From assembly GCF_007005445.1 (NCBI RefSeq), contig NZ_CP041387.1, positions 3,559,001 to 3,623,000 of the forward strand: 64,000 nucleotides of DNA, read 5' to 3'. This document shows, piece after piece, positions 1-64,000 of this stretch. Under the pieces are notes generated by a model. That model was not told where the DNA came from, ran no database searches, and saw nothing but the letters and a program-made list of their open reading frames with translations. The position numbers and the translations under genes are program-made. The DNA is from Rhodopseudomonas palustris (GTDB lineage Bacteria > Pseudomonadota > Alphaproteobacteria > Rhizobiales > Xanthobacteraceae). Every line of letters begins with the position of its first letter. The stretch's first letter is position 1.

Positions 1-134
1 GCGGCCGGGATGGAGCCAACCGCACCTCGCTGCCGAGCAGCGAAGCGGCATCGAATCCCGCCAATATCCTGACCTGTTCGAGCTGGTATCACGAGATCGC
101 AATGCTCGAAGAGCAGTCCACCAAACGGCCATGA
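1..134 (+). CDS. 3' end of an unidentified gene (partial)
   Basis: An open frame enters from the left edge (first full codon at base 3) and stops with TGA at 132-134, giving about 43 C-terminal residues that end in EEQSTKRP. The tail is hydrophilic and I do not recognise the family. A rho-independent terminator begins 50 bases downstream on the same strand, which supports this being the real end of a plus-strand transcript. The other two frames are also nearly open, so the frame choice is only moderately secure. Confidence 0.4.
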   Translation, partial: GRDGANRTSLPSSEAASNPANILTCSSWYHEIAMLEEQSTKRP

Positions 135-183
135 CACCGCAGCTTGCGCGGCCCCTCCGCCGCGATCATCAGACCGACTGACG

Positions 184-214
184 AAGGGCCGGCGCACGCG
201 TTCGGCCCTTTTTG
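184..214 (+). terminator. Rho-independent terminator of the upstream gene
   Basis: Stem AAGGGCCG (184-191) pairs with CGGCCCTT (203-210) around an 11-base loop and is followed by a run of T. It sits between the stop at 134 and the convergent glsA stop at 242. Confidence 0.75.
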
Positions 215-241
215 TTGGTACCGGGTGCGTTCGGTTGATCG

Positions 242-1177
242 TCAGACGCCGAAGATCGACCAGCCCATGCGCTTGGTCAGCGCCTCCAGCGCGACGCGGC
301 CGAGATGGGAGTTCCCCGCGGCATCAAGCCCCGGCGCCCACACCGCGATCGAGGCTTTGCCCGGTGCCACCGCGAGGATGCCGCCGCCGACGCCACTCTT
401 GCCCGGCAGGCCGACCCGGTAGGCGAATTCGCCCGAACCGTCATAATGGCCGCAGGTCAGCATCAGCGCGTTGATGCGCCGGGCGCGCTCGCTCGACACC
501 ACATTGTGGCCGGTCGAGGGGTTCTGGCCGTTGTACGCCAGAAAACGCCCGGCCATCGCCAATTGCCGGCAACTCATCGCGATCGCGCAGTGATGGAAAT
601 AGACCCCGAGCGTGTATTCGACCGGATTGTCCAGCACCCCGAACGACTTCATGTAGTTGGCGAGCGCGGCATTGCGAAACCCGGTGCGCTGCTCGGACTT
701 CGCGACCGCATCGTCGATCACGATCGACGTATCCCCGGCGAGGAACTGCATGAAGCGCAGAATTTCGCCGAGCGCCTCGCGCGGCTGGTGTCCGGACAGG
801 ATCAGATCGGTGACCGCGATGGCGCCGGCGTTGATGAACGGATTGCGCGGAATGCCGCGCTCGTGTTCGAGCTGCACGATCGAATTGAACGCCGAGCCCG
901 ACGGCTCACGGCCGACGCGCCGCCACAGCCGATCGCCGGCCTTGCCGAGCGCCAGTGTCAGCGTGAACACCTTCGAGATGCTCTGAATCGAGAACGGCAC
1001 GTCGGCATCACCGGCGGCGGCAACGTGACCATCGGCGTCGATCACCACCAGCCCGAAGCGCTTCGGGTCGACCCGCGCCAGCTCGGGGATGTAGCTCGCC
1101 ACCTCGCCGCGGTCCGCCCGCTGCGCCATCTCGTCGGCGATTTCGGCAACGGCGCGGTCGAGAAGGTAATTGCTCAT
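242..1177 (-). CDS. glsA: Glutaminase
   Basis: A 311-residue serine-dependent glutaminase, the usual length for this family, which hydrolyses L-glutamine to L-glutamate and ammonia in the cytoplasm. The nucleophile motif SISK lies at residues 66-69 (Ser66, Lys69) and is followed by the conserved substrate-binding stretches NAGAIA and YNGQNP and the glycine-rich [11 protein letters not shown] near residue 260. The ATG start gives MSNYLLDR. The gene stands alone, 147 bases after the sulfite-reduction operon on the same strand and convergent with the gene at the left edge. No regulatory site is evident. Confidence 0.95.
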
Positions 1178-1277
1178 AGCGGCGGAGAGAAGGACAAGCC
1201 CGACGGGAACGCAAGGCCAAAGAGGAAGCAGGATTGCGTGTAGGCAGGGACATCGCCGCGAGCAAAGCCGGCCCCTT

Positions 1278-1295
1278 CTCCCCGCGCGCGGGGAG
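1278..1295. repeat. Perfect palindrome between DUF934 gene and glsA
   Basis: CTCCCCGCGCGCGGGGAG is an uninterrupted 18-base palindrome in the 147-base gap between glsA and the DUF934 gene. It resembles a short dispersed palindromic element common in this genus and could also end transcription of the cys operon, although no T-run follows. Confidence 0.5.
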
Positions 1296-1324
1296 AGGTT
1301 AGGCCACGCCCGTTGCCAGGGTTA

Positions 1325-1834
1325 CTAACTCGCCGACGTCAGATGCCGCTGCCGGCGGAGCTGCAGCGCGCTACGGTGACCGTCGCCGGTCGGTTGATAG
1401 AATTCGGTGTAGCGATGCGTCGCCTCGCCGAAGGCGTGCGCGTCGGCCTCTTTCCTCACGTCGAGCGCGTCGAAGCCGTTGCGGACCAGGAAGGTGAACT
1501 GATCGCGCAGCACCTGACCCGTGGCGCGCAGCTCGCCGCGATAGCCGTAAATTTCGCGCAGCCGCCGCGCCTGGCTGTGGGCGCGGCCGTCCTTGTAGGT
1601 CGGGAACACCAGCGCGATCAGCGCCAGCCGGTCGAGCCAGGGTTTCAGCTCGGCGACGTCGCGGTTGTTCGGCCAGATCACCCCGAGCGGGCTGTTGCGC
1701 GCCGCCAAGGAGTCCGGATCGGCCAGAAAGCGCGCAGCCGAGATCAGCACCGAGCCGGCGGCCGGCAACTCAGCGTCGTCGGCCACCGCGGCGAATTCGT
1801 CGGCCACGATCTGTCCGTTCTTAACGAGTGGCAT
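1325..1834 (-). CDS. DUF934 family protein, sulfite-reduction accessory
   Basis: A 169-residue protein of the DUF934 family, which is nearly always encoded beside assimilatory sulfite reductase and is thought to assist it. The exact biochemical role is unknown. It has the family's conserved segment VFPTYKDGRAHSQARRLRE near residues 77-95 and RATGQVLRDQ just after. The start overlaps the cysI stop by 14 bases, which indicates translational coupling. It is the last gene of the cysG-DUF2849-cysI-DUF934 operon. In many relatives cysH sits between cysI and this gene, but here there is no room for it. Confidence 0.88.
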   Translation of the reverse strand: MPLVKNGQIVADEFAAVADDAELPAAGSVLISAARFLADPDSLAARNSPLGVIWPNNRDVAELKPWLDRLALIALVFPTYKDGRAHSQARRLREIYGYRGELRATGQVLRDQFTFLVRNGFDALDVRKEADAHAFGEATHRYTEFYQPTGDGHRSALQLRRQRHLTSAS

Positions 1835-3476
1835 AGACCCGCTCCTTGAAGGGTTCGACGCCGAGCCGCTTGACCGCGTCGACGAACAACTCGTCCGGCC
1901 GTTGCCGCAGGCTGAGATACGCCTCGACGATGTCCTCGATCACGTCGGCGACGTCGCCGTACGGCACCGCGGGGCCGATCAGCACGCCGAGCTCGGCGCC
2001 CTCGTCGGCACGGCCGCCGATGGTGATCTGATAGAACTCCTCGCCGTTCTTCTCGACGCCGAGAATCCCGATGTGGCCGACATGGTGGTGGCCGCAGGCG
2101 TTGATGCAGCCGGAGATGTTGATGTGCAGCCGCCCGATCAGAGCCGCGGTGTCGGGATTGGCGAAGCGCCGCGACAGCTCCTGGGCGATCGGGATCGACC
2201 GGGCATTCGCCAGCGAGCAGTAATCGAGGCCAGGGCAAGCGATGATGTCGCTGACCAGACCGACGTTCGGGGTGGCGAGGCCGAGCCCGTCGAGCGCCGC
2301 CCACAGCGCCGGCAAATCGCGTCTGGCGACATGCGGCAGCACCAGGTTCTGTTCGTGGCCGACCCGGATCTCGCCGAACGAATATTTGTCGGCAAGGTCG
2401 GCGACCGCATCCATCTGCTCGGCGGTGGCATCGCCCGGCGCGCCGCCCGCGGGCTTAAGCGACAGCGTGACGATGGCGTAGCCGTCCTGGCGATGCGGCG
2501 CGACCGAATTGGCCCGCCACGCTTCGAACCGCGCATCGCCGGCCGCCGCGCGAAGCTCGTCCGGCTCGGCCGGCAGCTCTTCATAGGCTGGGTAGACAAA
2601 GCGCGAGCGGATGTCCTCGATCATCTCGTCGTCGAGCGTCAGCGGACCGTCGGCGATCTCGCTCCACGCCTGCTCGACCTCGGCGGCGAACTTCTCGATG
2701 CCGAGCTCGTGCACCAGGATCTTGATCCGGGCCTTGTAGATGTTGTCGCGACGTCCGTACTGATTGTAGACGCGCAGGATCGCCTCGATATAGCTGAGGA
2801 TGTCGCGCCCGGCGACGAACGGCTTGATGGTGCGGCCGATGAACGGGCTGCGACCCAGTCCGCCGCCGACCAGCACTTCGAAGCCGGTGTCGCCGGCGTC
2901 GTTTCTGACCAGCTTCAGGCCGATGTCGTGGATCTTGATCGCCGCACGGTCGTGATCGGACGCGGTGATGGCGAACTTGAACTTGCGCGGCAGGAACGAG
3001 AACTCCGGATGCAGCGCGGTGTGCTGGCGCAGGATTTCGGCCCAGACCCGCGGATCCTCGATCTCGCCCGGCGCGACGCCGGCCCACTGATCGGCGGTGA
3101 CGTTGCGGGTGCAATTGCCCGAGGTCTGCATCGCATGGATGCCGACTTCGGCGAGGTCGGCGAGCGCGTCGGGCAGATCCTTCAGCGCGATCCAATTGAA
3201 CTGGATGTTCTGCCGGGTGGTGAAATGGCCATAGCCGCGGTCGTAGGTCCGCGCCACATGCGCCAGCTTGCGAAGCTGGTCCGACGACAGCGTGCCGTAG
3301 GGAATCGCCACGCGGAACATGTAGGCGTGGAGCTGCAGATACACGCCGTTCATCAAGCGTAACGGCTTGAACTCGTCCTCGGTGAGTTCGCCAGACAGGC
3401 GTCGGCGCACCTGATCGCGGAACTCGTCGACGCGTTCGTGGACGATGGCGCGGTCGATGTCGTCGTAAGCATACAT
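1821..3476 (-). CDS. cysI: Siroheme-dependent sulfite reductase (nitrite/sulfite reductase family)
   Basis: A 551-residue cytoplasmic enzyme that reduces sulfite to sulfide for cysteine synthesis. The N-terminal ferrodoxin-like half contains FTTRQNIQFNW (near residue 70), a siroheme-pocket signature. The cluster ligands are visible as CPGLDYC (C-x5-C) and GCINAC (C-x3-C), the classic pattern that bridges [4Fe-4S] to siroheme. An upstream in-frame extension of 46 residues is basic and has no homology, so I chose the ATG giving MYAYDDID, which directly follows the DUF2849 stop. Nitrite reductase of the same superfamily is possible from sequence alone. The cysG and DUF934 neighbours favour sulfite. 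Confidence 0.92.
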   Translation of the reverse strand: MYAYDDIDRAIVHERVDEFRDQVRRRLSGELTEDEFKPLRLMNGVYLQLHAYMFRVAIPYGTLSSDQLRKLAHVARTYDRGYGHFTTRQNIQFNWIALKDLPDALADLAEVGIHAMQTSGNCTRNVTADQWAGVAPGEIEDPRVWAEILRQHTALHPEFSFLPRKFKFAITASDHDRAAIKIHDIGLKLVRNDAGDTGFEVLVGGGLGRSPFIGRTIKPFVAGRDILSYIEAILRVYNQYGRRDNIYKARIKILVHELGIEKFAAEVEQAWSEIADGPLTLDDEMIEDIRSRFVYPAYEELPAEPDELRAAAGDARFEAWRANSVAPHRQDGYAIVTLSLKPAGGAPGDATAEQMDAVADLADKYSFGEIRVGHEQNLVLPHVARRDLPALWAALDGLGLATPNVGLVSDIIACPGLDYCSLANARSIPIAQELSRRFANPDTAALIGRLHINISGCINACGHHHVGHIGILGVEKNGEEFYQITIGGRADEGAELGVLIGPAVPYGDVADVIEDIVEAYLSLRQRPDELFVDAVKRLGVEPFKERVYATR

Positions 3477-3486
3477 GGAGCAGTCC

Positions 3487-3801
3487 TCAAGCCTGGACCG
3501 GCAGCGCGATGGTGACGCCGTTGCGCCGGATTTTTTCGCGCAGGTTTCCGGGGCGGATTGCGCCATCCGCGGCGATTTCGACCGGCGCGATGTAGGCACC
3601 GACCGCGCCGACATCGTCGGCCGTCGCGGCGGCGAGCAGCGCGCGCGCCGGCTCAGCCTCGCGCACGATGGCGGCGTCGGCCAGATCGGTCGACCAGCCG
3701 CTCTGCGCGGTCCGGTAGATCACCACGCCATCAATGGTGCGGTTCGCGGTGATCACCGAAGGGCCGGTGATCTTGATCTTCTGTTGCAGCGGGGACGTCA
3801 T
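3487..3801 (-). CDS. DUF2849 domain protein
   Basis: A 104-residue DUF2849 protein starting MTSPLQQKIKI. The family is small, soluble and almost confined to the cysG-cysI junction of alphaproteobacterial sulfate-assimilation operons. Its function is not established. The ATG overlaps the cysG stop in an ATGA junction (3798-3801), so it is translationally coupled to cysG. Ten bases separate it from cysI. A longer in-frame reading exists (18 extra residues), but that would begin inside cysG and lacks family similarity. Confidence 0.88.
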   Translation of the reverse strand: MTSPLQQKIKITGPSVITANRTIDGVVIYRTAQSGWSTDLADAAIVREAEPARALLAAATADDVGAVGAYIAPVEIAADGAIRPGNLREKIRRNGVTIALPVQA

Positions 3802-5234
3802 TCGGCGGCCATCTGATAGGTCGAGACGAGTTGCAGGAGTTGTTGCTGGCGCCACGGCGCCGAATGCGCGACGACGTCGCCGATCACCAGCAGTGCCGGT
3901 CCGCCGTCGACCTGCTCGACCAGCGCCGGCAGGTCGTCGAGCCTTCCGACAGCCGATGCAGCGTCCGTCCGCGTCACCCGCGCGAATACACCGACCGGCG
4001 TATCGGCGGCGCGGCCGGCAGCCAGCAGCCCTTCGCGGATCGTCGGCCCCGCGCTCATGCCCATATAGACCACGACGGTCATCTTCTGATCGGTCAGAGC
4101 CGACCAGTCGACGGTTTCGGCATCCTTGGCCTTATGGGCAGTGAGAAAGGTGATGCGCAGCGCCTCGTGGCGATAGGTCAGCGGCACCTCGAACTGCGAC
4201 GCCGCGCCAAGCGCGGCGCTGATACCCGGCACCACCACGTAAGACACGCCGGCTTCGCGCAGCGCTTCGACCTCTTCGCCGCCGCGGCCGAACACGAACG
4301 GATCGCCGCCCTTCAGCCGCACGGCGCGCTGGCCGGACCGAGCCGCTTCGATCAGCAGCTTGTTGATCGCGTCCTGACCGATGCCCGGCTGGCCGACACG
4401 GCGGCCGACCGGCACGCGCTTGGCGTCGCGGCGGATGCGGTCGAGGATGTCGGGCGAAACCAGCTCGTCGTAGAACACCACGTCGGCATCCGACAGCGCC
4501 CGCAGCGCTTTCAGCGTCAGCAGATCGGGATCGCCGGGCCCTGCACCGACGATGCTGACATGACCATCGGCGCGGCGGCCGAGCGAATGCCGCGCGTAGT
4601 CGCTGGCATCATCGATCTTCTTCAGTTCGGTCTCGGCATCGGTCAGGCGCCCGTCGAGCACGGCGCGACCGATCGGACCGTCGACGACGCGCTCCCAGAA
4701 CCGGCGGCGCAGCGGGAATTCAGGAATCCGCGCCTTGATCGGGGCGCGCCAGCGGCCGATCAGCGCGGCAAGTTCGCCGATCCGCGCCGGCACCACGGTC
4801 TCGATCAGTTCGCGGAGGCGGCGCGCCACCACCGGCGAAGACCCGCCGGTGCCGATCGCCACCACCACGTCGCCGCGATCGACGATTGCCGGAAAGATGA
4901 AGGTGGAATGCGACAGCTCGTCCATGACGTTGACCGGCACGCCGAGGACGCGCGCCTTCGCGGCCAGCGGCGCGGCGACCTCGCCGGCCCCCGCACACAA
5001 CAGCGCGATCGCGCCGGTGAGATCGGCGCGCAGCGGATCACCTTCCGGAAAACTGATGCGCGCGCGCTCGGCCTCGGTCAGACCGGTCAGATCGCGATCG
5101 CCATCGGTGACGTACCAGCGGACCGAAGCACCGGCGCCGAGCAACAGCCTCAGCTTGGCACGCGCCATCTCGCCGGCGCCCACCAGCACCACGGGGCCCG
5201 TCGCCAGATCGAGAAACACCGGAAGAAACCGCAT
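3798..5234 (-). CDS. cysG: Siroheme synthase CysG (dehydrogenase/ferrochelatase + uroporphyrinogen-III methyltransferase)
   Basis: A 478-residue trifunctional enzyme that makes the siroheme cofactor for the sulfite reductase encoded two genes downstream. The N-terminal part (about 1-210) is a Rossmann precorrin-2 dehydrogenase/ferrochelatase with VLVGAGEMARAK near residue 17 and IGTGGSSPVVAR near 126. The C-terminal part (about 220-465) is the SAM-dependent uroporphyrinogen-III C-methyltransferase, with VGAGPGDPDLLTLKAL and the hallmark GGDPFVFGRGGEE. It is first in the operon, and the 312-base region shared with divergent sbp must carry its promoter. Confidence 0.96.
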   Translation of the reverse strand: MRFLPVFLDLATGPVVLVGAGEMARAKLRLLLGAGASVRWYVTDGDRDLTGLTEAERARISFPEGDPLRADLTGAIALLCAGAGEVAAPLAAKARVLGVPVNVMDELSHSTFIFPAIVDRGDVVVAIGTGGSSPVVARRLRELIETVVPARIGELAALIGRWRAPIKARIPEFPLRRRFWERVVDGPIGRAVLDGRLTDAETELKKIDDASDYARHSLGRRADGHVSIVGAGPGDPDLLTLKALRALSDADVVFYDELVSPDILDRIRRDAKRVPVGRRVGQPGIGQDAINKLLIEAARSGQRAVRLKGGDPFVFGRGGEEVEALREAGVSYVVVPGISAALGAASQFEVPLTYRHEALRITFLTAHKAKDAETVDWSALTDQKMTVVVYMGMSAGPTIREGLLAAGRAADTPVGVFARVTRTDAASAVGRLDDLPALVEQVDGGPALLVIGDVVAHSAPWRQQQLLQLVSTYQMAAE

Positions 5235-5546
5235 GCCGACTCCGCTTTGAACGAACCCAGAATTATTTTCTGCATGGAAACGTTACAAGCCGCCCGAGAA
5301 GAAAACCATTCCTTTGCGCCGCTCGTGGACGACGTAGAATTTCGTTCCTCAAAACGTTCAATAGGTAGACGACCGTTCCCCGAGCGCGGGAAGCCCGGCC
5401 GCCGCAACGATCTGGCAGCGCGCCACGCGCCGGTGGGACGGCTTCCCACACCTCCTTCGATCGCCTATCTGACGACCATCATCACGTAAGGTAGCGGCGG
5501 TGCTACGCCGATCGCAGAACCGTCCATTGTCAGTCGAGGAGATCTC
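5235..5546. promoter_or_regulatory. Divergent control region of the cys operon and sulfate transporter
   Basis: This 312-base gene-free region separates two divergent sulfur-assimilation units. It contains AT-rich patches at about 5258-5282 and 5330-5365 within GC-rich surroundings, as expected for back-to-back promoters, plus a ribosome-binding GAGGA at 5536-5540 for the GTG start of sbp. I cannot identify a specific regulator site with confidence. A CysB-type LysR regulator would be the expected partner. Confidence 0.5.
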
Positions 5547-6554
5547 GTGAACCGTTTCGCTCTCTCATTGTTCGCCGGCTTCGCAGCGCTGCTGACGGCG
5601 GCCCCGGCGCAGGCGCAAACATCGACGACGCTGCTCAACGTCTCCTACGACATCGCGCGCGAGCTCTATGTGGAGATCAACGCCGCATTCATCCCCCATT
5701 GGAAGGCGAAGACCGGCCAGGACATCACCATCAACCAGTCGCACGGCGGATCGTCGCGGCAGGCGCGTTCCATCCTGGAAGGACTGGAGGCCGATGTCGT
5801 GACCTTCAATCAGGTCACCGACGTCCAGGTGCTGCACGACAAGGGCAAGCTGATCCCGGCGGATTGGGCTCAGCGGCTGCCGAACAACTCCTCGCCGTAC
5901 TACTCGCTGCCCGCGTTCCTGGTGCGCGCCGGCAATCCAAAGGGAATCAAGGACTGGGACGATCTGGTGAAGCCGGACGTCAAAGTGATCTTCCCGAACC
6001 CCAAGACGTCGGGTAACGCCCGCTACACCTATCTGGCAGCCTACGCTTTCGCCAGGCACAAATACGGCAGCGATGCCGAGGCCGACGCCTTCATCAAGAA
6101 GCTGTTCGCCAATGTGCCGGTGTTCGACACTGGAGGCCGCGCCGCCACGACGACCTTCGTCGAACGCCAGACCGGCGACGTGCTGATCACTTTCGAGGCA
6201 GAGACCAGCGCGATCCGCGATCTGGCGGGCGCCGACAAATATCAAGTGGTGGTCCCTCCCACCAGCCTGCTGGCTGAGTTCCCGGTCGCCGTCGTCGACA
6301 AATACGCCGACAAGCACGGCACACGAGCGCTGGCCACCGCCTATCTCGAATATCTGTATTCGCCCGAGGGGCAGACGATCCTCGCCAAGGCCTATAACCG
6401 GGTGCACGACAAGGCCGTGATCGAGAAATTCAAAGACAAGTTCCCGGAGGTGAAGCTGTACCGGGTCGAGGACGAGTTCGGGGGCTGGGACAAGCTGAAC
6501 GCCGAGCACTTGGCCTCGGGCGCGAAGCTGGATCAGTTGTTCGGGGGGCGATGA
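5547..6554 (+). CDS. sbp: Sulfate ABC transporter periplasmic sulfate-binding protein
   Basis: A 335-residue secreted binding protein. The N-terminal signal peptide (about 1-23, hydrophobic LSLFAGFAALLTAAPAQA) directs it to the periplasm. The mature part has the sulfate-binding signatures SHGGSSRQARSILEG near residue 65 and ADVVTFNQVTD, which are shared by Sbp and CysP, so thiosulfate may also bind. The GTG start has a GAGGA Shine-Dalgarno. The permeases cysT and cysW follow, but a 343-base gap carrying two palindromic elements interrupts the operon. No ATPase gene (cysA) lies nearby. Confidence 0.93.
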   Translation: MNRFALSLFAGFAALLTAAPAQAQTSTTLLNVSYDIARELYVEINAAFIPHWKAKTGQDITINQSHGGSSRQARSILEGLEADVVTFNQVTDVQVLHDKGKLIPADWAQRLPNNSSPYYSLPAFLVRAGNPKGIKDWDDLVKPDVKVIFPNPKTSGNARYTYLAAYAFARHKYGSDAEADAFIKKLFANVPVFDTGGRAATTTFVERQTGDVLITFEAETSAIRDLAGADKYQVVVPPTSLLAEFPVAVVDKYADKHGTRALATAYLEYLYSPEGQTILAKAYNRVHDKAVIEKFKDKFPEVKLYRVEDEFGGWDKLNAEHLASGAKLDQLFGGR

Positions 6555-6592
6555 GGCGGCAGGCCGAGCTTACCTCCAGGCGCCGACAACAA

Positions 6593-6700
6593 GTTCGTCG
6601 TTCCGGGGCGCGAGCGCGGCGCGAACACGGAAATCTCTCTTCGCTACAACCACTAGATTCCGGGGCTGCGCGCGACAGCGCGCATCCCCGAATGACGAAC
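6593..6700. repeat. Palindromic dispersed element 1 between sbp and cysT
   Basis: The outer arms GTTCGTCGTTCCGGGG (6593-6608) and CCCCGAATGACGAAC (6686-6700) are near-perfect inverted repeats, and the interior is also self-complementary (GCGCGAGCGCGGCGC against GCTGCGCGCGACAGCGC). This matches the widespread class of short interspersed palindromes beginning GTCATTCCGGGG in Bradyrhizobium/Rhodopseudomonas genomes (recall, not searched). Confidence 0.75.
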
Positions 6701-6712
6701 GCCAAATCTGTT

Positions 6713-6830
6713 CGTCATTGCGAGCGGAGCGCAGCAATCCAGATCCCACTGCGCAAAGCCGGATTGCTTCGTCGCGGAGCCTGTGCTCGGACGGCGCAAA
6801 GCGCCGATCCGAGTGCTCCTCGCAATGACG
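6713..6830. repeat. Palindromic dispersed element 2 between sbp and cysT
   Basis: A second element of a different type begins 12 bases after the first. The terminal arms CGTCATTGCGAG (6713-6724) and CTCGCAATGACG (6819-6830) are perfect 12-base inverted repeats, and inner segments AGCAATCC and GGATTGCT also pair. It is non-coding and probably folds into a long hairpin within the sbp-cysT transcript. Confidence 0.8.
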
Positions 6831-6897
6831 CGGTGAGGCGTAGATCTGCAATTGACTAACCCTCACCCACCCTCGTCACTCTCTTCGGATCACCGCC

Positions 6898-7725
6898 TTG
6901 CGACGCAGCGTCATTCCCGGTTTCGGCCTCAGCCTCGGCATCACGTTGCTGTATCTCGGCGCGATCGTGCTGCTGCCGCTGGCCGCGCTGATCCTGAAGG
7001 CGTCCGACATCGGCGCGGCTCAGCTCTGGGCTATTCTGAGTTCGCCGCGGACACTCGCGGCGATCCGGCTGACACTGACGATGGCGCTGGTCGCCACGCT
7101 GTTCAACGCGCTGTATGGCACGCTGCTGGCCTGGGTGCTGGCGCGCTACACGTTTCCCGGCAAGCGACTGCTGGATGCGCTGATCGACGTGCCGTTCGCG
7201 CTACCGACCGCGGTGGCAGGCCTCGCATTGACGGCGCTGTTCTCGAAATCCGGCTGGTTCGGCGCGCCGCTCGATGCGCTCGGACTGCAGATCGTCTACA
7301 CGCCGCTCGGAATCGCGATCGCGATGGCGTTCACCAGCATTCCGTTCGTGGTGCGTACGGTGCAGCCGGTGATCGAGGATCTCGGCAGCGACGTCGAGGA
7401 GGCCAGCCGCTCGCTGGGCGCCAACGATCTGCAGATCCTGTCGAAGATCATCCTGCCGTCGATCTTTCCGGCGCTGCTGGCCGGCGCCTCGCTGGCATTC
7501 GCGCGCAGCCTCGGCGAGTTCGGCGCCGTCATCTTCATCGCCGGGAACCAGCCGATGAAGACCGAGATCGTGGCGCTGCTCGCCTTCATCCGGCTCGAAG
7601 AATACGACTACCCCGCCGCAGCGGCGATCGCCTCGGCGATGCTGGTGATGGCTTTCGTGATGCTGATCATCACCAACGCGGTGCAAGCCTGGCAGCTCCG
7701 CTATCTCGGCAAGAGCGGAACATGA
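6898..7725 (+). CDS. cysT: Sulfate ABC transporter permease CysT
   Basis: A 275-residue inner-membrane permease with about six hydrophobic helices and the binding-protein-dependent transport loop near residues 160-190 (EEASRSLGANDLQILSKII), which docks on the ATPase. The extension RSLGEFGAVIFIAGNQP is characteristic of CysT/CysU. The start is a TTG at 6898, and an in-frame TGA at 6853 leaves no upstream ATG. The last bases overlap the cysW start in an ATGA junction. It forms the channel together with CysW for sulfate delivered by the binding protein. Confidence 0.92.
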   Translation: MRRSVIPGFGLSLGITLLYLGAIVLLPLAALILKASDIGAAQLWAILSSPRTLAAIRLTLTMALVATLFNALYGTLLAWVLARYTFPGKRLLDALIDVPFALPTAVAGLALTALFSKSGWFGAPLDALGLQIVYTPLGIAIAMAFTSIPFVVRTVQPVIEDLGSDVEEASRSLGANDLQILSKIILPSIFPALLAGASLAFARSLGEFGAVIFIAGNQPMKTEIVALLAFIRLEEYDYPAAAAIASAMLVMAFVMLIITNAVQAWQLRYLGKSGT

Positions 7726-8591
7726 CGGCCAAACCGAGCGCTCCCGTGAAGAAGGACTGGATGGTGACGCCCGTTGGCGCCGGGCCGGTGACGCGTTGCG
7801 TCGTCCTCGGCATCGTGGCCGTGCTGACGCTGTTCATCCTGGTCGCGCCGCTGGCGGTGATCCTGACCTCGGCGTTTGCCCAGGGCGTCGGCGTGTTCCT
7901 GCGCAATCTCGGCGACCCCGGCACGCTGCACGCGATGTGGCTGACGACGATCACCGCGCTGATCGCGGTGCCGGTCAACATCCTGTTCGGCCTCGCCGCC
8001 GCCTGGACGGTGACCAAGTTCGAGTTTCCCGGGCGCACGCTGCTGATTGCGCTGATCGAACTGCCCTATTCGATCTCGCCGATCGTCGCCGGTGTCGCCT
8101 ATCTGTTCGTGTACGGTTCGCAGGGGCTGTTCGGCCCGCTGCTCGAGCAACTCGGCATCAAGGTGATGTTCGCGCTGCCGGGCATCGTGCTGGCCAGCAT
8201 GTTCGTGACCGCGCCGTTCGTCGCCCGGGAGCTGATCCCGCTGATGCAGGTGCAGGGGACCGACGAAGAGGAGGCGGCGGTAACTCTGGGGGCGTCGGGC
8301 TTTGCGACCTTCCTGCGCGTCACGCTGCCCAACATCCGGTGGGCGGTGCTGTACGGGGCGATCCTGTGCAATGCCCGCGTGCTCGGCGAATTCGGCGCGG
8401 TGTCGGTGGTGTCCGGCAATGTGCGCGGCCAGACCACCACGCTGCCGTTGCAGATCGAACTTCTGTACCAGGACTACAATGTCGCAGGCGCGTTCGCCGC
8501 CGCCACCACCCTGACGGCCGTCGCCCTGGTGACCATCCTGTTGAAACTCCTCCTGGAACGGCTGTCCGGCGACGAACGGCCGCTGACCTAG
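7722..8591 (+). CDS. cysW: Sulfate ABC transporter permease CysW
   Basis: A 289-residue second permease subunit, starting MTAKPSAPVKKDW at an ATGA overlap with cysT. Six predicted helices surround the EAA loop (EEEAAVTLGASGFATFLRVT) that contacts the ATP-binding subunit, followed by ARVLGEFGAVSVVSG, typical of CysW. The operon ends here: the ATPase CysA that normally completes it is missing, and the next gene is malate synthase after 232 bases. The permease pair must therefore borrow an ATPase encoded elsewhere. Confidence 0.92.
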   Translation: MTAKPSAPVKKDWMVTPVGAGPVTRCVVLGIVAVLTLFILVAPLAVILTSAFAQGVGVFLRNLGDPGTLHAMWLTTITALIAVPVNILFGLAAAWTVTKFEFPGRTLLIALIELPYSISPIVAGVAYLFVYGSQGLFGPLLEQLGIKVMFALPGIVLASMFVTAPFVARELIPLMQVQGTDEEEAAVTLGASGFATFLRVTLPNIRWAVLYGAILCNARVLGEFGAVSVVSGNVRGQTTTLPLQIELLYQDYNVAGAFAAATTLTAVALVTILLKLLLERLSGDERPLT

Positions 8592-8739
8592 CGCCGCCGC
8601 GGTCCTGATCGAATCGGAACCAACGCTCCGGGTCTGATTTGCGCGTTTTCGTCTCCCGAGCCGATATCCGTCGCCCGAAATCGCTGCGGCGGGCGACGGT
8701 GGTCCCTGGGCCTTCCAATTTCGGAGGCTTTGGCGCTAA

Positions 8740-10998
<2,259 letters not shown>

Positions 10999-11029
10999 GC
11001 CGTCGGAACTGTTACTTCGGTAGTCACGA

Positions 11030-11057
11030 GACCTCCCCCGCAACGGGGAGGTCTTTT
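11030..11057 (+). terminator. Rho-independent terminator of glcB
   Basis: GACCTCCCC (11030-11038) pairs with GGGGAGGTC (11045-11053) around a six-base loop, followed by TTTTGCTTT. Confidence 0.9.
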
Positions 11058-11138
11058 GCTTTGGTAGCTCATTACTGTCCAGCAATTTCAAGCGCGCGTG
11101 GTGCAAACCCCGGGTGACGGCTTGCCGCTGCACCGACC

Positions 11139-11163
11139 GGAACCATCCTCGGAGCTGCCCGTT
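11139..11163 (+). promoter_or_regulatory. EcfG-type promoter of the csbD gene
   Basis: GGAAC at 11139-11143, a 16-base spacer, and CGTT at 11160-11163 match the alphaproteobacterial general-stress sigma consensus GGAAC-N16/17-CGTT exactly. It lies 29 bases before the csbD start codon and in the correct orientation. EcfG itself is encoded at 17012-17557. Confidence 0.75.
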
Positions 11164-11191
11164 GACCGGCATCCAAACACTGGAGGACAGG

Positions 11192-11392
11192 ATGGACTGG
11201 AATCGCGTTGAAGGTAACTGGAAGCAGTTCAAGGGCAACGTCAAGGAGAAGTGGGGTAAACTCACCGACGACGATCTCGACGTGATCGAAGGCCGCCGCG
11301 ATCAGCTCGAAGGCAAGCTGCAGGAGCGATACGGCTACGCCAAGGACCAGGTCCGCAAGGACGTCGACGACTGGTTCTCGACCCTGAAGTAA
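11192..11392 (+). CDS. CsbD family stress protein
   Basis: A 66-residue hydrophilic CsbD-like protein: MDWNRVEGNWKQFKGNVKEK is the family's hallmark beginning, and the whole chain is a predicted amphipathic helical protein. CsbD proteins are general-stress proteins (SigB-dependent in Bacillus) whose molecular role is unresolved. The ATG follows GGAGGA at 11182-11187. A perfect EcfG promoter lies just upstream and a terminator just downstream, so it is a single-gene stress transcript. Confidence 0.92.
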   Translation: MDWNRVEGNWKQFKGNVKEKWGKLTDDDLDVIEGRRDQLEGKLQERYGYAKDQVRKDVDDWFSTLK

Positions 11393-11415
11393 TCGGCCCA
11401 CAGGTCGACACGATG

Positions 11416-11448
11416 AGCCCCGGCACAGCACGCCGGGGCTTTTTGTTT
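11416..11448 (+). terminator. Rho-independent terminator of the csbD gene
   Basis: AGCCCCGGC (11416-11424) pairs with GCCGGGGCT (11432-11440), followed by TTTTTGTTT. Confidence 0.92.
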
Positions 11449-11526
11449 GCGGACGTCGACAGAGCCTCGAGCAGTTCTGCTCTTTATCGAATCAGAGCTG
11501 ATCCGCACCGCGCTCCACACGCACAA

Positions 11527-11633
11527 CCTCATGGTGAGGAGGCGCGTAGCGCCGTCTCGAACCATGTGACGCACGGAATGCGTTGCCCCATCCTTCGAGA
11601 CGCCCGGCTTCGCCGGGCTCCTCTGGATGAGGA
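11527..11633. repeat. Pair of dispersed palindromic elements
   Basis: Within the 439-base gap after csbD lie two related units of the CCTCATxxTGAGGAG type: one from CCTCATGGTGAGGAGGCGCG (11527) to the ACCATG at 11561-11566, and a second, inverted, from CATCCTTCGAGACGCCCGG (11589) to GGATGAGG (11625-11632). Each folds on itself and they pair with each other. The type is familiar as an intergenic repeat in Bradyrhizobium and Rhodopseudomonas. No gene is seen in 11449-11796. Confidence 0.75.
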
Positions 11634-11796
11634 CTCAGTGCCCTCGGAAGGTCGGGTCGTTTCAATCAAACGATGAACCGGTCCAAGCTGTTATTACGGA
11701 CTCAGGACTGCGGCAATGAGAGCGGCAGCCGAGCCGGCTTCGATCGACGAAGCGCTCCTCGATCGACAAATCGCTCGACAAGCTGCCCGCACGGCA

Positions 11797-11827
11797 GCTC
11801 CGGCCGGGCTGACCACCCGGCCGGAGC
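11797..11827 (-). terminator. Strong hairpin after the small membrane-protein gene
   Basis: GCTCCGGCCGGG (11797-11808) and CCCGGCCGGAGC (11816-11827) form a perfect 12-base stem with a 7-base loop, five bases past the stop codon of the minus-strand gene. No T-run follows, so it may stabilise the 3' end rather than act as a full intrinsic terminator. Confidence 0.6.
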
Positions 11828-11831
11828 CGAC

Positions 11832-11993
11832 TCAGAACACTGCCAGATACTTCAGCAGTGACACGATGCCGATGATGATGACGACGACACGTGCGATCTG
11901 CTTGGCGCGGCCGTCGAGCGGCAGCATGTTGATCAGATACAACACCAAAATGACGACGAGAAAGGTAATCAGAATTCCGATCAGAAGGCTCAT
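11832..11993 (-). CDS. Small membrane protein, Thivi_2564-like family
   Basis: A 53-residue protein starting MSLLIGILITFLVVILVL. It has two hydrophobic helices (about 2-21 and 36-50) separated by the conserved turn NMLPLDGRAKQIARV, which matches the small Thivi_2564-type membrane family as I recall it. Function is unknown. It is short enough to be missed by length-filtered gene calling. A GGAAC box on the same strand lies about 40-63 bases upstream, so it may belong to the stress regulon like its neighbours. Confidence 0.85.
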   Translation of the reverse strand: MSLLIGILITFLVVILVLYLINMLPLDGRAKQIARVVVIIIGIVSLLKYLAVF

Positions 11994-12031
11994 CTTTCTA
12001 GCTCCAACCCGCGGTCACGCCGCGTTGGATC

Positions 12032-12056
12032 AATCGCCGAGATGCAGATCGGTTCC
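12032..12056 (-). promoter_or_regulatory. Possible EcfG-type promoter of the small membrane protein gene
   Basis: On the minus strand, GGAAC (12056-12052), a 16-base spacer and GATT (12035-12032) form an imperfect EcfG promoter (two mismatches in the -10 against CGTT). The 39-base distance to the start codon is reasonable. Confidence 0.4.
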
Positions 12057-12146
12057 AACTTCGGAACTGGAGCTTGCTTGCCGAATAGTCTTCAGAAGAA
12101 TGCAGAGGCCGCTGTCGTGCGACCCCCTTCGACTGGGTTCGAAGCG

Positions 12147-12815
12147 TCAATCCTGAGCCAGCACCGGCACCCTGGAATAGCCGGCGCGGACGTGATCGGC
12201 GCCGGACGCCGGCGCGAGCGCGACCTTGCCGTCGCCGCCGGACGCATTCCGGGCAGCAACCATCAGACCATCCTTGCCGGCGATGATGTCACCCCTGCGG
12301 ACGGTCGGATCGTCCTGGATCGCGATCTGGGCAAGACCGAACTGGTCCTTGCCGTTGCAGGTACAGCCCGCCACGATCTCGGTGCGATATTTGAACGCGT
12401 TCGGCAAGTCGGAGTAAGGCTTGCCTCCCGACGTACGGGCATTTTCGATCGCCGATCCGTACACAACCTGCGTCGCGCTCGCCGGACAGAAGCTGCTGCA
12501 AGTCTCGCTCTTGGCAGCGCCACCGGTCGCGGAAATCGGGAAGTAGCGCCCGTCACAGGTACGAACGCAGAACGCCTGCCCGCTGCCGGAAGAGTAGCTG
12601 CGCTGGCTGGGGCGGGACACCCGCTCTCGCTCTCGAACATAACCGTCTTCAGCGAACGGCAGCGCGGGCATCCGAGGATGATAGGCGCCACGCGGCGCAT
12701 GGAAGCCCCCGAACAGGCTCTGGAAGAAATCCTGGGCCGGCGCCGGTGAGGCGATCACGACGGCCGCCACCGCCGCAGTACAGGCGAAGATCCGGCCTGG
12801 GGTGAGCTTGCTCAT
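12147..12815 (-). CDS. DUF2865 secreted protein
   Basis: A 222-residue protein of the DUF2865 family with an N-terminal signal peptide (about 1-27, ending SPAPAQD). The core has CVRTCDGRYFPIS (near residue 83) and ETCSSFCPAS followed by GCTCNG, a conserved set of cysteines likely to be disulfide-bonded in the periplasm. Function is unknown. It lies 23 bases downstream of the L,D-transpeptidase gene on the same strand and probably shares its EcfG-type promoter, which suggests an envelope-stress role (inference). Confidence 0.85.
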   Translation of the reverse strand: MSKLTPGRIFACTAAVAAVVIASPAPAQDFFQSLFGGFHAPRGAYHPRMPALPFAEDGYVRERERVSRPSQRSYSSGSGQAFCVRTCDGRYFPISATGGAAKSETCSSFCPASATQVVYGSAIENARTSGGKPYSDLPNAFKYRTEIVAGCTCNGKDQFGLAQIAIQDDPTVRRGDIIAGKDGLMVAARNASGGDGKVALAPASGADHVRAGYSRVPVLAQD

Positions 12816-12838
12816 GACGTTTTCCCGACTGTTACGGC

Positions 12839-13606
12839 TTAGTCGATCGACGAGATCGAAATGTTCATGGCCTGCCGGGCCGGGCGGGGCGTCGTGCGCG
12901 CCTCCACCGGCCGCGACGCCGATTTCGGCAGCACCACCACCCGGGTTCCGACACCGGCACGGTTGAACAGATCCTCGACGTCCTCGTTGGTGAGGCGAAT
13001 GCAGCCGGACGATACGAACTTGCCGATGGTCGCGGGATCATTGGTGCCGTGGATGCGATAAGTCGTGGAGCCGAGATACATCGCCCGGGCGCCGAGCGGA
13101 TTGCCGGGACCGCCCGCCATGAAGCGCGGCAGATACGGCTGACGCGCGATCATCTCGGCCGGCGGCCGCCAATCCGGCCATTCAGCCTTGCGGGTGATGG
13201 TCTGCACGCCCGACCAGGTGAAGCCTTCCCGGCCGACGCCGACACCGTAGCGAATCGCCCTGCCGCCGCCGAGCACGTAGTACAAATAGGTATTTGCAGT
13301 ATCGATCACGATCGTGCCGGCCGGCTGATTGGTCTGATACGACACCACGGTCCGGCGCAACCGATCGGGAAGCTGCCCATCCTCGCCAGCATCTGGAATG
13401 GCCTCGCGTTCGGACGGCAGCAGCATCTCCTCGTCGGCAATGAACGGACCGGCCTGCGGCACGGCCGCATAGCCGAGCGTCTGCGCAGACGCCGCGCCGG
13501 AAGGCAACGCACCAGCGAGCAGCACGGCGGCGACACCGACGAGCCATGGACGAATTCCGCGCGACAGCGACCCGTCGGCATCGGAGGTCTTCGAAACGGC
13601 AATCAT
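12839..13606 (-). CDS. L,D-transpeptidase (YkuD domain)
   Basis: A 255-residue periplasmic cell-wall enzyme that forms 3-3 peptidoglycan crosslinks or attaches proteins to peptidoglycan. A signal peptide or anchor lies at about 18-42. The YkuD catalytic site is clear: IHGTNDPATIGKFVSSGCIRL, with His and the nucleophilic Cys near residues 191-207. The start is taken at MIAVSKTSD because the 27 residues upstream are not conserved-looking. A perfect EcfG promoter lies 49 bases upstream, so cell-wall remodelling under general stress is the likely context. Confidence 0.93.
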   Translation of the reverse strand: MIAVSKTSDADGSLSRGIRPWLVGVAAVLLAGALPSGAASAQTLGYAAVPQAGPFIADEEMLLPSEREAIPDAGEDGQLPDRLRRTVVSYQTNQPAGTIVIDTANTYLYYVLGGGRAIRYGVGVGREGFTWSGVQTITRKAEWPDWRPPAEMIARQPYLPRFMAGGPGNPLGARAMYLGSTTYRIHGTNDPATIGKFVSSGCIRLTNEDVEDLFNRAGVGTRVVVLPKSASRPVEARTTPRPARQAMNISISSID

Positions 13607-13654
13607 GATTGCGTCCCCGCTTGTTAGTTGCAGCCTCTCGCTGCGCTGCTGACA

Positions 13655-13680
13655 AACGTCGTCCGGTCCAAAACCGTTCC
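13655..13680 (-). promoter_or_regulatory. EcfG-type promoter of the L,D-transpeptidase operon
   Basis: Read on the minus strand: GGAAC (13680-13676), 17-base spacer, CGTT (13658-13655), an exact match to the EcfG consensus. It drives the L,D-transpeptidase and DUF2865 genes. Confidence 0.75.
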
Positions 13681-13714
13681 GCCCCACCCCTCCGGAGGCG
13701 GCCGGAACGGCATC

Positions 13715-13739
13715 GGAACTTTCCGCCTCAGCGGTGGTT
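13715..13739 (+). promoter_or_regulatory. EcfG-type promoter of the AI-2E-family permease
   Basis: GGAAC (13715-13719), 16-base spacer, GGTT (13736-13739), one mismatch from CGTT. It is 61 bases before the permease start and divergent from the L,D-transpeptidase promoter 35 bases away. Confidence 0.6.
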
Positions 13740-13799
13740 TAGTGCGCACGCCCGCGTCGCATCGCCGGCTCGATTCGGTCCAGCCGCCGGGGGGGTCTT

Positions 13800-14903
13800 T
13801 TGCGCGTTCTTCCAGCCGAACCGCCGGGCACCCCGCTCCCCGACAGTGCCGACGACCGTCCCCCCCTGATCAGGCGCACCGAAGTTGTCGCATTCAGCCT
13901 GGTGTCGCTGCTGCTGATCTTCCTGATCGGCCTGCTCTATGTCGGAAAGCCGTTCTTCCTGCCGATCGTCACCGCTTTCGTCGTCGGCACGATGCTGTCG
14001 CCGATGGCGAGCCTGTTCGAGCGCTGGCATATCCCGCGCGGCGTCAGCGCAGTGCTGATCGTGCTGGCCGGCCTCGCCGGGGTCGTGTTCATGATCGGAC
14101 TGATTTCGGTGCCGCTGATCGAATGGACCAACCGGCTGCCGGAGCTCGGCTCGCTGATGCGGGACAAACTGCACGTGCTGGACAAGCCGGTGGCGATGTG
14201 GCGACAGCTACAAACCGCGCTCGGCGGCGCCGAGGCGCTCGCCCCGGCGACGGTCCAGATGCCGAAGCTCGACTGGATGCAGCCCACCGTCGAGTTTCTC
14301 TCCCCCACCCTCACCGAGTTGGTGCTGTTTCTGGTGACGCTGGTGTTGTTCGTGGCGAGCTGGCGAGGCCTGCGGCGGGCGCTGGTGATGCTGTTCGCGG
14401 GCCGCGATGCTCGGCTGCGCACGCTGCGGATCCTGAACGAAATCGAGGAGAGCCTCGGCGCCTATCTGTTGACGGTAACGGTGATCAATCTGTGCTACGG
14501 CGCCGCGACCGGCCTGCTGTTGGCCGCGGCCGGCATGCCCAACCCGGCCGGCCTGGGTGCGCTGGCGGCGACGCTGAACTTCATTCCGATCATCGGTCCT
14601 TTCGTGATGTTCGTGATCCTGTGCGTGGTCGGAATCGTCAGCATGCCGACGCTCGGCGCCGGGCTGCTCGCGGCATTCGGCTTCGCCTGCCTGACCTTCA
14701 TCGAAGGCCATTTCATCACCCCGACCATCATCGGGCGCCGGCTGGCGCTGAACGCGCTGGCGGTGTTCATCGCAATCGCATTCTGGACCTGGCTGTGGGG
14801 ACCGATGGGTGCCTTCCTCGCCTCGCCCTTGCTGATCGTCGGACTGGTACTGAAGGAGCATCTGCTCCCGGTGAATTCGCCGCAGCTACCCGACAGCCAC
14901 TGA
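13800..14903 (+). CDS. AI-2E family transporter (PerM/YhhT-like permease)
   Basis: A 367-residue polytopic inner-membrane protein with about eight hydrophobic helices, first pair at 27-75, and the family's C-terminal segment GHFITPTIIGRRLALN near residue 305. Members include autoinducer-2 exporters and Na+/H+ antiporters, so the substrate cannot be predicted. The call starts at a TTG at 13800 with no good Shine-Dalgarno, and the true start could be slightly downstream. The upstream EcfG-like promoter suggests stress induction. Confidence 0.85.
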   Translation: MRVLPAEPPGTPLPDSADDRPPLIRRTEVVAFSLVSLLLIFLIGLLYVGKPFFLPIVTAFVVGTMLSPMASLFERWHIPRGVSAVLIVLAGLAGVVFMIGLISVPLIEWTNRLPELGSLMRDKLHVLDKPVAMWRQLQTALGGAEALAPATVQMPKLDWMQPTVEFLSPTLTELVLFLVTLVLFVASWRGLRRALVMLFAGRDARLRTLRILNEIEESLGAYLLTVTVINLCYGAATGLLLAAAGMPNPAGLGALAATLNFIPIIGPFVMFVILCVVGIVSMPTLGAGLLAAFGFACLTFIEGHFITPTIIGRRLALNALAVFIAIAFWTWLWGPMGAFLASPLLIVGLVLKEHLLPVNSPQLPDSH

Positions 14904-14905
14904 GA

Positions 14906-14966
14906 CCGCCTCGCCGCGGGGAGGCGGAAACGCGAACATCCGCCCAACGGGGCGGATGCGGCTTTC
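14906..14966 (+). terminator. Tandem hairpins after the permease gene
   Basis: Two hairpins follow the stop codon: CCGCCTC/GAGGCGG (14906-14927) and CATCCGCCC/GGGCGGATG (14937-14958), the second followed by CGGCTTTC. The T-run is weak. The convergent gene at 14996 may use the same structures. Confidence 0.55.
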
Positions 14967-14995
14967 AGTCGTACACTTAAATAAACGGAGCGCCG

Positions 14996-15382
14996 TCAGG
15001 CGAGGCAGCGGCCAGGCGCGAGCTGCTTGGCGGCTTCGGTGAGAACGCTCACCACCGGCTCGCAAGCCACGATCGGCTTAGGTGCCATCGCGGGCTTGTT
15101 CAGCGCCGGAGCGCGTAGCGCCCCACCGATCTGCTGCTGCGGGACCCGGACCAGAACGGATTGACCGATCAGGGTCACCGCGACGGTCTGCCCTGGCTGG
15201 GACTCACTGATCGCGCCGGCGCGATCGGCCTTGCCGGAGCGATTGACGTCCTGCGTCGGCACGGCGGATGCCTGCCGAAGCAACATCGTGCGGCCGAGAT
15301 CCTCGCCGACCGCCAGTTGCGCCGCACCCAGCGTCCCGGTGATAGCAAGGGCGCCCAGAATTCCCCGCACAATGTGTGACAT
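14996..15382 (-). CDS. Hypothetical exported protein
   Basis: A 128-residue protein with a signal peptide (about 1-26, GILGALAITGTLGAAQLAVG). The mature part is rich in Ala, Pro and Gln and ends with CEPVVSVLTEAAKQLAPGRC, where two cysteines 19 residues apart could form a disulfide. This C-terminal signature recurs in small exported proteins of Bradyrhizobiaceae (recall). Function is unknown. It sits between the permease and phyR without a recognisable EcfG promoter. Confidence 0.75.
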   Translation of the reverse strand: MSHIVRGILGALAITGTLGAAQLAVGEDLGRTMLLRQASAVPTQDVNRSGKADRAGAISESQPGQTVAVTLIGQSVLVRVPQQQIGGALRAPALNKPAMAPKPIVACEPVVSVLTEAAKQLAPGRCLA

Positions 15383-15544
15383 GATGATTTGCCGCTTTTG
15401 TTGTAGCCGGCGTTTGTGCCGCTTTCCCTGTGCGGCGCCGCCACTACGTCATTCGCAGCGCCCGCAATGATTAATCGCGCGGGCGGGAAAGCGGTTCGAC
15501 GGTGATCGATCAACTGAGCGTGTTAACGATTTTATCAGTTGACG

Positions 15545-15570
15545 GGAACGGTTTTGGCATACCGGACGTT
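15545..15570 (+). promoter_or_regulatory. EcfG-type promoter facing a gene-free region
   Basis: GGAAC (15545-15549), a 17-base spacer and CGTT (15567-15570) match the EcfG consensus exactly on the plus strand. No plus-strand coding gene follows: the next 170 bases are structured non-coding DNA and then the 3' end of phyR in antisense orientation. Confidence 0.6.
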
Positions 15571-15576
15571 CTTCGA

Positions 15577-15741
15577 GCGCCGGTAGTCCCCCTGCCCCAA
15601 AACCGGCGACCCAGGGCGCGGCTGCGTGATGCCAGCCGCGCCCTGTTCATGTCGATGGGCCCGCTTGAGCCGATTGCGCGGGCGTTGTGACGGACCACCA
15701 TCGACATGAAAAACGCCGCCCGAAATCCTCCGGACGGCGTT
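15577..15741 (+). ncRNA. Candidate stress-induced structured RNA
   Basis: Three inverted repeats lie back to back downstream of an exact EcfG-type promoter. Hairpin 1: CAGGGCGCGGCTG (15612-15624) with CAGCCGCGCCCTG (15633-15645), a perfect 13-base stem with 8-base loop. Hairpin 2: TTCATGTCGATGG (15646-15658) with CCATCGACATGAA (15698-15710), another perfect 13-base stem enclosing a nested GCCCGC/GCGGGC. Hairpin 3: the phyR terminator (15711-15741). No convincing reading frame or ribosome-binding site is present. The transcript end could be hairpin 1 (about 70 nt) or hairpin 3 (about 165 nt, which would abut the phyR 3' end). Being a dispersed repeat is the main alternative. Confidence 0.35.
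15711..15741 (-). terminator. Rho-independent terminator of phyR
   Basis: On the minus strand, AACGCCGTCCG and CGGGCGGCGTT form an 11-base stem (one mismatch) followed by a T-run (TTTTTC) at about 15712-15708, 24 bases past the phyR stop codon. Confidence 0.85.
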
Positions 15742-15764
15742 CACTGCGGCAACTGTTCTGATCG

Positions 15765-16571
15765 TCAGGAAGCGACGGCGCTGGGCTTCCGGTTCCGCGA
15801 GTTTCGCTGGAAAAACAGGGCCTGACTGGCAACCGCCGACACCATCGCGGTCTGGAACGGTTTCGATATCAGGAACGCCGGCTCGGGGCGCTCTCCCGTC
15901 AAGAAGCGCTCCGGATATGCCGTGATGAACACCACCGGCACCTCGAAAGTGCGCAGCAGCTCGTTGACCGCATCGAGGCCGGAGCTGCCGTCGGCGAGCT
16001 GGATGTCGGCCAGGATCAGGCCGGGCTTCTTGGTGCGGGCCAGCGCAATCGCATCCGCATGGGTGCGGGCGACGCCGATCACGTTGTGACCGAGGCCCTT
16101 GACCAGGCTCTCGAGGTCCATGGCGATGAAAGTCTCGTCCTCGATGATCAGAACGTCGGTCGCGATCTCCTCGGCCATCTCGCGGCCGGCGGCGTCGACG
16201 TACTCACGAATCTCGCTGACATCGGCCTGGAGCACGAAGGCCACCTCCTCCTCGGAGAAACCTTCCAGCGACAAAAGCAGAAACGCCTGGCGCGGCAGGG
16301 GTGTGATTGCCGACAGCCGCCGCTCCGAAGGCATCGGCAGGGTGCGAACCTCGGCGTCGTCGTTCAGGGCGACCGAGTTCCAAATCTGGGTAAACAAACG
16401 GAAAAGACCGGCGCGCGGGCCGTGCCGCTCGTCGAGAAGGGCGGGGTCCTGGAGCAGTGCCTCCAGCATGGCGCCCACATAGGCGTCGCCGGAGGTCTGG
16501 CTACCGGTCAGCGCGCGCGCATAGCGGCGCAGCAAGGGCAAATGCTCTGCAACAACCTGTGATCTCGACAT
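15765..16571 (-). CDS. phyR: General stress response regulator PhyR
   Basis: A 268-residue response regulator that, when phosphorylated, binds the anti-sigma factor NepR by sigma-factor mimicry and frees EcfG. The N-terminal sigma-like domain (about 1-128) starts HLPLLRRYARALTGSQ. The C-terminal receiver (about 138-255) has the acidic pair ED at 144-145, the phospho-acceptor region LILADIQLADG (Asp near 189) and the Lys of ISKPF near 237. The start MSRSQ has GGAG five bases upstream, and a six-residue longer ATG is possible. It is divergent from nepR-ecfG across a region with overlapping EcfG boxes. Confidence 0.96.
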   Translation of the reverse strand: MSRSQVVAEHLPLLRRYARALTGSQTSGDAYVGAMLEALLQDPALLDERHGPRAGLFRLFTQIWNSVALNDDAEVRTLPMPSERRLSAITPLPRQAFLLLSLEGFSEEEVAFVLQADVSEIREYVDAAGREMAEEIATDVLIIEDETFIAMDLESLVKGLGHNVIGVARTHADAIALARTKKPGLILADIQLADGSSGLDAVNELLRTFEVPVVFITAYPERFLTGERPEPAFLISKPFQTAMVSAVASQALFFQRNSRNRKPSAVAS

Positions 16572-16633
16572 CCCCACTCCATCAGTCATCTCGGCAACCG
16601 CCCGCCGCGGGCCGGCACCTCTGCGAGGGCAAC

Positions 16634-16693
16634 TACGCACCAACGCGGCAAAAGTTCCATTGGGTCGTGGAACTTTCAGGTCGGGATCGCATT
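16634..16693. promoter_or_regulatory. Back-to-back EcfG-type promoters of phyR and nepR-ecfG
   Basis: Two -35 elements form an inverted repeat, GTTCC (16654-16658) and GGAAC (16669-16673), ten bases apart. Minus strand: GGAAC, 16-base spacer, CGTA (16637-16634) toward phyR. Plus strand: GGAAC, 16-base spacer, CATT (16690-16693) toward nepR. Each -10 has one mismatch from CGTT. The arrangement implies positive autoregulation of the whole switch. Confidence 0.65.
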
Positions 16694-16775
16694 AGGCTCC
16701 AGTGAAAACGGCGACCGATCAAGAAAACCCTCGAAGTTCAGGGGACTTGACCATGGGGAAAACATTGGATCAGTC

Positions 16776-17012
16776 ATGCAAGAATTCAAGGCTCAAACCA
16801 TGAAGAAGTCGGCTCCAGGCACCAAGGGTGGTCTCAACGCCGAAATTCAGGCTCGGATCGGACATCAATTACGGGCGATGTACGACGACGTGGTGCGGCA
16901 GGGTGTTCCTGATCGGTTCGCGGACCTGATCAAGAAGCTGGACGACCCGCAGCGGGCGGCGGAAGCCGCGACTGCCTCGGATACCAACAGCAGCACCGAA
17001 GGGAGGGACTAA
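16776..17012 (+). CDS. nepR: Anti-sigma factor NepR
   Basis: A 78-residue (or 70 from the second ATG at 16800) anti-sigma factor that holds EcfG inactive until phosphorylated PhyR sequesters it. The conserved core is IQARIGHQLRAMYDDVVRQG followed by VPDRFADLIKKL, the two helices that clamp sigma domains. Neither candidate ATG has a clear Shine-Dalgarno, so the start is uncertain. The stop overlaps the ecfG ATG by one base (TAATG), coupling the anti-sigma and sigma factors. Confidence 0.95.
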   Translation: MQEFKAQTMKKSAPGTKGGLNAEIQARIGHQLRAMYDDVVRQGVPDRFADLIKKLDDPQRAAEAATASDTNSSTEGRD

Positions 17013-17557
17013 TGCCTCTCACCGATTCCCTCCGGGACGACATTCTCGCCGCGGTGCCGAGCCTGCGCGCGTTCGCGATCTCGCTGAGCGGCAACGCCGA
17101 CCGCGCCGACGACCTGGTCCAGGAGACCTTGCTGCGCGCTCTCGCCAACATCGATTCCTTCCAGCCGGGCTCCAACCTGCCGGCCTGGTTGTTCACGATC
17201 CTGCGCAACCTGTTTCGCTCCGACTATCGCAAACGGCGGCGCGAGGTGGAGGACGCGGACGGCAGCTACGCCAAGACGCTCAAGTCGCAGCCCGGGCAGA
17301 CCGCGCATCTGGAATTCGAGGAATTCCGCACCGCACTGGACAAACTTCCGCAGGATCAACGCGAAGCGCTGATCCTGGTCGGCGCCTCCGGCTTCTCTTA
17401 TGAAGACGCCGCGGCGATCTGCGGCTGTGCGGTCGGCACGATCAAGAGCCGGGTCAACCGCGCCAGATCCAAGCTCAGCGCCCTGCTTTACGTCGACGGT
17501 GCGGAGGATTTCGGTCCGGACGATACCGTACGCGCCGTGATCGGCGGCAACGGCTGA
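17012..17557 (+). CDS. ecfG: General stress ECF sigma factor EcfG
   Basis: A 181-residue ECF15/EcfG-type sigma factor. Region 2 is visible as DRADDLVQETLLRALANIDSF (about 30-50) with the LPAWLFTILRNLFRSDYRKR core-binding helix. Region 4 is TALDKLPQDQREALILVGASG and the helix-turn-helix SYEDAAAICGCAVGTIKSRVNRAR (about 128-152). It would read GGAAC-N16/17-CGTT promoters, of which nine candidates lie within 11-22 kb of this window. It is cotranscribed with nepR and followed by a terminator. Confidence 0.96.
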   Translation: MPLTDSLRDDILAAVPSLRAFAISLSGNADRADDLVQETLLRALANIDSFQPGSNLPAWLFTILRNLFRSDYRKRRREVEDADGSYAKTLKSQPGQTAHLEFEEFRTALDKLPQDQREALILVGASGFSYEDAAAICGCAVGTIKSRVNRARSKLSALLYVDGAEDFGPDDTVRAVIGGNG

Positions 17558-17630
17558 CGCACCGCCCGATTTCCTCGATCCAATGGCGCGTCGAGCAATC
17601 GGTCAATCCCCACTCCTCAACCCTGATGCG

Positions 17631-17662
17631 GAGGGGCCCCGTAGCCGGGCCCCTCTGCTGTT
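17631..17662 (+). terminator. Rho-independent terminator of nepR-ecfG
   Basis: GAGGGGCCC (17631-17639) pairs with GGGCCCCTC (17647-17655) around a seven-base loop and is followed by TGCTGTTTG. The T-run is interrupted. Confidence 0.7.
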
Positions 17663-17716
17663 TGATTCGACCAGCCCGATCTGATCAGCAGGCGGGATGG
17701 ATCTGATCGCTTGTTG

Positions 17717-19381
17717 CTATGGATGACGCGGCTTGCGGACCGGCCGGACCGGCGCGGTGATCTGCCCGGTCCGGGCCCGCTCGTTGACGTCGACAACGGT
17801 TTCGAGCGGCGCTGTCAGCTCATAGACGTAGCTGACATCGGTGAAATAGCGCTTGGAAGTGCCGCCGAGCGCTTCGGGCGCGACACGGTCGAGCAGGATG
17901 ATACCGAACTCGCTGTCGGGGCGGCGGGTGGCCGCGCTGGTGTTGAACTCTTCCCACCGGAAATAGAACGTCGCGTCCTTGCCTTCGCCGGTCACCGACC
18001 AGCTTGCCACTACGCTCGGATGCTTGCCGACCACGGCCAGCCCCTCGTCGGAATGCGACGCCAGCTCGAAGAACAGTAGCGACAAGCTCTGTGCCGCCCG
18101 GGCGCTGACCGCAATGTCCGGTCCATCGACTTCGATCCGGTCGGCATGCGGGATCGCCCGCCCCTCGAACAGGCCTTTCAGCATCACGCCCTGCCATTGG
18201 CTGTCGCTGAGCAGCGAAACCACGTTGGACATCGCGTGAATCCGCCCGATCAGCAATTCGCGGGCGACGTCGAGATCCGAGCCGTGGCGCAGCGTCCGGG
18301 TGACGATCGACTGAATAACCGCCAGGATGTTCTTCACCCGGTGGTTGAGTTCGTCGATCACTGCGGTAAGGCGGCGCTCGAAGCCGATCCGCATCTGAAT
18401 CTCGCGCCGTAGCCGGATATTGCTGTAGCTGACATAGCCGAACAGCCCGCAGACGATCAGCGTCAGCGCCAGGCCGGCCAGCCCGATGATCAGCGCCATC
18501 TTCTGGGCACGGTCGTAAGGATCGATCTTCGGGTAATAAGCCAGCGACCAGTCGCGGTTGCCGAACGTCACGGTACGCATGATGAACGGGTGGAAGCCCT
18601 CGGGATGGGCTCGTGAACTGATCTGCCCGCTCTCGTCGGCGACCAGCTCGTAACCTGCGCGGCTCGGATCCTTCAGCACCACCGAGAACAACGACAGATC
18701 ATCATTGGTCAGCATCAAGGTGGCGAGGTTGTACGAGAAGGTCACGAAGCCGACGATATCGGAGCTGTCAGTATTCATCACAGGCGCCGCCAGCACCACG
18801 CCGATCGGGCCGTTGCCGGTCAGCGGCAACGGGTCGGACACGTGCGGCTGGCCTTCGGCCAACGCTTGGGCGAAGGTTCGGCCCAGAATCGGATCGTGAT
18901 CCAGCATCCGTCCGGTGAGCGCCATCGTCTCCGCATTCCGCGGCTCGACATCCATCACGACGTCCAGCACCGGATCGCGGGTCAGATCCAGGGGCTGGCC
19001 GTCATAATCGCGGACGGTCGGCTCGGGAAAGCCGGCCCTTGTCAACTCGGCCTCTGCCGCGGGCACTTCCTCGGGCTTCAACCGGGCAACCCAGGTGGCG
19101 AGTACGAAATCGGTCTTGAAGGTATAGATCGACGATCGCAGCGGCTGCAGCATGTCGGCCTTGATTACCGACGGCTTGCGGAACAGGCCGGACGCCACAC
19201 GGCCGAGCAGCTCGCGCTCGGTCAACCGATCCTGAACCTGACTGGCATGGACGTCGATGGCACGTCCGAGCGCGATCCGCTGAATGGCCGCTTCCTGCTC
19301 GTAAACGCGAGATGCGGAAAAGCCGGACAGCACCACCCCGACAATGGCGATCAAGCCGATGATGAAGCCTAGCCGAACCAC
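17717..19381 (-). CDS. CHASE-domain HWE-family sensor histidine kinase with atypical ATP site
   Basis: A 554-residue membrane sensor: helix at about 6-20, periplasmic CHASE domain (about 30-285), second helix at 294-316, then an HWE-type kinase core with the phospho-acceptor motif ELNHRVKNILAV (His347). Kinases of this family in this position usually phosphorylate PhyR. The normal N-box HELATNAxKYG is replaced by FELASHSDEGLAV (439-451), which lacks the ATP/Mg-coordinating Asn and the conserved Lys, so ATP binding may be impaired. The start is GTG with GAGTAAGAG upstream. It may act as a modified kinase, phosphatase or partner subunit (inference). Confidence 0.88.
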   Translation of the reverse strand: MVRLGFIIGLIAIVGVVLSGFSASRVYEQEAAIQRIALGRAIDVHASQVQDRLTERELLGRVASGLFRKPSVIKADMLQPLRSSIYTFKTDFVLATWVARLKPEEVPAAEAELTRAGFPEPTVRDYDGQPLDLTRDPVLDVVMDVEPRNAETMALTGRMLDHDPILGRTFAQALAEGQPHVSDPLPLTGNGPIGVVLAAPVMNTDSSDIVGFVTFSYNLATLMLTNDDLSLFSVVLKDPSRAGYELVADESGQISSRAHPEGFHPFIMRTVTFGNRDWSLAYYPKIDPYDRAQKMALIIGLAGLALTLIVCGLFGYVSYSNIRLRREIQMRIGFERRLTAVIDELNHRVKNILAVIQSIVTRTLRHGSDLDVARELLIGRIHAMSNVVSLLSDSQWQGVMLKGLFEGRAIPHADRIEVDGPDIAVSARAAQSLSLLFFELASHSDEGLAVVGKHPSVVASWSVTGEGKDATFYFRWEEFNTSAATRRPDSEFGIILLDRVAPEALGGTSKRYFTDVSYVYELTAPLETVVDVNERARTGQITAPVRPVRKPRHP

Positions 19382-19526
19382 GCTCTTACTCGTTGTCCGA
19401 GGCGGAGCGTCCGCCTCACCTATCCACCATATCTATGCCGGCCCACCATGAAGAAGCGTCGACCTCAGCGCAACTCAACGATCCATGAAGAAGCGGACGG
19501 GCGGGCTCGAAATCCAAGAGCGGTTC

Positions 19527-19552
19527 AACCGCAATCCGTCGGATTTCGTTCC
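19527..19552 (-). promoter_or_regulatory. EcfG-type promoter of the HWE kinase gene
   Basis: On the minus strand, GGAAC (19552-19548), 17-base spacer and GGTT (19530-19527), one mismatch from consensus. It is 146 bases before the GTG start, so a long leader is implied. Confidence 0.5.
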
Positions 19553-19634
19553 GGCTCGAGGGATCACGAATTTGGTACAGCATCGCACCCCAACTCACCT
19601 GGGACTTTACCCAAGTGCGGGATCCGGTAACGGT

Positions 19635-20264
19635 TCAGCCCGGCGCGCGCGGCGTCAGGCCGCCTTTCTCCTCAATGAACTCGATGATGCGCTCCAGACC
19701 GACCTTGTTCTTCAGGTTTGTCATGACGAACGGCCGGGCTCCTCGCATCCGTTTGGCGTCGGTGTCCATCTTTTCCAGCGAGGCGCCGACATGGGGCGCC
19801 AGATCTATCTTGTTGATCACCAGGAGGTCGGAGCGGGTGATACCAGGCCCACCTTTGGACGGGATCTTGTCGCCCGCAGCGACGTCGATCACATAGATGG
19901 TGAGGTCGGCGAGTTCCGGAGAGAAAGTCGCCGCAAGGTTGTCACCTCCGGACTCGATCAACACCAGGTCGAGACCGGGGAATTTGCCGCGCATCTCGGC
20001 CACGGCGGCCAGATTCATCGACGCGTCCTCGCGGATCGCGGTATGCGGACAGCCGCCGGTTTCCACGCCGGCGATCCGATCCGGCGTCAGGGAGCCGGAG
20101 CGCACCAGGAACTCGGCGTCCCACTTGGTATAGATGTCATTGGTGATGGCAGCGATATCGTAGCGCTGGCGCATGGACTTGCAGAGCAAGTCCATCAGCG
20201 CGGTCTTGCCCGAACCGACCGGACCGCCGATACCGACGCGAAGAGGACCGTGATCACCCGACAT
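19635..20264 (-). CDS. ureG: Urease accessory GTPase UreG
   Basis: A 209-residue SIMIBI-class GTPase that delivers nickel during urease maturation. The P-loop [15 protein letters not shown] lies near residues 11-25, the metal-binding CPH motif in [19 protein letters not shown] near 70, and the guanine-specificity motif NKID near 150. I chose the ATG giving [14 protein letters not shown], since 13 upstream residues are not family-like. No urease structural or other accessory gene is in the window, so this is an orphan copy or part of a split cluster. Confidence 0.95.
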
Positions 20265-20669
20265 AATGGATTCCGCTTGAGCCTGGCACGAGGCGGCGAA
20301 CACGATTGAGCCCGATCAGGCAGCGCCGCAAGCCGGCAAATAAGAACGATACGCCATCGGATTGCAAGCCGTACACGGCCGCGGTGAGCGGATGCGACCT
20401 TCGTCGCGAACTGATCCTTGGCGCGGCGTCCGGCATTCGTGCCGGTGGAGCTTGTCGCTCGCTTCGCCCTGAACCCGGCAAGTTTCTCGATACTGAGCGA
20501 GTCGAAGCGATCTAGGCGGTGGCTCCACCTCCTGCGTTCGACGCCGCGCTACCGGGTACCGCCAGCTCGTGCAACCCGCGGGCGATTTATCCACCACTCC
20601 GGCTCACACCGCGCATTTCGATTGACGTAACTAATCAAACACTTCCAATGACGCCGAACAGGACGAGCA
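20265..20669. other. Gene-free stretch upstream of ureG
   Basis: These 405 bases carry several short open frames in all directions, none with a ribosome-binding site or recognisable similarity. The right part is AT-richer, with TTGACG at 20622-20627 that could be a -35 element for the gene at 20670. The promoter of ureG must lie at the left end, but I cannot pinpoint it. Confidence 0.4.
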
Positions 20670-21020
20670 ATGCCGCAACAGCCGACCTCCGAATCCGCTG
20701 ACCACAGCGGTAACAGCAGCCAGGACGAGCGCCTGCGGGAGACGGCCGCCAAGACGGTCCACACGCCCGAGGCGGTGTCAAAGGAGCCGGGATCGCGGCT
20801 TCCTGGCGAGGCGGCTCAGGTATCTGCGGCTGAGTTTCCAGCAGAACAGGCACTCCATGCCGAACTCAGCGCATCCAGCGAACGCGAAGAAATCGCGAAA
20901 CGCATTGCAGCCTTCCGAAATTTGCAGATCAGCTTGAAGCGGGACCGCGAGGACTATTACGAGCGAACCTTGGCCCGCGCTCGTGCTGCACTCGCGTCAA
21001 ACGCGAAATCACCGCACTGA
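20670..21020 (+). CDS. Hypothetical protein, disordered N-terminus and helical C-terminus
   Basis: A 116-residue protein that I do not recognise. Residues 1-65 are rich in Ser, Glu, Pro and Ala and look disordered. Residues 70-110 (EREEIAKRIAAFRNLQISLK and onward) are a strongly predicted charged helix. There are no cysteines or membrane segments. The Shine-Dalgarno is poor (ACGAGC). It sits alone in a region of lower GC content between ureG and the histone-like gene. It may be a lineage-specific gene or not real. Confidence 0.5.
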   Translation: MPQQPTSESADHSGNSSQDERLRETAAKTVHTPEAVSKEPGSRLPGEAAQVSAAEFPAEQALHAELSASSEREEIAKRIAAFRNLQISLKRDREDYYERTLARARAALASNAKSPH

Positions 21021-21485
21021 GCAATCCGCATCCCGCGGAGGCGATCGGGCTGATTACCTCGTCGGAAGCGCATCGTTACGTCTTTGGTTGGACGCGCTCT
21101 CGCATCCGCTCAGACACTACGCACCCCTTGCAAAGCGTCCGCTCGCGACAAATCGTCTCCCTATCGGCTGCTGACTCCGCGAAATACACGCCGAAACGAC
21201 CACCGTCTGCACTATTCGGCGGCACGATTCCACTTTGCGGGAAAACGCGGCAATCGCCCGACGGATGCCGCCAGACCGCACAACAGGCGCATCGCCCGTC
21301 CTTCAGTATCGACCAAACGAGGATTGTCACTACGCGGCGAGTACCTATTTTCGCCTGAATCGAAACTACACGTGCTTAAACGAATGCTAACCGAAGCCGC
21401 CCCGATCATTTCGAACAATCGAAATTCAGAATTGTCGGCACGGAACGGGTGTAGTAGAAGGGCGCTTCACTAAAGGAGCCTACGC
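21021..21485. other. Lower-GC gene-free stretch with a possible EcfG-type promoter
   Basis: No open frame here has a convincing start or codon use. Composition is noticeably less GC-rich than neighbours. At 21442-21466 there is GGAAC, a 16-base spacer and CGCT, an imperfect EcfG promoter directed at the histone-like gene, and AAGGAG at 21473-21478 is its ribosome-binding site. Confidence 0.4.
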
Positions 21486-21770
21486 GTGGCAAAGAAAGCG
21501 AAAGCAAAGACTGCGAAGACCGCAGCGAAGTCGAAGAAGGCCAAGAAGGTGGTGACCAAGGCCGCGGCGAAGACCGCTACCAAGGCCAAGGCCGCCAAGA
21601 AGGGCAAGATCACTCGCCGCGAATACACCAAGGAAGACATCAAGGAGTTGAAGGCGCATTCGAAGGCGCGCACTCCGGTGGCGGAAATCGCCCGTCTGAC
21701 CAATCGGACCGTCGGCTCGCTGCGTCAGAAGGCGCTGAAGCTCGGTATCGGCCTCGGCCACCAGCGCTGA
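21486..21770 (+). CDS. Lys/Ala-rich histone H1-like protein with C-terminal helix-turn-helix-like domain
   Basis: A 94-residue basic protein. Residues 1-40 are an AK-repeat tail (MAKKAKAKTAKTAAKSKKAK and so on) like eukaryotic H1 tails and bacterial AlgP/Hc1-type proteins. Residues 42-94 form a compact domain with REYTKEDIKELKAHSKART and VAEIARLTNRTVGSLRQKA, which looks like a small DNA-binding helix-turn-helix. The start is GTG with a strong AAGGAG eight bases upstream. A nucleoid-associated or stress chromatin role is an inference. A weak EcfG-like box lies upstream. Confidence 0.82.
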   Translation: MAKKAKAKTAKTAAKSKKAKKVVTKAAAKTATKAKAAKKGKITRREYTKEDIKELKAHSKARTPVAEIARLTNRTVGSLRQKALKLGIGLGHQR

Positions 21771-21840
21771 GCCTGAACGCGCACCTCGCGAAGCGACCAC
21801 GACTGCCGATCGCCGGCTCCAGCCGGGCTCATCGGGTTCA

Positions 21841-23952
21841 TCAGTCGCGCTTCGCGAGTGGCGCCCCAGCCTTCTTGATCCAGACTTTGTTGTCGTGAAA
21901 CGCCGCACCACCGTGCGGCGCGACCGATTCTGCGCTGGTGAGGACGTTGATTCCCCGTCCTCCGCGATGCGCGCGGTTCGGAAATACTGATTCGGCGATC
22001 ACCACGCCGCGGCGCAGCCCGTCTGAAAGTCTGGCGGTCAGCATCGTCTCCCCACGGGAATTTCCCAGCACCACGACCTCGCCGTCCTCGATCCCGATTT
22101 GGTCGGCGTCGTCCGGATGGATCAGCACGCTCGGCTCGCCCTCGCGCGCCTGCGAGGATGGGGTCTCGTTGAAGGTCGTGTTGAGGAAGCTTCGGGCCGG
22201 GCTGGTGGCGAGGCGGAACGGATGCTGCGGGTCGGCCTGTTCGGTCACCGCCCAGTGATCCGGCAGGCTCGGCATCGCCTCCCACGGTCCGAATTTCAGC
22301 TTGCGCGGGACGTTGACGTTCCCCCAATCGGCGCGGAAGTGAAACTTGCCGTCGGCATGGGCGAAGCCGTCCAGGAAGTGCGACGCGCGGAAGTCGGGCT
22401 GCAGATCCCGCCAAAGCTCGGCCTCGAGTTGCGCGATGCCGCCATGGCCGCTGCTTTTCAGCGTCGAATCGATCACTTCGCGCGGCGTCATGGCGAACGC
22501 CGGGTGGTCGACGCCGAGCCGTCGCGCGACGCCTTGCAGCACCTCGTGGTTGGAACGACATTCGCCCGGCGGCTCGACCAGCCGGCTGCCGACCGAGATA
22601 TGCTGGTGTCCGCCGCCGTAGTACAGGTCATCGTGCTCGAGAAACATTGTCGCCGGCAGCACGATGTCCGCCATCAGCGCCGTCTCGGTCATGAACTGCT
22701 CGTGCACCGCAACAAACAGGTCGTCGCGACCGAAGCCGGTGCGAACCAGCTCCTGCTCCGGCGCCACGGTCATCGGGTTGGTGTTCTGGATCAGCATCGC
22801 CTTGATCGGGGCTCCGCCACGCAAAGCCTCGGCGTCGCCGGTGAGGATGCGGCCGATCTTGGACTGATCGAGCACCCGGGTCGCCGGATCGAGCCGATCG
22901 AGCCCTTCGATCAGCGACTTGTCGAAGCCGAAGATCGCGCCGTTGTTGAAGAACGCCCCACCGCCCTCGTATTGCCAGGCGCCGGTCACCGCCGGAATAC
23001 ACAGCGCAGCGTGCATCTGCGCCGCGCCGTTGCGGCTACGGGTGAAGCCGTAGCCCAGCCGGAAGAAACTGCGCCTGGTTTCGCCGACGGCGTGGGCGAA
23101 GGCTTCGATCTCGGCCTCCGCCACACCGCAGATCGCCGAGGCCCAGGCCGGCGTCCGCGTCGCCAGATGCGCTTCCAGTGCGTCCGGGCAGTCGGTGTAG
23201 CGCGCCATATAGGCCCGATCGGCGAGGTCGTCCCGAAACAGCACATGCATCACGCCACAGGCAAAGGCGCCATCGGTCCCCGGGCGCAGGATGATCCGGA
23301 TATCGGCCTGCTGCATGGTCTCGTTGTCGTAGATATCGACCGCGGCGATCTTGGCACCGCGTTCTTTGCGGGCACGGGCCGCATGGGTCATCACATTGAC
23401 CTGGGTCGACACCGGATTGGTGCCCCAGATTACGATCAGATCCGACCTGGCCATCTCCCGCGGATCGACGCCGGCGACCTTGCCGACTCCGGCGGCATAG
23501 CCGGACCACGCGATGTTGGCGCAGATCGTCGAATAGAACCGCGAGTATTTCTTGACGTTGGCGAGCCTGTTGATGCCGTCGCGCATCACCAGCCCCATGG
23601 TCCCCGCATAGTAATACGGCCAAACCGACTCGGCACCGAAGGCCGCCTCGGCGGCGTCGAACCTGGCCGCGATCTCGTCCAGCGCCTCGTCCCAGGACAC
23701 CCGCGCGAATTGTCCGGAGCCCTTCGGGCCGATGCGGCGCATCGGATAGGTCAGCCTGTCGGGATGATGGATGCGTTCCGCGTAGCGGGCAACTTTGGCG
23801 CAGACGACGCCCGCCGTGTAGGTCTGCCGCTTCGAGCCACGCAGCCGTCCGATGGTCGAGCCGTCGATCACTTCGACATCCAGCGCGCAGGCCGATGGGC
23901 AATCATGCGGACAGGTCGAGTGGCGGATGTCGATCGCGACAGGCTGGCTCAT
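21841..23952 (-). CDS. Molybdopterin oxidoreductase (DMSO reductase/formate dehydrogenase superfamily)
   Basis: A 703-residue catalytic subunit. The N-terminal [4Fe-4S] motif STCPHDCPSACAL with a downstream Cys in GVVCAK marks the Mo/W-bis-MGD family, and the C-terminal part (about 590-700) is the dinucleotide-binding barrel. There is no twin-arginine signal, so it is cytoplasmic. The substrate is not predictable: formate dehydrogenase-like or other oxidoreductase is possible. No iron-sulfur or membrane partner subunit is adjacent. It lies close to aadR, which fits anaerobic use (inference). Confidence 0.88.
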   Translation of the reverse strand: MSQPVAIDIRHSTCPHDCPSACALDVEVIDGSTIGRLRGSKRQTYTAGVVCAKVARYAERIHHPDRLTYPMRRIGPKGSGQFARVSWDEALDEIAARFDAAEAAFGAESVWPYYYAGTMGLVMRDGINRLANVKKYSRFYSTICANIAWSGYAAGVGKVAGVDPREMARSDLIVIWGTNPVSTQVNVMTHAARARKERGAKIAAVDIYDNETMQQADIRIILRPGTDGAFACGVMHVLFRDDLADRAYMARYTDCPDALEAHLATRTPAWASAICGVAEAEIEAFAHAVGETRRSFFRLGYGFTRSRNGAAQMHAALCIPAVTGAWQYEGGGAFFNNGAIFGFDKSLIEGLDRLDPATRVLDQSKIGRILTGDAEALRGGAPIKAMLIQNTNPMTVAPEQELVRTGFGRDDLFVAVHEQFMTETALMADIVLPATMFLEHDDLYYGGGHQHISVGSRLVEPPGECRSNHEVLQGVARRLGVDHPAFAMTPREVIDSTLKSSGHGGIAQLEAELWRDLQPDFRASHFLDGFAHADGKFHFRADWGNVNVPRKLKFGPWEAMPSLPDHWAVTEQADPQHPFRLATSPARSFLNTTFNETPSSQAREGEPSVLIHPDDADQIGIEDGEVVVLGNSRGETMLTARLSDGLRRGVVIAESVFPNRAHRGGRGINVLTSAESVAPHGGAAFHDNKVWIKKAGAPLAKRD

Positions 23953-24103
23953 GTGCGAATCGTTAGCACGAACTCTGCCGGCTGAGAACGTGCCCCGGCC
24001 CGGCCAGCGTCCTGTCCACCAGCGTCACCTCCCCTCGCCGGCCGTCTGCAACTTTTCGGACGTGGGATCGTTATGCCTGCGCAACAGGGACGACGGGCGA
24101 GAC

Positions 24104-24430
24104 ATGCATCCAGCTCAACACATCGAATTCGACCGACTGGCGCAGGAGATTTCGGCCTGGCGCGCGGTTCCCCCCGACGCGCGCGCGCCGGCTCCGGGCT
24201 GGTGGTGGGGCCCCGCGATGGCACTGCGTCATGCCAGTCAGCCTTTGTCGCCGGAGCACTGCCGAAAATTCGGATTGCCGGTAGGCGCCTCGTTCGCGGA
24301 CGCCGGAAACAAGGTCATGGCGTTTCTCGCGGCCCAGCGATCGTTGGCGAGCCCCGGCCAATTCCCGAAACGGCGAACCAAACAGCGCGCTATTCGGGCC
24401 GCGATGCCGTTTGCCGTCGCGGCGGAGTGA
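24104..24430 (+). CDS. Hypothetical protein
   Basis: A 108-residue protein starting MHPAQHIEFDRLAQEISAWR, of unknown family. It is soluble, with a Pro/Trp-rich middle (PAPGWWWGPAMAL) and a basic C-terminus. GACGGGCGAG lies just ahead of the ATG as a weak ribosome-binding site. It is convergent with aadR, 50 bases away, and divergent from the molybdoenzyme gene. The reading frame could be extended upstream without an ATG. I see no known motif. Confidence 0.5.
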   Translation: MHPAQHIEFDRLAQEISAWRAVPPDARAPAPGWWWGPAMALRHASQPLSPEHCRKFGLPVGASFADAGNKVMAFLAAQRSLASPGQFPKRRTKQRAIRAAMPFAVAAE

Positions 24431-24480
24431 ACAGCGGGGAGTTCGATAGTAGAGGGAGAGTACTCGAGACGGATCGTCGT

Positions 24481-25200
24481 CTAGGCTGCCGCCAGCGCGT
24501 CGAAGCGCTTCGGGTCGAGCACCCGCACGCCGTCCGGCACGATGACGATCAGTTTCTCACGCTCGAGCTTGGTGAAGGTGCGGCTCACCGTCTCGATCGT
24601 CAGGCCTAGGAAGTCGGCGATGTCCTGCCGCCCCATCGGCAGGCTGACGGTTTTGGTGACGCCTTCCAGCCGCGCCAGCCGATCGCGCCAACCGACCAGG
24701 AAGGCCGCAACCTTCTCTTCGGCCGAGCGGCGCCCGAGCAGCAACATCTGATCCTGAGCGAGGCTGAGTTCGCGGGTGGCGAAGTCGTTCATGCGGAGCA
24801 GCATCTGTGGGCGATTCTCGATGAAGCGCAGGAACGGACCGCGGAAGAACTTACAGACGGTCACGCCGCCGATCGAATCCGCCGAAAACGAGTAGCGGTT
24901 GCCGGGCGCCATGCCGAGGAAGTCGCCGGGCAGCGCAAAGCCGATGATCTGACGGCGACCATCGGGCAGCAGCTTGTACAGGCGGGCGATCCCCTCGATC
25001 AGGCTGTAGACCGAATCCGCGACTTCATCCTCGGAGAACAGCGCTTCCTTCGGCCCATAGCGCACGTGCTGAGCGAGCCGTTCGAACTCCTCGTGATCGG
25101 CCGGTCCGAGTTCGCCGCAAATCGCCAACGCTCGCACCGCACAATGCGTCTCACACCGGAATCCATCGCAAGTCGTCGTCGGATAAGCGAGATGCGGCAT
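24481..25200 (-). CDS. aadR: Crp/Fnr-family regulator AadR
   Basis: A 239-residue oxygen-responsive activator. It carries an N-terminal cysteine cluster (Cys11, Cys16, Cys20, Cys28) and a central Cys116, as in FNR proteins that bind an oxygen-labile [4Fe-4S] cluster. The cyclic-nucleotide-like barrel spans about 30-150, and the helix-turn-helix MGRQDIADFLGLTIETVSR has the E-x-x-S-R pattern that reads TTGA half-sites. I recognise the sequence as AadR of R. palustris, the activator of anaerobic aromatic acid (4-hydroxybenzoate) degradation. An FNR/FixK-like box lies in the region shared with the divergent cytochrome gene. Confidence 0.93.
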   Translation of the reverse strand: MPHLAYPTTTCDGFRCETHCAVRALAICGELGPADHEEFERLAQHVRYGPKEALFSEDEVADSVYSLIEGIARLYKLLPDGRRQIIGFALPGDFLGMAPGNRYSFSADSIGGVTVCKFFRGPFLRFIENRPQMLLRMNDFATRELSLAQDQMLLLGRRSAEEKVAAFLVGWRDRLARLEGVTKTVSLPMGRQDIADFLGLTIETVSRTFTKLEREKLIVIVPDGVRVLDPKRFDALAAA

Positions 25201-25309
25201 CCATCACTCCATGCGGTCGTGACACTGAACTCTCCTGGTGCGCGTCGCCGTCGACCGACCGCCCTTCTGCGCCAAGAGGGCCAATATGTCGGCAAATCGT
25301 CAAGACGGC

Positions 25310-25323
25310 TTGACACAGATCAA
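25310..25323. promoter_or_regulatory. FNR/FixK-like box between aadR and cytochrome c
   Basis: TTGACACAGATCAA matches TTGAT-N4-ATCAA at nine of ten positions. Its centre is 78 bases before the cytochrome start and 116 before aadR, so a class II promoter (centre at -41.5) would leave a 37-base leader for the cytochrome mRNA. Confidence 0.75.
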
Positions 25324-25394
25324 GGTGATGCCACGACCATCATGCATGGTGCAAGTTGTTGTTTCGCTACCAGTTTTACCCAGCGGGCGGCTCG

Positions 25395-25712
25395 ATGCGA
25401 TGTGTTTTCGCCGGTGCGGCGATCCTGCTGATGATGGCCGGCCAGGCGACGGCCGCGCCCCCCTCGGAACGTCGAGGCCTCGAATTCGCCAAGTCGCATT
25501 GCGCCCGATGCCACGCCATCGGCCGCTCGGGCAAAAGTCGGCTCGCTCAGGCGCCGCCGTTCCGCACCCTGCACACCCGCTACCCGGTCGAAACACTGGC
25601 AGAAGCGTTTGCGGAAGGTATTTATACCGGCCACCCGCGGATGCCCGAGTTTGAACTCGACCCGGATGAGATCAACGACCTTTTGTCGTACCTGAAGACC
25701 TTGGAGCGATAG
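25395..25712 (+). CDS. Small c-type cytochrome
   Basis: A 105-residue periplasmic monoheme cytochrome c. Signal peptide about 1-21 (AAILLMMAGQATA), heme motif CARCH at 36-40, and a likely axial Met83 in GHPRMPEF. The C-terminal helix DEINDLLSYLKTLER is typical of class I cytochromes. The upstream FNR-like box suggests expression at low oxygen. Its 3' end overlaps the convergent MCE-protein gene by 41 bases. The redox partner is unknown. Confidence 0.92.
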   Translation: MRCVFAGAAILLMMAGQATAAPPSERRGLEFAKSHCARCHAIGRSGKSRLAQAPPFRTLHTRYPVETLAEAFAEGIYTGHPRMPEFELDPDEINDLLSYLKTLER

Positions 25713-26871
25713 ACGGTCTGGCCGCGGCGGGCGGGGCTGGTTCGGCCTCGCTATGGCCGGCGGCGAGCGCCTGTGCGGTCCACGGAACCAGATCCTTGGC
25801 AATCGCATCGAAGGATTTGTCGAACGCCGCAACCGCGGCCATCGGCTCCGGTTTGGCGAGCGTCGTCGCCTGCTGAAACACCCTCGCTGCGACCAGCTTG
25901 CCATCCTTGTCGATGATCTTGCCGCTGAAGGCGATCTCGGCCTTCAGGTTGTCGCGCTCACCGACGACCTGAAAACTGCGGATGTCGGTCAGCAATTGAT
26001 AGTCCGGCTGCACGGCGTCGTTGGGACGCATCGGAGCGTGGGCGATGTCGTAGTTTTCGAAGCTCTGGATCAGCTTCTCCTGCAGCATCTTCGGAATGCT
26101 GTCGCTCCACTGTGCGCCGGCGAATGCCTGGATCTCCAGCCCCGGAGCCAGCAGCATCTTCTGGCTGTCGAACAGGATCACGGTATTGGACTCCGGGATG
26201 GTGAGCTGTCCCTTGAGCGGCGGCGACGGTGGCGGGAAGCCGGCGGCGGCCGCGAGGTCGTACACGACCTTCTTCACCTCCGGTTCGTTGGCGCCGGTCA
26301 TCCGCTCGACACCGCCGAGAATGCCGTCCAGCTTGTCGGTCTTGCCGGCCAGCCATTCCGAGAACGTTTTGAAGTTCGCGATGGTGTCCTTCAGCGGGCC
26401 GGAGTTCTCTCCGAGAACGGAATCGACTTTGCGAAGCGCCTCGCGCGCCGCCTGCGTCATGCTCATCCCGGCGCCCGGCTCTGCCACCAACGTGGTCGCG
26501 GCCGCCGAGCCGGTGAGTTGCTTGCCGCCCTCGAGCGCCACCACGGGCACCCCGGTCAAGCCCTGGAAATCCAACCCGACCTTGGTATCCGGACGGACGG
26601 GCGTCGACGGCGCCACAGCGATCGTCGCATCCACCCGCCGCGGATCGTCGGGCGCCAGCGCCAGCGCCGTGACCTCGCCGACCCGGATGCCGTTGAACAG
26701 CACGGCCGCACCGACCAGCAGCCCGGGCACCGGATCGCGGAACTGAAGCTGGTAAGTCGTGCGCGCGCCGACGCCCGAGGTGTTGTGCAGCCAGAACACG
26801 AAGCCGAACACCGCGAAGATCGCCGCGAGCACGAACGCACCGACGATCGCGAAAGGAGCACGAGTTTCCAT
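25672..26871 (-). CDS. MlaD-type MCE protein fused to a PqiC/ABC-auxiliary domain
   Basis: A 399-residue periplasmic lipid-binding subunit anchored by an N-terminal helix (about 8-28). Residues 38-115 are the MCE domain (FRDPVPGLLVGAAVLFNGIR and so on). Residues 140-200 are helical. Residues about 215-370 resemble the ABC-type transport auxiliary lipoprotein (PqiC/LptE-like) fold, with NTVILFDSQKMLLAPGLEIQ and MLQEKLIQSFEN, joined without a lipobox. It is the last gene of an operon with the ATPase and permease and probably moves phospholipids between membranes. Confidence 0.88.
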   Translation of the reverse strand: METRAPFAIVGAFVLAAIFAVFGFVFWLHNTSGVGARTTYQLQFRDPVPGLLVGAAVLFNGIRVGEVTALALAPDDPRRVDATIAVAPSTPVRPDTKVGLDFQGLTGVPVVALEGGKQLTGSAAATTLVAEPGAGMSMTQAAREALRKVDSVLGENSGPLKDTIANFKTFSEWLAGKTDKLDGILGGVERMTGANEPEVKKVVYDLAAAAGFPPPSPPLKGQLTIPESNTVILFDSQKMLLAPGLEIQAFAGAQWSDSIPKMLQEKLIQSFENYDIAHAPMRPNDAVQPDYQLLTDIRSFQVVGERDNLKAEIAFSGKIIDKDGKLVAARVFQQATTLAKPEPMAAVAAFDKSFDAIAKDLVPWTAQALAAGHSEAEPAPPAAARPSIAPRSSGTTKGR

Positions 26872-26882
26872 GGCGTGGCGTC

Positions 26883-27662
26883 CTAGTCCTGTCTGGGCTG
26901 GAGCATCGCCGAGCGCTTGCCGTGGAAATAGGCCCGCACCCAGGGATGGTCGGATTGCAGCAATTCGCGCATCGGCCCCACCGCCACGATCTTGCCGTCG
27001 GCCAGCGCCGCGACGCGGTCGCAGACGACGTTGAGGCTGGCGAGATCGTGGGTCACCATGAACACGGTGAGCCCGAGCGTGGTTTGCAGGGTCTTGATCA
27101 ACTGATCGAAATCGCCGGCGGCGATCGGATCGAGGCCGCTGGTCGGCTCGTCGAGAAATACGATGCTGGGATCGAGCGCCAGCGCGCGGGCCAGCGCCAC
27201 TCGCTTGGTCATGCCGCCGGACAATTGCGACGGATACTTGTCCCAGTCGTCGGGCGCGATGCCGACCATCTCCAGCTTGGCGGTGGCGATCTCGTCCTGC
27301 AGCTTCTCGGACATCTCCAGCGTCTCGCGCAGCGGAAACTGCACGTTCTGCCGCGCGGTGAGCGAGGAGAACAGCGCTCCCTGCTGAAACAGGATGCCCC
27401 AGGTCGCCGCCACCGAAGCTTTGCCGCGACCGAAACCGCGTTCGGTGTCGTGCCCCATCACTTCGATGTGCCCGCTCTGTTTCGGGATCAGGCCGATGAT
27501 GGTGCGCATCAGCACCGACTTGCCGCCGCCCGAAGCGCCGACCAGGCCGAGGATTTCGCCGCGGCGGACGTCGAGCGACAGATGATCGAGCACGGTCTGC
27601 CGGCCGAACCCGACCACGAGGTCGGCGACGCGGATGGCATGAGATTCGGCGGGCCCGCCCAT
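26883..27662 (-). CDS. MlaF-type ABC transporter ATP-binding protein
   Basis: A 259-residue ATPase. Walker A GLVGASGGGKSVLM (near 38-51), signature LSGGMTKRVALARALAL and Walker B IVFLDEPTSGLDP are intact, and the GM in the signature motif is typical of the Mla/Mkl subfamily. It powers the lipid transporter with the STAS-MlaE permease upstream (2-base gap) and the MCE protein downstream (11-base gap). Start MGGPAESHAIRVADL. A much longer reading in the same frame runs through the permease gene and is spurious. Confidence 0.93.
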   Translation of the reverse strand: MGGPAESHAIRVADLVVGFGRQTVLDHLSLDVRRGEILGLVGASGGGKSVLMRTIIGLIPKQSGHIEVMGHDTERGFGRGKASVAATWGILFQQGALFSSLTARQNVQFPLRETLEMSEKLQDEIATAKLEMVGIAPDDWDKYPSQLSGGMTKRVALARALALDPSIVFLDEPTSGLDPIAAGDFDQLIKTLQTTLGLTVFMVTHDLASLNVVCDRVAALADGKIVAVGPMRELLQSDHPWVRAYFHGKRSAMLQPRQD

Positions 27663-27664
27663 CG

Positions 27665-28813
27665 CTACATCCCGATCGACGCGAAGAACACGGCGAACAA
27701 CCCGTCCAGCACGATCACCAGGAAGATCGACTTCACCACCGAGGTGGTGGTCTGCAGGCCGAGCGACTCGGCGCTGCCCTTGACCCGCAAGCCTTCGCTG
27801 CAGGCGACGATGCCGATCACCAGCGCCATGAACGGCGCCTTCCACATGCCGACCTGGAACGAATTCAGCGACACCGCCTCGTGCAGCCGCGCGATGAACA
27901 CCGAGGGCTGCATCCCGCCGTAGAACCATGCCGTCAAAAGGCCGCCATACAGCGCCGCCATCGAGCCGATGAAGGCGAGGATCGGCAGCGCGATCACCAG
28001 CGCGATGATCCGCGGCAGGATCAAGACTTCGACCGGGTCGAGCCCCATGGTCGACAGTGCGTCGATCTCCTCGCGCATCTTCATCGAGCCGAGCTCGGCG
28101 GTGTAGGCGCTGCCGGAGCGGCCGGCGACCATGATCGCCACGATCAGCACGCCGATTTCGCGCAGCACCAGAATGCCGACCATGTCGACGACGTACGAGT
28201 CCGCCCCGAACTTGCGGAAATGGAAAATGCCCTGCTGCGCGATGATGGCGCCGATCAGGAAGGTGATCAGCACCATGATCGGGATCGCCTGCCAGCCGAC
28301 CCGGTACACCTGGTAGGTCAACGAGGTCAGTCGCAACGAGCGCGGCCGGCGCAGCACGCCGAGCACGGCAACGCCGAGAGCACCGAGCATCTGCAGAAAC
28401 ACCGCGATATCGGCGGTGGCACTCCAGGCCGAGCGACCGATCTCGTCGAGCTTGGCGATGATCGGATTTGGCTTCGGATGCGGCGTCGGTCCGCGGCGGT
28501 TGAGCTGCCGCACCTCGTCGATCAGTTCGGCGTAGCTGTCGGCAATACCCTTGAACTGCGCGGGACTGCCCGCTTCCGCGGCGCTGCGCGACAGCTTCTC
28601 CAGAACCCATGCGCCGATCGTGTCGATCTCGCCGATCGTCGCCATGTCGATGGTGAGCGACTTCGCGGACGCGATCTGCTGCGCAGCTCCGGCAGAGAGC
28701 TGCTCCATGATCTTGCTGTTCGTCGCCGTCCACGCTCCGGTCGGCTCGAGCTCCAGCGTATCGCCATCGATCTTGGCGTTCAGTCCAGGCGCCGAACTCA
28801 CGGCTGGTCCCAT
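27665..28813 (-). CDS. MlaE-type permease with N-terminal STAS domain
   Basis: A 382-residue inner-membrane subunit. Residues about 10-105 form an STAS domain (MlaB-like: KSLTIDMATIGEIDTIGAWV), and residues 120-382 are the MlaE permease with SGSAYTAELGSMKMREEIDA, its ATPase-coupling signature, and five or so helices. The start MGPAVSSAPG is chosen over a 26-residue upstream extension that crosses the promoter. A perfect FNR/FixK box is centred 90 bases upstream. Together with the next two genes it forms a three-polypeptide version of the usual MlaBDEF set. Confidence 0.9.
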   Translation of the reverse strand: MGPAVSSAPGLNAKIDGDTLELEPTGAWTATNSKIMEQLSAGAAQQIASAKSLTIDMATIGEIDTIGAWVLEKLSRSAAEAGSPAQFKGIADSYAELIDEVRQLNRRGPTPHPKPNPIIAKLDEIGRSAWSATADIAVFLQMLGALGVAVLGVLRRPRSLRLTSLTYQVYRVGWQAIPIMVLITFLIGAIIAQQGIFHFRKFGADSYVVDMVGILVLREIGVLIVAIMVAGRSGSAYTAELGSMKMREEIDALSTMGLDPVEVLILPRIIALVIALPILAFIGSMAALYGGLLTAWFYGGMQPSVFIARLHEAVSLNSFQVGMWKAPFMALVIGIVACSEGLRVKGSAESLGLQTTTSVVKSIFLVIVLDGLFAVFFASIGM

Positions 28814-28896
28814 CCGGTCTCGAAGGCCAGCATACGCTGCTCCGTTTCGATTCGCGCCGAGGCGTTGCAGTGCACAGTTTGCGTCGCGCACCGCGA

Positions 28897-28910
28897 TTGA
28901 TGCAAATCAA
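28897..28910. promoter_or_regulatory. Perfect FNR/FixK box between the Mla operon and gene 28964
   Basis: TTGATGCAAATCAA matches TTGAT-N4-ATCAA at all ten defined positions. With the centre at -41.5 it would leave leaders of about 49 bases for the Mla operon and 19 for the plus-strand gene. Confidence 0.85.
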
Positions 28911-28963
28911 TTATGGTCCTTCTGCTCTGCGTCAGCATTGTCGACAACGCCAGGAGCGAAACA

Positions 28964-29374
28964 ATGACCAAGGCCACGCCCTCCACCATCCTCAACACCT
29001 CGTTGCCGGCGTGCTTCCGCCAGATCAGGCTCGAACTCGCGCGCGAGCCCGGACATCCGGAGGGCGAAGCCAACATCGCCTATGTGATCGTCGCGCCGCT
29101 CGACAGTGACGATCGGATCGACGCCGAGATCTGGAAGAAGCACCGCGAAGCCTGCCGGGTGGCGCGGCAGCGGCCGCGTCAGTCCGACAGTCTCGGTCAT
29201 CTGGTGCATCGACCCGGCGGCTCCTGGGCGTTCCAGTACGACAGCGCCGCCAACCTCCCGGACGAAGCCGGCTATCACTTCGCCGACGAACGTTTCGTGC
29301 AAGGCGAGTACGTGTCGCTGCGCGAGGAAGGCGACATGCACACCTTCCGTGTGGTCTCGGTGAGCCGGCTGTAG
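28964..29374 (+). CDS. Hypothetical protein under an FNR/FixK box
   Basis: A 136-residue soluble protein that I cannot assign. It begins MTKATPSTILNTSLPACFRQ and includes ELAREPGHPEGEANIAYVIVAPLD, HLVHRPGGSWAFQY and a C-terminal beta-rich part VSLREEGDMHTFRVVSVSRL. It has no signal peptide or metal motif beyond scattered His residues. AGGAG lies eight bases before the ATG. The perfect FNR box 54 bases upstream makes low-oxygen expression likely. It is transcribed alone, convergent with the ligase/acetyltransferase gene. Confidence 0.75.
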   Translation: MTKATPSTILNTSLPACFRQIRLELAREPGHPEGEANIAYVIVAPLDSDDRIDAEIWKKHREACRVARQRPRQSDSLGHLVHRPGGSWAFQYDSAANLPDEAGYHFADERFVQGEYVSLREEGDMHTFRVVSVSRL

Positions 29375-29395
29375 CGGTCAATAAACCACGGGTCG

Positions 29396-32119
29396 TCACG
29401 CCGACTTGGCGGCGCGGGCGGCTTCCTCGGTCAGCGGCAGCCGGACGTTGAGGATGTCCGGCTCGGAGGGGTCGGTCTTGGACTCGAAGCCGAGGTCACG
29501 GCACATCCGCAGCATCGCAGTGTTCTCGCGAAGAACCTGACCGCAGACGTAGTGCAAGCCCTCGGAGCGGGCATACTCGATGATCAGTTTCATCAGCGTC
29601 CAGCCCAGCCCTTTGCCCTTCAGGTCGGAACGCAGCAGGATCGCGTATTCGCCACTCTCGTAGATCGAGTCGGAGTGAATTCGGACGACACCGAGCATTT
29701 CGCCGGTGATCTCGTCGAACGCCACGAACGCCATCGCGCGGGCGTAGTCGATCTGCGACAGCCGGGCGATGAAGGCGTGGCTGAACTCCTTCATCGCCGC
29801 AAAGAACCGCAGGCGCAGATCCTCCGGCGTGACGTGCTTGAGGAAGTCGTGGATCGCCGGCTCGTCGTCGGGGCGGATCGGCCGCGCCAGCACCCGCCAG
29901 CCGTCCTTCACGGACAGATGCCGCTCCCATTCGGTCGGGTACGGCTTCACCGCGAAATGCGTGTTGCCACGGCCGGCGAATTTGCGCTCCGCCTCTCGCA
30001 CCACGACGCGAGCGTCGATCGCCACCACGCCGTTTTCATCGGCGAGCAGCGGATTGACGTCGAGCTCGCGGATCTCCGGCAGATCGGCCGCCATCTGCGA
30101 CAGCTTCACCAGCGTCAGCGCCACCGCGCTGCGCTTGACTTCGGGCACGTCCCGATAAGCGCCGAGCAGCTTCGAAACCCGGGTGCGTCCGATCAGCGAT
30201 TCCGCGAGTGGCAGGTCGAGCGGCGGCAGTGCCAGCGAGCGGTCGTCGATCAGCTCGACGCCGGTGCCGCCCTGGCCGAAGGCGATTACCGGACCGAAGG
30301 TCGGATCGTCGGCGATGCCGATGGTGAGTTCGCGTGCCTTCGGCCGCAGGATCATCGGCTGCACCATCACGCCGTCGAGCCGTGCATCGGGCCGCAGCCT
30401 GGCGGCGCGCGCCAGAATCTCGTCGACCGCGACGCGGACCGCTTCGACGCTGGTGAGGTTGAGCACGACGCCGCCGATGTCCGACTTGTGCGGAATGTCG
30501 CGCGACAGCACCTTCACCACCACGGTGACGCCCTGCGACAGGAACGACGACGCCCACGACACCGCTTCCTCGGCATTGGTGGCCGCCAGCGTCGGAATCA
30601 TCGGGATCTGATACGCCGCGAACAGACCGCTGATCTCCAGCGGATCGAGCCAGGAACGCTTCTCGCGGAGCGCCTTCTCGACGATCGCGCGGGCGCTCTC
30701 GGTGTCCGGGTCGAAATCCTTCGGCAGGCTGGGTGGCACTTCGGTGAGAAGCTGCCCCGCCTCGCGGTAGCGCACCATGTTCATGATGCTGCGGACAGCG
30801 TCGTCCTCGGTCGGATAGTTCGGGATCGAGGCCGCGTCGAAGGCGTGGGTGACCGCCTCCTCGGCGCCGACCCAGACCGCGAACACCGGCTTGAACAGCG
30901 TGCGGCGAACGCGTTCCTCGCCGACCACGCGGATCACTTCGCGGGCAATGTCCCGCGGCGACGCCACCGCGGTCTGCACGTTCATCACCAGGACCGCGTC
31001 GTTGTCCGGATCGGCGAGCAGCATCGACAGCGTCGCCGAATAGCGCTCGGCGTCGGCATCACCGGTGATGTCGATCGGATTGAAGCCGGACCACGAGGTC
31101 GGCAGGATTGCGTCGAGCTTTTTGTGCAGATCGGCCGACAGCGTCGCCGGCTCGCCGCCGAGCTCGACCAGCCGGTCGACCGCCAGAATGCCGATGCCGC
31201 CGCCATTGGTGAGGATCGCAACGCGCTTGCCCCGCGGTGCGCTGACGCGGCCGAGAGTCTCGGCGCAGTCGAACAGTTCGCGCAGATCGTACACCCGCAA
31301 CATGCCGGCGCGGCGGAATGCGGCTTCGTACACCGCGTCGGCGCCGGCGAACGCGCCGGTGTGGGTCGCCGCCGCCTTGGCGCCGTGCGCCATCCGACCC
31401 GACTTCACCACCACCACCGGCTTGACCCGCGCCGCGGCGCGCGCCGCCGACATGAACTTGCGGGCGTCGGTGACGGCTTCGATGTAGAGCAGGATCGCGC
31501 GGGTCTCGAGATCGGCGGCGTAGAAGTCGAGCATATCGGCGATGTCGACGTCGAGCTGATCGCCGATCGACACGATGCCGGAGAAGCCGATCTCCTTCAC
31601 CGCCGCCCAATCCACCATGCCGGCGGCGATCGCGCCGGATTGCGAGATCAGCGCCAGATTGCCCCGGCGCGGCATGTGGGCGGCGAAGCTGGCGTTGAGA
31701 TTGGCGCCCGGGATCATGATGCCGAGACAGTTCGGCCCGATCAGGCGGATGCCGGATTTTCGCGCGGCACGATTCGCCGCTTCGGCGTAGGAGCCTTTGC
31801 CGCGCCCCATCTCCGAACTGATGATGATCGCGCCGGCGACGCCGAGCTCGCCGGCCTCGGCGACGACCTTCGCCACCGAACGCGGCGGCGCGGTGATCAC
31901 GATCAGGTCGGGAACGAACGAAAGCCGCGCGAGGGAATCGACGGTTTTGAAGCCGCCGATCTCCGGATAGCGCGGATTGACGACGCCGATCGCGCCTTTA
32001 AATCCCGCCTCGCGCAAATTGGTGAGGATCGCGCGACCGAGTGATGCGGGGCGAGGACTGGCACCGACCACAGCGACCGCACCGGGAGACAGGAGAGTGC
32101 TCAATCGATAGGTCGACAT
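29396..32119 (-). CDS. ADP-forming acyl-CoA ligase-like protein fused to a GNAT acetyltransferase (Pat family)
   Basis: A 907-residue fusion with the architecture of protein acetyltransferase Pat. Residues about 8-460 are the CoA-binding/ligase region, 485-700 the ATP-grasp domain and 735-890 the GNAT domain (GEYAILLRSDLKGKGLGWTL is its acetyl-CoA motif). Pat enzymes acetylate and switch off acyl-CoA synthetases. Unlike Salmonella Pat, this protein keeps the potential phospho-His in ATHTGAFAG (His253), so ligase activity may survive. The first gene upstream on the same strand is a CBS protein. No FNR box lies directly ahead. Confidence 0.88.
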   Translation of the reverse strand: MSTYRLSTLLSPGAVAVVGASPRPASLGRAILTNLREAGFKGAIGVVNPRYPEIGGFKTVDSLARLSFVPDLIVITAPPRSVAKVVAEAGELGVAGAIIISSEMGRGKGSYAEAANRAARKSGIRLIGPNCLGIMIPGANLNASFAAHMPRRGNLALISQSGAIAAGMVDWAAVKEIGFSGIVSIGDQLDVDIADMLDFYAADLETRAILLYIEAVTDARKFMSAARAAARVKPVVVVKSGRMAHGAKAAATHTGAFAGADAVYEAAFRRAGMLRVYDLRELFDCAETLGRVSAPRGKRVAILTNGGGIGILAVDRLVELGGEPATLSADLHKKLDAILPTSWSGFNPIDITGDADAERYSATLSMLLADPDNDAVLVMNVQTAVASPRDIAREVIRVVGEERVRRTLFKPVFAVWVGAEEAVTHAFDAASIPNYPTEDDAVRSIMNMVRYREAGQLLTEVPPSLPKDFDPDTESARAIVEKALREKRSWLDPLEISGLFAAYQIPMIPTLAATNAEEAVSWASSFLSQGVTVVVKVLSRDIPHKSDIGGVVLNLTSVEAVRVAVDEILARAARLRPDARLDGVMVQPMILRPKARELTIGIADDPTFGPVIAFGQGGTGVELIDDRSLALPPLDLPLAESLIGRTRVSKLLGAYRDVPEVKRSAVALTLVKLSQMAADLPEIRELDVNPLLADENGVVAIDARVVVREAERKFAGRGNTHFAVKPYPTEWERHLSVKDGWRVLARPIRPDDEPAIHDFLKHVTPEDLRLRFFAAMKEFSHAFIARLSQIDYARAMAFVAFDEITGEMLGVVRIHSDSIYESGEYAILLRSDLKGKGLGWTLMKLIIEYARSEGLHYVCGQVLRENTAMLRMCRDLGFESKTDPSEPDILNVRLPLTEEAARAAKSA

Positions 32120-32256
32120 CTCACCTCGCCACCGGACGGCCAGCGGCGAACGGCAGCCGTCTCGCGATGCGGAATCCGCGCTCGCACTATGTACGACAGA
32201 TGCAGCAACAAGCCAACGCCGGCCGGGCGCGGCGGAGAGACGCGTACCGCAGGCCG

Positions 32257-32697
32257 TCAGCGAACCTTGGTGAAACTCGCAAGCGCCTTGATGACGTCCT
32301 CGCGCGAGATGATACCGTCCAGCTTGCGATCGGCGTCGAGCACGGGGATGCTGCGGGTCTGATGCTCGACCATCAACTGCAATACCCGGGTGAGCTTGGT
32401 ATCGGAGTGCACGTAGAGGAAGTCCGCCGACATGATGTCGCCGACCGTCCGATTCATCAGATCGTCATAGTGCGGCAGCATCTGGGTCGGGTGAAAGGCG
32501 AAGCAATTCAGGAAATCGTACTTTGTCACCATGCCGATGACACGCTGATCCTCCACCACCGGATAGGCGTTGAAGTCGTCGTGTTCAAACTTGTCCTCCA
32601 GCTCGCGCATGGTCAGTTCACGCGATACGGCCTTCACCGCTCGCGTCATATGGTCGGCAACGGTTGCCTCTAGAAACTTATACAAGACCAGACCCAA
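32257..32697 (-). CDS. Tandem CBS-domain protein
   Basis: A 146-residue protein made almost entirely of two CBS motifs (about 10-70 and 80-143) that form one adenine-nucleotide-sensing Bateman module. Conserved pieces are YPVVEDQRVIGMVTKYDF and SIPVLDADRKLDGIISREDV. No effector domain is attached, so it probably regulates a partner by binding AMP/ATP. It is the gene just upstream of the Pat-like protein and faces the FNR/FixK box at 32793. Confidence 0.9.
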   Translation of the reverse strand: MGLVLYKFLEATVADHMTRAVKAVSRELTMRELEDKFEHDDFNAYPVVEDQRVIGMVTKYDFLNCFAFHPTQMLPHYDDLMNRTVGDIMSADFLYVHSDTKLTRVLQLMVEHQTRSIPVLDADRKLDGIISREDVIKALASFTKVR

Positions 32698-32792
32698 TCA
32701 CTCGGAATGTTCACCAACGATTTCCGGCGACCCAATGGCGGCCCTGCTAATCGTCGTGGTGTGCAAATTGACCGCAGCTTTGGCGAATTGAA

Positions 32793-32806
32793 TTGATCAA
32801 GGTCAA
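32793..32806. promoter_or_regulatory. FNR/FixK-like box between the CBS gene and the kinase-like gene
   Basis: TTGATCAAGGTCAA matches TTGAT-N4-ATCAA at nine of ten positions. Centre is 102 bases before the CBS start and 142 before the plus-strand ATG, so it could serve either or both. Confidence 0.7.
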
Positions 32807-32941
32807 ACAGGCGGCAATTCGGCCGCCGCTTGTTTTTTGTACAACAATCCTCATGAATTCACCGGTCGGATCTGGTGTCGGGGACCGCAACCTGTGTGCA
32901 TCCTCGAACTGTTCTCAAATCCCCAAGTAGCAGCGGTTGCG

Positions 32942-34504
32942 ATGACAAAGCCAACGACAGAGCCCGCCGTCTCCCAGCAGGAAGTGCTCGGTTTCCTCGG
33001 CGGCCTGCGATGCCCCGACGGCACCCCCGTGGTGCAGATCGACACCCACGGCGCCGCCGTCTTCCTGCAGGGGAACCGGGTGCTGAAGATCAAGCGAGCG
33101 ATCAAGTTCCCGTTCCTCGACTATTCGACGCTGCAGAAGCGCCATCGCGCCTGTGAGCAGGAACTCGCGGTGGGGCGACGATTCGCTCCCGCGATCTATC
33201 GCCGGGTGGTCCCGATCTGCCGATCAGTCAGCGGCGCGTTGGAAATCGACGGGGACGGGCCCGTGGTGGAATGGGCGGTCGAGATGAGCCGGTTCGACGA
33301 AAGCAGGACGCTGGATCATCTCGCCAGCGCCGGCCCGCTCGGTCCCGAACTGGTCGACGCGATCGCCGATGCGATCGCGGCCTCGCACCGTGCAGCGCCG
33401 CTGGCCGCCACCGTGCCGTGGATCGCCTCGATCGAACCGATCCTGGCCGACAACAGCAGCGAACTCGCCGACGGCGGGTTCGACGCGGACGACGTCGCGG
33501 CCATCGACCAGAGCAGCCGCGCCGCGCTCGCGAAGTTGCGCGGATTGCTGGAACGGCGCGGCGCCGCAGGGTTCGTGCGGTGGTGCCATGGCGATCTTCA
33601 CCTCGCCAATATCGTGGTGATCGACGACAAGCCGACATTGTTCGACGCGATCGAGTTCGATCCGGCGATGGCGTCGGTCGATGTCCTGTATGACCTCGCC
33701 TTCCCGCTGATGGATCTGTTGCACTACGGCCGCGGCAGCGACTCCACACAACTTTTGAACCGCTACCTCGCAGTAACGGCCGACGACAATGTCGATGCGC
33801 TGGCGGCGCTGCCACTGCTGCTGTCGATGCGTGCCGCGATCCGCGCCAAGGTGATGCTGGCGCGGCCCGCCGCCGACGAGCCGACCCGGCGCGCCAATCG
33901 GGCCGGCGCCGAATCCTATTTCAACCTGACGCTGCGGCTGATCGCGCCGCCCCCTGCCCGGTTGGTCGCGGTCGGCGGCCTGTCGGGAACCGGCAAATCA
34001 GTGCTAGCGCGAATGCTCTCCGGCCATGTCGCACCGCTGCCGGGCGCAGTGGTGCTGCGATCGGATATCGTCCGCAAGAGGCTGTTCGGCGCGGCCGACA
34101 CCGAACGGCTGCCGGCCGCCGCCTACGCGGCGGATGTCACCGACAAGGTGTATCGCAGCCTCGCCGATCGCGCCGGCCAGATCCTGAAGCAGGGACATTC
34201 GGTGATCGTCGATGCGGTGTTCTCGAAGCCGGAGGAGCGCCACGCGATCGAAGCCGTCGCGACGGGACACGCCGTCCCGTTCCACGGACTGTTTCTGACC
34301 GCGGATATCGGCACCCGGATCGCGCGGGTGGCCGGCCGCGTCGGCGATGCCTCGGACGCGACGCCGGAGATCGTCCGCCAGCAGCAGAGCTACGCCTCCG
34401 GTGAGATCGGATGGACGACGATCGACGCTTCCGGCACTCCGGCCGAGACGCTGGCCCGCGCGCTGACGGCGCTGCCGCAGAACGATCAGGTCTGCAGCAC
34501 GTAA
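32942..34504 (+). CDS. Aminoglycoside/choline-kinase-like domain fused to P-loop kinase-like ATPase
   Basis: A 520-residue two-domain protein. Residues about 1-330 resemble the phosphotransferase (APH) fold, with WCHGDLHLANIVV carrying the catalytic Asp and FDAIEFDP the metal Asp. Residues about 335-510 form a P-loop kinase with GLSGTGKSVLARMLS. Similar fusions occur in low-oxygen and stress gene sets next to Usp proteins, but the substrate is unknown. The ATG gives MTKPTTEP; a 35-residue extension begins 31 bases after the FNR box and is less likely. The 3' end overlaps the PHA synthase gene by 19 bases. Confidence 0.85.
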   Translation: MTKPTTEPAVSQQEVLGFLGGLRCPDGTPVVQIDTHGAAVFLQGNRVLKIKRAIKFPFLDYSTLQKRHRACEQELAVGRRFAPAIYRRVVPICRSVSGALEIDGDGPVVEWAVEMSRFDESRTLDHLASAGPLGPELVDAIADAIAASHRAAPLAATVPWIASIEPILADNSSELADGGFDADDVAAIDQSSRAALAKLRGLLERRGAAGFVRWCHGDLHLANIVVIDDKPTLFDAIEFDPAMASVDVLYDLAFPLMDLLHYGRGSDSTQLLNRYLAVTADDNVDALAALPLLLSMRAAIRAKVMLARPAADEPTRRANRAGAESYFNLTLRLIAPPPARLVAVGGLSGTGKSVLARMLSGHVAPLPGAVVLRSDIVRKRLFGAADTERLPAAAYAADVTDKVYRSLADRAGQILKQGHSVIVDAVFSKPEERHAIEAVATGHAVPFHGLFLTADIGTRIARVAGRVGDASDATPEIVRQQQSYASGEIGWTTIDASGTPAETLARALTALPQNDQVCST

Positions 34505-36249
34505 CTGCCCGGCGCCTCGGGCAAAGTCGCGGCATCGGCATCCGGCAGCCCCATCCGCGGCGGTGCGACCGGCTCGCCCGAGCGGGCGCCGAGCCAATGC
34601 AGCCATTCGACCCACCACGATCCCTCGGCGTGCGGGGCCTCCTGCAGCCAGTGATCCGGCCCGACATAGGGGCCGTCGGCCGCCTTGGTCATGACCTGAT
34701 AACCGTGCGCCTTCGGCGACGGCGGCGAGACGATGCCGGCATTGTGGCCGCCGCCGGTCAGGCAGAAGGTGATCTCGGCATCCGCCAGTAGGTGGATCTT
34801 GAAGGTCGATCGCCAAGGGGCGACGTGGTCGCGCTGCGTTCCCACCACGAACATCGGCGTGTGGATGTCGGACAGCGCGATCGGGCGGCCGTCGACGACA
34901 TAGCGGCCCTCGGCGAGATCGTTGTCGAGGAACAGCTTGCGCAGATATTCGGAATGCATCCGATACGGCATCCGGGTGGCGTCGGCGTTCCATGCCATCA
35001 GATCGTTCGGCTCGGAGCGCACGCCCATCAGATAGTCGTGCACCAGCCGCGACCAGATCAGGTCGTTGGAGCGCAGCATCTGGAATGCGCCGGACATCTG
35101 GGTGGTGTCGAGCACGCCGCGGTTCCACATCATGTCCTCGAGGAACGCGACCTGACTCTCGTTGATGAACAATGTCAGTTCGCCGGCCTCGGTGAAATCG
35201 GTCTGTGCGGCGAACAGCGTGATCGATTTCAACCTGTCGTCGCCGTCGCGCCCCATCGCCGCGGCCGCGATCGACAGCAGCGTGCCGCCGAGGCAATAGC
35301 CCGCCGCATGGATCGGGCGTCCCGGCAGGATGGCGCCGATGCTGTCGAGCGCCGCCATCACGCCGAGGCGGCGATAGTCTTCGAGCGAGACATCGCGATC
35401 CGCGGCGGTCGGATTGCGCCACGAGATCATGAACACGGTGTAGCCCTGCCCGGTGAGATACTTCACCAGCGAATTGTGCGGCGACAGGTCGAGGATGTAG
35501 TACTTCATGATCCAGGCCGGCACGATCAGGACCGGCTCGGGCCGCACCGCTTCGGTCGCGGGCGCGTATTGGATCAGCTCGATCAGCTTGTTGCTGTACA
35601 CCACCTTGCCGGGGGTGACCGCGACATCCTTGCCGACGACGAAATCGTGCTTCGGCTCGTGCGCCATCAGCTCGAGCAGATCCTCCCACCAGTTGCGGAA
35701 GCCGTCGGCGAGGTTGCGGCCCTCGGTCGACACGGTGCGGCGAAGCACTTCCGGATTGGTGAGGGCGAAGTTCGACGGCGCCCACACGTCGAGCATCTGC
35801 CGGGTGGCGAATTCGACGATCTTCTCGTTCTGCTCCGAGACCCCGCGAATGTTGGTGGTAGCGTCGTGCCACCACTGCTCGGCCAGCAGAAATCCCTGCG
35901 CCATCATGTTGAACGGCGGCTCGCGCCATTCCGGCGCACTGAAGCGGCGATCCTGCGGTTGCGGAGCGATCAGCGACCACGGCGCGGTCTGGCCGATCGA
36001 GGCTTCGGCGAGCTGCGTCCCACGGCGCAGCGCATCGCTGACGAGATCCATCCGCTGCGTCGGTGCCCAGAACAGATGCGACAGCCAGTCGAAATAGGCG
36101 AGCGTCAGCGCCGTCGGCGACAACCCGCCGGTCAGCGGCGCCAGTGTCGCATGCAGAGTGCGGTCGCTGTCGCTCGGACCGAGGTGTCTGGCGGGCGGCT
36201 GAATTTGCTGGGAAGCGGCGCTCGGCGCCGGCGGAGAAGTCTGCAACAT
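34486..36249 (-). CDS. phaC: Poly-3-hydroxyalkanoate synthase, class I type
   Basis: A 587-residue alpha/beta-hydrolase-fold polymerase. The lipase-like box GYCLGG gives nucleophile Cys319, with the partner Asp in TQRDHVAP and His in GGGHNAG, the complete triad. It polymerises hydroxyacyl-CoA to storage polyester on granules. ATG choice: GAGG lies five bases before the start giving MLQTSPPA. One codon earlier is another ATG, and a GTG start 12 codons further up is weak. No phaA, phaB or phasin gene is adjacent; instead it sits among stress-protein genes, suggesting a low-oxygen paralogue. Confidence 0.9.
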   Translation of the reverse strand: MLQTSPPAPSAASQQIQPPARHLGPSDSDRTLHATLAPLTGGLSPTALTLAYFDWLSHLFWAPTQRMDLVSDALRRGTQLAEASIGQTAPWSLIAPQPQDRRFSAPEWREPPFNMMAQGFLLAEQWWHDATTNIRGVSEQNEKIVEFATRQMLDVWAPSNFALTNPEVLRRTVSTEGRNLADGFRNWWEDLLELMAHEPKHDFVVGKDVAVTPGKVVYSNKLIELIQYAPATEAVRPEPVLIVPAWIMKYYILDLSPHNSLVKYLTGQGYTVFMISWRNPTAADRDVSLEDYRRLGVMAALDSIGAILPGRPIHAAGYCLGGTLLSIAAAAMGRDGDDRLKSITLFAAQTDFTEAGELTLFINESQVAFLEDMMWNRGVLDTTQMSGAFQMLRSNDLIWSRLVHDYLMGVRSEPNDLMAWNADATRMPYRMHSEYLRKLFLDNDLAEGRYVVDGRPIALSDIHTPMFVVGTQRDHVAPWRSTFKIHLLADAEITFCLTGGGHNAGIVSPPSPKAHGYQVMTKAADGPYVGPDHWLQEAPHAEGSWWVEWLHWLGARSGEPVAPPRMGLPDADAATLPEAPGSYVLQT

Positions 36250-36430
36250 CATCACCTCGTCGCGGTCGTCGCGCGGAAACGCCGGCACGGCCTGTGGCTA
36301 GTTTCGCCCGCCCGATGGCAATTCGGTACGCCCCCTGCGCTTCACATATAGGACGACCAAGATGTCATCATGCAGTCATCCGCCGCTTTTGGAGTTGGCC
36401 GCCCGCGAAAATGGTTAAGTCGTGGTAGCG

Positions 36431-36460
36431 GAGCCGGATGCGAAGCCTCGCATCCGGCTC
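36431..36460 (-). terminator. Perfect hairpin between the Usp gene and phaC
   Basis: GAGCCGGATGCGA (36431-36443) and TCGCATCCGGCTC (36448-36460) form a flawless 13-base stem with a 4-base loop, 60 bases past the Usp stop codon. No T-run follows. It separates the Usp transcript from phaC or forms a leader structure. Confidence 0.55.
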
Positions 36461-36471
36461 GAACCGCGCGC

Positions 36472-36485
36472 TTGACCTTGCTCAA
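36472..36485. promoter_or_regulatory. Possible FixK box upstream of phaC
   Basis: TTGACCTTGCTCAA fits the relaxed FixK pattern TTGA-N6-TCAA and eight of ten positions of the FNR consensus. It is 223 bases before phaC, and a start point 41 bases downstream would fall in the 36431-36460 hairpin, so its role is uncertain. Confidence 0.4.
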
Positions 36486-36520
36486 ACCGCGGATAGGAGC
36501 TGCCAGCCCCGTCGATTTCC

Positions 36521-37357
36521 CTAGCGTGCCAGGAACGCGCAACGCGAGGTCTGCTCCAGCAGATGCTGGGTGACGCCGCCGAGGATCCATTCGCGGAAGC
36601 GCGAACGTCCATAGGCTCCGGCAACCACGACCCCGGCGCCGACCCGGCGGGCGACGTCGGTGATCTGTCGCGACACCTCGCCGGCCGGCTCTGGCACCTC
36701 GCCGACCGCGTGAATGCGGTGCCGCGACAGCCAGTCGACGACATCGTGCACGCCGGCGAGCGCGGCGGCGCGGCCGTCGTCCTCCTCGCTCTCGACGATC
36801 TCGACGACGGTGACGCGGCTGGCCTGGCGCAGCAGCGGCAGCGACGCCACGATCGCGCGCCGCGCCTCCGGATTGTCTTTCCATGCCACCAGCACGCTCG
36901 ACAGATCGATCCGGCACACATTGGGCGGCACCACCAGCAGCGGGCGGCCGATCTCCATCACCAGATCGGCCGGGTCGGCCACCGCGAACGGATCGCTCAG
37001 GATGTTCGGCGCACCCGCACCGCACACCACGAGGTCCGCGGCACGCGCCTGCTGCACGATGTAGCGCGACGGCTGCTCGATCGCGCTGCGCCATTCCAGC
37101 TCGCGGGTATGCCCGCTCATGGCGTGGCGGAATTCGGCCTCCAGCTCGGCGAGCCGCTGTTTGATGGTCGCCAGTCCCTGCATCATCAGCCGCTCGGCCT
37201 GCGGTCCGGACATGTAGTAGACCGGCGGACTGAGTTCGGACGCCGCGATACCAAGCAGGCGCGACTCGAACCTTTCAGCCAGCTCCGCCGCGATGCTGAG
37301 ACGACACGCGCTGGGCTGGTCGAACGCGAGCGCGACCATCACCGTCGAGTATGTCAT
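36521..37357 (-). CDS. Universal stress protein, two-domain (UspA family)
   Basis: A 278-residue tandem Usp protein starting MTYSTVMVALAFD. The first Usp domain (about 1-140) is degenerate. The second (about 150-278) keeps the ATP-binding pattern G-x2-G-x9-G as GAYGRSRFREWILGGVT near 252-268. Such proteins help survival during stasis and anoxia. It is divergent from a second Usp gene across a region containing a degenerate FNR/FixK site. Confidence 0.92.
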   Translation of the reverse strand: MTYSTVMVALAFDQPSACRLSIAAELAERFESRLLGIAASELSPPVYYMSGPQAERLMMQGLATIKQRLAELEAEFRHAMSGHTRELEWRSAIEQPSRYIVQQARAADLVVCGAGAPNILSDPFAVADPADLVMEIGRPLLVVPPNVCRIDLSSVLVAWKDNPEARRAIVASLPLLRQASRVTVVEIVESEEDDGRAAALAGVHDVVDWLSRHRIHAVGEVPEPAGEVSRQITDVARRVGAGVVVAGAYGRSRFREWILGGVTQHLLEQTSRCAFLAR

Positions 37358-37467
37358 CAGCGCCTCCCCGGAACCATCGCGGCAATCACAACGCGAACGC
37401 AGCCGCCGTTCGCCGCTTGCGGCCGCTGCAACGATTTCATGATCACGCCGCAGACCGCCGCGATACG

Positions 37468-37481
37468 ATGAGCTAGATCAA
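37468..37481. promoter_or_regulatory. Degenerate FNR/FixK site between two usp genes
   Basis: ATGAGCTAGATCAA has a perfect right half-site (ATCAA) and a weak left half. Supporting it, TATATT at 37503-37508 lies where a -10 element would be for a promoter with the site centred near -41, giving a 41-base leader to the Usp gene at 37557. Confidence 0.55.
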
Positions 37482-37556
37482 AGTAACCCGCCGACGCGGC
37501 CATATATTCTGCTCCGATCACGATCACGGGAACGATCGAAGCGGGAGTGCTTTGCA

Positions 37557-38390
37557 ATGCCGAGTGACATCGTCGTCCACATCCCGGCCGATCGACCGGC
37601 CGACGGTGTCGTCGCCTGCGCCGTCTCGGTCGCCAAAGCGTTCGACGCGCATCTGGACGGCATCGTCTGCACCTATCAGCCGATCAATCCGGCCATCATG
37701 GTCGGCGCCTCGGCGGCGTACTACGCCGCCGCCACCCAGCACAACACCGACTCCGACGAAGCCGCCGCCCGGCTCGATCAGTTCGAGATCGCCGCGCGCG
37801 CCGCCGGCGTGACCCACGGCGCGCGCTCGATCTGCGATACGCCGGTGCTGGCCAATCAGGCGCTGTCGGAAATCTCGCGGCTGTACGATCTCACCGTGCT
37901 GATGCAGCCGGACCGCGCCAGGCCCGGCCATCAGGATCCGCTGCCGGAAGCCGTGCTGTTCAGTTCCGGCAAGCCGATGCTGATGGTGCCCTATATCCAC
38001 ACCGGCCCGCTCACCTTCGACCGCGTGCTGATCTGCTGGGACGGCGGGCGTCCCGCGGCGCGCGCGGTTCACGACGCCATGCCGTTCCTCGGCCGGGCGC
38101 AGACCATCGACGTCGTCGCCGTCAACGAGGACGAGGATGTCGTTGGGCAGGCCTCGTCGAACGCCCTGCTGGCGCATCTGCTGCGTCACGATCTGGCCGC
38201 GACCGGCCACCAGCTCACCGCCGCTCCCGGCAACATCCACAACACCATCCTGTCGTTCGCCGCCGACAGCGGCGCCAACCTGCTGGTGATGGGCGGATAC
38301 GGCCATTCGCGGCTGCGCGAATTCATCCTCGGCGGCGTCACCCGAGGCATCTTCAAGTCGCTGACCTTGCCCGCGCTGATCTCGCATTGA
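37557..38390 (+). CDS. Universal stress protein, two-domain (UspA family)
   Basis: A 277-residue tandem Usp protein starting MPSDIVVHIPADRPAD. The second domain has the nucleotide-binding pattern GGYGHSRLREFILGGVTRG near 253-271. It shares the ending architecture of the divergent Usp protein but is only moderately similar. GGGAG lies ahead of the ATG. The CBS-BON gene follows after 88 bases and is probably cotranscribed. Expression at low oxygen is suggested by the FixK-like site and well-placed -10 upstream. Confidence 0.92.
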   Translation: MPSDIVVHIPADRPADGVVACAVSVAKAFDAHLDGIVCTYQPINPAIMVGASAAYYAAATQHNTDSDEAAARLDQFEIAARAAGVTHGARSICDTPVLANQALSEISRLYDLTVLMQPDRARPGHQDPLPEAVLFSSGKPMLMVPYIHTGPLTFDRVLICWDGGRPAARAVHDAMPFLGRAQTIDVVAVNEDEDVVGQASSNALLAHLLRHDLAATGHQLTAAPGNIHNTILSFAADSGANLLVMGGYGHSRLREFILGGVTRGIFKSLTLPALISH

Positions 38391-38478
38391 CGCGACGCGG
38401 GAGGAACGGCGACACAACCAGCCACGGCGCGACCCGCGTGGCGCTGCGGGATCGGACGCGGCAAAGGGGAGACGGAAA

Positions 38479-39210
38479 ATGCGCGCTCATCAGATCATGA
38501 CGCGGCAGGTGGTGACGATCGGACCCGAGGCCTCGATCGTAGACGCCGCCAACGCGATGATCGACAATCACATCAGCGGCCTGCCGGTCGTCGACGACGA
38601 CGGCAAGCTGATCGGGATCATTTCCGAAGGCGACTTCATCCGCCGCGCCGAGATCGGCACCGAACGCAAGCGCGGAAGGTGGCTGCGGATGCTGCTCGGC
38701 CCCGGCACCTGCGCCGGCGACTTCGTCCACGAGCACGGCCGCAAGGTCGGCGAGGTGATGACCCGGCACCCCTATACGGTGACCGAGGAAACCTCGATCG
38801 AGACCATCGTCAAGCTGATGGAGAAGCATCACGTCAAGCGTTTCCCGGTGATGCGCGGCGATCTGTTGGTCGGCATCGTCACCCGCAAGAATCTGTTGCG
38901 CGCGGTCGCCGATTTGGCGCGTCAGGCTCCCGAGCCGAACGCGGCGGACGACAAGATCCGCGACCGGATCATCGCCGAGATCGATCGCAACGACTGGCGC
39001 CCGTTCGGCCTCAGCGTGCTGGTGCGGGACGGCGTGGTGCACCTCAACGGCGTGATCACCGAGGAGCGGTCCCGGCAGGCCGCGATCGTGGTCGCGGAGA
39101 ACGTCTGCGGGGTGCGCGAGGTGCATGATCACCTGTGCTGGGTGGACACCATGTCGGGCTTCTACCTGAATTCGCCGGAGGACGACCGGGCCGCCAAGAA
39201 AGCGAGCTGA
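38479..39210 (+). CDS. CBS-pair protein with C-terminal BON domain
   Basis: A 243-residue protein. Two CBS motifs (about 7-60 and 92-148; GLPVVDDDGKLIGIISEGDF and FPVMRGDLLVGIVTRKNL) form an adenylate-sensing module, followed by a BON domain (about 158-225; FGLSVLVRDGVVHLNGVIT), which usually binds phospholipid or envelope components. No signal peptide is present. It lies downstream of a Usp gene and upstream of fixL, a placement also typical of related species. Confidence 0.9.
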   Translation: MRAHQIMTRQVVTIGPEASIVDAANAMIDNHISGLPVVDDDGKLIGIISEGDFIRRAEIGTERKRGRWLRMLLGPGTCAGDFVHEHGRKVGEVMTRHPYTVTEETSIETIVKLMEKHHVKRFPVMRGDLLVGIVTRKNLLRAVADLARQAPEPNAADDKIRDRIIAEIDRNDWRPFGLSVLVRDGVVHLNGVITEERSRQAAIVVAENVCGVREVHDHLCWVDTMSGFYLNSPEDDRAAKKAS

Positions 39211-39357
39211 ACTCCCCAGCGACCCGAGTGTTATTGTGTTCCTGGCAGGAGGCGGGCGACCTGCTCGCTGAGGCTGGTGATTCCGCGCTGGTTCGCCGTG
39301 TTGCGGATCGGAATGCCGTCGTGTTAAGAGCGGCAAAGAGAGCATTTCAGGCGTCGC

Positions 39358-40884
39358 GTGACCGAACCAGCCCCACCGTCGACCGAACTCCTTGCGCGTG
39401 ATCGCCGTTTGCAGCAGGGCATCGACGGGTACGGCGTCGGCACCTGGGAGCTCAATCTCGCCACCCGGGAATTGGCCTGTTCGGCGACCGCGCGCAAGCT
39501 GTTGGGCGTGCCGGCCGACGCTCCCCTCACCTACGACACCTTCATCTCCCTGGTCGATCCAGACGATCGGGAGCAAATTGCCCTCGCACTGCAGCAATCA
39601 ATCGAGCACGGCGACAAGATCGACGTGATGTACCGGGTGGCGGAGAAAGACCGTCCCAGCCATTGGCTGCGCGCCCGCGGCGGCATCGTCCACGAGGACG
39701 GTGCCTCCTATCTTTGCGGCATCGTGCTCGACATCGATCAGCAGAAGGTGCTCGAGCAGGAGCTGCGGCTGCAACAGGGGCAGCTCCGCTCGATCCTCGA
39801 CACCGTGCCGGACGCGATGATCCTGATCGACGGCCGTGGCATCATGCGTTTCTTCTCGCGCGCGGCGGAGCGGATGTTCGGCATGTCCGAGCGCGAAGCG
39901 ATCGGACAGAACATCAGCGTGTTGATGCCCCGCCCCGACGCCACCCGCCACGACCAGTATATCGACCGCTACAACGTCTCCGGCGAGCGCCACATTATCG
40001 GCATCGGCCGGATCGTCACCGGCCAGCGCAAGGACGGCAGCACGTTTCCGATCCACCTGTCGATCGGCGAAATGGAATCCGGCGGCGAGCGCTATTTCAC
40101 CGGCTTCATCCGCGATCTCACCGAGTATCAGCAGACCCAGGCGCGGCTGCACGAGTTGCAGGCGGAACTGGTGCACGTCTCGCGGCTGACCGCGATGGGC
40201 GAGATGGCCTCGGCGCTGGCGCACGAATTGAACCAACCGCTGTCGGCGATCAGCAACTACATGAAGGGCTCGCGCCGGCTGCTCGCCGGCAGCACCGATC
40301 CTAATACCGTCAAGATCGAGAGCGCGATGGAGCGCGCCGCCGAGCAGGCGCTGCGCGCCGGCCAGATCATCCGGCGGCTGCGCGATTTCGTCGCGCGCGG
40401 CGAATCCGAGAAGCGGGTCGAAAGCCTCGCCAAGCTGATCGAGGAGGCCGGCGCGCTCGGGCTCACCGGTGCCCGCGAACAGGGCGTGGTGCTCCGCTTC
40501 AATCTCGATCCGGCGCACGATCTGGTGCTGGTCGACCGGGTCCAGATCCAGCAGGTTCTGGTCAATCTGTTTCGCAATGCGCTGGAAGCGATGGCGAATT
40601 CCGCTAAGAAGGAATTGTCGGCGGCCAACGCCCGCGTCGCCGACGACATGGTCGAGGTTACTGTCTCGGATACCGGCAGCGGTCTGCCGGAGCAGGTCAA
40701 GGCCAAGCTGTTTCAGACGTTCTTCACCACCAAGGAAACCGGAATGGGGGTCGGACTTTCGATCAGCCGTTCGATCATCGAGGCGCATGGCGGCCGGATG
40801 TGGGCAGAAACCAACAGCGCCGGCGGCGCGACGTTCCGTTTCACGCTGCCGCTGGCGCCCGTCGGGGATATGACTGATGCCTAA
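39358..40884 (+). CDS. fixL: Oxygen-sensing histidine kinase FixL
   Basis: A 508-residue soluble heme kinase. An N-terminal PAS (about 15-130) precedes the heme PAS (about 140-255): RHDQYIDRY supplies proximal His198 and HIIGIGRIVTG the distal-side Arg218, each two residues below the Bradyrhizobium japonicum numbering I recall (His200, Arg220). The kinase core has ALAHELNQPLSAISNY with His289, then N and G boxes (FRNALEAM, DTGSGLP, TGMGVGLSIS). Oxygen binding shuts off phosphotransfer to FixJ. The start is a GTG with no clear Shine-Dalgarno. It overlaps fixJ by 8 bases. Confidence 0.95.
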   Translation: MTEPAPPSTELLARDRRLQQGIDGYGVGTWELNLATRELACSATARKLLGVPADAPLTYDTFISLVDPDDREQIALALQQSIEHGDKIDVMYRVAEKDRPSHWLRARGGIVHEDGASYLCGIVLDIDQQKVLEQELRLQQGQLRSILDTVPDAMILIDGRGIMRFFSRAAERMFGMSEREAIGQNISVLMPRPDATRHDQYIDRYNVSGERHIIGIGRIVTGQRKDGSTFPIHLSIGEMESGGERYFTGFIRDLTEYQQTQARLHELQAELVHVSRLTAMGEMASALAHELNQPLSAISNYMKGSRRLLAGSTDPNTVKIESAMERAAEQALRAGQIIRRLRDFVARGESEKRVESLAKLIEEAGALGLTGAREQGVVLRFNLDPAHDLVLVDRVQIQQVLVNLFRNALEAMANSAKKELSAANARVADDMVEVTVSDTGSGLPEQVKAKLFQTFFTTKETGMGVGLSISRSIIEAHGGRMWAETNSAGGATFRFTLPLAPVGDMTDA

Positions 40885-41488
40885 GGGAACCGTGCATGTG
40901 ATCGACGACGACCTGGCGATGCGGGAATCGATCGAATTCCTGCTCGGCTCGGCCGGCTACGAGGTCAGGCTGTACGAATCCGCACAGGCGTTTCTCGACG
41001 AGCCGGAGGTCGAGTTCGGCTGCATCCTGTCCGACGTGCGGATGCCCGGCATCGACGGTCTCGACCTGCTGAAGCGGCAAAAGGCAGCCGGCAGCAAGCT
41101 GCCGGTGCTGATCATGACCGGCCACGGCGACGTGCCGCTCGCGGTCGAAGCGATGAAGCTCGGCGCCTCTGACTTCATCGAGAAGCCGTTCGACGACGAT
41201 CGCCTGATCGGACTGATCGAACTGGCGCTGAAGCAGGCGCAGGAAGGCGCCAGGAGCGAAGCGGTTACGCAGGACATCGCGCTGCGGATCCAGTCGCTGA
41301 GCCCGCGGGAACGCCAGGTGATGGACGGCCTGGTCGCCGGCATGTCGAACAAAGTGATCGCCCGCGAGTTCGATATCAGTCCGCGGACCATCGAGGTCTA
41401 TCGCGCCAACGTGATGACCAAGATGCAGGCCTCAAGCCTGTCGGAACTGGTCCGGATGGCGATGCGCGGCGGCGTCATCAAGGATTGA
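40877..41488 (+). CDS. fixJ: Response regulator FixJ
   Basis: A 203-residue two-domain activator. The receiver (about 4-120) has the acidic pocket IDDD, phospho-acceptor Asp53 in LSDVRMPGIDG and Lys in FIEKPF. The C-terminal LuxR/NarL-type helix-turn-helix is SPRERQVMDGLVAGMSNKVI with IARE, then SPRTIEVYRANVMTKM. Phosphorylated by FixL at low oxygen, it activates fixK. The start overlaps the fixL end. Its stop codon lies inside an FNR/FixK box for the next gene. Confidence 0.95.
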   Translation: MPKGTVHVIDDDLAMRESIEFLLGSAGYEVRLYESAQAFLDEPEVEFGCILSDVRMPGIDGLDLLKRQKAAGSKLPVLIMTGHGDVPLAVEAMKLGASDFIEKPFDDDRLIGLIELALKQAQEGARSEAVTQDIALRIQSLSPRERQVMDGLVAGMSNKVIAREFDISPRTIEVYRANVMTKMQASSLSELVRMAMRGGVIKD

Positions 41489-41498
41489 GACAAATCAA
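41485..41498 (+). promoter_or_regulatory. FNR/FixK-like box overlapping the fixJ stop codon
   Basis: TTGAGACAAATCAA matches TTGAT-N4-ATCAA at nine of ten positions and includes the fixJ TGA. Its centre is 81 bases before the receiver-gene ATG, leaving a 40-base leader if it acts from -41.5. Confidence 0.65.
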
Positions 41499-41572
41499 AA
41501 CGCCCCCTCGGCCAGCCCCTATGGTTCGAGGATGCAATCGTTCACAGCCGTCTTCGGCGCGTGAGGTAGGTG

Positions 41573-41965
41573 ATGCCAGGCGCGTCGGCGAAAACCATCG
41601 TTTATGTAGTCGACGACGATCAGGGCGTGCTGGGATCGCTGCGCTTTCTGCTCGAGACTGACGGCTTCGCGGTGCGCACCTTCCGCAGCGGTCCGGCGCT
41701 GCTCGACGCCATCGATCAGGGCCCGGTCGACTGCATCGTGATCGACTACAAGATGCCCGGCATGAACGGGATCGATCTGGCCCGCGGACTCCGCGAGCGC
41801 AATGTGCGCGCCCCGATCGTGATGATCACCGGATACCCCGACGAGACGATTTCCAGCCGCGCCAGCGTGGTCGGCGTGCAGCATGTGGTGGTGAAACCGC
41901 ACCTGGAAGAAAGCCTGGTGTCGCACATTCGCGCCGCCCTGCAGGAGAGCGGTGCCGCGGCCTGA
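41573..41965 (+). CDS. Single-domain response regulator next to fixLJ
   Basis: A 130-residue receiver with no output domain: acidic residues YVVDDDQ, phospho-acceptor Asp58 in CIVIDYKMPGMNG and Lys in VVVKPHLEES. A GTG one codon upstream is an alternative start; AGGTAGG precedes both. Single receivers beside FixLJ could act as phosphate sinks or competitors for FixL, in the way the unrelated FixT inhibits it in Sinorhizobium. The FNR/FixK box upstream suggests it is made under FixK or AadR control, which would create feedback (inference). Confidence 0.88.
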   Translation: MPGASAKTIVYVVDDDQGVLGSLRFLLETDGFAVRTFRSGPALLDAIDQGPVDCIVIDYKMPGMNGIDLARGLRERNVRAPIVMITGYPDETISSRASVVGVQHVVVKPHLEESLVSHIRAALQESGAAA

Positions 41966-42016
41966 CGTGGCCTGCATCAAACACCTCCGCTTCCCTTAAG
42001 TTCTTGTTAAGACTTC

Positions 42017-42066
42017 GGATTTCCCCTAAGGCCACAACCCCGCGCCTACGTAAACCTACTTAGGGG
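42017..42066. promoter_or_regulatory. Probable FixJ-binding region upstream of fixK
   Basis: The 186 bases before fixK hold a cluster of CTTAAG/CCTAAG/CTTAGG motifs. TACGTA (42047-42052) and, on the other strand, TAAGTAGGTTTACG (42064-42051) resemble the FixJ pattern TAMGTAGTTTCCC, and GGATTTCCCCTAAGG (42017-42031) resembles its second half. No FNR/FixK box is seen here, consistent with control by FixJ rather than autoregulation. Confidence 0.5.
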
Positions 42067-42151
42067 AACCCACTTAAGATATGGAGCGAAATACCTCGCC
42101 CTCGGAATCTTCCGTACAACCCAGGCCATCCGATCCATAGGAGATGGCCAG

Positions 42152-42841
42152 ATGCTGAACCAGTCGCTCAGGACCCCCGCCACCGCCACTGCCCCGATTG
42201 ATCCTTCCTGTTCCACGGCCGAGCAGTTCTTCGCGACCACTGGCCACGCCGGCCTGATCGCCTCGGAATTCGCCTACAAGAAGGAAGAAGAGATCTACGG
42301 CGAGGACGAGCCGTCCGAGTACGTCTACCAGGTCGTGTCCGGCGCGGTGCGCAGCTACAAGCTGCTGTCCGACGGCCGCCGCCAGATCGGCGCCTTCTAT
42401 CTTCCCGGCGACGTGTTCGGGCTGGAGTCGGGACCGACCCATCGCCTTACCGCCGAAGCCATCGTCGACACCACCGTCCGCCTGATCAAGCGCCGCAGCC
42501 TCGAACAGGCGGCCGCCACCGACGTCAACATCGCCCGCGGCCTGTGGTCGATGACCGCCGGCGAGCTGCGCCACGCCGAAGACCATATGCTGCTGCTCGG
42601 CCGCAAGAATGCGATGGAGCGGGTCGCCAACTTCCTGCTGGAAATGGACCGCCGCCTCGCCGTCGCCGGCATGATGGCGCTGCCGATGTGCCGCCGCGAC
42701 ATCGGCGACTATCTCGGCCTGACCCTCGAAACCGTCTCCCGCGCGCTGTCGCAGCTTCAAAGCAAGGGCATTCTCGGCTTCTCCGGCGCCCGCCAGATCG
42801 AACTGCGCAATCGCGCCCAGCTTCGCAATCTCGACGCCTGA
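42152..42841 (+). CDS. fixK: Crp/Fnr-family regulator FixK
   Basis: A 229-residue activator of microaerobic genes. It lacks the FNR cysteine cluster, so it senses oxygen only through FixLJ. The barrel spans about 25-145 and the helix-turn-helix MCRRDIGDYLGLTLETVSRA has the E-x-x-S-R set that recognises TTGA. Cys180 in ALPMCRRDIG sits where Bradyrhizobium FixK2 has its redox-sensitive Cys183 (recall). AGGAGA precedes the ATG. It probably reads the boxes near usp, Mla, cytochrome c and nuo genes, in overlap with AadR. Confidence 0.93.
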   Translation: MLNQSLRTPATATAPIDPSCSTAEQFFATTGHAGLIASEFAYKKEEEIYGEDEPSEYVYQVVSGAVRSYKLLSDGRRQIGAFYLPGDVFGLESGPTHRLTAEAIVDTTVRLIKRRSLEQAAATDVNIARGLWSMTAGELRHAEDHMLLLGRKNAMERVANFLLEMDRRLAVAGMMALPMCRRDIGDYLGLTLETVSRALSQLQSKGILGFSGARQIELRNRAQLRNLDA

Positions 42842-43163
42842 GTCAGCCTCGGCGGCTCACCCGCCGCAGAATCTCTTTCATCGGATCGGACAGAGAGGTC
42901 ACCAGCAATGGTGGCCTTTTCTGTTTGGAGCAGTGCCGGCGCGACGTCATGCCCCGCCCTCGTCATGGAAGAATTTTCTCTTTCATCCCGTGGTTGGCGA
43001 GGAAGGAACATATCGAGACCGCGTTGTCGCCGATAAGGAGATTTCTATTTCACATGATCGATTGACTTGGAGGATGTGCGCCGTCCTGATGAACGCCCGC
43101 TGACCTGCGTCGCCGTCACGATCGCGGTCACAGCCCGGCTCTCATTGCCCGAAGGATGTCGCC
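42842..43163. terminator. Intergenic region with fixK terminator and metY leader
   Basis: A rho-independent terminator for fixK lies at 42896-42924: AGGTCACCA pairs with TGGTGGCCT (one G-U) around GCAA, followed by TTTCTGTTT. The rest of the 322-base stretch shows no gene. I looked for a SAM riboswitch before metY and found no recognisable core. Confidence 0.7.
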
Positions 43164-44471
43164 ATGACCCAGAAGCTCCACCCCGAAACTCTCCTGCTGC
43201 ATGCCGGCTGGCGCGCCGACCCTTCGACCGGCTCGGTCGCTGTGCCGCTGTTCCAGACCACCTCGTATCAGTTCCGCGATACCGAGCACGCCGCGAACCT
43301 GTTCGCGCTGAAGGAACTCGGCAACATCTACACCCGGCTCGGCAATCCGACGACTGACGTGCTGGAGCAGCGGGTGGCGGCGCTGGAAGGCGGCGTTGCG
43401 GCGCTGGCGGTGGCGTCAGGCCAGGCCGCGTCAGCCTACGCGATCCAGAATCTCGCCAAGGTCGGCGACAACATCGTGTCGTCGACCGATCTGTATGGCG
43501 GCACCTGGAATCTGTTCGCCAACACCCTGAGGGACCAGGGCATCGAGGTCCGCTTCGTCGATCCGTCCGACCCGGAGGCGTTCGAACGCGCCACCGACGA
43601 GCGCACCCGCGCCTACTACGCCGAGACGCTGCCGAATCCGAAGCTGGCGGTGTTTCCGATCGAGGAAGTCGCCGCGATCGGCCGCCGGCACGGCATCCCG
43701 CTGATCGTCGACAACACCACCGCGCCGCTGCTGGTGAAGCCACTCGAACATGGCGCCGCGATCGTGGTGTATTCGGCGACCAAATATCTCGGCGGCCACG
43801 GCACCTCGATCGGCGGCATCATCGTCGACGGCGGCAATTTCCCGTGGGAGCAGTTCCCGCAGCGCCAGCCGGCGCTGAACACGCCGGACCCGAGCTATCA
43901 CGGCGCGGTCTGGGTCGATGCGGTGAAGCCGATCGGCCCGGTCGCCTACATCATCAAGGCGCGCACCACGCTGCTGCGCGATCTCGGCGCGGCGCTGTCG
44001 CCGTTCAACGCCTTCCAGATCATCCAGGGCCTGGAAACGCTGCCGCTGCGGATCGAGCGTCACGTCGCGAATGCCCAGAAGGTCGCCGACTATCTGGAGA
44101 AGCGCCCCGAAGTCGTGAGGGTGATCCATCCGTCGAAGCAGACCGGCCTCGCCCGCGAACGCGCCGAGAAGTATCTGAAGGGCAAGTTCGGCGGTCTGGT
44201 CGGCTTCGAGCTCGCCGGCGGTCGTGAGGCCGGTCGTAAGTTCATCGACGCGCTGGAGCTGCTCTATCACGTCGCCAATATCGGCGACGCGCGTAGCCTT
44301 GCGATCCACCCGGCCTCGACCACCCATTCGCAGCTCTCCACCGAAGAGCAGCTCGCGACCGGCGTATCGGACGGCTACGTGCGGCTGTCGATCGGGCTCG
44401 AGCACATCGACGACATCCTCGCCGACCTCGACCGCGGTCTCGCGGCCGGACGACTGTCGAACGCGGCGTAA
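43164..44471 (+). CDS. metY: O-acetylhomoserine sulfhydrylase (O-acetylhomoserine aminocarboxypropyltransferase)
   Basis: A 435-residue PLP enzyme that makes homocysteine from O-acetylhomoserine and sulfide, linking to the sulfide produced by the cys operon. The PLP lysine is Lys207 in VVYSATKYLGGHGT, preceded by the PLP-ring stacking region VASGQAASAYAI near 83. ISIGLEHIDDIL-type C-terminal text (RLSIGLEHIDDILADLD) is typical of the Cys/Met metabolism family. Length favours MetY over shorter cystathionine gamma-synthase. It is a single gene between fixK and nuoN. Confidence 0.95.
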   Translation: MTQKLHPETLLLHAGWRADPSTGSVAVPLFQTTSYQFRDTEHAANLFALKELGNIYTRLGNPTTDVLEQRVAALEGGVAALAVASGQAASAYAIQNLAKVGDNIVSSTDLYGGTWNLFANTLRDQGIEVRFVDPSDPEAFERATDERTRAYYAETLPNPKLAVFPIEEVAAIGRRHGIPLIVDNTTAPLLVKPLEHGAAIVVYSATKYLGGHGTSIGGIIVDGGNFPWEQFPQRQPALNTPDPSYHGAVWVDAVKPIGPVAYIIKARTTLLRDLGAALSPFNAFQIIQGLETLPLRIERHVANAQKVADYLEKRPEVVRVIHPSKQTGLARERAEKYLKGKFGGLVGFELAGGREAGRKFIDALELLYHVANIGDARSLAIHPASTTHSQLSTEEQLATGVSDGYVRLSIGLEHIDDILADLDRGLAAGRLSNAA

Positions 44472-44482
44472 CGCACAAAGCT

Positions 44483-44575
44483 GTAGGGTGGGTTAGGCGC
44501 ACTCGCGCCGTAACCCACCAGCTTTCGACGAAACGTAGATCGGTGGGTTACGCGCTCCGCGCTAACCCACCCTAC
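44483..44575. repeat. Palindromic dispersed element between metY and nuoN
   Basis: Terminal arms GTAGGGTGGGTTA (44483-44495) and TAACCCACCCTAC (44563-44575) are perfect 13-base inverted repeats, and an internal TAACCCACC/GGTGGGTTA pair repeats the motif. It fills the space between the convergent metY and nuoN genes, ending five bases before the nuoN stop, and may serve as a bidirectional 3' structure. Confidence 0.85.
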
Positions 44576-44579
44576 GGCG

Positions 44580-45944
44580 CTACGGCGCCATCGTCGCGGC
44601 GACGACATTCATCAGCCCGGCCGGGGCGACGCCGAAGATCACGATCAGGGCGATGCAGACGATCAACAGGCCGCGATCGAGTCGATGCAGCGGCTCGGAT
44701 TCGTCGTGAGTGTGGCCGACGAACGGCGCGGTGAAGAACTTCGCGTAGTAGAAGAAGCCGAGCGACGAGCCGGCGACCACGATCCCGACCAGCACCCACA
44801 GCCCGCCATCGATCAGGACCCGCAGCAGGAACAGTTTGGCGATGAAACCGCCCGCCGCCGGCAAGCCGGCGAGCGATAGCAGCGACAGCGACAGCGCGAT
44901 CGCCTCCAGCGGGCGCCGCTTCATCAGCCCGTGCAGATCCGGCAGCGTCGGGGCGCGGCCGAGCGCGGCAGAGACGCACAGCGCGCCCAGCATCGCTGGC
45001 GCATAGATCGCCAGATAGAACAGCACCGCCTCGCCGGCATGCGGCGTGCCGGAGGCGATAATCAGCGCGATGTAGCCGGAATGCGCGATCGTCGAATAGC
45101 CGAGCATCCGCGGCAGTTGCGGCTGCCGCAGCGCCAAGAGGTTGCCGATCAGCACCGAGGCGCCGCCGAGCGCGGCGAGCCCCTGGCTCCACACCGGCTC
45201 AGGCAGATGGCCGCTCAGCGCCAGCCGCAGGATCACGATCGCCACCGCCGATTTCGACACCACGCCGGCCAGCGTCGCGGCGCTGGCCGGCGCCGCCTCG
45301 AACGCGTCCGGCGTCCACATGTGGAACGGCACCAGCGAGAACTTGAACGCGAGACCGGCCAGCAGCAGCGCGGTGCCGAATGCGGTCAGCGCACCGCGGC
45401 CGCCCCAATCGGCGAACGCCAGCGCGCCGGTCTCGGCGAAGATCAGCGCAATGCCGAGCAGCAGCGCGGAAGACGCCAGCCCGCTCATCACCAGAAACTT
45501 GTAGGCCGCCTCCAGCCCCTGCCGGGTGAGGCGAAACGCGAACAGCGCGATCAGCGACAGGCTGAGGATCTCGACGCCGAGAAACAGCGTCGCGGCATGG
45601 CCGGCGCCGGCCAACGTGGCGGCGCCGATCGCCACCAGCACTAAGAGCGACGGCGCCTCCTTGGCAGGGTGACCGGTGCGCAGAAACACCAGCGCGCCGA
45701 GCGACACCAGGCACGCGAACACGATGCCGAACCGCGCCGGCCCGTCGTCGGTGAACAGCGCCCCCATCGGCGCCGCCGGCGCACCGATCCGCAGCAACGC
45801 CACCGCGGCGGCAAGCGCCAGCCCTGCCGCGGCCGCCGCCTGGACGATCTGCAGCCGCGCCAGCGGCACCAGCATCATCGCCGCGACGGCGGCGATGGCC
45901 AGCACCACGATCGGCGACAGGGCTGCGAATTGGGCTGCGGTCAT
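44580..45944 (-). CDS. nuoN: NADH-quinone oxidoreductase subunit N
   Basis: A 454-residue antiporter-like subunit of the complex I membrane arm, with about 13-14 helices. The conserved helix region with FKFSLVPFHMWTPDAFEAAP (near 200-220) and a Lys-rich half-channel (VVSKSAVAI) marks NuoN. Ten bases separate it from nuoM. It is the last gene of the nuo operon and ends next to a palindromic element. Confidence 0.95.
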   Translation of the reverse strand: MTAAQFAALSPIVVLAIAAVAAMMLVPLARLQIVQAAAAAGLALAAAVALLRIGAPAAPMGALFTDDGPARFGIVFACLVSLGALVFLRTGHPAKEAPSLLVLVAIGAATLAGAGHAATLFLGVEILSLSLIALFAFRLTRQGLEAAYKFLVMSGLASSALLLGIALIFAETGALAFADWGGRGALTAFGTALLLAGLAFKFSLVPFHMWTPDAFEAAPASAATLAGVVSKSAVAIVILRLALSGHLPEPVWSQGLAALGGASVLIGNLLALRQPQLPRMLGYSTIAHSGYIALIIASGTPHAGEAVLFYLAIYAPAMLGALCVSAALGRAPTLPDLHGLMKRRPLEAIALSLSLLSLAGLPAAGGFIAKLFLLRVLIDGGLWVLVGIVVAGSSLGFFYYAKFFTAPFVGHTHDESEPLHRLDRGLLIVCIALIVIFGVAPAGLMNVVAATMAP

Positions 45945-45954
45945 GGCGCGGCGA

Positions 45955-47397
45955 TCACGGCGTCTGGATCAGCGCGGCCTTGATCGCCGGCTCCAGCAGC
46001 GCCAGCAGGCTCTGCGGATACAGGCCGACGATCAGCGTGCCGATGCCCATCACCACGATCGGCCAGTATTCGCGCCAGCTCATGTCGGCGAGCGGCGGCT
46101 TGGGCTGCGGCAGCCCGAACACCAGCCCCTTGAGCAGCCGCGTGGCGTAGATCACCGACACGATCAGCGTCGACAGCGCCAGCAGCGCGAACACCCAGTT
46201 GACCTGGAAGATGCCGACCACCACCAGCGCCTCGCCGACGAAGTTGGCGGTGCCGGGCAGCGCCAGCAGCGCCGAGCAGAACAGCGCGAACGCGGCGGCG
46301 AATTTCGGCGCGGTCTGCTGCAGCCCGCCGAGCTGGCGCAGGTCGCGGGTGTGGGTGCGCTCGTACAGCGCGCCGATCAGCAGGAACAGCGCCGAGGCCG
46401 AGAACGAATGCGCGACCATCTCGACCGCGGCGCCGGCCAGCGCGTAGTGCACGCCGGCCGAGATGCCCATCAGCACGATCGACATGTGCGCGATCGAGGT
46501 ATAGGCGACCAGCCGCTTGGCGTCGTTCTGGCCGCAGGCGACCAGGCCTCCATACAGCGCGCCGGCGGCGCCGAGCGCGATGCCGTAGGGCGCGACCGCG
46601 GCCAGCCCGTCCGGAAACAGCATCGGCGCGAACCGGAACAGGCCGTAGGCGCCGGTCTTCAGCAAAAGGCCGGCGAGCAGGATCGAGCCGGCCGTCGGCG
46701 CCAGCGTGTGCGCCTCCGGCAGCCAGGCGTGGAACGGCGGCACCGACAGCTTGACCATGAAGGCCAGCGAAAAGCCGAGCAGCATCCAGACCTGGACATG
46801 GGTCGAGAGCTTCATCTCGGCGAGTTCGAACGCGCTGAACGTCATGTGGTCGGCCATCGCCGCCAGCGCAAACGACGCCGCCAGCAGACCGAACCCGGCG
46901 GCCGCGTTGAAGATCAGGAACTTCAGCGCCGCGCCTTCCTTATCGCCGTGGCCCCACACCGCGATCAGCGTGAACGCCGGCACCAGCATCGCCTCCCAGA
47001 AGAACGCGAAGATCAGCAGATCGAACGACAGGAATACGCCGACAGTGGCCGCCACCGTCCAGCACAGGCTAGCGTGAAACAGGCCGGACTGGGTGCGGAT
47101 CTCCGACCACGACGCCATCACCGAGATGATGCCGAGCCCGGCGGCGAGCGCGATCATGACCGCCGACAGCCCGTCGATCGCGAACTCGAGCGAGATGCCG
47201 AACGACGGCACCCACGGATACGACACCTTATCGTACCAGCGCCCGTCGTCCCCGGCAGCGACGATCGCAAACAGCAGCACCAGCATCAGCGCGAAGGTCG
47301 CGATCGTGACCCAGCGCTCGCGTTCGCCCTTGCCGGCGGCGAAGAATGCGACGAGGCCGCCGATCGCAGGCAGCAGGATGAGCGCAATCAACGCCAT
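45955..47397 (-). CDS. nuoM: NADH-quinone oxidoreductase subunit M
   Basis: A 480-residue antiporter-like proton-pumping subunit with 14 or so helices. The key Glu lies in FFWEAMLVPAF (near 125), and the Lys/His segment is FMVKLSVPPFHAWLPEAHTLAP. I start at ATG 47397 (MALIALILLPAIGG). The 17 residues of upstream frame run inside nuoL. Overlaps the nuoL end by 10 bases. Confidence 0.95.
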   Translation of the reverse strand: MALIALILLPAIGGLVAFFAAGKGERERWVTIATFALMLVLLFAIVAAGDDGRWYDKVSYPWVPSFGISLEFAIDGLSAVMIALAAGLGIISVMASWSEIRTQSGLFHASLCWTVAATVGVFLSFDLLIFAFFWEAMLVPAFTLIAVWGHGDKEGAALKFLIFNAAAGFGLLAASFALAAMADHMTFSAFELAEMKLSTHVQVWMLLGFSLAFMVKLSVPPFHAWLPEAHTLAPTAGSILLAGLLLKTGAYGLFRFAPMLFPDGLAAVAPYGIALGAAGALYGGLVACGQNDAKRLVAYTSIAHMSIVLMGISAGVHYALAGAAVEMVAHSFSASALFLLIGALYERTHTRDLRQLGGLQQTAPKFAAAFALFCSALLALPGTANFVGEALVVVGIFQVNWVFALLALSTLIVSVIYATRLLKGLVFGLPQPKPPLADMSWREYWPIVVMGIGTLIVGLYPQSLLALLEPAIKAALIQTP

Positions 47398-49457
47398 GAC
47401 GTCCCCCAGGCAAACAACAGAAGTCCCGCGCAACCAAGCGCGATCCACAGCGAGTGATCGCGGACGCGGCCGGTCTGCGTGCGCCGCGCCAGCGCCCAGG
47501 CTTGGCCGGCACCGCCGGCCAAGCCCATCCAGGCGCGATCGATCCGGTCCGGATTGAATCGCGCCACGAAGAATCCGACGAACAGCCGGGCCGCGACGAT
47601 CAGCAGCCGGCCGACCGGATCGCCGGCCACCATCCGCACCACCGGCGTCTGGCCGTCGGTCGCGCGCGTGATCAGGTCGGTACGAATCCCGCGCACCTGC
47701 CCCGCGCCGCGGCCGAGCGGATCGTCGGTCACGAGTCCGGGCACGTCAACGCCCTCACGCCGCAGCGCCACCGCATCGGCCACGGCCTCGGTGCCCTCGG
47801 CGTTACCGAGCACCGCTGCGACCCGGCGGAAGCGTCGAACGAAGTAGTAGTAGTACAACACGTCGACGCGGAAGATGCGGATGTGCCGCATCCGCGTCGT
47901 CAGACGCTCCAGATCCTGCGGATGCCTGACCAGCCATCGCGCCAGGAACACGCCGAGGATCGGCGCAGCCGCACCGAGCAGCGCCGGCACCAACGGGATG
48001 TGCTCGGGCGCGCCGCCGGTGAAGCTGATCAGCGCGCCGACCGACAGGCCGCCGACTACGGCGACGAAGGTCAGGACGAACAGCGGCACCACCACGGCGA
48101 GGCCGCCCCACGGCGGCGCGGCGAGATCCGCCGTCTGGCTCGCCGCGACGAACACCACGCGAAAGGCGTAGGCGCCGGTGAGCACGGCCGCGGTGGCGGC
48201 GAGCAGCCACAACGGCACACCCCACGGCCCGCTGCTCCACACCGCCGCCAGCACCGCTTCCTTCGAGTACCAGCCCGCGGTGATCACCGGCAGTCCGGCG
48301 AGCGACGCGGCGCCGATCGCGAAGCTCCAGAACGCCAGCGGCTGGCGATAGCGCGAGCCGCGCAGCGCTTCGATCGCGGTGGAGCCTCCGGCGGCATGGC
48401 TCATCACGCCGGCGCTGAGGAACAGCAACGACTTGAACGCGGCATGGATGGCGAAATGCGACAGCGCCACGGCCGGCGCGCCGAGCCCGAGCGCCAGCAC
48501 CATGAAGCCGATCTGGCTCATGGTCGAGAACGCCAGCAGCTTCTTGACGTCGGTCTGGATCAGCGCGACCAGCGCGCCGAGCGCCGCGGTGAGGATGCCG
48601 AGCATCGCCACCATGGCCGAAATCTCGGGCGCCGCGGCGAACAGCGGCGCCAGCCGCGCCAGCAGGATCACGCCGGCGGCGACCATGGTGGCCGAATGCA
48701 GCAGCGCCGACACCGGTGTCGGGCCGGCCATCGCGCTCGGCAGCCAAGTGTGGAACGGGATCTGCGCCGACTTGCCGAGCGCGCCGAGCGCGATCAGCCC
48801 GGCGATCGGCGCCAGCCGCCACGGGTCGATTCCCGGCACCGCGGCGAGCATGCCGTCGAGCCGGGTGGTGCCGGCGTTCAGGAACAGCATCATCAGGCCG
48901 GCGAGAAGCAGGCTGTCGGCAACGCGGGTGGTGATCAGCGCCTTGCGTCCTGCGGCCACCGCCTTGGGCAGCCGGTCGTAGAACGCGATCAGCATGAAGC
49001 TGCACAGGCCGATCGTCTCCCAGCCGAGAAACAGCAGGATGACGTCGGCGGCGAACACCACCGCCAGCATGCCGGCGAGGAACAGGTTCATTACCGCGAA
49101 GAAACGGCGCAGATCGGGCAGCGGCTCGGACGCCATGTAGGCGCCGGAATAGATCAGCACCAGCGCGCCGACCAGCACCACCGTGCCGCCGGTGACCATG
49201 CTGAGCGGATCCATCGACATCGCGATCTGGGCGACGAACACCCCGGTGTCGATCGACAGGATCGGCACCGTCGCGCCGGCGACGCAGACGCCTTCGATGC
49301 AGGACAGCGCGACCGGGAAGAACAGCAGCGCCGGCAGCACCGCGGCGCCGACGCCGAGCGCGATCACCACGGCGCGCGACAGCGGCACCGGGAGCAGCGA
49401 CAGAATCACGAAGCCGAGCAGCGCCGGCACCGGGACGAAGGGAAGCAGATCCGCCAT
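47388..49457 (-). CDS. nuoL: NadH-quinone oxidoreductase subunit L
   Basis: A 689-residue antiporter-like subunit at the tip of the membrane arm, longer than the roughly 613 residues of E. coli NuoL. The pump signatures FLGWETIGLCSFMLIAFYD and GKSAQIPFHTWLPSAMAGPT are present. After the amphipathic helix region (near RHIRIFRVDVLYYYYFVRRF, about 520-545) a hydrophilic insert of roughly 60 residues precedes the final helices. The start is ATG 49457 with AGGGG upstream; a GTG two codons earlier is less likely. It is coupled to nuoK, whose stop is 3 bases upstream. Confidence 0.95.
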   Translation of the reverse strand: MADLLPFVPVPALLGFVILSLLPVPLSRAVVIALGVGAAVLPALLFFPVALSCIEGVCVAGATVPILSIDTGVFVAQIAMSMDPLSMVTGGTVVLVGALVLIYSGAYMASEPLPDLRRFFAVMNLFLAGMLAVVFAADVILLFLGWETIGLCSFMLIAFYDRLPKAVAAGRKALITTRVADSLLLAGLMMLFLNAGTTRLDGMLAAVPGIDPWRLAPIAGLIALGALGKSAQIPFHTWLPSAMAGPTPVSALLHSATMVAAGVILLARLAPLFAAAPEISAMVAMLGILTAALGALVALIQTDVKKLLAFSTMSQIGFMVLALGLGAPAVALSHFAIHAAFKSLLFLSAGVMSHAAGGSTAIEALRGSRYRQPLAFWSFAIGAASLAGLPVITAGWYSKEAVLAAVWSSGPWGVPLWLLAATAAVLTGAYAFRVVFVAASQTADLAAPPWGGLAVVVPLFVLTFVAVVGGLSVGALISFTGGAPEHIPLVPALLGAAAPILGVFLARWLVRHPQDLERLTTRMRHIRIFRVDVLYYYYFVRRFRRVAAVLGNAEGTEAVADAVALRREGVDVPGLVTDDPLGRGAGQVRGIRTDLITRATDGQTPVVRMVAGDPVGRLLIVAARLFVGFFVARFNPDRIDRAWMGLAGGAGQAWALARRTQTGRVRDHSLWIALGCAGLLLFAWGTSWR

Positions 49458-49459
49458 GC

Positions 49460-49768
49460 TCACCCCTTCAGCCCGCTGATGGCGTCGCTGTCGTCGGTGC
49501 CGGTGATCCGGCGCAGGCGCAGAAACAGCGCCAGCCCGACCGCGACCTCGGCGGCGGCGAGCGTCAGCACCAGAATGAACATGCCCTGCCCTTCGGGATC
49601 GGCGTGATAGGCGCCGGCGGCGATGAAGCCGAGCGCCGGACCGCTGAGCGCGACCTCCAGCGCGACGAGCTGGAACAGCATGCCACGGCGCGCCAGCACG
49701 CCGAACACGCCGACCGCGAACAGGCCGGCGGCGAGGATCATGATGCCGATCAGGTCGGAGCCGGTCAT
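49460..49768 (-). CDS. nuoK: NADH-quinone oxidoreductase subunit K
   Basis: A 102-residue subunit with three helices, starting [15 protein letters not shown]. Conserved membrane Glu residues lie in the second and third helices (QLVALEVALSG and TLAAAEVAVGLAL), as in all NuoK proteins. The start overlaps the nuoJ stop in an ATGA junction. Confidence 0.94.
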   Translation of the reverse strand: MTGSDLIGIMILAAGLFAVGVFGVLARRGMLFQLVALEVALSGPALGFIAAGAYHADPEGQGMFILVLTLAAAEVAVGLALFLRLRRITGTDDSDAISGLKG

Positions 49769-50271
49769 GATCCGCTCCTCGGGCTGCGATCGTTGCGACC
49801 GATGTGGCGAACGCCGATCAGGCCGGCGAGCAGCAGCAGCGAGGCGAGTTCGACCGCCAGCGCCCACGGCCCGAACAGCAGCCTGCCGACCTCCTGGGCC
49901 GACACCGGCGCCGGCTGGCCGGTGGCGGTGAGGCCGAATTCACCGAACGCGAACGGCGCGATGATCAGCACCGACATCAGAAGCGGCAGCGGCCAGGCAC
50001 GGCGCAGCAGCGCGCGCTCGCGGGTGATCGCCTCCGGCGAGATCGGCAGTGTCATCACCACGAACACGAACAGCACCACGATGGCGCCGGCATAGATCAT
50101 GATCAGCAGAACGGCGGCGAATGCCGCGCCGAGCGCAAAGAAGCACACCGCCAGCGCCAGCAGCGTCACCACCAGATACAGCAGCGCGTGAACCGCATTC
50201 GGCCGCGTCACCGACAGCGCCGCCGAAATCAGCGCGAAGCCACCGGCATAGATCGCAAGCAGCGAACTCAT
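49765..50271 (-). CDS. nuoJ: NADH-quinone oxidoreductase subunit J
   Basis: A 168-residue, five-helix subunit starting [16 protein letters not shown]. The conserved third-helix segment [18 protein letters not shown] is diagnostic of NuoJ and contains the pi-bulge region involved in conformational coupling. It overlaps nuoI and nuoK by four bases each. Confidence 0.94.
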
Positions 50272-50789
50272 GGCAGCAGCCCCTTCAGATTGACCGGCGG
50301 CGCCTCGTGCTCGGCCTCGCCCTTGTCTTTGCCGGGGATCGCCTTGCCGGCGACCGACCAATAGCGATAGCCGCGCACCTTGCCCTCACCGGAGATCAGC
50401 AAATCGTGCTTCTCGTACACCAGCGCGTCGCGGCGCCATTCGGACAATTCGTAGTCCGGCGTGAGCTGGATAGCCGCGGTCGGGCAGGCGTCTTCGCAGA
50501 AACCGCAGAAGATGCAGCGGGCGAAGTTGACGCGGAAATGCTCCGGATACCAGCGGCCGTCGTCGGCCACCGCCTTGGCCAGATCGATGCAGCCGACCGG
50601 GCACACGGTCGCGCACAGATTGCAGGCGACGCAGCGCTCCTGGCCGTCCGGATCGCGGGTCAGCACGATGCGGCCGCGGGCGCGCGGATACAGCTTCGGC
50701 TTCTCTTCCGGATAGAGCTGGGTCTCCGGCTTGACGAACAGCTTGCGACCGACCCGCAGCAGGGCTTCGAGCCATCCGAATCCGATCAT
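50268..50789 (-). CDS. nuoI: NADH-quinone oxidoreductase subunit I
   Basis: A 173-residue ferredoxin-like subunit carrying clusters N6a and N6b. Two [4Fe-4S] motifs are complete: [12 protein letters not shown] (near 53-64) and [12 protein letters not shown] (near 92-103). The C-terminal 50 residues after the clusters are typical length. It overlaps nuoH and nuoJ by four bases. Confidence 0.96.
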
Positions 50790-51745
50790 GACGCGCTCCT
50801 CGCCACCACGACGATGCCGGTCAGCAGCAGGTTGAGCAGCGACAGCGGCAGCGCCACCTTCCAGGCGAAGCCGAGCAACTGGTCGTAGCGCGGTCGCGGC
50901 AGCGTCGCGCGCAGCCAGACGAACGCGACGGCGATCGCCGCGGTCTTAAGCCCGAACCAGATCGGCCCCGGCAGCCACGGGCCGAGCCAGCCGCCGAAGA
51001 ACAGCGTCACCGCCAGCGCCGACACCAGCAGCACAGCGAGATATTCGCCCAGGAAGAACAGGCCGAACGACATCCCGGTATATTCGGTGATGAAGCCGGC
51101 GACGAGATCGTTCTCGGATTCCGGCAGATCGAACGGCAGCCGGTGGGCCGCGGCGACACCCGCGATGGTGAACAGCACCATGCCGAGAGGTTGCAGCAGA
51201 ACGAACCAGGCGCCGCGCTGCGCCTCGACGATCTCGGTCATCGACAGCGAGCCTGCCAGCATCACCACGCCCATTACCGACAGGCCGAGGAACACCTCGT
51301 AGGCCAGCATCTGCGCGGCGGCGCGCATACCGCCGAGCAGCGCGAATCGGTTGTGCGACGCCCAGGCGCCGAGCACCACCGCATAGGCGGTCAGGCCCAT
51401 CATGCCCAGCAGGAACAACAGCCCCACATCCACCGATGCCAGCGCCCAGCCGTCACCGATCGCCACGACGCCGAAGCCGGCGAGCACCGGCGTCGCGGCG
51501 ACGGCCGGCGCCAAGATGTAGAGCAGCTTGTCGGCGCCCGGCGGCGGCCGATCCTCTTTGGTGAGGATCTTCACGGTGTCTGCGACCCATTGCAGCGAGC
51601 CAAACGGGCCGACGCGGTTCGGACCGTAGCGCTCCTGCACGAAGCCGAGCAGTCGCCGCTCGACCCAGGTGAACGTGCCGGCGAGCACAAGCAGCACCAT
51701 GATCAGCGCGACCGAGATGGTGGCGGTGATGATCATCCCGATCAT
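50786..51745 (-). CDS. nuoH: NADH-quinone oxidoreductase subunit H
   Basis: A 319-residue, eight-helix subunit that forms the quinone-access channel. [20 protein letters not shown] (about 28-47) is the hallmark loop, and the acidic stretch in [20 protein letters not shown] is present. I start at [11 protein letters not shown] (51745); a 16-residue upstream extension would lie inside nuoG. Overlaps nuoG by four bases. Confidence 0.95.
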
Positions 51746-54375
51746 GGCGCCGCCTCGACCTTGACCCGGCGCAGCGGACCGCGCGGCTGGCACGAGCCGG
51801 CGCTGATCACCACGGTGCCGCGCGGCACCGTTGCGTCGAGCGTCACCACCGGCGCGCAGGGATTGCCGTCGACCTGCACCGCGGCGCCGTCACGGAAACC
51901 ATGAAGCGCCGCATCGTCAGGATGCAGCAGCAATCGCGGCGCCGGCCGGCGCGCAGCAAGTAGCGCACTGGCGCGGCTCAGCTCGCCGCCGGTGAAGGCG
52001 TCGTGCAACGGGATCAGCCACAGTCCCTCGCCGGCGAGGGCCGGCGGCGGCACGGCCTCCGGCAGCGACGCTTCGCCCGGCCTGATCAGCAAGGCGCCGG
52101 GATCGCCGCCGCGCAGCGGCCCGCCGACTTCTTCCAGGAATCGCGTGACGTTGTTGGCCGAGTGCAGGCCGGAGGTCTTGTAGCTGGTGATCAAAGGCGG
52201 CGGCACCGCGGTGCCGCGCGCGCCTTTGATGCCGAAGGTCATCGGGCCGTCGTGATCGACCGGGATCACCGCATCGGCGAACTGCCCGGCGCGATCGTCC
52301 GCGGTGCGGCCGGTGTAGGGCCGCGGCGCGCGGGTGACCTTGCCGTCGGGCATTCCGAAATCTTCGCCCGGCGCGGCGTCGGCCACCGCCACGAGATCGG
52401 GACGCTCGACGATGAGATCGCCGATCAGCGCGTCGAGCCCGTGCCAATCGCCGGCACCGAACGCATCGAGCCGCCGCCAGCTCGCCGGCGCGGAATCCTG
52501 TGGCGCCACCGCGGCGAAGAAGCGCTGCGCTCGGCCTTCATAGTTGACGAAGGTGCCGGTCGCCTCGGTGAACGGCGCCACCGGCAGCGCAACCGCCGCA
52601 CGCGCCGTGGTCTCATTGGCCATCGAGTCCAGCGCGACCACGCCCTTTGCGGCGGCAAACAGCCGCTCGACACTGGCGCGCGGGGCACGGTCGAACAGAT
52701 CGTTCTCGAGCACGATCGCGGTCTTGGCACCGCCGCGCTCGAGCAAAGCGGCAGCGCTGTCGAGGCCGTCACCGCCGAGCAGAGCCAGCCCGATGCTGTT
52801 GGCTTCCGGCGCCAGCAGCACGATCCGCGCTTTCGTGCCGAGCGCGGCGACGGTGCGCGCCGCCGCCTCGATGATCTCGGCCGACATCAGGGCGCAGCCG
52901 GCGACGATCAGCGGGCGCTCGGCATTCGCCAGGATCTCAGCCACACGCGCCGCTTCCGAATGCTCCTCGACCGCGTCGGCAGGGCCCGCGCCAAGCACGG
53001 CCGCAACGCTCGCGCCGAACGCGGCAACGCCTTGCGGGTCGAGCCGCAGCGACGACGCTGCGAGATCGTCAAGCGCATCAGGCAGCGGTGTCGCCAGCAC
53101 GATCGGCGAGCGGCGGCCCTCGCCGGCGGTACGGACCGCCGGATCGAGGAAGGCGTGGACGCCCTTCTGCGCCGCAAGCTCGCGCTCGGCGCCGCGTGCG
53201 GTCTGCCGCAGCGCCAAGGCGAGCCGCGGCGCGGTGCCGGTGAGATTCTCGCCGAGCACCAGCACGGCATCGGCGTGCTCGACCTCGTGCAGCGACGCGA
53301 TCTTGGCAGGACCGGCACGCAGGATCTCGACGATACGGCGAGCCAGACCGGCTTCGACGTCGGAGACGCCAGCGAAGAACCGCTCTGGCCCGACCAAACG
53401 CTGCAGCGCGTAGTTGGCTTCCAGCGAGGCGCGCGGCGAGCCGATCCCGATCGCGCCTTCGGCCACGATGGCATGGGCGGCGGAGGCGACCTCGTGCTCG
53501 CTCGCCGGCGCGCCGCCGATCAGCGGCTGCCGCAGCCGATGCTCGGAGACGACGTGCAGCGGACCATAGCGGCCGCGATCGCAGATGAAGTAGCCGTTGA
53601 GCGCGCCGTGGTAGCGGTTCTGCACCCGCTTCACCCGGCCGTCGCGCTGATCGACCAGGATGTTGCAGCCGAGCGAGCAATGCGGGCAGATCGACGGCGT
53701 CGCCCGCATGTCCCATTTGCGCGAATAATCGCGTGACCAGCCCTTGTCGTTGAACACGCCGGTCGGACACACTTCGGCGAGGTTGCCGGCGAACGGGCTT
53801 TCCAGCGGGCCGTCCTCGGCGCGGCCGAAATACACGTTGTCATGGGCGCCGAACGCGTCGAGATCGCGACCGCCCGCATAGTCGCGATAGAACCGGGTGC
53901 AGCGATAGCAGGCGATGCAGCGGTTCATCTCGTGCGTCACCAGCGGCCCGAGATCCTGATTGCGATGGGTGCGTTTGGTGAATTTGTAGCGGCGGTCGAT
54001 ATGGCCGGTGGCGATCGTCATGTCCTGCAGATGGCAGGAGCCGGCCTCCTCGCACACCGGGCAATCGTGCGGATGGTTGACCATCAGCCATTCGATCACC
54101 TGGGCACGGAACGCCACGGCTTCCGGATCACTCACCGAGACCCGCTCGACGTCGGCGACCGGCGTCATGCAGCTCATGACGATGCGGCCTTCGGTGTCGT
54201 CCGGGCCGTCATAGACTTTCACGGCGCACTGCCGGCAGGCGCCGACCGAGCCGAGCGCACCGTGCCAGCAGAAATACGGCACGTCGATGCCGTGGGTCAG
54301 GCAGGCCGACAGCAGATCCTCGCCGTCCTTGGCTTCGATGACGCGGCCGTCGATCTCGATCTTCTTCTTGGTCAT
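51742..54375 (-). CDS. nuoG: NADH-quinone oxidoreductase subunit G, E. coli type with N7 site
   Basis: An 877-residue iron-sulfur subunit. The N-terminal [2Fe-2S] N1b motif is CWHGALGSVGACRQC. N5 appears as HPHDCPVCEEAGSCH and N4 as CIACYRC with CPTG. A further CPHCSLGC with a distant Cys in YFICDRGRYG supplies the off-path N7 cluster, which is present in E. coli-type NuoG but not in mitochondrial-type subunits. The rest is a molybdopterin-oxidoreductase-like domain without cofactor. Start MTKKKIEIDGRVIEA overlaps the nuoF stop. Confidence 0.95.
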   Translation of the reverse strand: MTKKKIEIDGRVIEAKDGEDLLSACLTHGIDVPYFCWHGALGSVGACRQCAVKVYDGPDDTEGRIVMSCMTPVADVERVSVSDPEAVAFRAQVIEWLMVNHPHDCPVCEEAGSCHLQDMTIATGHIDRRYKFTKRTHRNQDLGPLVTHEMNRCIACYRCTRFYRDYAGGRDLDAFGAHDNVYFGRAEDGPLESPFAGNLAEVCPTGVFNDKGWSRDYSRKWDMRATPSICPHCSLGCNILVDQRDGRVKRVQNRYHGALNGYFICDRGRYGPLHVVSEHRLRQPLIGGAPASEHEVASAAHAIVAEGAIGIGSPRASLEANYALQRLVGPERFFAGVSDVEAGLARRIVEILRAGPAKIASLHEVEHADAVLVLGENLTGTAPRLALALRQTARGAERELAAQKGVHAFLDPAVRTAGEGRRSPIVLATPLPDALDDLAASSLRLDPQGVAAFGASVAAVLGAGPADAVEEHSEAARVAEILANAERPLIVAGCALMSAEIIEAAARTVAALGTKARIVLLAPEANSIGLALLGGDGLDSAAALLERGGAKTAIVLENDLFDRAPRASVERLFAAAKGVVALDSMANETTARAAVALPVAPFTEATGTFVNYEGRAQRFFAAVAPQDSAPASWRRLDAFGAGDWHGLDALIGDLIVERPDLVAVADAAPGEDFGMPDGKVTRAPRPYTGRTADDRAGQFADAVIPVDHDGPMTFGIKGARGTAVPPPLITSYKTSGLHSANNVTRFLEEVGGPLRGGDPGALLIRPGEASLPEAVPPPALAGEGLWLIPLHDAFTGGELSRASALLAARRPAPRLLLHPDDAALHGFRDGAAVQVDGNPCAPVVTLDATVPRGTVVISAGSCQPRGPLRRVKVEAAP

Positions 54376-55658
54376 GCGCGGCCCACCGGACAGAAGCCCT
54401 GGAGGTGGGCCGTGAAGATGTCGCCGAAGCGCTCGAGACCGCTGCGCAGCGGCGTCAGCGCACCGGTGTTGAGATCGCAGTAGGAGCGGCCCGACGGGCC
54501 GGACAGCGCGACGTGCTGGTGCAGCAGGTCGATGTCGGCGCGCGTGCCCTTGCCGGCCTCCAGCGTATCGAGCAGCTTCGATACCCACGGCAGGCCGTCG
54601 CGGCACGGCGTGCACAGTCCGCAGCTCTCGCGCGCGTAGAACCGCATGTGACGCCCGATCGCCGCCACCGGACAGGCACGGTCGTCGAGCACGATCAGCG
54701 CGCCGGTGCCGAGCGAACTGCCGGCCTTCTTGGTGCTGGTGAAATCGAGCGGCACGTCGAGCTCGGCCTTCTCGAAGAACGCGGTGGCGCCGCCGCCGGG
54801 CTGGAATGCCAGCAGCGCACGGCCATTGCGAATGCCGCCGGCACGATGCAGCAGCTCACGCGCGGTCGAGCCCATCGGCGCTTCGATCAGTTGCGGGCGC
54901 TCGACGCAGCCGGAGATGCCGTACAGCTTGGTGCCGCCTTCGTCGGTGAACGACAGCGACCGATACCAGTCGGCGCCGTTCTCGATGATCGACGGCACCG
55001 ACGACAGCGTCTCGACGTTGTTGACCGTGGTCGGCCGGCCCCACAGGCCGCTGACCGCCGGATAAGGCGGGCGATGCCGCGGCACCGGACGCTCGCCCTC
55101 GATCGCCGCGATCAATGCGGTCTCTTCGCCGACGATATAGCGGCCCGCGGAGGCGTGCACCCGCATCGTCAGATCGAAGCCTGAGCCGAGGATGTCGCGG
55201 CCGAGCAAGCCGACGGCTTCCGCTTCCGCAATCGCGCGGCCGAGCGCGGTAGCCGCTGCACGATACTCGTCGCGCACCAGGATGATCACCTCGGTGGCGC
55301 CGATCGCGTAGGCGGCGATGGTCGCGCCCTCGATCAGTTGATGCGGCAGCGCCTCCATCAACAGCCGGTCCTTGAACGAGCCGGGCTCGGTCTCGTCACC
55401 GTTGACGCACAAATAGCGCGCGCCCGGACCGGCCCTTTCGCTGCCGGTCCGCATGAAGCGCCATTTGTTGGCGGTCGGGAAGCCCGCGCCGCCGCGGCCG
55501 CGCAGGCCGGCGGCCTCGACCATCGCGATGATCGCTTCCGGGCTGTGGCGCTTGAGCGCGAGCGACAGCGCCGCGTAGCCGCCGAGCCCGCGCCAGGCGG
55601 CAAGGCTGTGCGGCTGACGGTCGGCACGGGCGCGGCCGGTGAGCGGCTTGTCGCTCAT
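54372..55658 (-). CDS. nuoF: NADH-quinone oxidoreductase subunit F
   Basis: A 428-residue NADH- and FMN-binding subunit. The glycine-rich NADH site GLRGRGGAGFPTANKW (about 51-66) and FMN-binding region precede the [4Fe-4S] N3 motif ESCGLCTPCRDG with its fourth Cys in YCDLNTGA. This is the electron entry point. It overlaps nuoE and nuoG by four bases each. Confidence 0.96.
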   Translation of the reverse strand: MSDKPLTGRARADRQPHSLAAWRGLGGYAALSLALKRHSPEAIIAMVEAAGLRGRGGAGFPTANKWRFMRTGSERAGPGARYLCVNGDETEPGSFKDRLLMEALPHQLIEGATIAAYAIGATEVIILVRDEYRAAATALGRAIAEAEAVGLLGRDILGSGFDLTMRVHASAGRYIVGEETALIAAIEGERPVPRHRPPYPAVSGLWGRPTTVNNVETLSSVPSIIENGADWYRSLSFTDEGGTKLYGISGCVERPQLIEAPMGSTARELLHRAGGIRNGRALLAFQPGGGATAFFEKAELDVPLDFTSTKKAGSSLGTGALIVLDDRACPVAAIGRHMRFYARESCGLCTPCRDGLPWVSKLLDTLEAGKGTRADIDLLHQHVALSGPSGRSYCDLNTGALTPLRSGLERFGDIFTAHLQGFCPVGRA

Positions 55659-56143
55659 GGCTGGCCTCCCACTACAGCGCCGCCGATCAGCGCGTCGAGA
55701 TCGTCCGGCGTCAGCGGACCGATCAGCTTACGTTCCGGGCCGACCAGCGCCACCGGCGCACGATCGCAGCCGCCGACGCAGCAGATGTTGATCAGGGTGA
55801 ATTTGCCGTCCGGCGTGGTCTCGCCGAAGCCGATGCCGAGCTTGCTCATCACCGCATCGCGCACCGCATCGCCGCCGCACAGATAGCAGCTCAGCCCGTC
55901 GCAGAGCAGGATCACGGTGTCGCCGACCGGCGAGCGGAAGATCTGGCTGTAGAAGGTCGCCAGCGCATCGATCTCGGCAGGCGTGACGCCGAGCACGTCG
56001 GCGGCTTCCTTCAGGTGCGCATCGGACACCCAGCCTTCGGCTTCCTGCACCAACTTCAGCGCTTCCACCATCGCAGCCTTCGCGCCGCCATGGGTGGCGG
56101 CAGCGTGCTGGATTGCGGTCTTGAGGGCGGGACTGAGGCTCAT
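55655..56143 (-). CDS. nuoE: NADH-quinone oxidoreductase subunit E
   Basis: A 162-residue thioredoxin-fold subunit with the [2Fe-2S] N1a cluster. The ligand cysteines are in [11 protein letters not shown] and [12 protein letters not shown], the family pattern. The helical N-terminus (about 1-75) packs on NuoF. It overlaps nuoCD by four bases. Confidence 0.95.
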
Positions 56144-57885
56144 CGGTCGACGTCCGACATCACGTAGTCAATGCTGCCGAGATAGGCGACGAGATCGGCC
56201 ACCATCATGCCGGGGGCGACCGCGGAAATCATCTGCAGATGCGCGAACGACGGCGTGCGGATCCGGGTGCGATAGCTCGACGGCTCGCCATCCGAAATCA
56301 GCGCGAACTGCGTCAGGCCGCGCACGGTCTCGACCTGGCCGGTGTATTCGCCCGGCGGCAGCACCGGCCCCCAGCTCGTGTTGACGAAGTGATGGATCAT
56401 GGTCTCGATGTCGTGCAGCATCCGCTCGCGCGGCGGCGGCGTCGTCAGCGGATGATCGGCCTTGATCGGGCCGGACGGCATGTTGTCGACGCACTGCCGG
56501 ATGATCTTCAGCGATTGCCGGATCTCTTCGACCCGCACCACGGTGCGGTCGTAGCAATCGCCGGCGTGGCCGACCGGAATCTCGAAGTCGAAGTTTTCGA
56601 ACCCCGCATAGGGCCGCGCCTTGCGCACGTCCCAGGCATAGCCGGTGGCGCGCAGGCCCGGACCGGTGACGCCCCAGTCGAGCGCCATCGCGGTGTCGTA
56701 GGCCGCAATGCCCTTGGTGCGGGCGCGGAAAATCTCGTTGCGCAGCACCATGCCTTCGTAGTCGTCGAGCCGCGACGGCATCCAGTCGAGAAACTCGCGA
56801 ACCAGCCTGTCCCAGCCGTCTGGCAGATCCATCGACAGGCCACCGATGCGGAAGAAGCCGGGATGCATCCGGGCGCCGGTGATCGACTCGATCACCCGGT
56901 AGCCGCGCTCGCGGTCGGTGAACATGTAGAACACCGGCGACATCGCCCCGGTGTCCTGCGCCATGGTGCCGTAGAACAGCAGGTGGTTCATGATGCGAAA
57001 CATTTCTGACAGCATGATCCGCACCGTCAGCGCACGGTCCGGCACCTTGATGCCGCAGGCCTTCTCGACCGCCTGCAAATAAGGCATCTCGCCCATCACC
57101 CCGCCCAGGTAATCGACGCGATCGGTGTAGGGCAGGAAGTTGTGCCAGGTCTGGCGCTCGGCCATCTTCTCGGCGCCGCGATGGTGGAAGCCGATATCGG
57201 GGCGCGCCGCGACAATCTCCTCGCCGTCGAGCGCCAGCACGATCCGGAACACGCCGTGGGTCGCCATCGAATGCGGCCCGTAGTTCAGGATCATCAGTTC
57301 GACGCCGTCGCGATGCGTCGGCAGGCCGAACTTCTCCGGATCGGCCGCGAGTGCATGTTCCTTGGCGTCGAACAGAGCCGCCGTCATGTTGAACAGCGGC
57401 CGCTCGGTGGCGCGACCCGGCTGGGTCTTGCGCATCGGGTGGCCTTCCCAGCCCGGCGGCAGCAGGATGCGCAGCGAGTGCGGCTGAGCTTCGAACTCGA
57501 CGCCGAACATGTCGTAGGCTTCGCGCTCGTACCACGGCGCGTTGGGAAACACCGTGCCGATCGACTTGGCGCGCGGATATTCGGCATCGAGCGCGATCTT
57601 GAGCCGGATGTCGGCATTGCGCTCGTGCGACATCAGATGGCTGGCGATGGTGATGCCCGACGGCGGCAGACCCTCGCGATGCTTGCGTGCGGTCTCGTCG
57701 ATCGCCCACAGGTCGACCAGCATCCTGAACGGCCGGTCGATCTCGTGCTTCAGAAAGCGATGCACGTCGATCGTCGCGTCCGGCCGAATCCATACGGTCG
57801 GAAACCGATCGGCAGTAACTTGCTGGCCCAGCACCGCATCCTTGAAGCGCGCGCTGAGCTCGGTGACGAGTTCGGATGCGCTCAC
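56140..57885 (-). CDS. nuoCD: NADH-quinone oxidoreductase fused subunit C/D
   Basis: A 581-residue fusion of NuoC (about 1-175) and NuoD (about 190-581), as in E. coli and unlike the separate genes of mitochondrial-type operons. NuoC is recognised from [20 protein letters not shown] and AYDMFGVEF, NuoD from [14 protein letters not shown], the quinone-site His in [14 protein letters not shown] and C-terminal [11 protein letters not shown]. The start is a GTG at 57885 overlapping the nuoB stop (GTGA). Confidence 0.95.
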
Positions 57886-58508
57886 AATGACTCCGGCGGA
57901 TCGAGCAGGGTCTGCGCCATACGTTCGTCGCGGCGCTGGTCGCGCCGGCGCGGCGCGTCGAAGCCGAGGCCGGCGGTGTTGCCGACGGTGACGCCGAGCG
58001 GGCGCCGCTCGCTGCCGACCTGCTGCTGCAGCATGATCAGCGCGTCGAGCACCGCCTCCGGCCGCGGCGGACAGCCGGGGATGTAGACGTCGACCGGAAT
58101 GAAGCGATCGACGCCCTGCACCACCGAATAGATGTCGTACATGCCGCCCGAACAGGCGCAGGCCCCCATCGCGATCACCCAGCGCGGCGCGCGCATCTGC
58201 TCGTACAGCCGCAGCAGCGGCGCCGCCATCTTGTGAAACACGGTGCCGGACACGACCAGCAGATCGGCCTGGCGCGGCGAAGCCCGGATCACTTCGGCGC
58301 CGAACCGCGCCTGATCGTAGACCGGGGTCAGCACCGTGACCTGTTCGACGTAGCAGCACGACAGCCCGAAATTGAACGGCCACAGGCTGTGCTTGCGCGA
58401 CCACGCGGTGAGGTCTTCGAGCGTGGTGAACAGGCTCGACAGCGCCATATGTTCTTCAACCGAGCGCTGTTCGCCCGGCATGCCCGGATGGTGCGGCGTT
58501 ATCGTCAT
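57882..58508 (-). CDS. nuoB: NADH-quinone oxidoreductase subunit B
   Basis: A 208-residue subunit that carries the terminal cluster N2. The ligands are the tandem cysteines in FGLSCCYVE plus Cys in MGACACSGG and PGCPPRPE. It belongs to the connecting module with NuoCD. The ATG ([10 protein letters not shown]) overlaps the nuoA stop. The C-terminal 30 residues are Arg/Asp-rich. Confidence 0.96.
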
Positions 58509-58894
58509 CGGCGCTTGCCCTTGACCCAGTCGAGCGCGCCGTCGAGCCACAGATACACCAGCGCCAGCAACAGCACCCCGATGAACACCGCCGCTTCGAT
58601 CAGGCCGAGCCAGCCGGTGTCACGCGCGGCGACCGCCCAGGCGAACAGAATCGCGGCTTCCATGTCGAAGATCACGAACAGCGCGGCGATTAGAAAATAC
58701 GGCGCATTCAGCGGCCCCTGCTGCGGCTGCGCCGGCAGCACGCCGCCTTCGTAGGGCACGTCGGGGCGCGCACCGGCGCGCTTCTCGCGCAGCCAGGCTG
58801 CGACCACGATGATCGCCGCAACGATCCCGGCCGACAGTGCGACGTGGATGGCGAGTGCGGCGCCCGAATCGATCGGAAGGGTCAGATCACCCAC
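58505..58894 (-). CDS. nuoA: NADH-quinone oxidoreductase subunit A
   Basis: A 129-residue, three-helix subunit and the first gene of the operon. The conserved loop [20 protein letters not shown] and the second-helix [14 protein letters not shown] are characteristic. Start choice: GTG at 58894 lies eight bases after GGAG (58906-58903); a TTG two codons upstream is too close to that site. A FNR/FixK-like box lies 113 bases upstream. Confidence 0.92.
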
Positions 58895-59358
58895 CGGCAA
58901 GGCTCCAACAAACAGCGGAAGAGCGGATCACGAACGATCCGACGTGGGGTGTAGAAGTCGGGTTGTTAACGCATCGTCACCATGCCATCCGACCCGTCAA
59001 GCCCGGTTGACGCGGATCAACTCCGCGGCCACGATAACGTGAGAATCTTGCTGTGATTTCCGACACTTGGAACTTGGTAACAGATCCCGGAAAGGTGCTG
59101 TGCGGCAGGGCTTTGTACAGTCCTCGCGGTGCACCCGAGGCACCCGAATCGCCCCCCTCGCAAATCTGCGGCACGTTGCCACGCTGAACAAACGACCACG
59201 CCCCCGCAACCGCGGCGACAGCATCGGCGACGGCGCCGCGGAGCCGCCCGCGGTTTTGCGGACAGCCTCGCCGAAACCACACGTGGACAGGCCTGCAGGC
59301 GCATTTCCGCCCGGCTCTGAAATGATCTATTGATAGTTGTCTCATCCTGGGCCGACCG
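58895..59358. promoter_or_regulatory. Divergent region of nuoA and the glucan exporter, with FNR/FixK-like box
   Basis: Of these 464 bases the notable element is TTGACGCGGATCAA at 59007-59020, nine of ten matches to TTGAT-N4-ATCAA, positioned to give a leader of about 78 bases for the nuo operon. No gene is evident, although short open frames exist in several readings. GATAGTTGTC near 59330 may be part of the exporter promoter. AT-rich spots are few. Confidence 0.65.
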
Positions 59359-61158
59359 ATGTCGCTGCTTCATCTCTACACCCGCGTATTGCAACTGCTC
59401 GGCGGGGAGGCACGGCTCGGCTGGATTCTCGCGGTCGCCAACCTGCTGCTCGCCACCGCACAATTCGCCGAGCCGGTTCTGTTCGGTCGCATCGTCGACG
59501 TGATGAGCGGCAATCTCGCGACCGGCGCGCTGGTGCCGGAGACGCGGTCGCCCTGGCCACTGCTCGGCGCCTGGGCCTGCTTCGGCCTGTTCACCATTCT
59601 ATGCTCTGCAATCGTCGCGCTGCAGGCCGACCGACTCGCGCACCGGCAGCGCCAGGCGGTGCTGACCAGCTATTTCGAGCACATCCTGCAATTGCCGATC
59701 AGCTTCCACACCGGCACCCATTCGGGCCGGCTGATGAAGGTGATGCTGCAAGGCACCGACGCGCTGTGGCGGATGTGGCTCGGCTTCTTCCGCGAGCACT
59801 TCGCCGCGATCCTGTCGCTGGTCGTGCTGCTCCCGCTGTCGCTGTACATCAACTGGCGGCTGGCGATCCTGTTGTTCGTGCTGTGCGTGGTGTTCACGGT
59901 GCTCACCACGCTGGTGGTGCACAAGACCTACGGCAAGCAGGGCGAGGTCGAAGCGCAGTACAGCGACCTGTCGGCGCGCGCCTCGGACGCGCTCGGCAAC
60001 GTCGCGCTGGTGCAGAGCTTCGTCCGCGTCGACGCGGAGGTTCAGAGCCTGCGCAACGTCTCCGGACGGCTGCTCGCGGCGCAGATGCCGGTACTGTCGT
60101 GGTGGGCGCTGGTGACGGTGATCACCCGGGCCTCGACCACCATCACGGTGCTGGCGATCTTCACGCTCGGCATCTGGCTCAACCAGCAGGGTCTCACCAG
60201 CGTCGGCGAGATCGTGATGTTCGTTTCGTTCGCGACGCTGCTGATCCAGCGACTCGAGCAGGTGGTGAATTTCATCAATAACGTGCTGATGGAAGCACCG
60301 CGGCTGCGCGAGTTCATCGACGTGCTCGACACCGTGCCGGCGGTGCGCGACCGCAGCGACGCCATCGACCCCGGCCGGCTGTCCGGCCTGGTGGAATTCC
60401 AGAACGTGTCGTTTTCCTACGACGGCAGGCGCCCGGCGGTGGAGGATCTGAGCTTCACCGCGCTGCCCGGCGACACCATCGCGCTGGTCGGCGCCACCGG
60501 CGCCGGCAAGTCGACCGCGATCGCACTGCTGCACCGGGCGTTCGATCCGCAATCCGGCATCGTCAAGATCGACGGCATGGATATCCGCGGCCTGACGCTT
60601 GCCGGCCTGCGGCGGAACATCGGTGTGGTGTTTCAGGAGGCCCTGCTGTTCGATCGCTCGATCGCCGACAATTTGAGGGTCGGCAAGCCGGACGCCACCC
60701 TCGACGAGCTGCGCCTCGCCGCCGAACGCGCGCAGGCGCTGGAGTTCATCGAGCGCAGCGAGCACACATTCGATACCAATGCCGGCGAACGCGGACGGAT
60801 GCTGTCCGGCGGCGAACGGCAGCGGCTGTCGATCGCCCGCGCATTGCTGAAAGACCCGCCGATCCTGATCCTCGACGAAGCCACCTCGGCACTCGACGCG
60901 GTGACCGAGGCGAAGGTCAACCTCGCGCTCGACGAGGTGATGAAAGGTCGCACCACCTTCGTGATCGCGCATCGGCTGTCCACGATCCGCGACGCCACCC
61001 GTATTCTGGTGTTCGACAACGGCAAAGTGATCGAAAGCGGAACGTTCGACGAACTGGTGGCCCGCGGCGGCGCTTTCGCCGAATTGGCGCGGGCGCAGTT
61101 CATGGTGCAGGAGAGGACGCGCTCCGCCGTCGCCCCGGCCGCCGACGCGCAGCGCTGA
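59359..61158 (+). CDS. ndvA: NdvA-type glucan export ATP-binding/permease protein
   Basis: A 599-residue type I ABC exporter half-transporter (forms a homodimer). Residues about 15-315 are six transmembrane helices. The nucleotide-binding domain (about 340-575) has Walker [17 protein letters not shown], signature [16 protein letters not shown] and Walker [13 protein letters not shown]. Length and the N-terminal pattern [14 protein letters not shown] match NdvA/ChvA, which export cyclic beta-(1,2)-glucan for osmoadaptation. No glucan synthase gene is in the window. Confidence 0.9.
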
Positions 61159-61328
61159 GCGGTCGAATTTCAGCCCCTTTCATCCACGATTACCGGGCCC
61201 CAGCCCTGTTCTGCGGGCGCGAGCCGGTATAGGGTCGGGTTTGCTGGGGCCACCGCCTGAAACCCGAACGTCACCGCGCCGCGATCGTCTCGCCGGCGCG
61301 ACGGAACTCACAGGACCGGAATCGGAAC

Positions 61329-62780
61329 GTGCCTTTGATCAACGCACAGCCTCGCCGTTCATCCTCGTTTTTGGCCATCGTCGCGGCGGCGCTGCTGTCG
61401 CTGACCGTGCTGCCGCGCGCCGCCAGTGCCGAGGCGCTGCTGCTGATCGAAGCCGACACCGGCAAGGTGCTGCAGGCCGACAACGCAACCTATCCGTGGC
61501 ATCCGGCCTCGCTCACCAAGCTCATGACCCTGTACGTGACGCTGCAGGCGGTGAAACAGGGTCGCCTCACCCAGGATAGTCTGCTGACGGTGTCGCCGAT
61601 CGCGGCCGCGCAATCGCCGTCGAAAATGGGCTTTGGCCCCGGCACCCAGATCACCGTCGACAACGCGCTGAAGATGATGATGGTGAAGTCGGCCAATGAC
61701 ATGGCCGTTGTGCTGGCGGAAGGCGTCGGCGGCTCGGTCGATGGCTTCTCGGCCATGATGAACGACACCGCGGCGCGGCTGGGGATGACGCAGACCCGCT
61801 ACGTCAACCCCAACGGTCTGCCCGCCGACGAACAGGTGACGTCGGCCCGCGACCAGGCGATCCTCGCCCGCGCGGTCATTCGGGATCTGCCGGAGTACGA
61901 GTATTACGTCCACATTCCTGCGATCCGCTTCGGCAAGCGGGTGACGCGAAATTTCAACAAGCTGATCGGCCGCTACCCCGGCGCCGACGGCTTCAAGACC
62001 GGCTTCATCTGCGCCTCCGGCTACAATCTCGTCGCCAGCGCCACCCGCAACGGACGTCGGCTGATCGCCGTGGTGCTCGGCGCCAATTCCGGCCAGGACC
62101 GCGCCGTGAAGGCGGCACAATTGCTGGAGCGCGGCTTCTCCACCAACACCCTCGCCTGGCTGACGCCGTCGCTCGGCACGGTCGATAACCTCGCGCCGAT
62201 CGCGGCGACGCCACCCGACCTGCGCGACGAAATGTGCGGGCCCAAGCGCAAGCGCCCGGCCAGCGACGAAGACGAGACCGTGGCCAACGCGCTGTCAGGC
62301 GACGCGGTGCTGTCCATGTTCCAGCCGCCGACACTGCGTCCGGTCGACATGATCGCCGCGGCGCCCGAGCCGACCCAGCCGGTGGTGGTCTATACCGGAC
62401 CGACCCGCAGCGGTCCGGCGCTGATCGCCGCCGAGGCCAATGATGCCGAGCGGCAGCAGGCTGCCAAACCGTCCAAGAAGAAAGCCCGTACTGCAAAGAA
62501 GAAGAGCCCTGCTTCGGAAGGTCCGGAAGCCAGCGTCGACCAGGCCACCCCGAAAGGCACCAAGCCCCGCACCGCGGTGATCGTCGATACCAACAGGCCG
62601 GCCAAGCCGGCGGCCGGTGCCAAGCCTGCTGGTGCCAAGTCTGCCGGCGCCAAGTCTGCCGATGCCAAGTCTGCCGATGGCAAGCCTTCCGCAGCCAAGC
62701 CTGCAGCTCCGGCCAAGCCGAAGGCGGCTGCCAAACCTGCGTCCGGCGGCGCAGTCAGCGACGCCAAGCCGAAATCCTGA
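61329..62780 (+). CDS. D-alanyl-D-alanine carboxypeptidase (PBP5/6 family, S11) with Lys/Ala-rich tail
   Basis: A 483-residue periplasmic D,D-carboxypeptidase that trims peptidoglycan pentapeptides. Signal peptide about 1-34. Catalytic motifs: SLTK at 61-64, SAN at 121-123 and KTG at 223-225. The catalytic domain ends near 280; thereafter the protein is a low-complexity Lys/Ala/Pro tail (about 380-483) with six tandem five-residue units of the type GAKSA instead of the usual membrane-anchoring amphipathic helix. The tail may bind peptidoglycan or DNA electrostatically. GTG start. Confidence 0.92.
   Translation: MPLINAQPRRSSSFLAIVAAALLSLTVLPRAASAEALLLIEADTGKVLQADNATYPWHPASLTKLMTLYVTLQAVKQGRLTQDSLLTVSPIAAAQSPSKMGFGPGTQITVDNALKMMMVKSANDMAVVLAEGVGGSVDGFSAMMNDTAARLGMTQTRYVNPNGLPADEQVTSARDQAILARAVIRDLPEYEYYVHIPAIRFGKRVTRNFNKLIGRYPGADGFKTGFICASGYNLVASATRNGRRLIAVVLGANSGQDRAVKAAQLLERGFSTNTLAWLTPSLGTVDNLAPIAATPPDLRDEMCGPKRKRPASDEDETVANALSGDAVLSMFQPPTLRPVDMIAAAPEPTQPVVVYTGPTRSGPALIAAEANDAERQQAAKPSKKKARTAKKKSPASEGPEASVDQATPKGTKPRTAVIVDTNRPAKPAAGAKPAGAKSAGAKSADAKSADGKPSAAKPAAPAKPKAAAKPASGGAVSDAKPKS
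62616..62705 (+). repeat. 15-base tandem repeat inside the carboxypeptidase tail
   Basis: Six head-to-tail copies of a 15-base unit (consensus GGTGCCAAGTCTGCC) encode xAKxA units. Copies differ by one to five bases, the first and last two more. Such tracts may vary in number between strains. Confidence 0.8.
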
Positions 62781-63056
62781 TCCGGCGGGCGCGGCAGCGA
62801 AATCCCTCGCATTGCCGCCGCTTGGTCGTTCACAGACCGCCGCCTTGGTGCGGCGTGCAGCCGCTTGCGTTCGCTGATCGCTTCGCTCAATACTCCGCCA
62901 ACAACGGGCGGGCGAAGGCGGTTTTCGAGCACGTCTTTTCGCAACGCAACAAACAGCCCGCGGCGTCTTTCGGCCAATTCGCCGCCCCCGACCGATATGC
63001 AACAATCATAATCGCACGGAGCGGCAGCTTCGGGCAGGCGACACGAGGAACACACC

Positions 63057-64000
63057 ATGGAGCGGATTTGGCTCAAGCACTACCCGGCGGGCATCCCGGC
63101 GGACATCGACGTGACGCAGTATCCCTCGTTGGTCGATCTGTTCGAGGAGAGCTTCCGTAAGTTCGGAGACCGCAAAGCCTTCATCTGCATGGACAAGGCG
63201 ATCAGCTATCGCGAGCTCGATGAAATGTCGGCCGCGCTCGGCGCCTATCTCCAGGGCAAGGGCCTGCAGAAGGGCGCGCGCGTCGCGCTGATGATGCCGA
63301 ACGTCCTGCAATATCCCGTGGCCATCGCCGCGGTGCTGCGCGCCGGCTTCGCCGTGGTCAACGTCAACCCGCTGTACACCCCGCGCGAGCTCGAACACCA
63401 GCTCAAGGACTCCGGCGCCGAAGCCATCATCGTGCTGGAGAATTTCGCCCACACCGTCGAGCAGGTGATCGCGCGCACCCCGGTCAAACACGTCATCGTC
63501 GGCGCGATGGGCGACATGCTCGGCTTCAAGGGCGTGATCGTCAATCTGGTGGTCCGCAAGATCAAGAAGATGGTGCCGGCGTTTTCGCTGCCGGGCTCGG
63601 TGTCGTTCAACGACGCCGTCTCCGCCGGCCGCGGCGCCAGGCTCACCAAGCCGGTGATCGGCCCGGACGATGTCGCCTTCCTGCAATACACCGGCGGCAC
63701 CACCGGCGTCTCCAAGGGCGCGACCCTGCTTCATCGCAACGTCGTCGCCAACGTGCTGCAGAACGACGCCTGGCTGCAGCCGGCGCTCGACAAGCCGCCG
63801 CACATCGATCAGCTTTTCATCGTCTGCGCGCTGCCGCTGTACCATATCTTCGCGCTGACCGCGTGCTACCTGCTCGGACTGCGCGCCGGCGGCGTCAACC
63901 TGCTGATTCCCAACCCGCGCGACATCCCCGGCTTCATCAAGGAACTGATGAAGTATCAGGTCAACACCTTCCCGGCCGTCAACACGCTGTATAATGGCCT
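63057..64000 (+). CDS. Long-chain fatty-acid-CoA ligase (partial, runs off right edge)
   Basis: The first 314 residues of an AMP-forming acyl-CoA synthetase starting MERIWLKHYPAGIPADID. The ATP-binding motif YTGGTTGVSKGA is at about 213-224, followed by LPLYHIFALTAC, typical of FadD-type ligases. It would activate fatty acids for beta-oxidation or lipid synthesis. GAGGA lies just ahead of the ATG. The 276-base gap before it shows no gene. The frame is open to the end of the window. Confidence 0.93.
   Translation, partial: MERIWLKHYPAGIPADIDVTQYPSLVDLFEESFRKFGDRKAFICMDKAISYRELDEMSAALGAYLQGKGLQKGARVALMMPNVLQYPVAIAAVLRAGFAVVNVNPLYTPRELEHQLKDSGAEAIIVLENFAHTVEQVIARTPVKHVIVGAMGDMLGFKGVIVNLVVRKIKKMVPAFSLPGSVSFNDAVSAGRGARLTKPVIGPDDVAFLQYTGGTTGVSKGATLLHRNVVANVLQNDAWLQPALDKPPHIDQLFIVCALPLYHIFALTACYLLGLRAGGVNLLIPNPRDIPGFIKELMKYQVNTFPAVNTLYNG

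Follow-up and report, generated by a model that had tools for sequence, protein, structure and literature searches.

A predicted EcfG-driven small RNA with a C-rich loop, conserved beside phyR in Rhodopseudomonas palustris and its relatives

The candidate RNA discussed here is surrounded by a general-stress-response locus, recognized through Pfam and NCBIfam profile matches on the open reading frames (ORFs) of the window (the whole 64,000-nucleotide stretch of Rhodopseudomonas palustris DNA that was analysed), and the features needed for the argument are these:

15545..15570, plus strand: EcfG-type promoter, exact, with GGAAC at 15545-15549, a 17-nt spacer and CGTT at 15567-15570
15577..15650, plus strand: predicted small RNA of about 70-75 nt, supported by covariance-model matches, covariation and a fold z-score of -6.1
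15578..15608, plus strand: 5' hairpin from fold prediction, stem 15578-15584/15602-15608
15588..15598, plus strand: C-rich loop CCCCCTGCCCC, the predicted mRNA-pairing site
15612..15645, plus strand: terminator hairpin with a perfect 13-bp stem and an 8-nt loop, supported by folding and by the covariation of helix 2
15626..15633, plus strand: terminator-loop motif GUGAUGCC, unchanged throughout the 59 core rows (58 of them distinct)
15646..15710, no strand assigned: second 13-bp inverted repeat with a nested stem, outside the conserved RNA
15765..16577, minus strand: phyR, convergent neighbour of the small RNA (PF22029, PF22233, NF006623 at 366 bits)
16800..17012, plus strand: nepR (PF18557 above cut-off, NF051865 below its own cut-off; a start at 16776 is also possible)
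17012..17557, plus strand: ecfG (NF009192 at 395.8 bits; sigma-70 regions 2 and 4), so named because of the phyR-nepR neighbourhood
17717-19381, minus strand: HWE-type sensor kinase with a CHASE domain

Divergent from the small RNA lies a small ORF (14996-15382, minus strand) whose start looks, by eye, like a signal peptide and which matches nothing in Pfam or NCBIfam; a relative of it adjoins the RNA in all 24 relatives displayed (L031 not counted), several loci in which no phyR was found included. In several divergent genera (L077, L079, L080, L084, L086, L087, L092, L102), an ORF starting MNWDR(I/V), presumably CsbD-like, is found near the small RNA or phyR behind another EcfG-like site.

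The first-pass annotation of this DNA described an exact EcfG promoter pointing into the stretch beside phyR, and the GGAAC-N17-CGTT arrangement is indeed present at 15545-15570; by itself such a site is weak evidence because the window holds three GGAAC-N16/17-CGTT sites against 0.78 expected, and 3 of 100 shuffles reach three. The second site, again an exact GGAAC-N17-CGTT (13655-13680, minus strand), stands about 50 nt upstream of the likely ATG (13606) of an L,D-transpeptidase gene (YkuD, PF03734), and the first half of its spacer resembles that of the small RNA promoter; the third, GGAAC-N16-CGTT, is at 11139-11163 on the plus strand. Among the relatives, GGAAC starts 31-36 nt upstream of the first aligned RNA base in all 48 members examined (29 core members and the 19 best divergent ones), compared with a background of 8.3% of random 75-nt stretches from the same loci, while the strict EcfG pattern is found in 29 (background 1.6%) and the loose pattern in 43 (background 5.6%), with a recognisable -10 missing in 5 of the 19 divergent members. 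The latter were drawn from stretches fetched beside phyR, and therefore their place is no evidence, whereas their promoters count as evidence. The small RNA at 15577-15650 is very probably EcfG-driven.

The start of the predicted RNA at 15577 follows from promoter spacing, and its 3' end near 15650 is approximate. Folding of 15577-15645 gives -41.4 kcal/mol (z -6.1), with none of 200 shuffles as stable, and the predicted fold presents an open 17-nt loop (15585-15601) containing CCCCCUGCCCC; this 5' hairpin with its C-rich loop is the most telling element of the RNA and was absent from the first-pass annotation, which had built on two consecutive perfect 13-bp stems (15612-15645 and 15646-15710), a stem nested within the second, and the phyR terminator hairpin. 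Both stems are there, making up two of the three perfect 13-bp inverted repeats (loop 3-45) in the window, where 40 order-2 Markov simulations yielded 0.33 raw matches per window, and the nested stem is visible in the predicted folds. The hairpin on the phyR side also appears in the folds (about 15742-15711, minus strand), but a strict terminator scan of both strands over 15383-15800 returned no terminator-like site. The extent proposed earlier, reaching over the second stem and the phyR terminator, was too generous: the conserved unit covers only about 15577-15650, the phyR-side hairpin begins some 60 nt beyond its end, the phyR terminator falls outside the covariance model, and the second stem was rejected as a part of the family when none of ten relatives checked had a counterpart of it between the small RNA and phyR. 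It is speculation that the 15646-15710 hairpin may provide a late 3' end in the R. palustris strain of the window. No Rfam family reached its gathering score in the window, and a relaxed-score search of 15400-15800 gave a best E of 0.38 to an implausible family.

Covariation analysis of the region had been proposed at the first pass, and the main figures come from alignment A1, which holds 29 sequences (L002-L030) aligned by MAFFT without structure; L001 was left out as a repeat of L002 and L031 as a false hit, its promoter and 5' hairpin not being recognisable. RNAalifold predicts two hairpins from this alignment, with standard pairs in 98.0% of 606 cells and two-sided changes at 13 of 21 pairs, and 0 of 500 shuffles reach any of the five measures of covariation; when the structures are slid by 1-3 columns, paired cells drop to 27-53%. 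Helix 1, the 5' hairpin, is paired in 98.5% of cells and shows two-sided changes in 2 of its 7 pairs, and helix 2, the terminator hairpin, shows them in 11 of 14. The other alignment, A3, which is fitted to the model and includes a second copy from genome G138, leans towards the model structure. The observation of a structured small RNA beside phyR is, at the level of sequence, confirmed, and the earlier suggestion that it could act in trans gains support from its conservation, covariation and fixed promoter spacing.

The distribution of the RNA was followed with BLAST and with two covariance models, R1 from the 29 core sequences and R2 from a wider set of 78 rows with divergent members among them, which score the window copy at 72.7 bits (a copy that is in R1's own alignment) and 68.3 bits, respectively. 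Of the 198 genomes sampled from the bacterial family, 32 have a BLAST match to the query 15540-15765; besides the window, 29 matches lie inside query positions 1-109 (15540-15648), from the promoter to the first stem, while those of G179 and G087, on contigs other than phyR's, span query 158-202 and touch the 3' arm of the second stem or the phyR-side hairpin, to which secondary pieces in L003 and L005 (query 169-203) also map. R1 extends the count to 70 matches in 69 of the 198 genomes and 16 of 47 genera, and R2 to 108 genomes and 27 genera, nearly always with a single match per positive genome (68 of 69 for R1, 105 of 108 for R2); extra R2 matches on other contigs occur in G004 (three in all) and G021 (two). 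A dispersed repeat, which the first-pass annotation had named as the finding that would undo its candidate, does not fit the genome itself, where 15500-15800 has one match and the model one match. Outside the family, R1 matched 3 of 385 genomes of the class, two that belong in the family and one bare terminator (G342, rejected because its alignment lacks the 5' hairpin and shows a terminator hairpin alone), and R2 matched 4 of 150 genomes of the order and 1 of 289 of the class, all in the family; this absence elsewhere is soft because the genome searches, with strict filters, score only 11-29 first-look candidates per genome. On 18 of at least 80 loci from a loose-pattern scan of contigs, mostly of unrelated organisms, R1 gave three matches, scoring 98.3 bits in Tardiphaga robiniae, 87.1 in Bradyrhizobium barranii and 72.2 in an Afipia MAG. 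Among 20 stretches downstream of phyR in distant genera (L084-L103), nine match R1 at E<=1e-3 and L101 at 1.4e-3, the remainder having no R1 match of note. Ten relatives that have phyR yet gave R1 no match in the genome search (L064-L073) showed no clear match beside phyR, L072 being borderline (E 6e-4 in one model search, 0.036 in another), and these are possibly losses or cases of strong divergence; in L065 a remnant-like GACCGGCGA accompanies an EcfG site.

The promoter-like site, the two-hairpin structure, the conservation and the synteny with phyR are all seen in the sequence itself, and from them I infer transcription, dependence on EcfG and pairing through the C-rich loop. The reading that I favour, and hold with reasonable confidence, is a trans-acting, EcfG-transcribed RNA some 70 nt in length that pairs with mRNAs through its C-rich loop as a post-transcriptional arm of the stress response. 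PhyR would release EcfG from NepR, EcfG-RNA polymerase would then transcribe the RNA from 15545-15570, the 5' hairpin would hold an 11-nt C-rich stretch single-stranded while the terminator hairpin ends the transcript, and the loop would most likely find its pairing partners in G-rich segments of 5' leaders or close to ribosome-binding sites, adding this arm to the general stress response much as GsrN does in Caulobacter. The loop behaves as such a reading would have it: a run of four or more C is present in 76 of 77 distinct rows, all but a truncated copy, and in 70 of 77 predicted folds at least 8 of the 11 nucleotides of the C-rich 11-mer are unpaired, with many divergent genera carrying CCCUCCCC there and not CCCCUGCCCC.

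As for individual targets, katG is present in all 14 genomes searched (15 full-length loci), and seven leaders with a placeable start were tested, eight loci being left out, some with the longest ORF on the wrong strand. It was set aside as a conserved target: in each of five genomes whose own loop was used (leaders from the same seven), between 173 and 194 of 200 shuffles of the leader pair at least as well as the leader itself, and with the window's loop 177-192 of 200 do so for six of the seven leaders, the exception being L274 at 39 of 200, all by single-base shuffles on presumed leaders. Feedback on the stress-response genes was likewise set aside: measured against all 40-nt stretches of the window, pairing of the loop with the start regions of ecfG and phyR gets no further than the top 4.6% and 1.7%, respectively. 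The genome holds 14 exact complements (GGGGCAGGGG) of the loop, one being the strand opposite the RNA, against 7 for a reversed-pattern control, and the 14 show no evident gene-start pattern. In the window, GGTGATGCC is found at five places where 0.87 would be expected, a count reached in 0 of 100 shuffles; the small RNA's own copy reads CGTGATGCC, and none of the five places is the small RNA.

The C-rich loop may not be the only recognition element, since terminator loops usually drift and GUGAUGCC is invariant across the 59 core rows although the stem below it covaries, with those two-sided changes at 11 of 14 pairs in the 29 sequences; this suggests a second functional element in the terminator loop. 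A truncated second copy in G138 (L314:1765-1844) consists of the terminator half, again with GUGAUGCC in its loop, and the full copy is about 1.5 kb away. That GUGAUGCC is a second recognition site, for an mRNA or a protein, making the C-rich loop one of two elements, would be an addition to the favoured explanation and not its opposite, and I put it forward tentatively, as a possibility short of an expectation, for GUGAUGCC appears in 0 of 19 divergent rows, all core rows come from one bacterial family, and its partner is only putative.

The position of the RNA invites a different thought, that it converges on phyR mainly to tune the phyR mRNA or its terminator by antisense pairing or transcription interference. 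PhyR is found at E<=1e-40 in 184 of the 198 family genomes, and 66 of the 70 R1 matches lie on its contig (the other four on another contig), every one of the 66 convergent on phyR and 44 of them within 500 nt of it; among 36 further R2 matches, with six training matches left out and one, from G052, having been in the model alignment, 27 are on phyR's contig, again all convergent and at 22-1547 nt, five are on other contigs and four have no listed phyR place. Convergence in all compared same-contig cases, and such closeness in two-thirds of the 66, would suit an antisense element. Yet 13 of the 66 lie at 0.5-5 kb (a group that includes the truncated second copy of G138) and nine at 5-30 kb, and because the RNA is kept at these last nine, trans action is favoured over antisense; moreover, the conserved RNA stops about 60 nt short of the phyR-side hairpin in the window, and pure interference would not need loops that are conserved while stems covary. 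An antisense role at the phyR 3' end, raised as an option at the first pass, is accordingly unlikely to be the main one, and I consider an interference element very improbable as an account of the whole.

Returning to a trans-acting RNA with its own terminator, at least six T are found among the first 12 tail nucleotides in 59 of 77 rows; the window copy's U tract is weak and degenerate (UUCAUGUC, 4 T in the first 12 nt), and the tails of L003-L005, close relatives of that copy, contain 4-5 T. That the locus encodes no separate RNA, only leftover hairpins, paired terminators or the EcfG-regulated leader of a small ORF, might be read from this weak U tract and from an ATG inside the terminator loop, but it is scarcely credible against compensatory stem changes, invariant loops, a fixed promoter distance and a spread over 27 of 47 genera, and in relatives an ORF from the loop ATG would enter the terminator tail.

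Comparison with known systems leads to GsrN of Caulobacter crescentus (ccna_R0081), which, as described in the accessible text of Tien et al. (2018; PMC5869019), is SigT-dependent, pairs through a 5' C-rich loop with the leader of katG, a proven target, and is processed, with a full-length form that depends on Hfq. The legend of Figure 9A in the same paper lists predicted gsrN homologs in R. palustris and Bradyrhizobium diazoefficiens, which according to that accessible text rest solely on proximity and promoter, and gives structures for Caulobacteraceae and Rhizobiaceae. The predicted R. palustris gsrN is very probably the locus at 15577-15650, because the organism group is the same, the place is next to the general-stress-response genes and an EcfG site lies upstream (PMC5869019, as far as its accessible text goes). 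The remark in the first-pass annotation that no RNA was described here is thus right in part: literature on small RNAs, EcfG and PhyR in Rhodopseudomonas and Bradyrhizobium, with subscription journals mostly outside its scope, gave no other description of the RNA in titles or abstract openings, and the accessible text of PMC4842269 makes no mention of an RNA beside phyR, but a homolog of GsrN had already been predicted. New here are the evidence, the definition of the family and the invariant terminator loop GUGAUGCC, the R. palustris gsrN prediction itself belonging, so far as its accessible text allows one to say, to PMC5869019.

A direct search for kinship used RF01529 (CC3552, 106 positions), which shares the general architecture with the window RNA and is not listed in the window at E up to 5 or in 11 loci of relatives at E up to 10. 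It does match at 101 bits near phyR in L234, with an EcfG site just upstream, and since the PhyR of that genome matches PDB 3n0r (which I take to be C. crescentus PhyR) at 4.9e-125, the genome is probably one of the Caulobacteraceae; the 106 positions, the EcfG site and the nearby phyR in L234 make RF01529 probably GsrN itself. In the reverse direction, neither R1 nor R2 lists the RF01529 place in L234. A scan for an EcfG site accompanied by a C-rich stretch covered 40 stretches, of which 39 surround phyR in genomes from other families; GsrN-like candidates were picked by eye in L227, L233, L234 (there the RF01529 match), L243 and L266; R1 gave the L227 candidate 10.8 bits (E 0.7), and the other four are in neither model's list.

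The window RNA therefore resembles GsrN in its apparent way of working, while homology to GsrN by sequence or covariance model was detected in neither direction. Like GsrN, it has an EcfG/SigT-type promoter directly upstream, the usual (not absolute) position by the phyR-nepR-ecfG locus, and a 5' structure with an exposed C-rich loop. GsrN ends in a 3' terminator; the window RNA has a conserved hairpin in that place, with a degenerate U tract in the window copy and no site there in the strict scan. Unlike GsrN, it is about 70 nt and not about 106 nt long with one simple 5' hairpin, it converges on phyR where the RF01529 match is on the phyR strand (in L234, one Caulobacteraceae-like locus), it carries the invariant GUGAUGCC terminator loop, and it has no predicted katG leader pairing. 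Covariation, together with rules for promoter and synteny, now defines an RNA family where R. palustris and Bradyrhizobium had a prediction from location and promoter; in the bacteria that carry the RNA, Bradyrhizobium included, the general stress response gains a testable post-transcriptional arm; and the invariant terminator loop calls for an explanation. It is conceivable, though rather unlikely, that the Bradyrhizobium-Rhodopseudomonas side of the bacterial family has an RNA family of its own, which does not descend from GsrN but came separately to the same design of EcfG promoter and C-rich loop and has a second, invariant recognition loop, GUGAUGCC, in its terminator, and if so, one stress RNA would read two classes of targets or bind a partner protein through its terminator.
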